Part shown: positions 1-38,532 of the stretch, piece by piece
How positions within the stretch are numbered: the stretch's first letter is position 1
Layout of the letters: every line of letters starts with the position of its first letter
NCBI GenBank assembly: GCA_018061265.1
Contig: JAGOUM010000015.1
Coordinates: 1-38,532, forward strand
DNA length: 38,532 nucleotides
Source: Rhodoferax sp.
GTDB lineage: Bacteria > Pseudomonadota > Gammaproteobacteria > Burkholderiales > Burkholderiaceae_C
Reading direction: 5' to 3'
Program-made: the position numbers and the translations under genes
Notes under the pieces: generated by a model
Seen by the model: the letters and a program-made list of their open reading frames with translations, nothing else
What the model was told of the DNA's origin: nothing
The model's database searches: none

Positions 1-100
1 GAGGCTGGGGCACCAATGGACGAGCGCAAGCCCACCATCCACTGGTGTGAATGAATTGTGGCAATCAGCTTGTCAAAGGTACGCATAGGAAATACTCGCA

Positions 101-138
101 AAAAACAAAAAACCCCGCACAGTGAACTGCCGGGGTTT
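101..138 (-). terminator. Rho-independent terminator after HNH gene and tRNA array
   Basis: An eight-base stem (aaaccccg pairing with cggggttt, at 110-117 and 131-138) is followed on the minus strand by a T-rich run. It lies about 150 bases downstream of the HNH gene and would end the leftward transcript of the tRNA array and HNH gene. Confidence 0.8.
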
Positions 139-285
139 TGGTATCAAAGACCGGCAAGGCGCATAGCCCTGCCGACAAAGCGGTAAGGCTAGGTGAGGAT
201 CAAATCTTTGATAGTGGTCATAGGCGGATTGTACGAAGGATGGGAATTTCTTGCAAGAAACAAGGCAATCGCCACTTCTCCATTT

Positions 286-867
286 TCAGATCAGTCGCGA
301 TCCTTTCGGTACCCTTGCCAGCAGCCACTCCATAACATCCACGCGGATATGGCGTGAGGACAGAATGAAGTCTTCGTACAGGCTGGGCACATAGGGTGCG
401 TAGAGCAAAGTCATCCCTGCTTCATGCGGAAAACGATCTGCCTTGAGGTTGTTGCAGCCCCGACAGGCGCTCACCACAGACTGCCAGTTGTCTAGGCCTC
501 CACGCGACCTGGGGTGGATGTGTTCACGCGTCAAATCTTCGTGCTTGAATACTCCCCCGCAATACGCACACATGGACCTGTCGCGGGCAAACAGCTTGCG
601 ATTGGTGAGTGTCGGAGTGACATCGAACAGGTTGACGCTGGCGCATCCGTTGACGGCGATGATGGGGGCCAGATCGATGCATGATTGCACGCCACTGGCG
701 GCATTGATGCAGCCGCGCATGGTCATGAAAGTTTCACCCACGCTCCAGACCACATCACTGGTGGCGTAATAGCCTGCTGCGCGTTCTGGGCTTACCCAGG
801 ACTGGGGCACACCTTGCACGTCGAGTTGGAGGATTCTGTTTTGATTCACGGTTGCACCTGGGGCCAT
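286..867 (-). CDS. HNH endonuclease
   Basis: This 193-residue protein belongs to the HNH nuclease family, metal-dependent enzymes that nick or cut DNA or RNA. The HNH core is at about residues 98-145. A zinc-type CxxC (C100, C103) is followed by the EHIHPRSRGG segment with catalytic-type H116/H118, then N127, and a second CxxC (C135, C138) next to NN. The N-terminal 90 residues are not recognised. It lies at the downstream end of the tRNA array in the same direction, about 50 bases after the last tRNA, so it may be co-transcribed and processed from the array. Small HNH proteins of this shape are widespread in proteobacteria and phages, and the substrate cannot be told from sequence. Confidence 0.85.
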   Translation of the reverse strand: MAPGATVNQNRILQLDVQGVPQSWVSPERAAGYYATSDVVWSVGETFMTMRGCINAASGVQSCIDLAPIIAVNGCASVNLFDVTPTLTNRKLFARDRSMCAYCGGVFKHEDLTREHIHPRSRGGLDNWQSVVSACRGCNNLKADRFPHEAGMTLLYAPYVPSLYEDFILSSRHIRVDVMEWLLARVPKGSRLI

Positions 868-919
868 TGATGGCCATTTCCTTTCTGAATTCTTGTGATC
901 CCAAGTGGTGTCATGTGCG

Positions 920-994
920 TGGTACCCGCAACAGGAATTGAACCTGTGCCTGAAGCTTAGAAGGCTCCTGTTCTCTCCACTGAACTATGCGGGC
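920..994 (-). tRNA. tRNA-Arg(UCU)
   Basis: Complete cloverleaf, with acceptor GCCCGCA paired to TGCGGGT (G-U first pair). The anticodon loop CTTCTAA gives UCU. The discriminator is A and CCA is encoded. It is the last tRNA of the array, adjacent to the HNH gene. Confidence 0.92.
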
Positions 995-1001
995 AGTGTT
1001 G

Positions 1002-1074
1002 ATCCCCGGTCATGGGATCGAACCGGCATCAAGGTCGCAGGAGGACCTTGTTCTATCCATTGAACTACAGCGGC
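1002..1074 (-). tRNA. tRNA-Arg(CCU)-like, degenerate 3' half
   Basis: The 5' half is good: D arm GTTC/GAAC and anticodon stem AGGTC/GACCT with loop CTCCTGC, giving CCU. The 3' half does not fit: T stem GCCGG faces CCATG with only two pairs, the acceptor GCCGCTG has no matching 3' strand, and there is no encoded CCA. Every other tRNA here encodes CCA. It is probably a decayed or rearranged tRNA gene, so it may not be functional. Confidence 0.6.
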
Positions 1075-1084
1075 ATAGAGAAAA

Positions 1085-1161
1085 TGGCGACCCGTGGAGG
1101 ATTTGAACCCCCGACGGCCTCCTAGACAGGGAGGTGCTCTACCAGGCTGAGCTAACGGGCC
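1085..1161 (-). tRNA. tRNA-Asp(GUC)
   Basis: Standard cloverleaf, with acceptor GGCCCGT/ACGGGTC. Anticodon stem CCTCC/GGAGG carries loop CTGTCTA. The discriminator is G, as expected for Asp, and CCA is encoded. Confidence 0.95.
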
Positions 1162-1180
1162 AAAAACGGTGGTTTGTATA

Positions 1181-1257
1181 TGGAGTCCCCGGCCAGGCTC
1201 AAACTGGCGACCTCAACCTTCGCAGGGTTGCGCTCTATTCATCTGAGCTACAGGGAC
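1181..1257 (-). tRNA. tRNA-Arg(GCG), unusual anticodon
   Basis: Complete cloverleaf: acceptor GTCCCTG/CGGGGAC, anticodon stem CAACC/GGTTG with loop CTGCGAA, T stem GCCAG/CTGGC, encoded CCA. The anticodon reads GCG. Most bacteria read CGU/CGC with an inosine-modified ACG tRNA, and that type is also present in this array (at 2685-2762). A GCG-arginine tRNA is therefore uncommon and probably foreign. Confidence 0.88.
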
Positions 1258-1321
1258 GCGATGGACTTCAATATGCAAAACGCATTCCGAAGCTGTTGGC
1301 TTTGGAATCCACTTTGCCTGG

Positions 1322-1392
1322 TGGTGGGCGTTCCGAGGTTCGAACTCGGCACCATCCGGTTAAAAGCCAGGTACCAAATGAGCTAAACGCCC
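1322..1392 (-). tRNA. tRNA-Lys(UUU)-like with deleted D-stem strand
   Basis: The acceptor (GGGCGTT/AACGCCC), T arm (CCGAG/CTCGG), anticodon loop CTTTTAA and encoded CCA are all intact. The gene is only 71 bases because the 3' strand of the D stem (GAGC plus one base, found in normal relatives after GGTA) is missing. The D arm cannot form normally. It is probably a pseudo-tRNA or a very unusual one. Its 5' part overlaps the end of the small ORF at 1360-1518. Confidence 0.6.
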
Positions 1393-1518
1393 TTGCAATA
1401 CTTTTTCCTGGCGGCGCAAAGCCTTGTTCGACTTTGCATGTGTGCCGGCCTTCTTGAACAGGGCCACCGCGACGAAGGGGTTTCGCGGGGCCGAGCGCTT
1501 TCGTGCTTTCGGTTTCAT
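1360..1518 (-). CDS. Small RNP-motif protein (52 aa) overlapping tRNA-Lys
   Basis: ATG at 1518 is preceded by a good Shine-Dalgarno (AGGAGA, about 6 bases upstream). The product is 52 residues, basic, with the core PRNPFVAVALFKKAGTHAK followed by a KALRRQEK block. The same core pattern (RNP, A, AG-x-H, K, RR-x-EK) occurs in the 58-residue protein at 8081-8257, so the two are related. The last nine or so codons run into the tRNA-Lys-like gene, and the TAA lies in its anticodon loop, so the native C-terminus may have been altered by a rearrangement there. Function is unknown. A highly basic peptide in a tRNA array next to RNA-repair genes could bind RNA, but that is inference. Confidence 0.6.
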   Translation of the reverse strand: MKPKARKRSAPRNPFVAVALFKKAGTHAKSNKALRRQEKVLQGRLAHLVPGF

Positions 1519-1811
1519 GGGTTCTCCTGAGGTGGTGTGTAAATCTTGAGCTTCGGCCGCACAACTCCAATGAGTCGGCGCCGATACTCAATAGCCTGTC
1601 TGCCACAGGCCTGTCGGGTTGCGTCCGATGCCCCCCTCGCGGCTATCTTGTCTGAGGGGCCGCGTCTATGGCCATGTGCTCAGCTTCCACGCCTCCTATC
1701 GGTGGCGACTGCAGATGCTGCACGGCATAGTTCCTGGCTTTGTGGTCTACGGGGCCAGGTCGACCCGCACATGCGACGCCATGACCGAACGGCGTTGCAA
1801 TTCTTGAAATT
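1393..1811. other. Gap in tRNA array
   Basis: This 419-base gap splits the array. The small ORF ending at 1360 occupies its first part (to 1518). In 1519-1811 I find no tRNA, no convincing gene and no clear terminator. Confidence 0.5.
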
Positions 1812-1897
1812 TGGTGGCCAAGGCCGGACTTGAACCGGCACGCCTCAATGGCAACAGATTCTGAATCTGCCGTGTCTGCCAATTCCACCACTCGGGC
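1812..1897 (-). tRNA. tRNA-Leu(CAG)
   Basis: Class II tRNA with a long variable arm. Anticodon stem GCAGA/TCTGT carries loop TTCAGAA. T stem GCCGG/CCGGC and CCA are present. The acceptor has one C-C mismatch at pair 2:71, a small sign of drift. Confidence 0.88.
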
Positions 1898-1904
1898 TTT
1901 CAAC

Positions 1905-1991
1905 TGGCGGAAGGTATCAGGATCGAACTGATGGACCCTGTTTAGAGCCACGGCTTAGCAAGCCGCTGCATTACCACTCTGCCAACCTTCC
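1905..1991 (-). tRNA. tRNA-Ser(GCU)
   Basis: Class II tRNA with a long variable arm. Acceptor GGAAGGT/ACCTTCC, discriminator G and encoded CCA. Anticodon loop TTGCTAA gives GCU. Confidence 0.93.
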
Positions 1992-1997
1992 TTTCTC

Positions 1998-2072
1998 TGG
2001 TGGTTGCAGGTGGGTTCGAGCCACCGCACGCTGCCTTATGAGGGCAGTGCTCTACCGCTGAGCTATACAACC
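1998..2072 (-). tRNA. tRNA-Met(CAU), probably elongator
   Basis: Acceptor GGTTGTA/TGCAACC with a normal 1:72 pair, so it is not an initiator. Anticodon stem CTGCC/GGCAG carries loop CTCATAA; discriminator A; CCA encoded. A tRNA-Ile with lysidine-modified CAU cannot be excluded from sequence alone. Confidence 0.85.
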
Positions 2073-2077
2073 GAATC

Positions 2078-2154
2078 TGGTGCCCAAGGAGATGTTTCGA
2101 ACGCTCGACCGACCGCTTACAAGGCGGTTGCTCTTCCAACTGAGCTACAGGGGC
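2078..2154 (-). tRNA. tRNA-Thr(UGU), degenerate T arm and acceptor
   Basis: The D arm and anticodon stem ACCGC/GCGGT with loop CTTGTAA are good and CCA is encoded. The acceptor GCCCCTG against CTTGGGC has two mismatches, and the T stem GAGCG cannot pair fully with its 3' partner, with one extra base in the arm. As with the Arg(CCU) copy, the decay is in the 3' half. Function is doubtful. Confidence 0.65.
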
Positions 2155-2160
2155 AAACAA

Positions 2161-2235
2161 TGGTGTCGGGGGAGAGTTTTGAAATCTCGACCTCGCGCTT
2201 ATCGGGCGCGTGCTCTTCCTCTGAGCTACCTCGAC
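2161..2235 (-). tRNA. tRNA-Ile(GAU)
   Basis: Anticodon stem CGCGC/GCGCG with loop CCGATAA gives GAU. Acceptor GTCGAGG/CCCCGAC has one A-C mismatch. The T stem GAGA/TCTC has a mismatched fifth pair and an atypical loop lacking the usual TTCGA. CCA is encoded. Confidence 0.82.
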
Positions 2236-2255
2236 GGGAGATGGTTGAAAGGGGT

Positions 2256-2331
2256 TGGGGTGACTGATGGGATTCGAACCCACGCATACCGCGGTCACAG
2301 CGCGGGGCCTTCACCACTTGGCTACAGCCAC
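2256..2331 (-). tRNA. tRNA-His(GUG)
   Basis: Acceptor GTGGCTG/CAGTCAC with discriminator C and a G at position -1 (complement of base 2332), both hallmarks of tRNA-His. Anticodon stem CCGCG/CGCGG carries loop CTGTGAC. CCA is encoded. Confidence 0.94.
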
Positions 2332-2432
2332 CACTAAATTGGTATCTCGCAACGATGCGTCTTCCTCGCGCAACACCTTGTGTCGCTCGCACTGATGACC
2401 AGTCGGCGTCCCGGCTGGTCCGTTGCTCGAAT

Positions 2433-2516
2433 TGGTGGACGCTGCTGGATTCGAACCAGCGTGCTGTTAAGACCTGATTTACAGTCAGGCACCTTCAACC
2501 ACTCGGTCAAACGTCC
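2433..2516 (-). tRNA. tRNA-Tyr(GUA)
   Basis: Class II tRNA with a long variable arm. Acceptor GGACGTT/AGCGTCC. Anticodon stem CCTGA/TCAGG carries loop CTGTAAA. CCA is encoded. Confidence 0.94.
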
Positions 2517-2521
2517 AAAAT

Positions 2522-2596
2522 TGGTCCGTGATGGGTGAATCGAACACCCGACGACCTGCTCCCAAAGCAGGCGGCATACCACTTGCCGAATCACGG
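2522..2596 (-). tRNA. tRNA-Pro(UGG)
   Basis: Acceptor CCGTGAT/ATCACGG with the C1:G72 pair expected for Pro. D stem GGCA/TGCC, anticodon stem CCTGC/GCAGG with loop TTTGGGA, T stem GGGTG/CACCC, discriminator A, CCA encoded. Confidence 0.92.
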
Positions 2597-2602
2597 AAAA
2601 TA

Positions 2603-2678
2603 TGGCTCCCCGAGCTGGGATCGAACCAGCGACAACCGCATTAACAGTGCGGCGCTCTACCAACTGAGCTATCAGGGA
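2603..2678 (-). tRNA. tRNA-Asn(GUU)
   Basis: Acceptor TCCCTGA/TCGGGGA, anticodon stem CCGCA/TGCGG with loop CTGTTAA, discriminator G, CCA encoded. All arms pair. Confidence 0.95.
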
Positions 2679-2684
2679 AAAATG

Positions 2685-2762
2685 TGGAGCGCCCAGCACG
2701 ATTCGAACGTGCGACCCCATGCTTCGTAGGCATGTGCTCTGGTCCAGCTGAGCTATGGGCGC
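2685..2762 (-). tRNA. tRNA-Arg(ACG)
   Basis: Acceptor GCGCCCA/TGGGCGC, anticodon stem CATGC/GCATG with loop CTACGAA, CCA encoded. It would be modified to ICG and read CGU, CGC and CGA, overlapping the role of the Arg(GCG) copy at 1181. Confidence 0.94.
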
Positions 2763-2778
2763 GAAAACTGACAATGAT

Positions 2779-2870
2779 TGGCGGAAAGTTGAGGAGTCGA
2801 ACCCCATCCCCGTTAGGAGAACCCGGTTTTCAAGACCGGTCGCAGGACCAACCCCGCTGCATAACTTTCC
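2779..2870 (-). tRNA. tRNA-Ser(UGA)
   Basis: Class II tRNA with a long variable arm. Acceptor GGAAAGT/ACTTTCC, anticodon stem CCGGT/ACCGG with loop CTTGAAA, discriminator G, CCA encoded. Confidence 0.94.
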
Positions 2871-2887
2871 AAGAACTGGTGAATCAA

Positions 2888-2961
2888 TGGAATGCGCGAC
2901 TGGAATCGAACCAGCCTATTTCGGGTTGCAGCCGAACGCCCGGCCACTTGGCTACGCGCAT
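2888..2961 (-). tRNA. tRNA-Cys(GCA)
   Basis: Acceptor ATGCGCG/CGCGCAT with discriminator U, a Cys identity element. Anticodon stem TTCGG/CCGAA carries loop CTGCAAC. CCA is encoded. Confidence 0.93.
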
Positions 2962-2984
2962 GTAGATCACTTTGATCAAGGAAC

Positions 2985-3058
2985 TGGAGCGGGCCATCGG
3001 AATCGAACCGATATACACAGCTTGGAAGGCTGGCGCCTAACCACTCGGCCAGGCCCGC
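2985..3058 (-). tRNA. tRNA-Gly(UCC)
   Basis: Acceptor GCGGGCC/GGCCCGC, anticodon loop CTTCCAA, discriminator U as usual for Gly, CCA encoded. One C-T mismatch sits at the outer anticodon-stem pair. Confidence 0.92.
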
Positions 3059-3064
3059 AAAAAG

Positions 3065-3146
3065 TGGTCCCCCAGGCGAGACTCGAACTCGCAAAAGCCC
3101 GGCTTCTAAAGCCGGTAGGTGTACCAATTTCCATTGCCACCGGGGG
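3065..3146 (-). tRNA. tRNA-Leu(UAG)
   Basis: Class II tRNA. Acceptor CCCCCGG/CTGGGGG, anticodon stem CCGGC/GCCGG with loop TTTAGAA, CCA encoded. The D arm is not the common Leu form. Confidence 0.9.
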
Positions 3147-3158
3147 AATATCTAAATC

Positions 3159-3235
3159 TGGCAGAGGGTGGACGATTCGAACGTCCGAATGTCGCGGTCA
3201 AAGCGCGATGCCGTAGGCCACTTGGCTAACCCCCC
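3159..3235 (-). tRNA. tRNA-Gln(UUG)
   Basis: Acceptor GGGGGGT/ACCCTCT with two G-U pairs, anticodon stem TCGCG/CGCGA with loop CTTTGAC, discriminator G, CCA encoded. Confidence 0.92.
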
Positions 3236-3241
3236 ATGTGA

Positions 3242-3317
3242 TGGCATCCCGAGAAGGCTTCGAACCTTCAACCTCTGGTTTTGGAGACCAGCGCTCTGCC
3301 AATTGAGCTATCGAGAT
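3242..3317 (-). tRNA. tRNA-Trp(CCA)
   Basis: Acceptor ATCTCGA/TCGGGAT, anticodon stem CTGGT/ACCAG with loop CTCCAAA, discriminator G (a Trp identity element), CCA encoded. Confidence 0.94.
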
Positions 3318-3325
3318 GCTGAAAA

Positions 3326-3400
3326 TGGCGTCGCATAGGGGATTCGAACCCCTCTGGGCAGGATGAAAGCCTGCAGACCTCACCAGAAGTCCAATGCGAC
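3326..3400 (-). tRNA. tRNA-Glu(UUC)
   Basis: Acceptor GTCGCAT/ATGCGAC, anticodon stem GCAGG/CCTGC with loop CTTTCAT, discriminator G, CCA encoded. Confidence 0.93.
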
Positions 3401-3514
3401 GAAAAATGGGTGACCGCCGAAGGCAAGGCTACGTGAGCCTCACCGCCGGGGCCGTCTGTGCAAGCTCCCGTTTGCCATTGTGGTACGGGGAACCATGGCG
3501 TGCTCGCTGACAGA

Positions 3515-3592
3515 TGGTTGCAGGGGCCAGATTTGAACTGGCGATCTCAAGGTTATGAGCCTTGCGAGTTAACCGGGCTTCTCTACCCTGCG
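3515..3592 (-). tRNA. Initiator tRNA-fMet(CAU)
   Basis: The 5' C faces A72 (CGCAGGG against CCCTGCA), the unpaired C1-A72 that marks bacterial initiators. Anticodon stem CAAGG/CCTTG carries loop CTCATAA. The T loop TTCAAAT is typical of fMet; CCA is encoded. Two of the three G-C pairs usual at the base of the anticodon stem are kept (the third is A-U). Confidence 0.92.
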
Positions 3593-3596
3593 AATG

Positions 3597-3672
3597 TGGT
3601 GGATCGGGAAGGGATTGAACCTTCGACGCCTGCGCTTTCAACGCAGCGCTCTACCAACTGAGCTACCAATCC
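3597..3672 (-). tRNA. tRNA-Phe(GAA)
   Basis: Acceptor GGATTGG/CCGATCC, anticodon stem CTGCG/CGCAG with loop TTGAAAG, discriminator A, CCA encoded. It is the first (5'-most) gene of the leftward array. Confidence 0.94.
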
Positions 3673-3677
3673 AAAAA

Positions 3678-3833
3678 CCTATTTCGACAATGCTCACAAC
3701 GCACCACTCGCATACGTTGCACCAACAATCCTGAGAGAATCACTGACACATCAGGCCGAGTCCAGCGCACGGGTGAACCCATGCCGAGCAGGAACTGCGC
3801 AACGGCCTTGTTTGCAAACACTGTCGAAATAGG
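3678..3833. repeat. 12-bp perfect inverted repeat flanking array leader
   Basis: CCTATTTCGACA at 3678-3689 is matched by its exact reverse complement at 3822-3833, 132 bases apart. It starts 5 bases upstream of tRNA-Phe. A leftward transcript starting beyond 3833 would be closed into a large loop just before the first tRNA. Confidence 0.7.
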
Positions 3834-4025
3834 GCGAGGATGCGCACGGATTACCCATCAGGCAGACCCCACGGCCCCCCGCAACTACTTCGCTGATACC
3901 GGCACGGCATTGCTTGCGCAAAACCGCGTTGGTCCCGACACCAGACATGACACCAACTTGTTAAAGATCACCTGCCACTGCGTCGATGCGCCGTTGGCAT
4001 GGCCACTTTGTGTGGCCCAGAAAGC

Positions 4026-4058
4026 AAAAAACCCGGCCCTCTTGCGAGAAACCGGGTT
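4026..4058 (-). terminator. Rho-independent terminator upstream of array
   Basis: Stem ACCCGG/CCGGGT followed on the minus strand by a run of six T. It would stop leftward transcription entering from 4060-4450, separating the array from whatever lies to its right. Confidence 0.75.
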
Positions 4059-4407
4059 GCTTGTGTGCAAACGGGAGTTAGCTACACGCTACCTCCACCC
4101 GGTTGGAACGAATTCTCAAAATCACTCCCGATGGAAGTGGTTTTGGCAATTGCGCTCGTTGATTGATACAGGGACCATCCGCCAATCTGCGGATCTCGGT
4201 GATATGTGGGCAATCCACATGGATTCGAAGCGCGCAGCACCGCACCGCAGCCGATGGGGCTGTGTGTGAGATGGAGTGCGGTTCTTGCTATCACGATGGG
4301 CTCTTTTGAAGTCGGGTTCTAAAAAATTGGTTTCAGGTTTAACGCATGCACTTTTGCTTGCGATGACAGGAAGTGTAAATGTTTTTTACTATTTTGCGCA
4401 AGCACAA

Positions 4408-4424
4408 AGTAAAATAATTTTACT
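4408..4424. promoter_or_regulatory. Palindromic operator, probably autoregulatory
   Basis: AGTAAAAT-A-ATTTTACT is a perfect 17-bp palindrome ending 23 bases before the start codon at 4448. Related GTAAAAT or TACTATTTTG pieces lie just on either side. The gene that follows is a Cro/CI-like regulator, so this is likely its own operator. Confidence 0.6.
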
Positions 4425-4447
4425 GTCGTTGTAAAATCGCAAATCTC

Positions 4448-4810
4448 ATGTCCAGTATCCGACTACGCAACCTTCTTTCTCTGCACCAAGCTTTTGCGCA
4501 GGCGCGCGTTACAAATGGGGAGTCGCTTGCTGGGCTGGAGAGCGCGTTTGCTGCTTCCCTGGAAGTTTCCTTGAGCATGTGGAGCCAGATTAAATCTGGT
4601 AGGACTGTGGGCGACAAGCTTGCCCGGCAGTTCGAATCCAAGAGCTCGAAACCTTTGGGCTGGCTTGACCAGGAACATTCTGAGACTGCACCAGATCCCG
4701 CAGAAGAGAAATTCATTGCCACGTGTCGCGCAGCGTGGGCCAGCGCTGATCGAACTGGTCGGGCGGAACTGAAGAAGATTATTGGGGCCGCGGCCAAGCG
4801 GAACACCTAA
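4448..4810 (+). CDS. Cro/CI-like helix-turn-helix regulator
   Basis: This 120-residue protein has a helix-turn-helix region at about residues 28-75 (LAGLESAFAASLEVSLSMWS, then QIKSGRTVGDKLARQFE), followed by KPLGWLD. This ending is common to small phage or plasmid Cro/CI-like regulators in betaproteobacteria, where the protein represses by binding palindromic operators. The C-terminal 45 residues are charged and helical, without a known domain. A perfect palindrome precedes the gene. It is the only plus-strand gene between the array and the rtcB cluster, and it could regulate the locus. Its target is inferred, not shown. Confidence 0.65.
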   Translation: MSSIRLRNLLSLHQAFAQARVTNGESLAGLESAFAASLEVSLSMWSQIKSGRTVGDKLARQFESKSSKPLGWLDQEHSETAPDPAEEKFIATCRAAWASADRTGRAELKKIIGAAAKRNT

Positions 4811-4992
4811 CTGCGGCCTTTCAGTTTGTGCGTCACCGCCTATTTGCATGTCCATTGGGCCGTGTGAACGGCTGTCGGTTCCCGTGTAAGTCTGGTGTTG
4901 GCGACATGCCGGTCGCGTTTACCCGCCAAGGCGGCCGGCTTCTTTGAACTTCCTTGAAATCGAATTGTGGTGCCCGCTTTTTTTTTTGGGCA

Positions 4993-5102
4993 CTGATGCG
5001 AAGGTGTAGCTGCAGGCCCCCAGAACGGCGACGAATATCTCCGCCTGCGTGATCTCATCGGTATGCGAGTCGATGATGGGCAGGGTATGACCGGCAAAGG
5101 CG
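4993..5102 (-). pseudogene. IS21-family transposase (IstA) fragment
   Basis: On the minus strand this piece reads AFAGHTLPIIDSHTDE followed by ITQAEIFVAVLGACSYTFAS. That matches the conserved DDE-domain start of IstA (DYAGQT-P-ID, then EI-AQ-FVAVLGAS-YTYAE in typical members). About 36 codons survive, with no start and no downstream part. The rest of the 343-base gap 4811-5153 shows only a ten-T tract and nothing coding. Confidence 0.75.
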
Positions 5103-5153
5103 CCTTAAGTAATCCTATTGTCAAAAAGTTGTGTCTGTTTGGATTAAATTTCC

Positions 5154-6959
5154 TCACTTCACCAAAAACACTTCCCCCCGCGCCAGAAACGGCAATCGAC
5201 GACCCTGGGGCAAAAGATAGGCGTGGTCCATTGAGGTGTTGATCTGGTTTTCGCAATAGCCGTCGGTGATGATGAGTAAGGGCCCATGTTTCGGGAAATC
5301 TCCTCGATCGGCCAGTTCCCGCAAGCGATCAAGACCCGGCTGCAGAACGGTACCCCCTCTGCCGCGCAAACTGAAACGGTCGAGCAAATTCTCTGGCTCA
5401 ACCCAGCCGCTGTCGTACGCCTGTGCATCGCAGCAGATCAAGCGCACCGCCATCACATCGCGTGCCATGGCATAGCTTGCAATCGCCCCCAGTGCTTTGC
5501 CCAATAGCTGCGTTGCCATGGAACCCGAGGTGTCCAATACAACCCCAAACACACGGCTTCTACGTTCCTCTTCAGTGGGCTTGACGATGGACGGCCGCGC
5601 AATGTCTGGCGTGGATGCTTGGCGACGTGAGGGCCGCGCATAGCTGCGCCGCAGCTCCGGCGGTGGAAAGCGTTCATCAAACCAATCGGCCAGTTTGACA
5701 TCCCAGGGAATCGGCGGCTGGCTGAGGCTGCGTATCTCTTCTACCAGTCCAGCCGGAAGAAGGCCGCGCGCGGTGCAGTTTGAATACCGGTCCAACCCTT
5801 GCGCCAATGCACGGCGGCAGTAGCTTTCGGCATCGGTGAACAATTGCCCGTCGTCGTCGCCCAGCAGGTCTTGTGCGCCGACACCGCGCAAGGTGGCAAG
5901 TTTGCGGGCACGGCGGATATCCTGCGCCAAAGCGTCGTACACCTCTTCCGACGAGCGTCCGGTGAACTGCGCATCGTGCAGCAAGCCCATGTTGGGGGCG
6001 GAACCGACCGCCATCTCGATCAACCAGCCATTGATCACGAAGTCACAAGCAATATTCCACAGAAGCGGGTCGCGGCCCCGTCGACGCGATGAATGATTGA
6101 GGCCCGCATGCAGCAGTTCGTGCGCAAAGACAAACAGACATTCGTCCTCGGATAAGCCAGCGCTTGGGTTCATCCAGATCCGCCTTGCGCCGACGTCGAT
6201 GGCGGCCACCCGTATGTCGTACTGCTGGCACAGGCGCACATCTTCTTCGATGTCGAAACTGGCTGCCAATGCGCCGAGCAAAGGGAAGTGGTCGATCAAA
6301 CGCCGCTTGGCTCGCAATGCCCTGGTCAACGGTTTCAGTGCGCCGCTGGTGCCAGACGTTCCCGATGCAAGTTGTAGCGCCTGACCCACGCCTCGGGCGA
6401 TGCCGTCGGCCAGCAGATCACGCCATTGGGGTTGGCGACTCAATGACCGCACTGGTTCATCAAAATTGCAGAAGAAGGCCCTATCGCCTGTCAGGGTCTT
6501 CAGCCAATCCATCCATTGTGGTTCACAGCCATCCACACAAAATTTGCGCAACAAGGCTTCCGCGCCGCCCAACGGCAAATCTGGCATGTCGCATTGCAAG
6601 TCCTGCGGAAGTTGCCCCAGTTTGAGTTCATCGCAAAATCTGTTTGCAATCAGGCAACTGGCAGCTTCCCACAACTCGTGTGGCTCCTGTCTACGAACCA
6701 GGCCAAATCCCAGGCTAATGAGGGCCATCGCCATGACTCGGGTCCAAGCTGAGGCGTCGGCGCGGCGCTGACCGTGAAGCCAAATCGTTCCGACGGGCGA
6801 GACCGCCAGCCAGCCTTTTTGGGATACAAACCGCTGGTTCGCATCGACCACGAAGGACACTGACTCCATCAAGGGTGCGAGTACCGGATGCGCTTTGAGA
6901 CACTGCACGGCAGCCGTGCGCGCCTCGGCAGCGACGCCAGATTGAGGATGTCTACTCAC
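5154..6959 (-). CDS. Putative metallopeptidase / VWA-domain protein
   Basis: This 601-residue protein combines a zinc-metallopeptidase-like domain with an intact HELLH (residues 280-284) and a C-terminal von Willebrand A domain with the metal-ion site DTSGS (476-480) and ITDG. It matches the DUF2201-type VWA family, normally encoded next to a MoxR-like AAA ATPase. Such AAA/VWA pairs act as chaperone-like remodelling machines; whether the peptidase site is active is unknown. GTG at 6959 overlaps the TGA of the upstream ATPase (GTGA), showing translational coupling. Residues 1-240 are not recognised. Location near rtcB and the tRNA array suggests a role with RNA or ribonucleoprotein targets (inference). 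Confidence 0.85.
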   Translation of the reverse strand: MSRHPQSGVAAEARTAAVQCLKAHPVLAPLMESVSFVVDANQRFVSQKGWLAVSPVGTIWLHGQRRADASAWTRVMAMALISLGFGLVRRQEPHELWEAASCLIANRFCDELKLGQLPQDLQCDMPDLPLGGAEALLRKFCVDGCEPQWMDWLKTLTGDRAFFCNFDEPVRSLSRQPQWRDLLADGIARGVGQALQLASGTSGTSGALKPLTRALRAKRRLIDHFPLLGALAASFDIEEDVRLCQQYDIRVAAIDVGARRIWMNPSAGLSEDECLFVFAHELLHAGLNHSSRRRGRDPLLWNIACDFVINGWLIEMAVGSAPNMGLLHDAQFTGRSSEEVYDALAQDIRRARKLATLRGVGAQDLLGDDDGQLFTDAESYCRRALAQGLDRYSNCTARGLLPAGLVEEIRSLSQPPIPWDVKLADWFDERFPPPELRRSYARPSRRQASTPDIARPSIVKPTEEERRSRVFGVVLDTSGSMATQLLGKALGAIASYAMARDVMAVRLICCDAQAYDSGWVEPENLLDRFSLRGRGGTVLQPGLDRLRELADRGDFPKHGPLLIITDGYCENQINTSMDHAYLLPQGRRLPFLARGEVFLVK

Positions 6960-8029
6960 GCGCTCACCCGGCTGACGCGTCCGGCCAGACGCGGAAGATC
7001 GCGTGCCACCTCGACCAGAAACCAGGCTGGCAAGCGTTGACCCGCCTCGTCTTCGCTCATGACGGACTGGGCAATCTCTACGCTGATGCGGGCCAGATCA
7101 CGCAGCATATCCTTGGCGCGAATTCCGAGCGCCGTGTGCACTGCGCGTACCGACGCCTCATCGGCTGGCAGTTCCTTGCGCAGGTGTGCACGGAAGGACT
7201 GCGCCAGAAAATACAGAACATCACGATCCTCAGGTCCCGTCGGCCAATAGGCATCGCCTTTGATGATGGCATGCAGGGTGTGCTTCTGATGGATTTGCTT
7301 GAGATAGGCCTTGAAGTGGGCGGCGTGAGGTGGCGACAGCAGACCAAATGCGAGCGCTTCGATCATTTCATCGCTGATATCGCTGCCGAAAGACTGCAAG
7401 GACTCAGACAACATGTGCCAACTGCGCGGTGTTGAAAATGTTTCTTCATGCTTGGGCGGTTCACTCCACAGATGGTCGGGACGCAGTTGAATGTATTCAA
7501 TCACCCAGGGGTGGATGCTGCCTTCGTTGATCGCCCAGTCCAGCCACTGCCGGTGATCGGTGCGCAGATGGATGTGCACCAAACGGTTGATGAGGGCTGA
7601 GGGCATGGGTTTGACAATGGCGGCATCTTTGGCCCGGTTGCCGGCACCGATCACAATGGTTCCCGGTGGCAATTGATATTCGCCCACCCGTTGTTCCAGG
7701 ATCAGGGAGTAAAACGCCTTTTGTATTTCATGTGACGAGGCATTGAGCTCGTCCAAAAAAAGCACGAACGGCTGTTTGCGAACAATATTGGCCGGAGGAT
7801 AGAAGCGGGAGCACTCGCCGTCTATTTTTGGAATGCCCAGCAAATCTTCCGGGGCCAGTTGACTTCCGAGCAGGGAGACACATTCCATGCCCACGGCGTC
7901 GGCAAAACGTCGCACCAGCGCGCTTTTGCCGATACCTGGCGGACCCCACATGAAGACGGGACGAACGACGGCGACATTGAGCAGGAAATCAATGGCCTGG
8001 GTTTGGTTGAGTTGAATCGCGGATTGCAT
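6956..8029 (-). CDS. MoxR-family AAA+ ATPase
   Basis: This 357-residue ATPase has Walker A GPPGIGKS (29-36), Walker B VLFLDE (89-94), sensor-type GAGNRAKD and an arginine-rich sensor region (ALINRLVHIHL). These place it in the MoxR class of AAA+ proteins, which partner VWA-domain proteins and drive assembly or remodelling of complexes. It overlaps the metallopeptidase/VWA gene by 4 bases and follows the 58-residue protein and rtcB in the same direction, giving the order rtcB, small ORF, AAA, VWA. No strong Shine-Dalgarno is visible at ATG 8029. Confidence 0.88.
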   Translation of the reverse strand: MQSAIQLNQTQAIDFLLNVAVVRPVFMWGPPGIGKSALVRRFADAVGMECVSLLGSQLAPEDLLGIPKIDGECSRFYPPANIVRKQPFVLFLDELNASSHEIQKAFYSLILEQRVGEYQLPPGTIVIGAGNRAKDAAIVKPMPSALINRLVHIHLRTDHRQWLDWAINEGSIHPWVIEYIQLRPDHLWSEPPKHEETFSTPRSWHMLSESLQSFGSDISDEMIEALAFGLLSPPHAAHFKAYLKQIHQKHTLHAIIKGDAYWPTGPEDRDVLYFLAQSFRAHLRKELPADEASVRAVHTALGIRAKDMLRDLARISVEIAQSVMSEDEAGQRLPAWFLVEVARDLPRLAGRVSRVSA

Positions 8030-8080
8030 GATTATTCTTATTTCTGTTTGTTTTTTGAAAGAGCGTTTCTCCGTCAGGGC

Positions 8081-8257
8081 TTACTCATCCTGAGCACCCC
8101 TGGTGGTGCGTCCTGAAACCAGGTTGCGCAACACCTGCTTTTCTTTTCGACGTACTTGGCGCGCTGACTTTTCATCCTTGTGCGCGCCCGCGTGACGAGT
8201 TCTGGCCGCCAAAAAAAGCGGGTTGCGTGGCTTGGGTGGTTTGATCGTGATCTTCAT
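8081..8257 (-). CDS. Small RNP-motif protein (58 aa) between rtcB and AAA gene
   Basis: The ORF starts at ATG 8257, three bases after the rtcB stop, with GAAGGGAT as a possible ribosome site. It encodes 58 residues, strongly basic, with the core KPRNPLFLAARTRHAGAH, then a KSARQVRRKEKQ block. The pattern RNP, A, AG-x-H, K, R-RR-x-EK is shared with the 52-residue product at 1360-1518. The tight junction implies co-translation with rtcB. It was missed by simple length-based ORF calling. I do not know a function. The small size, charge and placement suggest an RNA- or RtcB-binding accessory protein (inference). Confidence 0.72.
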   Translation of the reverse strand: MKITIKPPKPRNPLFLAARTRHAGAHKDEKSARQVRRKEKQVLRNLVSGRTTRGAQDE

Positions 8258-8260
8258 GGC

Positions 8261-9469
8261 CTATCCCTTCACGCAAATGACTTGGCGCAGCGTATGCACG
8301 ACCTCGACCAGATCGGCCTGGTGTGCCATGACTTCATCAATGTCTTTGTAGGCGGCGGGAATTTCATCGATGACGCCGCCATCTTTTCGGCACTCAATGC
8401 CACTGGTCTGCTGTGCCAGATCGAAGCGGTCAAAGCGTCGTTTGGCCTCGCTTCGGCTCATGCGCCGGCCCGCACCGTGTGAGCAGGAGCAGAACGATTC
8501 TGGATTTCCCTTGCCGCGCACGATGTAGCTTTTGGCACCCATGCTGCCGGGAATGATGCCAAGTTCACCCTCACGCGCCGAGATGGCACCCTTGCGAGTG
8601 ACGTAGAGCAGCTCATTGCCATGGGTTTCACGTGCCACATAGTTGTGATGGCAATTGATCGCCTCGCCATCGAGTTTAAAGGGGGGCAGGTGCTGCGCCA
8701 GTACTTCGAGCGTGCGGCGCATCATTTCACGCCGATTGATCAGCGCGTAGTCCTGCGCCCATTCCACGGCTTCAACGTAGTCGTCGAACCACTGTGATCC
8801 TTCGCTGAAGTAGGACAAGTCCTTGTCTGGCAAATTCATGTGGTGGCGCGCCATATCCTTTTTTGCCGCCGAAATGAAGTAGCGCCCGATCACGTTGCCT
8901 ACGCCGCGTGAGCCAGAGTGCAGCATGACCCAAACGCGCTGATCTTCATCGAGACAAATCTCCAGAAAATGGTTGCCGCCACCCAGCGTGCCGATCTGGC
9001 AGATCCAGGTTTGCGCAAATTTGCGTTGCATTTTCATGATGCCTTGGTGCTTCGCAACAATCCGGTCCAGACGGTCATTGAGCGGGCGCCCCACACGGCC
9101 ATGAGCCGAGCCACGCACCTTGTCCCATTCGTGCTGTTCAAAGCCAACGGGAATCGAGGCTTCGATGGCGCTTCGCAAGCGGGCCAGGTTATCGGGCAAT
9201 TGGCTCGTCGTGAGCGTGGTGCGAACCGCGTTCATGCCGCAACCAATGTCGACGCCAACGGCAGCCGGAATGATGGCTGATCGTGTGGGAATCACACTGC
9301 CGACCGTGGCACCGATGCCAGCATGAACGTCCGGCATCGCAGCCACATGGGGATGGACGATGGACAAGTTGGCGATATGCAGGAGCTGTGCAATCGCTTC
9401 GTGCTCAATATCGTCGGTAAAAATGTGCACGGGAACCAGTCCCTTGTGCAAGGTTTGCTTGATGGGCAT
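8261..9469 (-). CDS. rtcB: RtcB-type RNA ligase
   Basis: RtcB joins RNA 2',3'-cyclic phosphate (or 3'-phosphate) ends to 5'-OH ends using GTP and Mn2+, repairing tRNAs cut by toxins. Residues follow the family: GVDIGCGMN with metal-binding C77, GTLGGGNHFLE (160-170), HSGSRGVG (184-191), and the SHGAGR segment with the guanylated histidine H331. At 402 residues from ATG 9469 it is the usual length. An ATG at 9565 gives a longer frame running into the upstream terminator and is unlikely. The next genes (small ORF, AAA, VWA) are tightly packed. RtcA cyclase, RtcR regulator and Ro/TROVE partners common in other bacteria are absent here. A structured leader precedes it. Confidence 0.95.
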   Translation of the reverse strand: MPIKQTLHKGLVPVHIFTDDIEHEAIAQLLHIANLSIVHPHVAAMPDVHAGIGATVGSVIPTRSAIIPAAVGVDIGCGMNAVRTTLTTSQLPDNLARLRSAIEASIPVGFEQHEWDKVRGSAHGRVGRPLNDRLDRIVAKHQGIMKMQRKFAQTWICQIGTLGGGNHFLEICLDEDQRVWVMLHSGSRGVGNVIGRYFISAAKKDMARHHMNLPDKDLSYFSEGSQWFDDYVEAVEWAQDYALINRREMMRRTLEVLAQHLPPFKLDGEAINCHHNYVARETHGNELLYVTRKGAISAREGELGIIPGSMGAKSYIVRGKGNPESFCSCSHGAGRRMSRSEAKRRFDRFDLAQQTSGIECRKDGGVIDEIPAAYKDIDEVMAHQADLVEVVHTLRQVICVKG

Positions 9470-9535
9470 AACAATTTCTCTTCGGTTATTTGTTATGCCG
9501 GGGTGTTTGCGCAGGCCGATCCATGTCTGGCCCGC

Positions 9536-9572
9536 AAAAGCAAAAACCCCGGCGAGTTTCCTCACCGGGGTT
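9536..9572 (-). terminator. Terminator between leader RNA and rtcB
   Basis: Minus-strand stem CCCCGG/CCGGGG (9547-9552 with 9565-9570) followed by a T-rich run. It lies about 67 bases upstream of the rtcB start, so it either ends a separate small RNA or acts as an attenuator for rtcB. Confidence 0.8.
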
Positions 9573-9722
9573 CAATATGTGGAACGACCGGCTCGGGTCG
9601 GCAACAGGTGCCGCGACCCCGAGCAGTCATGCGCGGGGCTATGTAGTTGTCAAATTACAGATAGCCGTACGTGGCATGGTCGTTCCTTTCTGTGGCAAAA
9701 ATAGGTTGATCGAAATTGGTGA
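9540..9722 (-). ncRNA. Structured RNA upstream of rtcB (small RNA or attenuator)
   Basis: From a predicted start near 9722 to the terminator, the RNA folds into a closed multi-branch form. P1 is a perfect 9-bp stem (9581-9589 with 9678-9686). Next to it is a 4-bp helix (9629-9632 with 9674-9677). P3 is a long bulged hairpin (9591-9624) with a seven-pair outer stem. P2 is GGCTAT/ATAGCC (9637-9642 with 9661-9666) carrying a further hairpin. All strands fit without overlap. It matches no RNA family I recognise; YrlA-type Y RNA, GOLLD and ROOL do not fit its size or shape. It may be an independent RNA or a leader controlling rtcB. Confidence 0.62.
9639..9677 (-). CDS. Possible 12-residue leader peptide
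   Basis: ATG at 9677 follows AAAGGAA at ideal distance and encodes MPRTAICNLTTT then TAG. The ribosome site lies inside the P1 stem, so folding of the RNA would hide it. Three Thr codons precede the stop and a terminator follows before rtcB, as in attenuation leaders. It may also be chance, as short ORFs with good ribosome sites occur. Confidence 0.35.
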   Translation of the reverse strand: MPRTAICNLTTT

Positions 9723-9728
9723 GGCGTG

Positions 9729-9757
9729 ATTGTGCTTTGGCTCTAAGGTCGTGTCAA
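9729..9757 (-). promoter_or_regulatory. Sigma-70 promoter for rtcB leader RNA
   Basis: On the minus strand a perfect -35 TTGACA (complement of 9752-9757) is followed after exactly 17 bases by CACAAT (complement of 9729-9734), which matches four of six -10 positions. Transcription would start near 9722, upstream of the structured RNA. Confidence 0.6.
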
Positions 9758-10112
9758 AAAAAATGCCAAACCTTGTGCAAATCTTGTTGCATTTTTGCGT
9801 CATCTGATTCGTGATTTATTCATTTGTTCGCGCCGATGATGAATTGATCTCGGCAACTGAATTCTGCTCACCCACTCATGTAGCTGGCGACCGGCTTGGC
9901 ACAACGCTTTCAGCCTCTGCGGCCCAAAGCCGTCAAAATCTCAGACTGAGTCAAAAGATTGACGACTGCAATTCAGCTCTCTCATTGGAGATCAGCTCGA
10001 AGCGCAACAATGAACCAGGATTTGGCATTTGGGCGTGGTTAAAAGAAAGCGGATTTCGGGACACATTGGCGCGACCATCCCTCACCAAATTGTTCAGTGT
10101 TGATGACACGCC
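9758..10112. other. Intergenic, no convincing gene
   Basis: About 350 bases between the rtcB promoter and the CoaD-HD stop. A plus-strand frame (9811-10116) is open, but it lacks a ribosome site and resembles no protein I know, so I do not call it. Confidence 0.5.
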
Positions 10113-11246
10113 CTAATCGTTCAACTCATTCTGAAGATTCTGTAGCGCCTTTTCCTCGTAAAGCTCCTTGAAGTACGGATTTTGAAACAGGTTTCCTGAT
10201 TGTGCGGCGGCAATGAAGTGTTGCAGCACGTGACGGCGTGCGCACCGGTACACGGACTCTTCCACCCACGAGTATTCCTGTCTGACCGAAGCGCGATAGC
10301 TGTTGTAGATGGCCTCGGATTGACCGAGGATGGCCAGATCGGCGCCAAGCATCACGTCGGCCAGGGGAGGCATCTCAGAGCGGGGCAACGCGTGTTCGGT
10401 GCAGCGAATCAGGTTGGCAACATGCTCTCGGTTGGAGACCGTTTGACCCGAAGAGAGCCACAGTTGGGCGCTGGCCTCTTCGTTTGATGTAGCGGCTTTG
10501 GGCGCGTTATAAATAGCATCGTGAAACCAGAACGCGGCCTTCAGTGCGCGAATGGATTCGGCATCGGCATCCGTATTGGACGCCCAAACGGCGAGTTCAC
10601 TAAGACCATGTACCAAGTGATCTAGATTGTGGTACGCGCGCTGCGGTGCGGCATAGCATTGCTTGTTTGTAAGGGCGGTGAACCAATTGTCGGCATGTGC
10701 AACGCCGGCGCCATCAAGTGAACCGTAGGACCAGAGTTCCTCCCATTCTTTGCGCAGCCAGACCAGTACCCATGCGTTATAGGCCGCTTTGGGAACAAAC
10801 TTTTGCATGCTCCAGTGCCAGCCGACCGGACCTTGTAACCCGCGTACAAACGTCGAACTGACCGAGCCCAGGTCTCGCGGTGGCATGACGAACAGGGTTT
10901 TTGCACCTTCGACTACATCCACATTGGCTTGTTGGAGCAGGTTTTCGTAGTCAAAGTCGGACGTGTTTCGAATGCCACGAATCATGTAGTCGATACCGTG
11001 GCGTTTGGCTGCACGGGCCGTGTAGTCGCCGCGCACCAGCACCACGCTGACATTGCTCCAGCCGCGCTCGGCCAATGCTTCTTCAACAATGATCTTGCGT
11101 TGACTTGCGGAAAACATTGGCTTCTTGAACGGATTTTCGGAGATGAAGACCATCACTTCATCTGCAAGCGCACGTGCTTCACCAATAACCCAGAGGTGAC
11201 CGTTGGTGATGGGATCAAGTGTCCCGGAGAAGGCAATTTTTTTCAT
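10113..11246 (-). CDS. CoaD-like pantetheine-phosphate adenylyltransferase fused to HD-type hydrolase domain
   Basis: Residues 1-160 match CoaD, which adenylates 4'-phosphopantetheine to dephospho-CoA. Visible motifs are FSGTLDPITNGH (nucleotidyl transferase TxGH at 14-17), IRGIRNTSDFDYE and SSTFVR (130-135). Residues 195-377 look like the COG4339-type HD phosphohydrolases, with YHNLDH (205-210) and FHDAIYN (241-247). CoaD is normally about 160 residues, so this is a fusion. It lies one base after coaE, making a two-step dephospho-CoA/CoA module. The HD part may remove or recycle a nucleotide or phosphate product. That role is inferred; no HD substrate is known here. Confidence 0.85.
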   Translation of the reverse strand: MKKIAFSGTLDPITNGHLWVIGEARALADEVMVFISENPFKKPMFSASQRKIIVEEALAERGWSNVSVVLVRGDYTARAAKRHGIDYMIRGIRNTSDFDYENLLQQANVDVVEGAKTLFVMPPRDLGSVSSTFVRGLQGPVGWHWSMQKFVPKAAYNAWVLVWLRKEWEELWSYGSLDGAGVAHADNWFTALTNKQCYAAPQRAYHNLDHLVHGLSELAVWASNTDADAESIRALKAAFWFHDAIYNAPKAATSNEEASAQLWLSSGQTVSNREHVANLIRCTEHALPRSEMPPLADVMLGADLAILGQSEAIYNSYRASVRQEYSWVEESVYRCARRHVLQHFIAAAQSGNLFQNPYFKELYEEKALQNLQNELND

Positions 11247-11247
11247 G

Positions 11248-11862
11248 TTAGTTCCAAATGGTTTGATAGTGCCGGTGGAGTTTTTCCACCTGTTCTCTCA
11301 ATGCTTCCATGGAGTCGTCATTGCGGATGATGCTTGTGTCTTCCACGGGTGTACGTTGTAAGTTCGCTTGCACGCGAAGCAGGTTAAGCATGTCGCCTTC
11401 GGACCATTTCGGATTTCGATGTCGAATTCTTTGAAGTCGAATTGGCGTTTGGGCCTCCACCACGAGCATTTGGTCCACAGCTATTTGTTCCCACAGGAGC
11501 AGTGCAGACTCCCAAATGACATAAGTGGCGTTTTGTTGTTCGGTCCAACGGTGCATGACTGCCAGAACGTGGGGTTTCAGGATGTCAATAAGGGTGCGAT
11601 TGGCGGCAGCATTACGCGAAAACAGTCCTTGCAGGCTTCCTCGCTGTAAAGCACCGTCATCGGTCATCCATTCAGGAAAGGCCCGAGCAACCTCTTGGGT
11701 GGCGGGATGCCCTGGGTCCTGATGAATGCTTCTGGCAACAATGTCTGTGTCAAGACAGGGAACACCCAACGCTTCGAAAGCCTGTCGCACGGCAGATTTA
11801 CCTGCCCCAATGCCTCCTGTAAGGCCGACGACGGCGGGCAAGTTGGCAACGTTTGGTTTCAT
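11248..11862 (-). CDS. coaE: Dephospho-CoA kinase
   Basis: CoaE phosphorylates dephospho-CoA on the ribose 3'-OH, the last step of CoA synthesis. The P-loop GLTGGIGAGKS (13-23), LDTDIVAR with the substrate aspartates, and VIWESALLLWE fit the family. The length from ATG 11862 is 204 residues, as usual. A longer frame from 11919 would begin inside the divergent promoter and is less likely. The gene precedes coaD-HD with one base between them. A perfect inverted repeat just upstream (11871-11896), shared in core with a site before the divergent tetR gene, suggests TetR control. Confidence 0.9.
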   Translation of the reverse strand: MKPNVANLPAVVGLTGGIGAGKSAVRQAFEALGVPCLDTDIVARSIHQDPGHPATQEVARAFPEWMTDDGALQRGSLQGLFSRNAAANRTLIDILKPHVLAVMHRWTEQQNATYVIWESALLLWEQIAVDQMLVVEAQTPIRLQRIRHRNPKWSEGDMLNLLRVQANLQRTPVEDTSIIRNDDSMEALREQVEKLHRHYQTIWN

Positions 11863-11870
11863 AGAAGTGT

Positions 11871-11896
11871 CAATATTGGTTGATTGACCAATATTG
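11871..11896. promoter_or_regulatory. TetR operator 1 (coaE side)
   Basis: Perfect 10-bp arms CAATATTGGT and ACCAATATTG around a 6-base centre. The core TTGGTT-N4-GACCAA matches operator 2. It begins 8 bases upstream of the coaE start, so a bound protein would block coaE. Confidence 0.75.
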
Positions 11897-11927
11897 ACAC
11901 AAGTTTGACGCGGTATCAAGTAAAATT

Positions 11928-11942
11928 TGGTTAATCAACCAA
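11928..11942. promoter_or_regulatory. TetR operator 2 (tetR side)
   Basis: Core TTGGTT-AATC-AACCAA (from 11927), nearly the same as operator 1. It lies about 14 bases before the tetR ATG and near a possible promoter (TTGACG at 11905-11910). Two matching palindromes in one divergent intergenic region indicate autoregulation and shared control of coaE. Confidence 0.72.
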
Positions 11943-11955
11943 TATTTATCGAATC

Positions 11956-12561
11956 ATGGCCAACCGCCCAAACACCGAGGAGCGTCGCGCACAGATCGTC
12001 AATGGATTGCTGCTGGCCATCGCCGAGCATGGCTATGCGAAGGCAACCATTCAAATAATCGCTCGAAAAGCCGGCATTGCGCCGGGGTTGGTGCATTACC
12101 ACTTCACCGCCAAGGCGGAAATATTGGTTGAACTGGTGAAAACCTTAGCCGAGATATTCCGCGCACGTTACACCACGCTTGCGGCATCCGCCGTGTCCCC
12201 GGAGGACCACCTTTTTGCCTACGTCAATGCGCGTCTTGCCAAGGGCGTGGGTGAAAACCCTGCTGTGGTTGGAGCTTGGGTCATGATTGGATCAGAGGCA
12301 GTGCGCATGCCTGAGGTCCAAATGATTTACCAACAAGCAATTGGCGCAGAATTGGCGCTGCTCAAGGAATTATTGGCAGCCTACCTTACCTCAATCGGCA
12401 AGCCATTGAACAGCGTAGACCATCTGGCAGCCTCCATCATTTCTTTGATGGAGGGCGCATTTCAAATCGCCGTTGGTGCACCCGATGTGATGCCAACCGG
12501 CTATGCAGCGACAACAACCATTCAATTAATCAAGCGATATGTTGGCGCAGAGCCGAACTAG
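11956..12561 (+). CDS. TetR-family transcriptional regulator
   Basis: This 201-residue protein has the TetR N-terminal DNA-binding domain (about 8-55): an AEHGYAKATIQIIARKAGIA helix-turn-helix followed by PGLVHYHFTAKAEIL. The ligand-binding C-terminal half is not specific enough to name an effector. It is divergent from coaE, with two near-identical palindromes between them, and is followed by an alpha/beta hydrolase facing it. Repression of itself and of coaE-coaD is the likely role. No clear Shine-Dalgarno precedes ATG 11956. A CoA-related or hydrolase-product ligand is possible but unproven. Confidence 0.88.
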   Translation: MANRPNTEERRAQIVNGLLLAIAEHGYAKATIQIIARKAGIAPGLVHYHFTAKAEILVELVKTLAEIFRARYTTLAASAVSPEDHLFAYVNARLAKGVGENPAVVGAWVMIGSEAVRMPEVQMIYQQAIGAELALLKELLAAYLTSIGKPLNSVDHLAASIISLMEGAFQIAVGAPDVMPTGYAATTTIQLIKRYVGAEPN

Positions 12562-12817
12562 AGCCTTTGCAGCACCTGCATGCTGCGTTGCACAGGCGCC
12601 TTTTCCAACGAGGGGGAGGACTTCGCTTATTCGAATGTTCGGCATCTCACAGGACTTCTCAAGCGAGGCCAAGAATCGCGCCTACTGAGCAGCGAAGCTC
12701 ATCGACAAGCTCAGGGTCCATGTACTTGTACCCGACGAACCTATTTGCTCTGCTCACTGCCGCGCGTGATTTGGAAAAAACCATTGCATTTCGCGGGTGA
12801 ACAAGGACGAACGCTGA

Positions 12818-13714
12818 TTACTGCTTTTTAGCCCGCATTGCTGCCGTCGTAATCGCGTCAACAAATACCGGTATCAGCTCATGGGGGATATCGTGGCCCA
12901 TGCCAGGAATAATGCGCAACTCTGCGCCGGGTATCGCCGCCGCAGTGTCACGACCGCCCTCTACCGGAATCACGGGATCCTGCGCGCCATGCAAAACGAC
13001 GGTTGGTGCCACGATACCCGCGCACAAGGCACGCCGGTCTGCGCCACTTGCGATGGCAAGCATTTGACGTGCGACACCTGTCGGATGAAACGAGCGTTGG
13101 ACATCACGACTCGCGGCGTCACGAAGTATCGACGGATCTGTCGGATAGGCGGGGCTGCCGATGCTCTGCCACCAATTGACGCCGCTGGTGACTTTGGCAG
13201 TCTGCGTTGCGGGGGCGGTCATTGTTTGTAGGGACGCTGCTGCAATCGCCGGGCGCGCCTGCGGCAATGCCGGGTTGCCAGTGGTAGACATGATGGACGT
13301 CAATGAAAGCACTCTGGAGCTGTGACGTGCTGCGAGAATCTGGGCAATCATGCCCCCCATCGACGCGCCCACGATATGCGCCGACTTGATGTCGAGTGCA
13401 TCAAGCAATCCGACCGTATCCATCGCCATGTCTTCCAGTGAATATTTTGCCGCGAGGGGTTTACCCATCATGAAGCTCATCGCCAAATCCGCTAAATCGA
13501 GCGTGCCGGTGTGATCCATTTTGGTGGACAACCCGACATCCCGGTTATCGAAACGTATGACCCGATAACCTCGGCTGACCAATTCATCACAGAGAGCCAT
13601 GGGCCAGCGCGTTAATTGACAGCCCAGACCCATGATCAATAGGATAGTCGGGTGCCGTGCGCTTGCGTAACTCTCATATTCGAGTCGGATGCCGTTGGCG
13701 GATACTGAGGACAT
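12818..13714 (-). CDS. Alpha/beta-fold hydrolase
   Basis: This 298-residue hydrolase shows the full fold signature: oxyanion region IMGLGCQLTRW (28-38), the nucleophile elbow GASMGG (about 115-120), an acid in HGAQDPVIP and the catalytic histidine in GMGHDIP. It resembles the esterase / epoxide-hydrolase-like group that cleaves small esters. It runs toward the tetR gene, is not in an obvious operon, and its upstream region lacks the TTGGTT palindrome, so a link to the TetR is only positional. The substrate is unknown. No signal peptide is seen, so it is cytoplasmic. The 256 bases between it and tetR show no gene. Confidence 0.88.
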   Translation of the reverse strand: MSSVSANGIRLEYESYASARHPTILLIMGLGCQLTRWPMALCDELVSRGYRVIRFDNRDVGLSTKMDHTGTLDLADLAMSFMMGKPLAAKYSLEDMAMDTVGLLDALDIKSAHIVGASMGGMIAQILAARHSSRVLSLTSIMSTTGNPALPQARPAIAAASLQTMTAPATQTAKVTSGVNWWQSIGSPAYPTDPSILRDAASRDVQRSFHPTGVARQMLAIASGADRRALCAGIVAPTVVLHGAQDPVIPVEGGRDTAAAIPGAELRIIPGMGHDIPHELIPVFVDAITTAAMRAKKQ

Positions 13715-13921
13715 GATTTGCCTTAATTCACAAGCACTACTTGGGGAAGGGTAGTGACCGACTATTCAATTGGGTCCGTCAATAGCACATTCAAGTGCGT
13801 GGTGACAAACAAGGTTGTACGCGAAACGCAGGATGGTTTAGGCAGCCCGCTGTTTCTGTTGTTTATCATCTGTAATGCCTACGCCCTGGATCCATTCAGG
13901 ACAATGACTCGAAAGTAAGAA

Positions 13922-14566
13922 ATGGATACTTTTTCGTTTTTGGCCATTTCCCATCCGGTCGCGGGAGTAACCTTGTCGCTGGGCGACTTGCTAGGGTTTG
14001 CCACGGGCCTGTTGTGTGTGACTTTAACGGCCCGCGCGCATATCTGGAATTTCCCAGTGGGCATTTTGAACAGTGCCATTTTGGGCTTGGTATTTTTTGA
14101 TCAGCGACTCTTTGCCGACTCGTTGCTGCAGATCGTGTTCATTGCGCTTTCAGCGCTGGGCTGGTACCAGTGGTCCACGCGAGGCAAGACTTCCGTGGCG
14201 CAGTCCTTCAGGGGCACTGGCTGGAAAGAACAGTTAATCCTGGTCATGGTCGCAACCATGGTGGCCCTAGTCTTGTGGCAAGTGTTACTCAAAGTGAAAG
14301 GGAGCGCTCCGCCGCTGGACGCCTTGATTACCGCGCTTAGTTTGTGCGCGCAATGGCAGTTGAACCGGCGCCAGGCCTCCAGCTGGCTGTGGTGGATTGC
14401 GGTGGACCTGATTTCGGTGCCCTTGTACTGGAGCCGCGAGTTGTACCTGATCTCGGGCTTGTACGTTGTCTTTTTGGGGATCTGTGTTCAAGGCTGGATG
14501 CATTGGCGACGACTTGCCACATCGCAGGTGCCTTGTGCGCCGACCGGCCGCGAAAGTCTGGCATGA
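13922..14566 (+). CDS. pnuC: Nicotinamide riboside transporter PnuC
   Basis: This 214-residue membrane protein has about seven hydrophobic segments and PnuC landmarks: NFPVGILNSAI (about 42-52), the LQIVFIALSALGWYQW block and WLWWIAVDLISVPLYW near the C-terminus. PnuC admits nicotinamide riboside by facilitated diffusion, and uptake is driven by phosphorylation inside the cell. The following gene carries that kinase, and the two overlap by 4 bases (ATGA), so they form a coupled uptake unit. I checked the 200 bases upstream and found neither an NrtR-like palindrome nor an NAD-II riboswitch-like fold. Confidence 0.93.
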   Translation: MDTFSFLAISHPVAGVTLSLGDLLGFATGLLCVTLTARAHIWNFPVGILNSAILGLVFFDQRLFADSLLQIVFIALSALGWYQWSTRGKTSVAQSFRGTGWKEQLILVMVATMVALVLWQVLLKVKGSAPPLDALITALSLCAQWQLNRRQASSWLWWIAVDLISVPLYWSRELYLISGLYVVFLGICVQGWMHWRRLATSQVPCAPTGRESLA

Positions 14567-15696
14567 ATCGCACGATTTACCAGCATGGCTTGGTGATTGG
14601 CAAGTTCTATCCGCCCCACCTTGGCCATGAATACCTGATTCGAACTGCGGCGGCCCATTGCAAATGCGTCACCGTGGCGGTGCTAGGGTCCAGCGTGGAG
14701 TCTTTGTCGATTGCCCAGCGCGTGCAATGGCTGCAAATGGCATTCGCGGCGTACCCGCAGTTACGTATCGTGGGTGAACTCGATGACGTCGCGGTGGACT
14801 ACGACAACCCCGCCATCTGGCAAGCCCATGTGGACCTCATGCGCCAAGCCGTGCAGCGCGCGGACGCCGCCTTTGGAACGGCCCCGCCAGTGGACGCGGT
14901 ATTCACTTCAGAGGGCTACGGAGATGAGTTGGCGCGCCGGTTTTCTTGCGACCATGTAGGCTTGGACCAAACTCGTGCGCTGTACCCCACCTCGGGCACG
15001 GCTGTGCGTAGTGATGTCTGCGCGCAGAGGGAAATGCTGTCACCCACCGTGCAAGCTGGCCTGGCACTGCGCGTGGTGGTGGTGGGTGCAGAGTCGAGCG
15101 GCACCACCACACTCAGCTGCGATCTGGTCAATGCCCTGCGCGCTCGCGGCGGGGTGTGGGCGCGTACGCAGTGGGTGGCCGAGTTTGGGCGGGAGTACAG
15201 CGCCAATCTGCTGGCGTTGGCGCGCGCCAAAAAAGACGGTGCGACAGTGACCGATATCGACTGGTGCACACAGGATTTTTCACAAGTGGCTGGCGAACAA
15301 TGCTGGCGTGAGGAAACCGCAGCGCGCCATGGCAGCCCTATTTTGGTGTGCGACACCGACGCTTGGGCGACTTTGGTTTGGCATGAACGATACATGGGCT
15401 GCGCCAGTGCCGAGGTACAGGCTTTGGCCCACGCCATGCCGCCGCGCGCGCTTTATGTGCTGACCAGTGATGTGGATGTGCCGTTTGAGGACGATGGGTT
15501 GCGCGATGGCAAACATTTGCGTGCCTGGATGACGCAACGCTTTCGCACCCTGCTGCAGCAACAACCCGTGCCGTGGGTAGAACTTTGCGGCACGCCCCAA
15601 GTCCGCTGTGCGGCAGCGCTGGCGGCCATCGATGCAGCGGCCCTCAAGGCGTGGCAGTTTGCCGCGCCTCTGGACGCTTCCTTCAATAGCGCATGA
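14563..15696 (+). CDS. nadR: NadR-like NMN adenylyltransferase / ribosylnicotinamide kinase
   Basis: This 377-residue bifunctional enzyme turns imported nicotinamide riboside into NMN and then NAD+. The adenylyltransferase half has GKFYPPHLGH (13-22) and TSGTAVRSD (143-151). The kinase half has the P-loop GAESSGTT (175-182). The helix-turn-helix repressor domain at the N-terminus of enterobacterial NadR is absent, so it is an enzyme only. The start is ATG 14563, overlapping the pnuC stop; a longer frame from 14344 lies within pnuC and is rejected. It is the second NMN adenylyltransferase of the window beside NadM at 21595. Confidence 0.93.
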   Translation: MNRTIYQHGLVIGKFYPPHLGHEYLIRTAAAHCKCVTVAVLGSSVESLSIAQRVQWLQMAFAAYPQLRIVGELDDVAVDYDNPAIWQAHVDLMRQAVQRADAAFGTAPPVDAVFTSEGYGDELARRFSCDHVGLDQTRALYPTSGTAVRSDVCAQREMLSPTVQAGLALRVVVVGAESSGTTTLSCDLVNALRARGGVWARTQWVAEFGREYSANLLALARAKKDGATVTDIDWCTQDFSQVAGEQCWREETAARHGSPILVCDTDAWATLVWHERYMGCASAEVQALAHAMPPRALYVLTSDVDVPFEDDGLRDGKHLRAWMTQRFRTLLQQQPVPWVELCGTPQVRCAAALAAIDAAALKAWQFAAPLDASFNSA

Positions 15697-15971
15697 AAGC
15701 AGACGCGCTCACCCGATGGAAATCGACACATTGCACCGCCAACTTTCGGAATTCACGCTTTGATGCGATCCCATGTGAGATCAAACTTCTGTAGGTATTT
15801 GCGCCGACGGTCGGCGTCGTTGACCACGCTGCGCTGGGTAACGCTTTGTTGAGGTCGATGAGCCAAGCGTCTGCGCTTATGACCAACCCATCCTTATCTT
15901 CATTCTCAACCGAGACAGTTGACAGCGCCACTGGGAAGCTACCTAGAAAAAAGGACAGGAGGGGATAAAAT
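15697..15971. other. Intergenic, nothing recognised
   Basis: 275 bases between nadR and the next gene. No gene, repeat or terminator is convincing. The end carries the strong ribosome site of the next gene. Confidence 0.5.
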
Positions 15972-16499
15972 TTGAGCTGCCAGACTCAAAAAATACTTAT
16001 GCGAAAGTCCCATCAATCATCAGCCCAGACCGGGTTGAACTCTGTGAGTGTCGGACCGTTGACGATGGCCAGAGCGATGCTCACTACCTTGGTGATGCGT
16101 ACCCAACAAAATTTTCAGATTGCCCGCAAAATTGCAGCCTTGGTGGAGTCTGTGGAGAAATTGGAGGATCGTTTTAATGTGACCATGACGCCTGAAGTCG
16201 TGCCCCAGTGTCCGGCAATTCTCTATATGGCAGTGGGGAAAGAAAACGTTGCCATGAAAAGCGTTATGTCGGTTGAGAAAACCGATCAAAGTGTACTCAT
16301 CAGCCTCAAATTCGACGCCTACCTGCTCGAACGCGCCTCGATGTCGCGCTCAGGTCCATTGGTGTCCCGCATGGCCAGCCACTTTAATTCAAAAATTCGA
16401 ATCAATTTGCGCGAGACCGTTGAGTCGGAGATTGCTGGTGCGCCAGTTGTGACACGCCTGCGTCTTTCTGACCTTGCCGCTGTTCCGTGTAGCTCTTAG
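15972..16499 (+). CDS. Hypothetical protein (175 aa, TTG start)
   Basis: I do not recognise this protein. TTG at 15972 is preceded at ideal spacing by AGGAGG (15957-15962), the best ribosome site in this part of the window, which supports translation and the TTG start. An internal ATG at 16002 lacks such a site. The product is mixed alpha/beta and soluble, with no signal or membrane segment. It has a basic C-terminal region (FNSKIRINLRETVESE) and a possible coiled stretch near residues 45-68. It stands alone between nadR and IS debris, so it may be the remaining cargo of a mobile element. Confidence 0.5.
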   Translation: MSCQTQKILMRKSHQSSAQTGLNSVSVGPLTMARAMLTTLVMRTQQNFQIARKIAALVESVEKLEDRFNVTMTPEVVPQCPAILYMAVGKENVAMKSVMSVEKTDQSVLISLKFDAYLLERASMSRSGPLVSRMASHFNSKIRINLRETVESEIAGAPVVTRLRLSDLAAVPCSS

Positions 16500-16507
16500 C
16501 CTTCGGA

Positions 16508-16570
16508 TTACGCGGCCTTTTTACGCTGTGCCTCGTACCAGTGGTTCTCATATTGCATTGGGCTGACTTG
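16508..16570 (-). pseudogene. IS3-family transposase C-terminal scrap
   Basis: The minus strand reads SPMQYENHWYEAQRKKAA and a stop, which matches the conserved end of IS3-family OrfB transposases (SP-QYEN-W-AQ-KKAA). Only 20 codons survive and no other part of the element is visible. Confidence 0.7.
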
Positions 16571-16721
16571 AAGGCAATAACGCCACCGACCGCGATGGTC
16601 GGATGCGTGAAGTTGAAAGTGGACGATTTATAAAACTTGTACCGGTGCCCGGTAGGCTTGGTAAGCGATGATGGCAATCATCGCGACTCCAACCAAGGGC
16701 AGTCACCATAGAAGCCAAGCC

Positions 16722-17228
16722 TTACGTCGCTACGCCAGCGGCGAACCGCTGTAAGCGCTCCCCCTCGGCCCGGGCCTCGGCCAGCAACTGGTTCCAATCG
16801 TCCGGCGGATGACCGCTTGCCAGCATCTTGCGAAACACCCGGTAAGCGTCGTCGCCGCTCTCATAGGCGCGCTTGGTATCCTCGTCGTTGACCCATGCGA
16901 ACACGATCACTTTGGTGGGCGCGTGATAGCGAAAGAACAGGCGGTACTGTTGGAAAAATTTCGCCCGCAACCAGTGCTTGTGGTCGTCGCCCAAGGTGCC
17001 GCCTTGGCGGTATTCAGGACGGGCTGGGTCTTGGGGGACGACGTCGAAAGCGAGTTTGGTGATTGCCGCCAGTCGCTTGCTGGCGTTCTTCTTCACGTAC
17101 CCGGCCGGATCCTTCTGTTTCAAGGCATCGACCTGTTGCGCCAGCGCTTCAATTTGTGCGAGAAACAGCGGGTGGGCAAAGATCGTCCAGCCGTGAATGA
17201 TCAGGGGCGCGGGTTTGTCCGTGCTCAT
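16722..17228 (-). CDS. yhaV: YhaV-family toxin (mRNA interferase)
   Basis: This 168-residue toxin has the YhaV pattern: HGWTIFAHPLFLAQIEALA at the N-terminus and RLFFRYH followed by KVIVFAWVNDEDTKRAYES in the RelE-like core. YhaV cuts mRNA during translation and is held by PrlF. It follows prlF with a 4-base overlap, the standard antitoxin-first order. Length is a little above the E. coli protein. The reading frame is intact, so the pair may be active. Confidence 0.9.
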   Translation of the reverse strand: MSTDKPAPLIIHGWTIFAHPLFLAQIEALAQQVDALKQKDPAGYVKKNASKRLAAITKLAFDVVPQDPARPEYRQGGTLGDDHKHWLRAKFFQQYRLFFRYHAPTKVIVFAWVNDEDTKRAYESGDDAYRVFRKMLASGHPPDDWNQLLAEARAEGERLQRFAAGVAT

Positions 17229-17554
17229 TCATCGTCTGCCGACAGGGCTGCATCAAGATCGACCTCGATGCCACCGACCAGCGCCTGGAGCCGTTGGACA
17301 AGGCCCGCATCCATCGCCTGCAGGCGCTCAGGATGGCTGGCAATGTCGCGGGCCAGAAAGCCCAGGAACTGACCGAGCACCGGGTCGTCACTTTCGTGGC
17401 TTGCAGCGCGGGTCAGTACCACCTCGCCACTGGGGCGGATGCTGTAGTGAATCTTGTCGCGCTTGCCCAGCCGCAGGGCGCGACGCACCGTTTCCGGTAC
17501 CGTGGTCTGGTAACGGTCGGTCAACGTGGATTCGACGTCGATGGTGGCAGGCAT
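17225..17554 (-). CDS. prlF: PrlF-family antitoxin
   Basis: This 109-residue protein starts with a SpoVT/AbrB-like swapped-hairpin DNA-binding domain (DRYQTTVPETVRRALRLGKR) followed by a helical part that binds the toxin. PrlF inhibits YhaV and represses the operon. GGAGAT lies 5 bases before ATG 17554. The upstream 390 bases hold inverted repeats but no gene. Confidence 0.88.
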   Translation of the reverse strand: MPATIDVESTLTDRYQTTVPETVRRALRLGKRDKIHYSIRPSGEVVLTRAASHESDDPVLGQFLGFLARDIASHPERLQAMDAGLVQRLQALVGGIEVDLDAALSADDE

Positions 17555-17944
17555 GGCGATCTCCGGTCAAAGGATGGATGTCTTGTATGGTAATGCAATC
17601 GCATTGCCTGCGATTGCTGCCATCCTGTCCGGAGCTTCGGAGGGCGGCAACAATACAAGGGTAACGACTTTACTTCAATTGAGATTGAAGTACTGTTGTT
17701 TCGAAATCCATCCTGCGATCGGATTCTCCCTCTGAAGCGGACAATTGCGGGAGAAACAACTTTAGTTCGCATGACACATGCCCCAAAATATGCTGTGCTG
17801 CGCATTTTTGGAAAGTAAAGTTAGTCAAGCCCGAGCTACATCAAGACGTCCTTTCAGGACGTGGTACCTAGGTTAGATAGGCTCATGACACTCGGCAATA
17901 CCTGCCATAGAAGGCATCCCTTTGGCTCCACTCGCCCGGACTAG
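17555..17944. other. Intergenic with inverted repeats
   Basis: 390 bases between two toxin-antitoxin pairs contain a perfect 9-bp inverted repeat (tacttcaat/attgaagta at 17671-17679 and 17684-17692) and a 7-bp hairpin (ACGTCCT/AGGACGT at 17846-17852 and 17856-17862). No gene is seen. The first may be a distant regulatory site or the trace of an element end. Confidence 0.5.
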
Positions 17945-18271
17945 TCACGCTACCGCAGCGGACCCAAGGTCACCAAAGTTGCTGATTTTGACCGCGCCAT
18001 CCGGAAAGCGCGCAATCACGTCCAACTGCCCACCCATCGCTTCAATGTGACTGCGCAGGGTTGATAAATACATGTCCGTGCGCTTTTCCATTTTGGCGAT
18101 AGACGGCTGCTGGACGTGCAGCACCTCGGCCAGCATCTTTTGGGACAGGCCACGCGCTTGTCGTAATTCGTTGAGTGGCATTTCGGCAAGCATCGCTTGC
18201 GCCTTGGCCGCTGCCCTCGCTTGGGCCTGGGGCGCCATGCGCGAGCGCAAGTCAGAGAATTTGTTTGCCAT
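17945..18271 (-). CDS. HigA-like antitoxin with helix-turn-helix
   Basis: This 108-residue XRE-type regulator has a helix-turn-helix at about 33-72 (LNELRQARGLSQKMLAEVLH, VQQPSIAKMEKR). Such antitoxins follow their toxin gene in HigBA-like modules; here it overlaps the toxin end by 20 bases. The N-terminal KFSDLRSRM start is typical of the family. It likely represses the pair through a palindrome upstream of the toxin gene. Confidence 0.85.
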   Translation of the reverse strand: MANKFSDLRSRMAPQAQARAAAKAQAMLAEMPLNELRQARGLSQKMLAEVLHVQQPSIAKMEKRTDMYLSTLRSHIEAMGGQLDVIARFPDGAVKISNFGDLGSAAVA

Positions 18272-18629
18272 TTATCAGTCCTTCCTTCCGAAGTTGCTCT
18301 ATGTGTTCATCGTAGAGTCCGTCCGCAATCGGGATGTGTACGTCATACCACCGGTCGTCCCCAGTCTTGTCGCCTCCGATCAGCAAGATGGCCGAACGTC
18401 TAGGGTCAAACGCATATAGGGTTCGATACGGTCGCCCATCGTGCTGCGTGCGCAATTCACGCATATGGCTGTGTTTCGATCCGTTAACCCCGCTGCTGTG
18501 AGGAAACCCCAAATTTGGGCCTCGATCCTCCAGCAAGCGCACGGATGCATCCAGAGACTCTTGTTCATCTTCAGACAGACCGTTCCACCACTTGCCGAAT
18601 TCGTCTGTGTACTCAACATCCCAAATCAT
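18252..18629 (-). CDS. RelE/HigB-like toxin
   Basis: This 125-residue toxin starts with MIWDVEYTDEFGKWWNGLS and contains HSHMRELR followed by RPYRTLYAFDPRRSAILLIGGDKTGDDRWYD. That is the gp49/HigB-like arrangement of ribosome-dependent RNases. It is upstream of its antitoxin, the order of HigBA modules. A GGAATATTCC palindrome (18650-18659) lies in the promoter region. The frame is intact. Confidence 0.85.
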   Translation of the reverse strand: MIWDVEYTDEFGKWWNGLSEDEQESLDASVRLLEDRGPNLGFPHSSGVNGSKHSHMRELRTQHDGRPYRTLYAFDPRRSAILLIGGDKTGDDRWYDVHIPIADGLYDEHIEQLRKEGLINGKQIL

Positions 18630-18649
18630 GCGATAAGTATAGCCTCCAT

Positions 18650-18659
18650 GGAATATTCC
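18650..18659. promoter_or_regulatory. Palindrome upstream of HigB-like toxin
   Basis: GGAATATTCC is a perfect 10-bp palindrome 21 bases before the toxin start; a further half (TGGAATA) follows nearby. It is a probable operator for the antitoxin. Confidence 0.5.
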
Positions 18660-18709
18660 GTCAATGGAATAAGGTAGAGCTAAAAAAATGCGCTATCCTG
18701 CCCCTCCAT

Positions 18710-18876
18710 TCATGGTCGCGCCGCAAACGCATCCCCCATCTGCCTAGCCCGTTTGACCTCGTCAGTGTGCAGGTAGATCGACGTGGTGGCCACCGACGCG
18801 TGCCGTAAATTGTCTCGAACGGTGGTCAGCTCAGCGCCACGTGCTAGTGCGTGAGTGGCATGTGTGTGGCGCCTAT
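18710..18876 (-). pseudogene. Tyrosine recombinase C-terminal fragment
   Basis: The minus strand reads HTHATHALARGAELTTVRDN, then LRHASVATTSIYLHTDEVKR up to a stop at 18710-18712. This is the end of a phage/transposon integrase containing the RHxxATH region and the catalytic tyrosine (SIYLH). The N-terminal part is lost at 18876, where the sequence enters an inverted repeat. Confidence 0.75.
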
Positions 18877-18900
18877 GTCGTTAGAGAGATAGGCGCCACA
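18865..18900. repeat. 12-bp inverted repeat joining two recombinase fragments
   Basis: TGTGGCGCCTAT (18865-18876) and its exact reverse complement (18889-18900) flank a 12-base spacer. Each arm codes for the conserved RH of a recombinase active site, read outward in opposite directions. Confidence 0.7.
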
Positions 18901-19085
18901 GCTATGCAACCCACCTGATCGAGTCCGGGGTTGACCTGCTGGAGGTGCAGAAGATTCTGGGTCATTACTCCATTCTGACCACCGCCCGCTATACCCATCT
19001 GACCAGCCACACCAACGACTAGGCCAACGCGCGCATCGAGGCCTTGATGAGCCGCTTCAATATCGATTGGGGGGTAGTCAAATGA
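18889..19085 (+). pseudogene. IS91-associated tyrosine recombinase fragment
   Basis: The plus strand reads [20 protein letters not shown] then [19 protein letters not shown], which is the C-terminal catalytic part of the integrase usually encoded before an IS91-type transposase. A TAG at 19020-19022 interrupts the frame, after which it continues 20 codons (ANARIEALMSRFNIDWGVVK) to TGA 19083-19085, overlapping the transposase start. So it is both N-truncated and amber-interrupted. Confidence 0.75.
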
Positions 19086-20206
19086 TCACCATGGCTAACA
19101 TCATCGGGCGCTTTGGAGCAGACTACTTGGCGCAGTACGGTGCCAGCGTGTTGCCCAGTCAGCGCCAAGCAATCATAGCCATGAAGAACTGTCGCTCTAT
19201 GCTGGGCCCAGGCATGTTGGCCCAGTGTGGTGACTGTGGCGGGCAGCGCGTGGTGCCGCATTCCTGTGGGCACCGCAATTGCCCGCACTGTCAGCACTTT
19301 GAGAGCCAGCGCTGTATTGAGCGACAAACGCAGGCCTTGGTGCCGGGCAGCTACTTCCTGATCACCTTCACCTTGCCCGCTGAGCTGCGAACCCTGGTTT
19401 GGCAGCATCAGCGCCTGCTGTATGCCGCCTTGATGGAGTGCGCCTGGGAGACGCTGCGCACGTTCAGCCTAAACCACCGGCAATTGCAGGGCAGTGCCGG
19501 TGCGGTGGCGGTGCTGCACACGCATTCACGCAAACTCGACTTTCACCCGCATGTGCATGTGGCGATGCCAGCGGCGGCACTGGATGCCAACAAGGGCCTG
19601 TGGCGCACACTGAGAAAGACGTCCAAAGGAGGCGGCTATTTGTTCAACCATGAGGCACTGGCCAAGGTGTTTCGGGCCAAGTTCTTGGCCGCCGTGGCTG
19701 AGTTGGGGTTGCAGTTGCCACCGGACTTGCCCGATGCGTGGGTGGTGGACTGCAAGTGTGTGGGCAACGGCGAAAAGGCATTGGTCTATCTGGGGCGCTA
19801 TTTGTACCGGGGGGTGATTCAGGAGAAAGATATTTTGCGCTGTGAGAGCGGCCAAGTCACCTACCGCTGGCGGGATAGCAAAACCAAAAAGCAAGAACAA
19901 CGCACTGTCAGTGGGGTCGAGTTTTTACGGCTGGTGCTGCAGCACGTGTTGCCCAAGGGTTTCAGGCGGGCACGCAATTATGGTTTTTTGCACCCCAACA
20001 GCAAACGCTTGATTGCGTTGCTGCGGCTGCTGGTGTTCAAGACTTGCAATAAGGCTTGCGCCCCATCCGCACCAGTGGCCCCAACTGAGCGGCCCAAGCT
20101 GCTTTGCCGCTGCTGCGGCGCTGCCATGGCCATTGTGCGCAGGCGTATCTTGCCGGTGATCGCGCCGCCGACAGGCACCAACCGTGAGGGCACGGCAGCG
20201 ACGTAA
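19082..20206 (+). mobile_element. IS91-family Y2 transposase
   Basis: This 374-residue rolling-circle transposase has an N-terminal zinc-finger array (CGDCG, HSCGHRNCPHC), the HUH motif in FHPHVHV and the two-tyrosine active site YLGRYLYR (about residues 238-245). The C-terminal region has another cysteine cluster (CRCCGAAM). The reading frame is intact, starting at ATG 19082 directly over the recombinase stop. IS91-type elements lack terminal inverted repeats, and I could not identify the ori/ter ends. It probably brought or captured the neighbouring toxin-antitoxin genes. Confidence 0.88.
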
Positions 20207-20479
20207 ACCGCAAGAATCAAATCCCAGCGCATCAGTGCCCAACGGGTGCTGTGGCGAGGCTCGGTCAAAAACAGCACAACTGGGCTGATTGGGTCAGGAA
20301 AAATGCCAGTTTTGGCAGCGCGCCATTGCAATGATGGCTTAAATCATCGCCACCGGCGGGCTTGGATCATCCTAGGCTGCGCTGCGGGCGGTGTGGCGTA
20401 AGAAGATATTTTCAGAAAGAGGTAGGTCTGACCGGGCTCGTCCAACAACCGGTTCAGATCGTGGCTCCGCACGATCTAA
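20207..20479. other. IS91 downstream flank
   Basis: This should hold the 3' end (ori) of the IS91-type element. No recognised terminal hairpin or gene could be assigned. Confidence 0.4.
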
Positions 20480-20670
20480 CCTTACTCGTTATGAGTTCTC
20501 GACCTTGTGGTGGAATTTGCACCGCCTGTCCTGCTATATCGACAACAACGCCGGTACACTCGTGAACTATGGCGCTCGCTACCACAAGGGGTTGCCGATC
20601 AGTAGCAGCATTGCTGAATCTGCAGTGAACTAGGTTGTCAGCCATCGCATGGCCAAGATGCCGTGCGCGA
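20480..20670 (+). pseudogene. ISKra4-family transposase C-terminal fragment
   Basis: The frame reads CYIDNNAGTLVNYGARYHKG, then LPISSSIAESAVN, stop, VVSHRMAKM. This matches the end of ISKra4-type transposases (NYG-R---G-PIS-S-AESAVN-V-S-RMAKK). A TAG at 20631-20633 replaces a sense codon, and the frame is lost soon after. Confidence 0.72.
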
Positions 20671-20775
20671 ACTCGTCGCCCTCACGCTAGGCCGCTTGAT
20701 TTGGCCTCCCACGGTTTGGATCGCTCTCTTTGACAATTGGCGACGAGATCGACTAAACACTCTGGTACGAATCGT

Positions 20776-21474
20776 TTAAATGAGATATTTGACCAACCGA
20801 GTGACAAAGGTCGGCGGCATACTGCTAGGATTGACTCCCACCAAAAAACGCTGGCTCACTTGGTAGGACGCTAGTAACTTTGCAAGGCTCGGATACCTGC
20901 GCTCTACGCTTGGCCAGCCCATGGTGGGGAACAGGCTGATGTGACCGCCTGGCACCAACACGCGATCAAACTCCGTAAAAATTCGGACCAAAAGCGTCTC
21001 GTCCTGAATCCAGGCAAACAGCAGCCAGCAAGAAAGAATGAGGTCCACGGACTGGTCTGCAAATGGCAAATTATCGGCAAAGGCAGCAATGGCTTTTTCC
21101 TGGCCAGGCATGTCAGCACGAGGCATGCTGGTGGCGCCAGTGGCCACGGATTTCAAGCGATCAAACAGGCCAAATTTGAATCCATCGGCCAATTTCGGGT
21201 CGATACCGTAAAAGTCGACGCCACTGCGACGACACACCTGAAACATGGAGTCTTCGGTAAACGGCGTCAACCCGCAGCCGATGTCAACGACGCGTTTTGA
21301 CGCCAAGGAACTCAAGACATCGGCCTGACAGGCATCTTCAAAAAATACTTTTCGATAAAATTCGAATGGGCGCGCGGTGCTGATCACCGGCAAATGCATG
21401 GCCTTGAAAAGCCTGAGGTTGGCACCCATGACTTTAAAGCTGATGTCGGACAACGCCACTTGGTAACGCAACAT
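20776..21474 (-). CDS. SAM-dependent methyltransferase
   Basis: This 232-residue class I methyltransferase has motif I VVDIGCGLTPF (62-72), motif II FYGIDPK, motif IV LPFADQSVDLILSCWLL and post-motif RVLVPGGHIS. Fold and order are typical of small-molecule methyltransferases. It is the last gene of the leftward pncB-nadE-nadM group, 120 bases after nadM, and may be co-transcribed. Nicotinamide or nicotinate methylation is possible given the context, but nothing in the sequence shows the substrate. Confidence 0.82.
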   Translation of the reverse strand: MLRYQVALSDISFKVMGANLRLFKAMHLPVISTARPFEFYRKVFFEDACQADVLSSLASKRVVDIGCGLTPFTEDSMFQVCRRSGVDFYGIDPKLADGFKFGLFDRLKSVATGATSMPRADMPGQEKAIAAFADNLPFADQSVDLILSCWLLFAWIQDETLLVRIFTEFDRVLVPGGHISLFPTMGWPSVERRYPSLAKLLASYQVSQRFLVGVNPSSMPPTFVTRLVKYLI

Positions 21475-21594
21475 GGGAGATTCCTTGGCAGGTGCGGCAG
21501 AAAATACAACCGTTTCACTCTAAGCATCCTACTGCAGCACATTGATGGGTTTTGGGCGACCAGAGAGACAGCCATAATCCTGGCGTCCATTCCA

Positions 21595-22635
21595 TTAACG
21601 CCGGTACACGCCGACAAATCGGTCCAAAATCGCAATATGATCTTCAAATAACTGATCTTCAAGTTTCAGTAAATCCACCAATGGCACCCACCTCGCTTCC
21701 ATGGCGTCATCACTTCCTTTGATTTCTGGCAAGCGGATGGCACCTAGGTCAAAAAAGAAGGCACAGGTAATCAAGCGTCCCCGCGCACTGCGCAGTGGAT
21801 GATCAAATATTTCTGATGCCTTGAGGGCCTGGCGCATGGTGGAGTCCAAGGTCTTGAAGCCTGTTTCTTCATGCAATTCCCGAACGGCAGCGCCATAGAA
21901 CCGTTCATCCTTGTCGACAAAACCGCCGGGAATGGCCCACTGGCCACGTCCGATCTCACCTCCCCGGCGGATCAGCAGCACATGGCCGTTGGCAACAAGC
22001 ACCGCATCGGCAGTCAGGTAAACATCGCCAGACCATTTTTTGCGGTACTGCGCCACCAGCGTCTGCTCGGCCACGCGCTGGGCGTACTCCGGCAGCCTCG
22101 ACCACGCCTGCAAATATGACAGCACCGGCGCACTCAGATAGGGGCGGAGCACTGCCAGACGCGCATCCGGATCCACCCCCTCAAAAAAGACCGCGCGCAA
22201 GGCTGTGGCATGGATATCGACTTCCTGCGCGACCGTCCTGAAGGTCCAGTTCGGGAAGTGGTCCAGGTAGTAGCTGGTGTGGTCTTTCTTGAACCCCAGC
22301 AACGTGACGGGGGCGTTTTCCGGCACCAGTTGCGCGATGCCCTCGCGCACGGCCTTGTTCCAGCGCACATCATCGTAATAATCGCGCACCGGAAAAAACC
22401 TGACCCTGTCTTTTTCCGTATCTGACAGCGTCGCCACAATCATGGCCTGGCGCTCTTCCCACGTAAACGGGTTGCGCACGTCACGCGCACGAAACGCTGA
22501 GCCGACCACCACAATCACCTGCCCGGCAAGCGCCAGCGCTGCATTGAGCAAGGTTTCATGGCCTTTGTGAAATAGCTGCCAGCGTCCCACAATGACGGTA
22601 ATGCCAGCTTGGGCAGGGGTTGGAGTTGCAGGCAT
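21595..22635 (-). CDS. NadM-type NMN adenylyltransferase / Nudix hydrolase
   Basis: This 346-residue bifunctional protein has an N-terminal adenylyltransferase with GRWQLFHKGH (HxGH at 23-26) and HATALR (142-147), and a C-terminal Nudix domain whose box runs from GG at 237-238 to REL-EE-G at 252-259 (AAVRELHEETGF). It makes NAD+ (or its acid form) from NMN or NaMN and hydrolyses a nucleotide, in relatives ADP-ribose, recycling it. All key residues are intact. It follows nadE with a 26-base gap, so pncB, nadE and nadM form a complete nicotinate-to-NAD+ operon. Confidence 0.93.
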   Translation of the reverse strand: MPATPTPAQAGITVIVGRWQLFHKGHETLLNAALALAGQVIVVVGSAFRARDVRNPFTWEERQAMIVATLSDTEKDRVRFFPVRDYYDDVRWNKAVREGIAQLVPENAPVTLLGFKKDHTSYYLDHFPNWTFRTVAQEVDIHATALRAVFFEGVDPDARLAVLRPYLSAPVLSYLQAWSRLPEYAQRVAEQTLVAQYRKKWSGDVYLTADAVLVANGHVLLIRRGGEIGRGQWAIPGGFVDKDERFYGAAVRELHEETGFKTLDSTMRQALKASEIFDHPLRSARGRLITCAFFFDLGAIRLPEIKGSDDAMEARWVPLVDLLKLEDQLFEDHIAILDRFVGVYRR

Positions 22636-22661
22636 GGCGGATCCTTTGGTTTATAGACGGG

Positions 22662-24371
22662 TCAAGCGTACTGAACTGCCGCAATCGGCACCTGGCGGCC
22701 ACTGCCGAAAGCCTTGCCGCGCACACGCAGTACCGGTGGCGCCTGCCGGCGTTTGTATTCGTTGCGGGCAATCATCTTTTGTATTTTGACAAGCAAGGCG
22801 GTGCCGTCCGCCGTGGCGTTGAGCTGCGCCACCTCGGCCTCGGTGCGTTCGCGCTCCCTCTGCGGCAGGCGATCGCCTTCGATCAGGTGCTTGAGGATGC
22901 CGTCCAGCACCTCATACGGTGGCAAGCTGTCGGTGTCCTTTTGGCCGGGGGCCAACTCGGCGGACGGCGGTTTATTGATGATGGCATCCGGAATCAAGTC
23001 GCGGCCAGCCGTCTTGTTGATATGGCGGCACAGTTCAAAAATTTCGGTTTTGTACAGGTCTCCAATCAAGCCAAGCCCACCATTGGTATCGCCGTACAGC
23101 GTGCAGTAGCCGACCGAGACTTCGCTTTTGTTGCCGGTGGTCAGCAGCAAATGGCCGAAGCGGTTGGAAAACTCCATGAGGGTGGTTCCACGCACGCGCG
23201 CCTGCAGATTCTCCAGCGGCAGGCCCTGGAGTTCCTCGCCAAAAGAGGCGTGAAACGTCGCCTCAAAAGCGGACACAATTTCTTTGATGGGATGCTCGAT
23301 CAGCCTGACACCGAGGTTGCGGCACAGTTCCACGGAGTCGGACACACTGCCCTCGCTGGAAAACCTGGACGGCATGGTGATACCGACCACATTGGCCGCG
23401 CCCAGGGCCTGCACGGCCAGCGCCAAGGTCAACGCCGAGTCAATGCCACCGGATGAACCCACCACTGCCTGTTTGAAGCCACAGCGCCGGGCGTAGTCCT
23501 TGAGCCCCAAAACGATTTGCTGGCGATAAAACTCCATGGTGGGCAATCCCTCGCAGGACACGGCAGGCAAACTGCCGCCCCCGCCGCTTGAAAACTCCTG
23601 TGTGCGCGGATCAAAGCTGAGCGTCGTCACATCTTCCGTGAAACGTTGCGCTTCATAAACGACGGTACCCTGAGCCGTGACGGCGAAGGATGCCCCGTCG
23701 TAGACCAGATGGTCATGGCCACCAATTTGGTTTACATAGAGCAGGGGCAATTTGTGGCGCGCACAGGCCTTGGAAAAAATGGCGTGGCGTTGTTCGCGCT
23801 TGCCCACATTGCTCGGGCTGGCGTTGATCGAGACCACCAGATCCGGGGCCGCATCGGCCAGACGCTGGAAGGGATTAACGCCATAGTCCTGGCCGGCATC
23901 GTTCCAGCCGTCCTCGCAAACCATGAAGCCGATTTGTACATCCCCCAAGCGCAGCACCCGTGCGACATCCGGGCCGGGCTCAAAGTGGCGGCGCTCGTCA
24001 AAAATGTTGTAGGTGGGCAGCAGCTGCTTGGCGTATTGAAGCAATATTTCGCCGTTTCTGAGCACCAACAGCGCATTGTGGAATGGCTTGCCAACACCTG
24101 CGCGCACCATGGGCGCACCCACCACCCAAGCCAAGTTGGGCGTCTCGCGGGTGGCGAGCTTGAGCTGGGCTAAACCCAGCTGCACCCGTGCCTGAAAGTT
24201 GGCGTCATCAAGCAGGTCGCCCGGATAGTAGGCGCTCAAGCTCATCTCGGGAAATACCACCAACTGAGACTGCTCGTCGCGTGCCTGGCGGGCCGCTCGG
24301 AGCATCAGGGCAATATTGCCAACGATGTCCCCGATGGTTGGATTGATTTGGGCACTGGTGATTCGCAGCAT
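22662..24371 (-). CDS. nadE: Glutamine-dependent NAD+ synthetase
   Basis: The 569-residue enzyme amidates nicotinate adenine dinucleotide to NAD+. An N-terminal nitrilase-type glutaminase carries the triad E42 (FPEMS), K115 (YAKQLLPTY) and C152 (VCEDGWN); the synthetase part has the ATP loop GSSGGIDSA (305-313). Ammonia from glutamine is channelled between them. The length fits two-domain NadE. It sits between pncB and nadM, 41 bases after pncB. Confidence 0.95.
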   Translation of the reverse strand: MLRITSAQINPTIGDIVGNIALMLRAARQARDEQSQLVVFPEMSLSAYYPGDLLDDANFQARVQLGLAQLKLATRETPNLAWVVGAPMVRAGVGKPFHNALLVLRNGEILLQYAKQLLPTYNIFDERRHFEPGPDVARVLRLGDVQIGFMVCEDGWNDAGQDYGVNPFQRLADAAPDLVVSINASPSNVGKREQRHAIFSKACARHKLPLLYVNQIGGHDHLVYDGASFAVTAQGTVVYEAQRFTEDVTTLSFDPRTQEFSSGGGGSLPAVSCEGLPTMEFYRQQIVLGLKDYARRCGFKQAVVGSSGGIDSALTLALAVQALGAANVVGITMPSRFSSEGSVSDSVELCRNLGVRLIEHPIKEIVSAFEATFHASFGEELQGLPLENLQARVRGTTLMEFSNRFGHLLLTTGNKSEVSVGYCTLYGDTNGGLGLIGDLYKTEIFELCRHINKTAGRDLIPDAIINKPPSAELAPGQKDTDSLPPYEVLDGILKHLIEGDRLPQRERERTEAEVAQLNATADGTALLVKIQKMIARNEYKRRQAPPVLRVRGKAFGSGRQVPIAAVQYA

Positions 24372-24412
24372 GGCTTTGTCCTCACTTTAAATCGATCAAA
24401 TGGATGTCAGGC

Positions 24413-25636
24413 TCAGGCAGGCTGGGCAAACACCTGGCGCAAATAGGCCAGGAAAGTTTCGTCATCGCACATGGTCTTGCCCGGCGCGTCGGAGAGCTTG
24501 GCAGTTGGCTGGCCATTGCAGCGCACCAGTTTCATGACAATGTTTAGGGGCTGGATTCCGGTGTCATTTGTCAGGTTGGTGCCAATACCAAAACCGGTTT
24601 GCACACGATCGGCAAAGTGGCTGTGCAGACTGAGTGCCGTTGGCACGTCCAGCCCGTCTGAAAAGACAAGCCGCTTGGTATGAGCATCAAGCCGCAGTTT
24701 GGCGTAATGGGCCAGGGCTTTTTCGCCCCAGACCACCGGGTCGCCGCTGTCGTGGCGCAGACCGTCGAAGAGCTTCGCAAAGTAGAGGTCAAAGTCGGTA
24801 AGGAAGGCATCCATGCCCACCACATCGGTCAAGGCCGTGCCCAAGTCGCCACGGTATTCCTGCACCCAGGACTCCAGCGCGGCCTTTTGAAAGCCCTTGA
24901 GCTGCACATCCATGGCCTGAAAAGTTTGCAGGTATTCATGCGCCATGGTGCCAATTGGTGTCAATCCCAGCTTTCTGGCCAGAAAGACGTTGGAGGAGCC
25001 TTTGAAATACTGCGGAACTTCACGCGCCAAGGTGGTGGCCACTTCCTCATGCCACGTGCCCGAAAAACGCCTGCGCACGCCAAAGTCAAAAAACTCAAAC
25101 GGATGCCGGCGCCTTGGGTTGCTCCGTTCGTATTCGTGCAGCTGCGCAATTTTCTCCTGCAAACGCGCACGCGCCTGGCCCAGCACCAAGTCCTCGCCCA
25201 CCTCCCGTGCCATGCGACGAAAGTACAGCTCATTGATGATGGCCAGCACATAAATTTCAAAGCCCATCACATGCACCTGGGGCCCCTTCGCCACCACCAA
25301 CAGGGTATCGCCTTGGCTGGAAACCGTGATGAAACGGCGCTGAAACTGGAACAGCCGCAGAAAGTCGATGTAATCCGACGAGAGGTAACGCAGCGCACCC
25401 AGATAGGCCAACTCGTCTTCGGTAAAGCGCAAGGCACACAGCGCATTGAGTTGCGCCTCAACCTGCGCCTGCAATTCGCTCAATGCAAACGCGGGCTTGT
25501 TGCGGCAAACGAAGCGGTACTCGGCCTGGTTGGCCGGCATGGAATGCAGCATGGGCTGCTGCATGGTGAATTTGTACAAATCCACCTCCAGCAAGCTGCG
25601 GATGATCGGCTGAAACGGGCTTGGCGCAGTGGTCAT
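24413..25636 (-). CDS. pncB: Nicotinate phosphoribosyltransferase
   Basis: PncB joins nicotinate and PRPP to give NaMN, coupled to ATP hydrolysis. The 407-residue protein has the family markers LEVDLYKFTMQQ (16-27), GTMAHE with the phosphorylated-type H233, and RHDSGDP (294-300). ATG 25636 has GGAG 8 bases upstream; the longer frame from 25750 would start inside the operator and is rejected. It is the first gene of the leftward operon, with a 21-bp NrtR-like palindrome 54 bases upstream. Confidence 0.95.
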   Translation of the reverse strand: MTTAPSPFQPIIRSLLEVDLYKFTMQQPMLHSMPANQAEYRFVCRNKPAFALSELQAQVEAQLNALCALRFTEDELAYLGALRYLSSDYIDFLRLFQFQRRFITVSSQGDTLLVVAKGPQVHVMGFEIYVLAIINELYFRRMAREVGEDLVLGQARARLQEKIAQLHEYERSNPRRRHPFEFFDFGVRRRFSGTWHEEVATTLAREVPQYFKGSSNVFLARKLGLTPIGTMAHEYLQTFQAMDVQLKGFQKAALESWVQEYRGDLGTALTDVVGMDAFLTDFDLYFAKLFDGLRHDSGDPVVWGEKALAHYAKLRLDAHTKRLVFSDGLDVPTALSLHSHFADRVQTGFGIGTNLTNDTGIQPLNIVMKLVRCNGQPTAKLSDAPGKTMCDDETFLAYLRQVFAQPA

Positions 25637-25689
25637 GGCAAAACTCCAAAATGCATGTCGTTCGAAATTGTGATGGCATTGTAGTCTAC

Positions 25690-25710
25690 TTAAATGCACA
25701 TTGCACCTAA
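25690..25710. promoter_or_regulatory. NrtR-like 21-bp operator, pncB / fusion-gene intergenic region
   Basis: Palindrome of form TTA-N2-TGCA-N3-TGCA-N2-TAA with seven matching base pairs. It sits 54 bases before pncB and 47 bases before the ATG at 25757. The same pattern occurs before the nicotinamidase (29553-29573), which lies next to an NrtR gene. Known NrtR operators are near-palindromes of about 21 bp; the consensus in this lineage is not something I can confirm. Confidence 0.78.
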
Positions 25711-25756
25711 GTATTTTCTGTGACGATCTTTGGGGCTTGCGTACTACCATTGCCCC

Positions 25757-28408
25757 ATGCCCGCTTCAACCCTCAAAATCGGCTTGATTCCCGGCGATGC
25801 ATTTTGCATCTTGCTCGACCTTGATGCGCCCGGCAACTGGCAGATTGTGTTTGACGCCAGTGTCCACCCGGGGGCAGATGAGCGCAGCCGCCTCGGTCCA
25901 GCGCTGCGGCGTCACACATCGGTGCGCCATGTCGGCGACGAACGGCAGGTTTTCGTGGGTGACAGTCGGGTGGCACGCCTGCGCGGCGCGCAGCTTATCG
26001 AACACCGGCGTTTGACCGCTTTTGGCACCCGCTTCCTAGCCGAAAACGGGCTGCCGCTGGCCGGCGGGCCGCTCCAACATAATGCCGTGGCCGGCCACCA
26101 TGCGGCAGGACCGTTACAGACCGATCTGCACAGCCACTTTGCCGGCTGCTTGTGCGGCCATGACCTGGTGGAACTGGGCCTGCTGGCCAACGCCTCGATC
26201 CCGCACTCCGTTCTGGCGCAGGTCGGCGTGTTCTGCGAGTCAGACACGCCCCTGGGCTTGCTGGACCCGCCAGCCCGTGGCCGCCTGGCCTGCGCTCTGG
26301 ACATTCCCTTGGATCGGCAGGTCACCTTCCTGGACATGGAACGTCTCTATGCGCTGCGCGCGCCCCTGACACGGTGTGCTGAACTGTTTGAGGCACAGCT
26401 CTGGCGCATCGCCGCCCGGGCCAAGGAATGTGGCGTGGCGTACCTAGAGCTCTCCTTGTCCAGCATTCTTGATCCCGCCACACTGGCGCGGGCGCATATC
26501 GCATTGCCTGCCATCGAAGCGCAGACCGGGGTGGGCATCCGGTTTTTGGTGGCACTGTCACGGCATGACGACCTAGAGTGGGACCTGGACGTACTGAGGC
26601 AGGTCAAAGCCAGTCTGGGCAGCCGGGCCATTGTCGGCATCGACTTCATGGGCCACGAAACCAATTCGACCCGCGCGTTCCTGCCCCAACTCAAGGCAGC
26701 TGGCGCATTGACCTGCCACCGCCCGGGCTGGGTGGTGCGGGTGCATGCGGGCGAGAACCCTGCCTTTGCCGAAAACGTGCGCGAGGCCATCGCGGCACTG
26801 CGCTCTTTTGTGCTGGACCAGGGACTGGAACTTCGCATTGGCCATGGCCTTTACGGGCTGGAGGACGACACGCTGAACGACGTGGCCGCGCTGTCCTCAT
26901 CCCTCAAGCCAGAAGGCGGCAGTGTGGTCTTCGAATTCAACCTGACCAGCAACCTGGCATTGAACAACATTCGCACCACCTTTGACGTCCCGCTGCGGCG
27001 CGTGCTCGAAGCTGGCGTGGATGTTGTGCTCGGCACCGACGGATCAGGCCTGTACCGCACCGATGTGCAGGATGAATCGCAGGCTGCACGGGCCACCGGG
27101 CTGAGTGGTTCTGACGTTCAAAAAATTGCCGCTACCGAACAACGCCTGCTCGCACGCAAACGTGCGCAGCAGAACTTGCTACCGTCCTGGAGCAGCTTTG
27201 AGGTGCCCCCAAGCTGCGTGCCCTTGCATTACACCGAGGCCGTGGCACGCGCAAAACATGCAAAGCTACTTGCGGCGCAAGAAGCATTGCAGGCCCACCT
27301 GCGCGCCCTGTCGCGGCCCCTGTTCGACACCGCAGGTCTGCGCACGCACCTGGCCCAGCGTCCCGTACTGAATCTGGCCGGTGCCTGGCGCAACAGCTAC
27401 CAGCAACTGGATGACAAGGACATCGCCCGGTTGACGGTATTTTTTGTGGCACTGTTGTCCGGCCTGGCCCCGCTGTGCGGCGTCATCCTCACCGGCGGCA
27501 CCAACGAAGGCGTTGAGGGCCTTTTGCACCGCTGTGCACAGCGCATGAACCCACCATCGGTCGAAGTGATCGCACTGATCAGCACCCAGGTTCCACTGGA
27601 AAGCTTGGATGCGCAGGGCTTGAGCGGCTTGCACGTGATTTCCTCCACGCTGTACGACAAGGCTGCGACCCTTTACACGCTGGTGCAGGAATGCCGGGCT
27701 CTGGCGCTGTTTGTCGGTGGCGGGGTCATCGTCGGCGACGAAATCCAGGCTGCGCGCAATCTTGGCCTGCACTACTGCCTGATCGATGACCTGCCTGGTG
27801 CCAGTGCCAAGGCATGTTTGCTCGATCGCAGTCATGCGGTATCGCTGCTGGAGCCAGAACAGGCCGCCCGGCATGTGCTGGAAAAACTTGTCACCGGCCC
27901 GCAGCGTGAACAATTGTTCCACCCTGGTGCCAACGACGCCGTCGACATCGTGGTCCTGCGCTACCGCAGTTCCGACCCGGAGCCCGAAGTCCTGCTGGTG
28001 CGCCGCCACGACGACGCACCAGCGGAAAACGGCCGTTTCGCCCTGCCCGGCGGCTTCAAGCTGGCAGGCGAAACCCTAGGCAATGCGGCGGTACGCGAAC
28101 TGGTCGAGGAAACCGGCTTGGTTCTTGCGCCCTCGGCGCTGATCGCCGTGGCTAGCGTCGAGGGCGGTGGACGTGACCCGCGCGACACGGCCGAGCGCTG
28201 GGTGCGCTCGCATCTCGTTCTTGCGTGCATCCGCCACCCGGGCCCCGGCCAGGCAACACTGGTCGCCGGAACCGACACATCGCGCGCCTTTTTTGTGCCC
28301 CTGTCGCGTCGCCCCCAATGCCTGGCGTTTGACCATGACCAGCTGTTGGCCATGGCGCTGGGCCAAGCAGCAGTGCCCTCCGATGGCGCGGATATTAAAG
28401 TGGCATAG
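25757..28408 (+). CDS. Adenosine-deaminase-like / SLOG-like / Nudix fusion protein
   Basis: This 883-residue cytoplasmic protein has three recognisable parts. Residues about 120-480 are an adenosine/AMP-deaminase-type metal hydrolase with intact ligands: HSH (125-127), HAGE (330-333), IGHG (361-364) and GTDGSG (426-431). Residues about 570-690 are a Rossmann domain of the SLOG/LOG kind with ILTGGTNEGV (577-586) and LFVGGGVIVGDE (651-662). Residues about 730-850 are a Nudix domain with a complete box from G766 to L788. Residues 1-119 are unknown. ATG 25757 is chosen as the natural start; ATG 25730 is also possible, and neither has a strong ribosome site. It shares the operator with pncB, so it should process or sense an adenine or NAD-derived nucleotide. 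The fusion is new to me. Confidence 0.85.
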   Translation: MPASTLKIGLIPGDAFCILLDLDAPGNWQIVFDASVHPGADERSRLGPALRRHTSVRHVGDERQVFVGDSRVARLRGAQLIEHRRLTAFGTRFLAENGLPLAGGPLQHNAVAGHHAAGPLQTDLHSHFAGCLCGHDLVELGLLANASIPHSVLAQVGVFCESDTPLGLLDPPARGRLACALDIPLDRQVTFLDMERLYALRAPLTRCAELFEAQLWRIAARAKECGVAYLELSLSSILDPATLARAHIALPAIEAQTGVGIRFLVALSRHDDLEWDLDVLRQVKASLGSRAIVGIDFMGHETNSTRAFLPQLKAAGALTCHRPGWVVRVHAGENPAFAENVREAIAALRSFVLDQGLELRIGHGLYGLEDDTLNDVAALSSSLKPEGGSVVFEFNLTSNLALNNIRTTFDVPLRRVLEAGVDVVLGTDGSGLYRTDVQDESQAARATGLSGSDVQKIAATEQRLLARKRAQQNLLPSWSSFEVPPSCVPLHYTEAVARAKHAKLLAAQEALQAHLRALSRPLFDTAGLRTHLAQRPVLNLAGAWRNSYQQLDDKDIARLTVFFVALLSGLAPLCGVILTGGTNEGVEGLLHRCAQRMNPPSVEVIALISTQVPLESLDAQGLSGLHVISSTLYDKAATLYTLVQECRALALFVGGGVIVGDEIQAARNLGLHYCLIDDLPGASAKACLLDRSHAVSLLEPEQAARHVLEKLVTGPQREQLFHPGANDAVDIVVLRYRSSDPEPEVLLVRRHDDAPAENGRFALPGGFKLAGETLGNAAVRELVEETGLVLAPSALIAVASVEGGGRDPRDTAERWVRSHLVLACIRHPGPGQATLVAGTDTSRAFFVPLSRRPQCLAFDHDQLLAMALGQAAVPSDGADIKVA

Positions 28409-28706
28409 AGGAAAAAATAGCCACCAGCGCTTGTTAAGCTTGCGTCACTAGCTCCTGTTTTTGTAGCGAACTGAGCTTGCTGTTTCAGCACACAGTCTCG
28501 CACTGGGGCCATCGCCGTGACCGCAAAACGCGATGACGACCTGAAAATTAGGCTCAGTTTTTTGACGATTGTGCGTTTGCACGGCTTGTTGCTGGCTGGG
28601 TCGGAAGCTGGATTGCCGATTAAGCGAACCCCTTGGTTCAGACTGAACATGTCTGGATTTGACGATATTTGGGCTACGGCACCAAACTTACAGGATTTCC
28701 CTTGGC
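28409..28706. other. Intergenic, nothing recognised
   Basis: 298 bases between the convergent fusion gene and nrtR. No gene or clear terminator was identified. Confidence 0.45.
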
Positions 28707-29438
28707 TTAGGCCAGTCCCGTTGCCGTTTTGTCAGGATTTGGCACTGCCAGCGGTCGATCCAACAATCGCAACCGGTGGGCAAGGTCGGTCTTGACCCGA
28801 AATAGTTGGGCCGGGCGGTGTGCGCCGCCCACGCGCTGCCCTTTGCATTCTTCAAGCACATCCATTTCAGTGAGTTTGCGGCGGAATGCACTTTTGTCCA
28901 ACGCCACACCCATGACGTGCTCGTAGGTTTCATGCACCTGCGCGAACGTGAATTGCTCGGGGAGCAGGTAGCAGGGCAAGGTGGAGTAAGCACTCTTGTC
29001 GCGCAGGCGCTGCAGCGCAACGTCCACAATCCGGTTGTGGTCAAAAGACAGGCGGGGCACCGAGCTGACATCGAAAAGTTCAAAACCAAAGCCCGGTTCG
29101 ACCGATTGGGCGGCCCTCAGAACCGATTCATCCACCAGTGCAAAGTACCCCAGGCTGACCGACCAGCCACGCGGGTCACGCGCGCCATCGGCAAAACTAT
29201 AAAGCTGCTCCAGGTAGGGCGGCGCAATGCCGGTTTTGGTGCGCAGCACACGCACCGCAGCGGCCAGACTGTCGATGTCTTCTTGCTGATGGACGTAGCC
29301 ACCGGGCAATGCCAACTGACCTGCATAGGGCTCACGGGGGCGGCGCGTCAGAACAACATGCAGCCGCTTGTCGTGCAGCGCAAATAGCACAACATCCACG
29401 GTGACAATGATGTTGCGGTCTCGATTGGTTTGGGTCAT
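28707..29438 (-). CDS. nrtR: NrtR-type Nudix-related transcriptional regulator
   Basis: This 243-residue protein has an N-terminal Nudix-like domain and a C-terminal winged helix (RRKLTEMDVLEECKGQ). In the Nudix box LPGGYVHQQEDIDSLAAAVR is followed by VLRTKTG, where the catalytic glutamates of REUxEE are missing. This is the pattern of NrtR regulators, which bind ADP-ribose instead of hydrolysing it and then release DNA. NrtR represses NAD salvage genes in many bacteria. It is divergent from the nicotinamidase, and a palindrome of the same form is found there and before pncB. Its target genes here are probably the flanking operons. Confidence 0.92.
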   Translation of the reverse strand: MTQTNRDRNIIVTVDVVLFALHDKRLHVVLTRRPREPYAGQLALPGGYVHQQEDIDSLAAAVRVLRTKTGIAPPYLEQLYSFADGARDPRGWSVSLGYFALVDESVLRAAQSVEPGFGFELFDVSSVPRLSFDHNRIVDVALQRLRDKSAYSTLPCYLLPEQFTFAQVHETYEHVMGVALDKSAFRRKLTEMDVLEECKGQRVGGAHRPAQLFRVKTDLAHRLRLLDRPLAVPNPDKTATGLA

Positions 29439-29552
29439 GGTTTTTTCATTCTAGCTTTTAACAAAAAAATATCCGCCTTGATTTTCCTGCTTCCTCTTGA
29501 TTTTTGTTAGTGAATTGTAAAAAGCAAAAAATTTCAATAGTTACTCATTTAG

Positions 29553-29573
29553 TTACTTGCAAAATGCAATTAA
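29553..29573. promoter_or_regulatory. NrtR-like 21-bp operator, nrtR / nicotinamidase intergenic region
   Basis: Palindrome TTA-N2-TGCA-N3-TGCA-N2-TAA with eight matching pairs, 45 bases before the nicotinamidase start. It matches the site at 25690-25710 in all fixed positions, with other bases different, so the match is conserved function rather than a recent copy. Confidence 0.8.
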
Positions 29574-29618
29574 CAGGACTAGACTTGCACCATCAATCAC
29601 CCCAATGGAGTCCTCGCC

Positions 29619-30473
29619 ATGAAATCAAGCACCCAAGTCCACCTGCTTATCATCGATCCGCAGAACGATTTTTGCGACATCCCGCAGGCCGAGCAGCCTG
29701 CAGATCCGCTGGCGGGTGGCCGCAGCATAGCGCCGGCCTTGCCCGTCGCCGGCGCGGATCAGGACATGAAGCGTCTGGCCGCCTTTATCGAGCGCGCGGG
29801 CGACAAACTGTTTGACATCCACGTCACGCTCGACTCGCACAACCCGATTGACATTGCCCACTCCACTTGGTGGACAAATGACAAAGGCCAAGCGCCTGCG
29901 CCCTTTACTGTCATCACCGCCAAGGACGTGGCTGCCGGCCTGTGGCGCTCGCGCAATCCGCTGTTGCAAGAGCGCAGTCGCCAGTATGTGGAGCAGTTGG
30001 ATGCCGCGCAGCGCTACGCTCTGGTCGTGTGGCCAGAGCACTGCCTGATTGGCCACTGGGGCCACAACGTGCATGCCAGCGTGGCGCAGTCGCTGAACGT
30101 CTGGGCACGCAAAAAGCTCGACGTGGTCGACTTTGTGACCAAAGGCTCCAACCCCTTCACCGAGCACTACTCAGCCGTGCAGGCCGAAGTGCCCGACCCC
30201 AGCGACCCCGGCACGCTGCTCAACAGCCGCTTGATCCGCACACTCTCTGATGCTGATGTGGTCATCGTCGCCGGTGAGGCGCTGTCGCATTGCGTGGCCA
30301 ACACGGTGCGTGACATCGCCAGCAACTTTGGCGCAGACAACATCGCCAAGCTGGTACTGCTGACCGACTGCAGCAGTAGTGTGGGCGGCTTCGAGCAGCT
30401 AGGCCGCGACTTTGTCGCCGAGATGAGTGCGCGCGGCATGCAGACGGCCCGCTCGACCGACTACATGCTCTAG
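29619..30473 (+). CDS. pncA: Nicotinamidase (isochorismatase fold)
   Basis: The enzyme hydrolyses nicotinamide to nicotinate, feeding PncB. It has the Asp-Lys-Cys triad D13 (IIDPQNDF), K175 (VTKGSNPF) and C225 (ALSHCVANT); the metal-type D72, H74 and H81 (LDSHNPIDIAH); and the WPEHC segment (138-142). At 284 residues it is larger than typical PncA (about 210). Extra lengths are at 25-45 and 95-130. It follows the shared operator and precedes the VWA gene by 116 bases in the same direction. Confidence 0.88.
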   Translation: MKSSTQVHLLIIDPQNDFCDIPQAEQPADPLAGGRSIAPALPVAGADQDMKRLAAFIERAGDKLFDIHVTLDSHNPIDIAHSTWWTNDKGQAPAPFTVITAKDVAAGLWRSRNPLLQERSRQYVEQLDAAQRYALVVWPEHCLIGHWGHNVHASVAQSLNVWARKKLDVVDFVTKGSNPFTEHYSAVQAEVPDPSDPGTLLNSRLIRTLSDADVVIVAGEALSHCVANTVRDIASNFGADNIAKLVLLTDCSSSVGGFEQLGRDFVAEMSARGMQTARSTDYML

Positions 30474-30589
30474 CCAACACCCGTCGGACCTGTCCGATAG
30501 CGCCTTGCACCTCGTTTGCCGTGCGCATGCACGGCGCGGGTCAGTGCGCCCAAAAATTTGCCCCCTCGTCAACCAACTGGAGAACGAAC

Positions 30590-31315
30590 ATGAAACTGAT
30601 GGACGCCAACATGCAAACCACCCAGATCGCCAACTTCGCCTTTTCGGGCGTGCGGCCCGACAAGCTGGGTTCGACCGAATACACGCTGGTGACCTTGGTC
30701 ATTGATAAAACCGGCAGTGTCAGCGGCTTTGAGCGGCAACTGCTGTCCATGAAGCAGGCCGTGGTCGAGGCCTGCCACCGCAGCCCGCGTGCCGACTACC
30801 TGATGCTGCGCAGCACCGAGTTCAATGAACGGGTGGACGAAGAACACGGCTTTACCGAGCTCACCCGCGTGGACCCCGCTGGCTACCACGCCCCGCGCTG
30901 CAGTGGCTCGACCGCGCTGTTTGACGCCACCCGCAATGCCGTCATGGCCACCAATGCTTACGCCCGCATGCTCAGCGACCAGGATTTCAGCGTCAATGGA
31001 CTGGTGGTGGTGGTCACCGATGGTGACGACAACTGCTCGCACCACACTCCTTCTGAGGTGGCCGCCGAAGTGCGGCGCGGCGTGTCCGAGGAGTGGCTGG
31101 AGTCGCTGAGCGTCATTCTGGTCGGCGTTAACGCCAGCCGCTACAAAAAGGAGCTGCAGGCCTTCCAGATGGACGCTGACCTGAGCCAGTACGTGGACGT
31201 GGGCGACGCCACGCCGACCAAGCTGGCGCAACTGGCCCAGTTCGTCTCGCGCAGCATCTCCGCCCAATCCCAAAGCCTGGGCACCGGCGGCGCGAGCCAG
31301 CCGCTGGTGTTCTGA
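30590..31315 (+). CDS. VWA-domain protein, TerY-like
   Basis: The 241-residue protein is a von Willebrand A domain with the metal-ion site DKTGS (39-43), SGSTALFDA and VVVTDGDDN. The first of these departs from the usual DxSxS. It is followed by PP2C phosphatase and kinase genes, the TerY-P triad seen in tellurite-type stress islands. Its likely role is to assemble or be modified by those enzymes. ATG 30590 has GGAGA about 7 bases upstream. An upstream in-frame start at 30521 lies in the spacer and is unlikely. Confidence 0.85.
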   Translation: MKLMDANMQTTQIANFAFSGVRPDKLGSTEYTLVTLVIDKTGSVSGFERQLLSMKQAVVEACHRSPRADYLMLRSTEFNERVDEEHGFTELTRVDPAGYHAPRCSGSTALFDATRNAVMATNAYARMLSDQDFSVNGLVVVVTDGDDNCSHHTPSEVAAEVRRGVSEEWLESLSVILVGVNASRYKKELQAFQMDADLSQYVDVGDATPTKLAQLAQFVSRSISAQSQSLGTGGASQPLVF

Positions 31316-31333
31316 TTCGACTCAGGATATCTC

Positions 31334-32242
31334 ATGCACCACCAGCACGTAGACCACTACTTTTGCATCGGCAGCTCGCACGCCCGCGCTGGCGAGCCCT
31401 GCCAGGACTATGCGCTGTCGGGCACGCTGCCAGATGGCCGCGTGTACGGCATAGTCACCGACGGCTGCTCCGGTGCCAACGCCCGCACCGACCTCGGCGC
31501 GCGTGTGCTGGCGCTGTGCATGGAAGCCGAGCTGCAACACACCACAAGCCTAGATGACTGTTTCACGCCCGCGTTTGTGCAGCGCATCCGCCAGCGCCTG
31601 CTGGCCATGCCGCTGGGGGGCACGCCGCAGGACTATCTGGCCAGCATAGTTACGTTCTGCGCCGACGGTAACGCGGTCAGGCTTTTCATGGCGGGTGACG
31701 GTGCCTATGCCCTGCACCGCCTGGATGGTAGCGTGCAGGTCACCGACGTTGCCTGGCCTGACAACGCGCCGTACTACCTAGGCTACTGCCTGCAGCCCGG
31801 GGTGGCCGCTCAATTTGCATCGCCCGCCACCAAAGTATCGGCCAGCGTGCAACTCACCACCCACAGCACCGGCGCAGGCAGCAGCACGCGCGAAATACCG
31901 GTGCAGCAATTTCTAAACGGCTGGACAGTGGACCTCCCGCTGTCCCACATCAGCGCGCTGACCATCTGCAGCGACGGCATCGCCCAGATCAGCGGTTTGA
32001 AAACGCTGGACGTTGCCACCACTTGTCTGGCCTTCAAGAACTTCGAGGGCAGCTTTGTCAAACGCCGCACCCTGAAAGCGCTGGCCCAGTGGAAGAAAGC
32101 TGGCCACATCCCGCAAGATGATTTTTCCATCGCAGCGTTGATTGGCTTCACCGCCGGGCCGCCCCAAGGTGAAGCAGCGGGGGGCAGCGACCCGCGTATC
32201 GGTGGAGCGTGGGGGCCTGCACTAGAGCAGGGCACACCATGA
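31334..32242 (+). CDS. PP2C-family protein phosphatase
   Basis: The 302-residue protein has PP2C metal and catalytic signatures: YGIVTDGCSGA (38-48), FMAGDGAYAL (116-125), TICSDGIAQ (about 212-220) and QDDFS (about 262-266). Members remove phosphate from Ser/Thr and act with a partner kinase. It begins 18 bases after the VWA stop and overlaps the kinase by 4 bases (ATGA). That tight spacing marks a VWA-phosphatase-kinase operon. Confidence 0.85.
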   Translation: MHHQHVDHYFCIGSSHARAGEPCQDYALSGTLPDGRVYGIVTDGCSGANARTDLGARVLALCMEAELQHTTSLDDCFTPAFVQRIRQRLLAMPLGGTPQDYLASIVTFCADGNAVRLFMAGDGAYALHRLDGSVQVTDVAWPDNAPYYLGYCLQPGVAAQFASPATKVSASVQLTTHSTGAGSSTREIPVQQFLNGWTVDLPLSHISALTICSDGIAQISGLKTLDVATTCLAFKNFEGSFVKRRTLKALAQWKKAGHIPQDDFSIAALIGFTAGPPQGEAAGGSDPRIGGAWGPALEQGTP

Positions 32243-34071
32243 ACTTCAGTTTCAGTCTTCGCGGACAGCAGGTTCAGCGTGTGATCCTGCCCGGCAAGGG
32301 CGAAGTGACCCTGGCACAAACCGACTACCTAGCCACCGGCGGCGAAGGCTCGCTCTACGCCAAGGGCGGCTACGTCTACAAGCTCTACCTCGACCCTGCA
32401 GCAGCGCGCGCCCGGGGCATTGAAGCCAAACTCAGCCTGCTCAAAACCCTGCGCCACCCGCACATCGTCGCTCCCATCGACGTGCTGCACGACGCCCAGC
32501 ACGAGGTGGTGGGCTTTTACATGCCCCAGGCCAGCGGCGTGCCCTTGGTCAAAACCTTTACCAACGCGTGGCGCGACCCGAACAACTTTGGATTGAAAGA
32601 ATCACTGGCGCTGGTGGAGAACATGCGCCTAGCCGTGATCGCCGCGCACCAGATCGGCGCTGTGCTGGTGGATGCCAATGAAATGAATTACCTAGCCGAC
32701 GGCACCACCCCGCGCCTGCTGGATGTGGACAGTTGGCAGATTGGCCCCTACCAGCCCAGCGCCATCATGCCCTCCATCCGCGATGTGCACAGCACGGGAT
32801 TCACGCCACTGACCGATTGGTTCTCTTGGGCGGTGGTGAGCTTTCAGGTGCTGGTGGGCATCCATCCTTACAAAGGTGTGCACCCCGACTTCAAGCGCGG
32901 TGATCTGCAAGCACGCATGCTGGCCAATGCATCGGTGTTCGACCCTCGTGTGTCGGTCAACGCCGGCGTGCGCGACTATGGCCAGGTGCCCGGCGCACTT
33001 TTGGACTGGTACCACAACGTTTTCCAGCACGGCCTGCGCAGCGCACCACCCGGTGTATTCGCAGCGCGCGCGGTGGCCGTGAGCCAACCGAGACTTGCGC
33101 GCACGCCAGCCACCCCGTTCACCAGCCAGACGCTCGTTCACGACCTGTTGGTGCATCTGGATGGCGAAGTGGTCCAGGTGCTGGGCTGTGGCGTGGCGCT
33201 GTGGCGAGAAAGTCATAGCGGTCAAGCCAGCCTGCGCGCCATTGACTTGCAACGCAAGCAAAACCTGCCCAGCCTCGCTCCAAGCGAACTGGAAGCCATG
33301 CGCCATGGGCAGGCCGCGCTGGTGCGCTGCTTTGGTGGGTTGTTCTACGCAGCCCTGAATACCGCCGGCCCCGCCAGCGGCATCACCGGCCGCTGGGTTC
33401 CCGCCGAGCGCGACCCAGCAGCGCTGTTGCCCCAGCAGGCCCGGAGCCTGCCCTGCCTGGCCCAGCACCTGCTGGCCTTTGGCAACCGACTTTTTGCGGT
33501 CAACGCCAGCAGCGACCAAGGCTTGAGCGAAATTGCCGTGGACCAGCTCGGCGCGCAAACCTTGCTGTCGGTGCGCGCCAGCTGGCCCTTTCTGGCCCAA
33601 GCGTCCACCCTGTTTGCCAACATAGCCGTATTCGATGCGCTGGGTACGCCGTATCTGGTGCTGCCCGCTGGCGACAGCGTCCATGTCACCAAGGCCAGTG
33701 CGCTGGCTGCGTACCGACTGCTGGACGCCTTCATGGTCTCACCCGAGCAGGTTCTGGCGCTGGCCTACTCCCGCGCAGACGGCCAAACCTATCGCCTGAG
33801 CCTGAGCCGCAGCGGTGCCCAGCAAGGTTTTGAAATCACCGCCGCCGAGCGCACTGACGAGCTTGTGCTTAATGTGGCCGTCAACGAGCAGGGCGTGGGC
33901 GTGGAAGTGCACCCCAGTGGCGAACTGCTCGTGTTCAGCGACAGGCCGGGGAAAGCGGGCAGAGTGGTGCAAAACACCGCGCTGACGCCAGACCACCGGA
34001 TGTTTGCCTTGCCTTCGGGCTTGCACTACTTCCATGGGCCGGATGTGGTGCGGATTTCGATGCAGGCTTGA
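32239..34071 (+). CDS. Protein-kinase-like protein of TerY-P triad
   Basis: This 610-residue protein begins with a kinase fold: glycine loop TGGEGSLY (33-40), lysine K48 (VYKLY), a catalytic loop VDANEMNYL (144-152) where the usual HRD is not kept, and DVDSWQ (162-167) for the DFG. The rest (about 280-610) is unlike known domains, perhaps a beta-rich sensor region. Start ATG 32239 overlaps the phosphatase stop; an upstream start at 32209 lies inside that gene. The set could phosphorylate the VWA protein. Substrates are not known. Confidence 0.82.
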   Translation: MNFSFSLRGQQVQRVILPGKGEVTLAQTDYLATGGEGSLYAKGGYVYKLYLDPAAARARGIEAKLSLLKTLRHPHIVAPIDVLHDAQHEVVGFYMPQASGVPLVKTFTNAWRDPNNFGLKESLALVENMRLAVIAAHQIGAVLVDANEMNYLADGTTPRLLDVDSWQIGPYQPSAIMPSIRDVHSTGFTPLTDWFSWAVVSFQVLVGIHPYKGVHPDFKRGDLQARMLANASVFDPRVSVNAGVRDYGQVPGALLDWYHNVFQHGLRSAPPGVFAARAVAVSQPRLARTPATPFTSQTLVHDLLVHLDGEVVQVLGCGVALWRESHSGQASLRAIDLQRKQNLPSLAPSELEAMRHGQAALVRCFGGLFYAALNTAGPASGITGRWVPAERDPAALLPQQARSLPCLAQHLLAFGNRLFAVNASSDQGLSEIAVDQLGAQTLLSVRASWPFLAQASTLFANIAVFDALGTPYLVLPAGDSVHVTKASALAAYRLLDAFMVSPEQVLALAYSRADGQTYRLSLSRSGAQQGFEITAAERTDELVLNVAVNEQGVGVEVHPSGELLVFSDRPGKAGRVVQNTALTPDHRMFALPSGLHYFHGPDVVRISMQA

Positions 34072-34459
34072 GTGGCCGACGGTGGCGTGGTTCAAAAATG
34101 GCCGCTTTCGGGTAACACAGACGTGGCCATACCTCCCACAGGATTTCGGAATTAATCGTTCGGTACGATGGAGTGGCGGCAGGCCTGTTGACCTGCGCCG
34201 GGTCAGCTTCGCTGCGGCTGCAGCGGACCAAAACCAAGCATCGTCAGCCAATGTCATGCACCGCTGTTCGCTTTCGCCATATGTCGAACAGATAGACTTG
34301 ATCAAAATCCGCAACCAGTTGAGTGACAATTTGAGACAGGATTAACCATGTCCGCAGCACAGCAGTTCTACAGTTCAGGACGAGGAAGTCCCTTTTATTC
34401 GTTAAGAGGCCTCAGTATCTGAATACTTTCATCTCCTGCTGCCTTTCATTCTCGCGAAC
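34072..34459. other. Intergenic, nothing recognised
   Basis: 388 bases after the kinase. No gene with a recognisable product or ribosome site, and no terminator with a T-run, was found. Confidence 0.45.
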
Positions 34460-35410
34460 GTGTCGACCCCCGTCCATTCTCCACGCCATGCTGCCACCTC
34501 GGCGGTTTGGGTTGAGCCGACTCGATTGGCCTCGGCTTGGCGCGCCTGCAAGGTGCTGGCGCATGTCGTTCTGCGCTCGGCTAAAAACTGGTTTCACGGT
34601 CCTACCCGAATAAGCCCTTCTGGTCGAGCCGCTGAAGCGCCCATAGTTGCTGAGTATCGGTCAGCGCTGTGGCTGGACGGCAGGGAAGACGAATTCGTTC
34701 TTCGTTGTGGCAAGGTTCAGAATCTTCGTGTAGCTGTACGCCACTTCGACGGGATCGAAGTGCTGAATGGCCAAGTCCTGAGTTTCTGGTCTCAACTGGG
34801 GAAGCCGGTGAAGTCAAAAGGCTACGCCGTGGGTAGAGAAATCGTCAACGGCTGCGTCGTCCCGATCGTCGGTGGAGGTCTTTGCCAGTTATCGAATGCG
34901 TTGGCAGAAGTCGCAGCAATTGCAGGCATTCGCTTTGTAGAACACCACCGTCATAGCGCATTGATCGAGCAGCAACGAAAAAGTGACTCCGTAGACGCAA
35001 CCGTCGCGTGGAACTACATCGATCTTCGGCTGCAGGCCGACTTCGACTTCACCGTGGAAGTTCAACTGACGCAGGACGAACTTGTCATAAGAGTCCGATC
35101 CGCAACTGCGCCCAGCATGCTGCGCAGACACCAGATAACCCAAGGTGCCAAAGAGGAAACGAAGCCAACAGCACGCGGCTGCCTGACTTGTGATCAGACG
35201 GCCTGCTTCCGCAATCGGCGTTACGCCGCACAGCCCGCTGCACGGACCGCCTTCCTGCTGAATGAACGATCGCCGGAGTTGGCCGTATGGCTGCAGGAGC
35301 GGGCGGGCAGCGACGATTGGTTTCTGCCCTGGGTACGACACAGACGTCGCCACCTAGGATGGTCAGCGCCCGAGCGTGCGCAAGTCAGTGTTGCGCTGTT
35401 GCCAGCCTAG
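34460..35410 (+). CDS. VanW-like protein
   Basis: This 316-residue protein contains the VanW domain (about 78-170) with VLNGQVLSFWSQLGKP, GYAVGREIVNGCVVPIVGGG and LCQLSNALAEVA. VanW is a domain of unknown function seen in vancomycin clusters and in cell-surface loci. No signal peptide is clear. A cysteine-containing region follows (CLTCDQTACFRNR). The frame ends at TAG 35408-35410, and the same frame stays open afterwards into a glycosyltransferase, suggesting one is a broken extension of the other. The start is uncertain; GTG 34460 is the first in the frame. Confidence 0.75.
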   Translation: MSTPVHSPRHAATSAVWVEPTRLASAWRACKVLAHVVLRSAKNWFHGPTRISPSGRAAEAPIVAEYRSALWLDGREDEFVLRCGKVQNLRVAVRHFDGIEVLNGQVLSFWSQLGKPVKSKGYAVGREIVNGCVVPIVGGGLCQLSNALAEVAAIAGIRFVEHHRHSALIEQQRKSDSVDATVAWNYIDLRLQADFDFTVEVQLTQDELVIRVRSATAPSMLRRHQITQGAKEETKPTARGCLTCDQTACFRNRRYAAQPAARTAFLLNERSPELAVWLQERAGSDDWFLPWVRHRRRHLGWSAPERAQVSVALLPA

Positions 35411-36253
35411 AAGCGCGTCCTGCGGCAGCGACTCACCCGTGGCGAGGGAGGTGTACGCCAAGCTGGCCGCCTGCGCGCAGCCGCAGACCTCGCCAAGCAC
35501 TACGCGGATCGCTTACGCCCGGAACACATTAACCTTGTTCTCTCTCAAGAATTGCTTGTTCCCCTTTGGAGAGCCGGCGCGCTCGGCGGCCGTAGCTACG
35601 ACGTGTTCGTCTCCGAACTTCCAGCCTCCGAAGTCCAGGCTCGCCTTGACGCAGCAGCCAGAGTCAACCCAGGAACGGCAAGTCTGCGCGACTTCCGAGT
35701 GGATGCCGACTGGCAGAAAGACGAATGGGCCGCGCTTGCGGCCGCAAGGACAGTACTTTCCTCGCATTCGGAGATACAGAGAGTGCTTGAACGAGCAGGC
35801 CTCAAGGTTGAATGTTTACCTTGGTGCCGCCCGGCGCTGTCAAGAGGACATAGTCGCCGAAACAGTCAATCACCAACGATGGTCTTTCCCGCAAGTGCTT
35901 TGCCGCGAAAAGGCGCGCTAGAAGTAGCCGAAGTTGCCAGACGGCTTGCCATGCGCGTGCTAATCCTTGGAGCACCACCCAGCGACGCCGAAGCCTGGGC
36001 TGGCGTAAACTGGTCGGTAGTCCCTTACTCCAGCGACTGGCTCAGCGAGGCAGATGTTGTCGTTCTGCCGGCGTACATAGAGCATCAACCACGCGCAGCC
36101 CTGCAAGCGATCACCGCCGGGGTTCCGGTAGTTGCGTCGTCAGCCTGCGGCTTGACGCAACTTCCCGGCGTCCAGGAAGTGGAAGCGGGCGACCTCCACG
36201 CCATTGAGAGGGCTGTAACCCAGGCTCTCACCAGTGTGCGCGCTCAGGCCTAA
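35411..36253 (+). CDS. Glycosyltransferase (GT4-like), possibly split
   Basis: The frame from 35411 codes without stop to TGA/TAA at 36253. Its C-terminal half is GT4-like: MVFPASALPRKGALEVAEV and VLPAYIEHQPRAALQAITAG, then VPVVAS. The only start codon in frame is TTG 35552, yet the 47 codons before it read as protein (LRAAADLAKHYADRLRPEH). It therefore likely lost its true start, or was fused to VanW before the TAG at 35408. It would transfer a sugar to a surface polymer, with the acceptor unknown. Confidence 0.7.
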   Translation, partial: KRVLRQRLTRGEGGVRQAGRLRAAADLAKHYADRLRPEHINLVLSQELLVPLWRAGALGGRSYDVFVSELPASEVQARLDAAARVNPGTASLRDFRVDADWQKDEWAALAAARTVLSSHSEIQRVLERAGLKVECLPWCRPALSRGHSRRNSQSPTMVFPASALPRKGALEVAEVARRLAMRVLILGAPPSDAEAWAGVNWSVVPYSSDWLSEADVVVLPAYIEHQPRAALQAITAGVPVVASSACGLTQLPGVQEVEAGDLHAIERAVTQALTSVRAQA

Positions 36254-36418
36254 TCAATGGGATGGACGCCACTAGGCGTTGTTGCACGGATCCCGCTGCA
36301 AATGACGAGAGCGTTAGAAAGTCTGGGGTCGGCTCCCCATGCTACTGCGTGTTCGCACTACCCCTCAAACTGATTCTGAACATGACCTTCAACTGCATCT
36401 TGTTGCAGCTCTACCGTC

Positions 36419-37072
36419 TCAAACCGCCAAGCCGATCTCTTTGAGCCGCGCATGGAACCCGTTGGCCATATGCTGGTAACCCCGAGCATTGGGATGGATT
36501 CTGTCTGCGCAAAGCTCAGGGCGGCCAAGGGTTTCAGAGAACACCCGCGCAATCAAAGGCACTCTCTCTTCGTCCGCCAGTTCCTCAAAAATGGGGGAGT
36601 CGCTTGGTTTTCCGGCGACGATTCCCAGCAAGGACAGTTCCGGGACGGCCACCAGCGCTACCACGGCACCGGCACGCCGGACGGCTTGAATGATCTGGCG
36701 AATGTCTTCCTTCACCACGGAGGATGGTTGACGACGCAGAAAGTCATTGCCACCAATCTCAATAATCACCAACGCAGGTCGATGCGCATCCAATAGCGCG
36801 GATACTCGGTTTTTACCGTTTTTCGCCGTGTCTCCAGAAATCCCGGCATTCACGACATTCCAGCCGGTTTTTTGTGCCAGCAGGGTCGGCCAACCCTCGC
36901 CACTGGCGGCTCCGGTGCCAAACGTGACGCTGTCGCCGAAGGCCAAAACGGTTTGCCCTGACCGAATTCCCGCAAGCTTGGTCGTTTTGCGGCAGCCCGA
37001 CAAAAGAATGGCGCCTAGCGAACCCGCAAGGAATTGCCTGCGTTGCATCGTGTCAGATCGACTCAACCGCAT
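36419..37072 (-). CDS. GDSL/SGNH lipase-esterase, lipoprotein
   Basis: The 217-residue protein resembles TesA-type arylesterase/lysophospholipase. Block I FGDSVTFG (nucleophile Ser), block II NAGISGDT, block III IEIGGNDFLR and block V DRIHPNARGYQ are all present. A lipobox LLSGC follows a hydrophobic run after RRQF, so it should be anchored in the periplasm. Starts at 37072 and 37048 (MQRRQF) are both possible; the latter gives a better signal peptide. It hydrolyses short acyl esters or thioesters. Confidence 0.88.
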   Translation of the reverse strand: MRLSRSDTMQRRQFLAGSLGAILLSGCRKTTKLAGIRSGQTVLAFGDSVTFGTGAASGEGWPTLLAQKTGWNVVNAGISGDTAKNGKNRVSALLDAHRPALVIIEIGGNDFLRRQPSSVVKEDIRQIIQAVRRAGAVVALVAVPELSLLGIVAGKPSDSPIFEELADEERVPLIARVFSETLGRPELCADRIHPNARGYQHMANGFHARLKEIGLAV

Positions 37073-37098
37073 GTGTTTGTCTCGCTTCTTGATTCATG

Positions 37099-37248
37099 CC
37101 AGTGTTGTTGCAAAGTTTACTCGCCGGTCACGCCAGCATCGCCACCACGTCAATCTACTCGACGCAGGAGCTGGCAAGGAAGATTCGGGCGGTGCAAACG
37201 ATGAAGAGGCGGGTGGTGCCTTCGGATCGATTGGACGCTTCGAACTGA
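37099..37248 (+). pseudogene. Tyrosine recombinase C-terminal fragment
   Basis: The plus strand reads LLAGHASIATTSIYSTQELA then RKIRAVQTMKRR up to TGA at 37246. This is the GHASIATTSIY tyrosine region of an integrase, N-truncated. It is not in frame with any complete gene. Confidence 0.7.
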
Positions 37249-37445
37249 CGTTTCTCTCGCCAACATCAGGTCCCCGTTTAAGCTCACCTTCGGCTCGCCA
37301 AGTATCACGGAATTGACAGATCTGTCCCTTTGGCCGGGCGAACTGTTTACGTTCTAATTCGGCTAAAGTGTTACATGTGTTTGAACCACGCCCTAGGGTA
37401 AAAAGCGTCAGTTCGCTACATCAACTCATCTTCCCAAGAGATACC

Positions 37446-37576
37446 ATGCGATCAGTTCAACGCGTTTTCTCCCTCATTGCCGGTGCTACCCTCGCCTCAT
37501 TGATGGGGCTTCGGCCACTGCTGCCGAAACCGAATCGTCGATTGCGCGCGGCGGCCGCCTGTACAAAAAATACTAG
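37446..37576 (+). pseudogene. Truncated exported protein with frameshift
   Basis: ATG 37446 starts a signal-peptide-like MRSVQRVFSLIAGATLAS. A one-base frame change near 37507 then leads into ASATAAETESSIARGGRLYK, KY and TAG at 37574-37576. The SIARGGRLY form is seen near the mature N-terminus of some c-type cytochromes. Only this start remains, so it is a broken gene. Confidence 0.5.
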
Positions 37577-37591
37577 CCGCCTGAGACGACT

Positions 37592-38532
37592 ATGACGCGC
37601 GTCGGCATTTATTTCTCCGCGGTACAGTTCCTGTTTGTCAGTTGCTGGACGGTGTATGTCATCTTCCTGCCGCAACTCGCGGTGCAGGCCGGCATCGAAA
37701 AGAAATGGGTGATCTACATCCTGATGGCCGACCAAGTCATCTTCACCTTGATGGATTTCTCGCTGGGCGTTGCCGCCGACCGCGTGCAGCGCGTTCTGGG
37801 TCGTCTCGGTCGGCTGCTGGTAATCGTCACGGCGGTGTCCTGCGCGGCCTTCCTGCTGTTGCCGCTGGCCGCGCCGTCGGGCTCGCCGCTGTTGTTCCTG
37901 GCGCTGATCACCATCTGGGCCGTGACCTCCTCGGCCCTGCGCGCGCCACCCATGGCGCTGCTGGGCAAATATATTCCGGCGTCCAAGCTGCCTTGGCTGT
38001 CGACGCTGACCCTGCTCGGTATGGGCATCGCCAGCGCCGCTGCGCCCTACCTGACGGTGAGCCTGCGCGGCGTCGATCCGCACCTGCCCTTTGCGCTGTC
38101 CTCGATCGCCCTGATCGTCGCCGTCAGTGCCATGCACTGGGCGCAGGAGCATCTGGCCAGCGCGGTGGCCGCTGCGCCAGCACCTGAAGCCGTGGTGAAA
38201 AAGCCGGTCGGCGCCGACGTCGTCCTGTTTTTCTGTGCCGTGGCCCTGCTCGGTCTCGGCTTCCAAGCGCATTTCGCGCTGAATTCGGCACCACTCTACC
38301 TGCGCTTCGCCAAACCCGCAGAGCTGGATTATTTGATGCCGGTGTTCTGGGTCGGCTTCAACCTGTTGATCTTTCCGGCCTGTCGTTCCAACGAACGCTT
38401 CGGCGGCACCGTCGTCATGGCCAGCGGCGCAGTGGTCGGTGCGCTCGCCTCGGCGCTGGCCGCCGTCGCACCCTCGCTGGAATTGCTGCTGACGCTGCAG
38501 TTTCTCGCCGGCGGCGCTTGGGCTGCGGTACT
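37592..38532 (+). CDS. MFS transporter, partial (runs off window)
   Basis: A plus-strand frame opens at ATG 37592 (MTRVGIYFSAVQFLFVSCWT) and continues to the window end without a stop. It has at least eight hydrophobic segments and a loop FSLGVAADRVQRVLGRLGR between TM2 and TM3, as in major facilitator proteins. Substrate is unknown; it begins 15 bases after the broken cytochrome-like gene. The opposite-strand long frame (37457-38272) is a shadow of this GC-rich gene. Confidence 0.8.
   Translation, partial: MTRVGIYFSAVQFLFVSCWTVYVIFLPQLAVQAGIEKKWVIYILMADQVIFTLMDFSLGVAADRVQRVLGRLGRLLVIVTAVSCAAFLLLPLAAPSGSPLLFLALITIWAVTSSALRAPPMALLGKYIPASKLPWLSTLTLLGMGIASAAAPYLTVSLRGVDPHLPFALSSIALIVAVSAMHWAQEHLASAVAAAPAPEAVVKKPVGADVVLFFCAVALLGLGFQAHFALNSAPLYLRFAKPAELDYLMPVFWVGFNLLIFPACRSNERFGGTVVMASGAVVGALASALAAVAPSLELLLTLQFLAGGAWAAV

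Follow-up and report, generated by a model that had tools for sequence, protein, structure and literature searches.

A conserved leader peptide and terminator upstream of rtcB as a probable ribosome-mediated attenuator in a proteobacterial clade

RESULTS

A compact element precedes rtcB

In the window, as we term the whole 38,532-nucleotide stretch of DNA analyzed, rtcB lies on the minus strand behind a compact element composed of a promoter, a short leader ORF, several predicted RNA stems, and an intrinsic terminator (Table 1). We set the rtcB start at ATG 9469 by alignment to the start of its relatives, in preference to the mechanical GTG at 9565. The promoter (TTGACA at 9757 to 9752, a 17-nt spacer, and CACAAT at 9734 to 9729) matches the consensus at 10 of 12 positions. 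The 162-nt RNA from 9697 to 9536 has a minimum free energy of -72.2 kcal/mol (z = -5.4), a stability equaled by none of 200 shuffled sequences, and its predicted fold contains a 9-bp closing stem, P1 (GGAACGACC/GGTCGTTCC), and two inner arms, with the ends of the RNA close together. A preliminary description of this DNA had listed the TTGACA/CACAAT promoter, a perfect 9-bp closing stem with two internal arms, a rho-independent terminator before rtcB, and, in the closing stem, the ribosome site of a possible 12-residue leader peptide. All of these parts were recovered on the minus strand: the AAAGGA site overlaps the stem, the leader ORF reads MPRTAICNLTTT, and the 13 pairs of the terminator (9573 to 9544) are followed by TTGCTTTTGC.

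TABLE 1 Features of the rtcB element and the genes downstream of it. Group 1 denotes the leaders of the window and of loci L036 to L052 (18 sequences).
Feature	Position	Strand	Basis or remark
Sigma-70-type promoter, TTGACA-17-CACAAT	9729..9757	-	Consensus scan; comparable site close to the start of the leader in 32 of 42 leader-bearing loci
AAAGGA ribosome site of leader ORF	9684..9689	-	Partly within closing stem P1; present in 18 of 18 group 1 leaders
P1 (closing stem) 5' strand, GGAACGACC	9678..9686	-	Fold and alignment; overlaps ribosome site
Leader ORF, 12 codons, MPRTAICNLTTT + TAG	9639..9677	-	ATG at 9677; start and stop codons identical in all 18 group 1 leaders, which have 11 to 13 codons
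P2 5' strand, GGCTAT, inside leader codons	9661..9666	-	Consensus pairing with stop-codon region
P2 3' strand, ATAGCC, spanning stop codon	9637..9642	-	Alignment and consensus fold
P3 arm, GCTCGGG:CCCGAGC pairing	9591..9624	-	Fold and alignment
P1 3' strand, GGTCGTTCC	9581..9589	-	Alternative predicted partner, terminator 5' arm
Predicted antiterminator, CCGGTCGTTC (9591-9582):GAACCCCGG (9573-9565)	9565..9591	-	Prediction from folding only
Intrinsic terminator, GAACCCCGGTGAG-GAAA-CTCGCCGGGGTTT and U-rich tail	9544..9573	-	13 pairs, then TTGCTTTTGC; conserved in alignment
rtcB, RNA ligase, 402 aa	8261..9469	-	Pfam RtcB, 434.9 bits
Small basic protein, 58 aa, between rtcB and moxR	8081..8257	-	ORF read
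MoxR-like AAA ATPase	6956..8029	-	Follows rtcB also in L041 and L044
DUF2201/VWA-like protein	5154..6959	-	Follows moxR also in L041 and L044

Consensus scans of a 1.2-kb region found one promoter-like site, with 0.9 expected, and two terminator-like sites, with 1.5 expected. On this measure, neither part stands out from chance; the case for the element lies in its conservation across loci rather than in the scans.

Downstream of rtcB, the MoxR-like and VWA-like genes are probably part of the same operon, with moxR assigned to it because of its spacing. ORFs resembling the 58-aa basic protein were seen by eye after the leader in a related genome (G042) and after rtcB at locus L003. Ten mechanical ORFs immediately following rtcB gave no Pfam match, either to prfH or to any other partner.

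Farther along the minus strand lies an array of 23 tRNAs (920 to 3672) that covers 18 amino acids, with none for Ala or Val by ARAGORN, and an HNH endonuclease gene (286 to 867) lies beyond the array. Array and HNH gene possibly represent a mobile stress or anti-defense island. The first tRNA lies roughly 1.5 kb beyond the VWA gene; since that interval showed no terminator or promoter on the minus strand, read-through from the rtcB operon into the array is conceivable. We set aside the idea that the element controls the array, since no array is found near rtcB in 37 loci (L036 to L072, some with short flanks). In L036 (8073-8624), L038 (8129-8683), and L040 (8122-8685), a homolog of the window's HNH protein (42 to 46% identical) is encoded on the same strand as the leader and rtcB and immediately precedes them. 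In L025 (3578-8436; contig 9 of genome G051), another rtcB lies within an array of 20 ARAGORN tRNA predictions on the same strand.

Among 35 same-genus genomes searched, no rtcB exceeded 59% identity to that of the window, in contrast to the 84 to 89% identity of RtcB at Collimonas, Massilia, and Duganella loci. This difference suggests that the window's rtcB was acquired horizontally.

The leader-terminator architecture recurs upstream of related rtcB genes

From an RtcB alignment scan, we took the best 80 of 569 loci encoding a relative, mostly from beta- and gammaproteobacteria, and scored 79 of them after dropping L098, where the contig begins too near. The architecture was defined as a leader ORF of 7 to 45 codons with a ribosome site, followed by a terminator hairpin of -8 kcal/mol or lower. 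It was found in 47 of these 79 rtcB loci; the 32 negative loci had neither part (13 loci), the leader ORF only (13 loci), or the terminator only (6 loci). Applied to other ORF starts, the same rule picked out 2 of 167 that have 150 nt or more free of long ORFs upstream and, in a looser control that includes many spurious ORFs, 3 of 859 long ORF starts from these loci. Of 42 loci picked for possessing a leader, 32 had a promoter matching at least 9 of 12 positions in the 120 nt that precede the leader start, versus 100 of 2,100 mononucleotide shuffles.

Beyond the window's clade, the architecture is rare: in a phylum-wide sample (72 of 299 genomes matched), it was seen at 2 of 29 further RtcB loci, those with the best scores. 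None of five sampled release-factor-linked RtcB loci (over the TIGR03073 cut-off) has it, and two of them (L147 and L151) have a leader-like ORF by eye. By cut-off, the window's RtcB is itself outside this release-factor-linked family (147.1 versus 271.8 bits for TIGR03073; 180.4 versus 407 bits for PRK09588), to which ArmZ, discussed below, presumably belongs. One rtcB of Acinetobacter baumannii, whose protein is 66% identical to the window's, is preceded by the architecture, with the leader MPTLQGKTQ.

A covariance model built from the 18 group 1 leaders found matches in 22 of 399 genomes of the order (E ≤ 0.001). Only the window (142.6 bits) and G042 (151.5 bits) matched strongly, the other 20 genomes scoring 25 to 38 bits. 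Since distant leaders score weakly with this model, our estimate of breadth rests on the architecture rule. The match in G042 (L143, ~11870-12130, minus strand) is the best of all, yet rtcB is there cut to about its last 11 codons, by eye, and the leader now stands before a small basic ORF and a 353-aa ORF.

Three further loci were inspected and left uncounted. L011 and L012 appear attenuator-like by eye but were not called by the rule, and their putative ribosome site runs up to the start codon; upstream of rtcB in both, TCTCCGGG could pair either with CCGGAGA near the possible start or with the terminator arm CCCGGAGA, and they are possibly an independent attenuator with an uncertain start codon. 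L004 has a leader-like ORF (MTSQGTKPPR) and, by eye, complementary segments 77 nt apart, with no ribosome site by the rule.

The leader frame is kept and the closing stem covaries

Across the 18 group 1 sequences, the invariant positions comprise the ATG, the TAG, the blocks AGCCCCG, GCTCGGGG, and CGAGCCGG, and most of the terminator arms, and AAAGGA precedes every leader start. The codons between the blocks vary, and the ORF has 11, 12, or 13 codons, with internal gaps of exactly three bases; gaps of noncodon sizes occur outside the ORF. With ATG, TAG, and frame kept in 18 of 18 sequences, the ORF appears to be maintained as a translated frame.

A P1-type stem is predicted in all 18 leaders, in a shifted register in L037, L045 to L049, L051, and partly L052. 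The preliminary description had called for a covariation analysis of homologous rtcB upstream regions, and in these 18 closest leaders the closing stem does covary: five of the nine P1 pairs are changed on both sides, and 85% of the P1 cells of the alignment are paired and 15% unpaired. P2 and the terminator each have one two-sided change and P3 has none, P3 and most of P2 being nearly invariant in the group. For the structure as a whole, the covariation score was 0.206, against a shuffled mean of 0.140 and with none of 500 shuffles as high, and it fell to 0.03 to 0.14 when the partners were slid by 1 to 3 columns. This argues for the structure with good but not decisive force, the counts being inflated by the kinship of the sequences.

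Early ribosome positions are predicted to sequester the terminator arm

We folded each leader up to the terminator 3' arm with a 30-nt ribosome footprint placed at every codon, using equilibrium folding that ignores cotranscriptional kinetics. In the window, the terminator 5' arm was mostly free (0.21 paired upstream) if the RNA carried no ribosome or if a ribosome stood at the stop codon. With a ribosome on codons 1 to 5, P1 was blocked and the upstream pairing of the arm was 0.75 to 0.77; the stop-proximal CCCCG segment, the predicted alternative partner of the P3 5' strand upon an early stall, would then pair with CGGGG, and CCGGTCGTTC would pair with GAACCCCGG. The switch is predicted to be thermodynamically feasible throughout group 1: relative to no ribosome, upstream pairing of the arm rose in 18 of 18 leaders with the footprint on codons 1 to 4 and in 17 of 18, L051 being the exception, with the footprint on codon 5. 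The effect extended to codons 7 to 9 in some leaders (L037 to L039 and L045 to L048).

The shift seen with the footprint on codon 3 was lost when the 25 nt preceding the terminator were permuted, as 0 of 40 permutations were as high in 16 of 18 leaders and 2 of 40 were in L037 and L051. When the terminator 5' arm was permuted, 10 or more of 40 permutations were as high in L036 (20 of 40), L037, L049, and L051, and 0 to 7 of 40 were in the other 14 leaders (1 of 40 in the window). Because a permuted arm often gives a similar shift, the predicted switch is partly a matter of C-rich composition. Outside group 1, with the arms set approximately, upstream pairing rose by more than 0.1 in 11 of 31 leaders (29 of the 30 other positives, L094 being left out, plus L003 and L144) and fell in L056, L070, and L074. 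We lean modestly toward the exact pairing swap that the model predicts and hold it less firmly than the attenuator itself because of the arm-permutation and outside-group results.

Leader peptides are diverse and hydrophilic

We assembled by hand a list of 51 leader peptides, some of them from loci that do not pass the rule; its greedy clustering mixes lineages. Thr, Asn, and Gln are frequent in the peptides and hydrophobic residues are scarce: the combined fraction of A, V, L, G, I, W, and C is 0.247, versus 0.422 in ORF starts (0 of 5,000 simulations as low). An enrichment of Asn, Asp, His, and Tyr codons was weak (89 of 5,000 simulations as high), and we do not claim it. No run of one amino acid is shared across the 51 peptides by eye, and codons 2 to 5 vary between lineages. 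Since the peptides are codon diverse and hydrophilic, lack a common run, and differ at codons 2 to 5, the leader would fit a general sensor of early elongation trouble better than an amino acid sensor.

RtcR accompanies other rtcB genes in some relatives

We did not find the activator RtcR (PF06956) in the window's genome, although this absence is unproven because the assembly is 89.5% complete. In 5 of 11 relatives, a strong RtcR match (E ≤ 2.4e-74) lies within ~2 kb of a different type of rtcB, whose protein is 58 to 59% identical to the window's; the match in G023 is borderline. G051 and G042 lack an RtcR match, as do G040, G057, and G058, which carry the other-type rtcB, so that RtcR does not explain all such genes. 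One genome, G048, has two rtcB genes, one (C1:385596) with the leader MTTQKGLTQ and one (C1:1604539) that adjoins RtcR and has a sigma54-like site. None of the 79 loci in the window's set showed the sigma54-like pattern, against 3 of 39 other loci; the pattern is insensitive, since it finds only 2 of 5 rtcB genes next to RtcR.

DISCUSSION

The element is real, conserved, and regulatory, and it is absent from Rfam: with Rfam 15 at gathering scores, nothing matched over the element, all 20 matches in the window being tRNAs (923 to 3672), and no family could be assigned to it at permissive thresholds. The preliminary description recognized no known family, which is true of Rfam 15 at gathering scores; as a kind of regulation, however, the element is not new, with a precedent in PA5471.1-armZ. 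It is most probably ribosome-mediated transcription attenuation, a known kind found in a new place.

We think it highly probable, from the comparative sequence evidence, that the element is an attenuator of this kind that turns the rtcB operon on when translation stalls. RNA polymerase would begin at the sigma-70-type promoter and transcribe the leader. With healthy tRNAs and ribosomes, the 12 codons would be translated fast and the ribosome would depart; P1 would then fold over the ribosome site and leave the terminator 5' arm free, and the terminator would fold and end transcription upstream of rtcB. If the ribosome stalled in the first codons, on a damaged or uncharged tRNA or under a ribosome-targeting drug, it would cover the P1 5' strand, and the released P1 3' strand would pair with the terminator 5' arm, so that no terminator forms. 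Read-through would transcribe rtcB and the genes for the small basic protein, MoxR, and the VWA-like protein, and RNA repair would thereby be induced by the very failure that it mends. Four points of this model are inferred: cells translate the leader, a stalled ribosome triggers the switch, transcription reads through, and the four genes form one operon. A coupling of rtcB to translation by attenuation, one of the readings in the preliminary description, gains comparative support from the architecture, the leader frame, the P1 covariation, and the footprint folding.

The other reading offered there, a stable small RNA or an RtcB substrate circularized through its meeting ends, would explain the compact fold, the nearness of the ends in that fold, and the possession of a promoter and terminator. 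It nevertheless drew no positive evidence from the analysis, and we regard it as very unlikely, for the leader start, stop, and frame are kept while bases vary, codon-sized gaps are specific to the ORF, the same architecture precedes rtcB in relatives, no Rfam small RNA matches at gathering score, and the closing stem covers a ribosome site; what is conserved has the look of a translated leader and a terminator. A terminator that merely ends the leader, with rtcB read from a promoter of its own downstream, or a leader that acts on translation or stability would suit the ribosome site lying under the closing stem and the ~200 extra nt between terminator and rtcB in L050 and L052. Yet a strong, conserved terminator stands between the leader and rtcB, and the sole promoter-like site in a scan of 9000 to 10200 lies before the leader, though such scans miss many promoters; this possibility, too, appears quite unlikely.

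Hardly likely at all, in our estimation, is an amino-acid-specific attenuator with one regulatory codon, as in the his or thr operons. The window peptide does end with three Thr codons, Thr is enriched across leaders, and His_leader (RF00514) gives a weak match (20.6 bits versus a gathering score of 49) to a leader without a His codon. Against these points, no residue is consistently repeated across the 51 peptides by eye, and the codons at which a ribosome would free the switch, codons 1 to 5, are M-P-R-T-A in the window and differ between lineages. On the attenuator reading, damage of any kind to tRNAs or ribosomes could be reported through one signal, the stalled ribosome.

We give about even chances to a wider proposal, namely, that this proteobacterial rtcB clade uses a self-contained RNA sensor in place of RtcR and sigma54, in which a codon-diverse leader would let an early stall on any broken tRNA lead to RNA repair, the ribosome site and terminator would share one anti-strand, and the two rtcB copies of G048 would answer to two sensors.

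RtcR controls rtcB in E. coli and Salmonella, the Salmonella system being induced by damaged tRNAs, as cited in the portions of PMC10272220 available. RtcR with sigma54 thus also switches rtcB on, but it does so as a protein activator at a sigma54-type promoter. The same partial text describes Anabaena TrcR, a regulator of the trn tRNA operon and of rtcB; through it, translation stress is tied to rtcB, to an HNH gene, and to a long tRNA operon (PMC10272220). TrcR is there a DNA-binding repressor, unlike the RNA switch proposed here. The uORF of E. coli topAI-yjhQ, according to excerpts of PMC12121999, senses several classes of ribosome-targeting antibiotics; it precedes genes other than rtcB, and we liken it to the rtcB leader by description alone.

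The literature searched, in which few subscription journals were covered and sources were available in part, yielded no report of a leader-peptide attenuator of rtcB itself. The best parallel would be P. aeruginosa PA5471.1, likened by its described function. According to excerpts of two papers, this leader controls armZ, which encodes an RtcB-like protein (PMC13041342, PMC12057347). When the CCA-adding tRNA nucleotidyltransferase Cca is lost, PA5471.1 mRNA associates more with ribosomes and armZ is expressed more strongly, with an involvement of leader codons 3 and 4, as excerpted from PMC13041342; these codons fall within the codon 1 to 5 region predicted for the rtcB leader. As far as these excerpts go, the two systems have in common a short leader peptide, a terminator (a proposed one for armZ), and a downstream gene of the RtcB superfamily, and the armZ model, in which stalling, including that in a cca mutant, leads to read-through, resembles ours (PMC13041342, PMC12057347). 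They differ in that ArmZ is reported, in the text available, as a MexZ anti-repressor that is RtcB-like and has prfH adjacent (PMC12057347), and in that the window's RtcB falls short of the TIGR03073 cut-off.

A conserved leader-peptide attenuator would be a direct and testable answer to how rtcB is induced without RtcR in this clade, Anabaena TrcR being one other answer for RtcB control in bacteria that lack RtcR. The comparison suggests that RtcB-type proteins are recurrently linked to translation-stress attenuation, the armZ attenuator then being one instance of this link.
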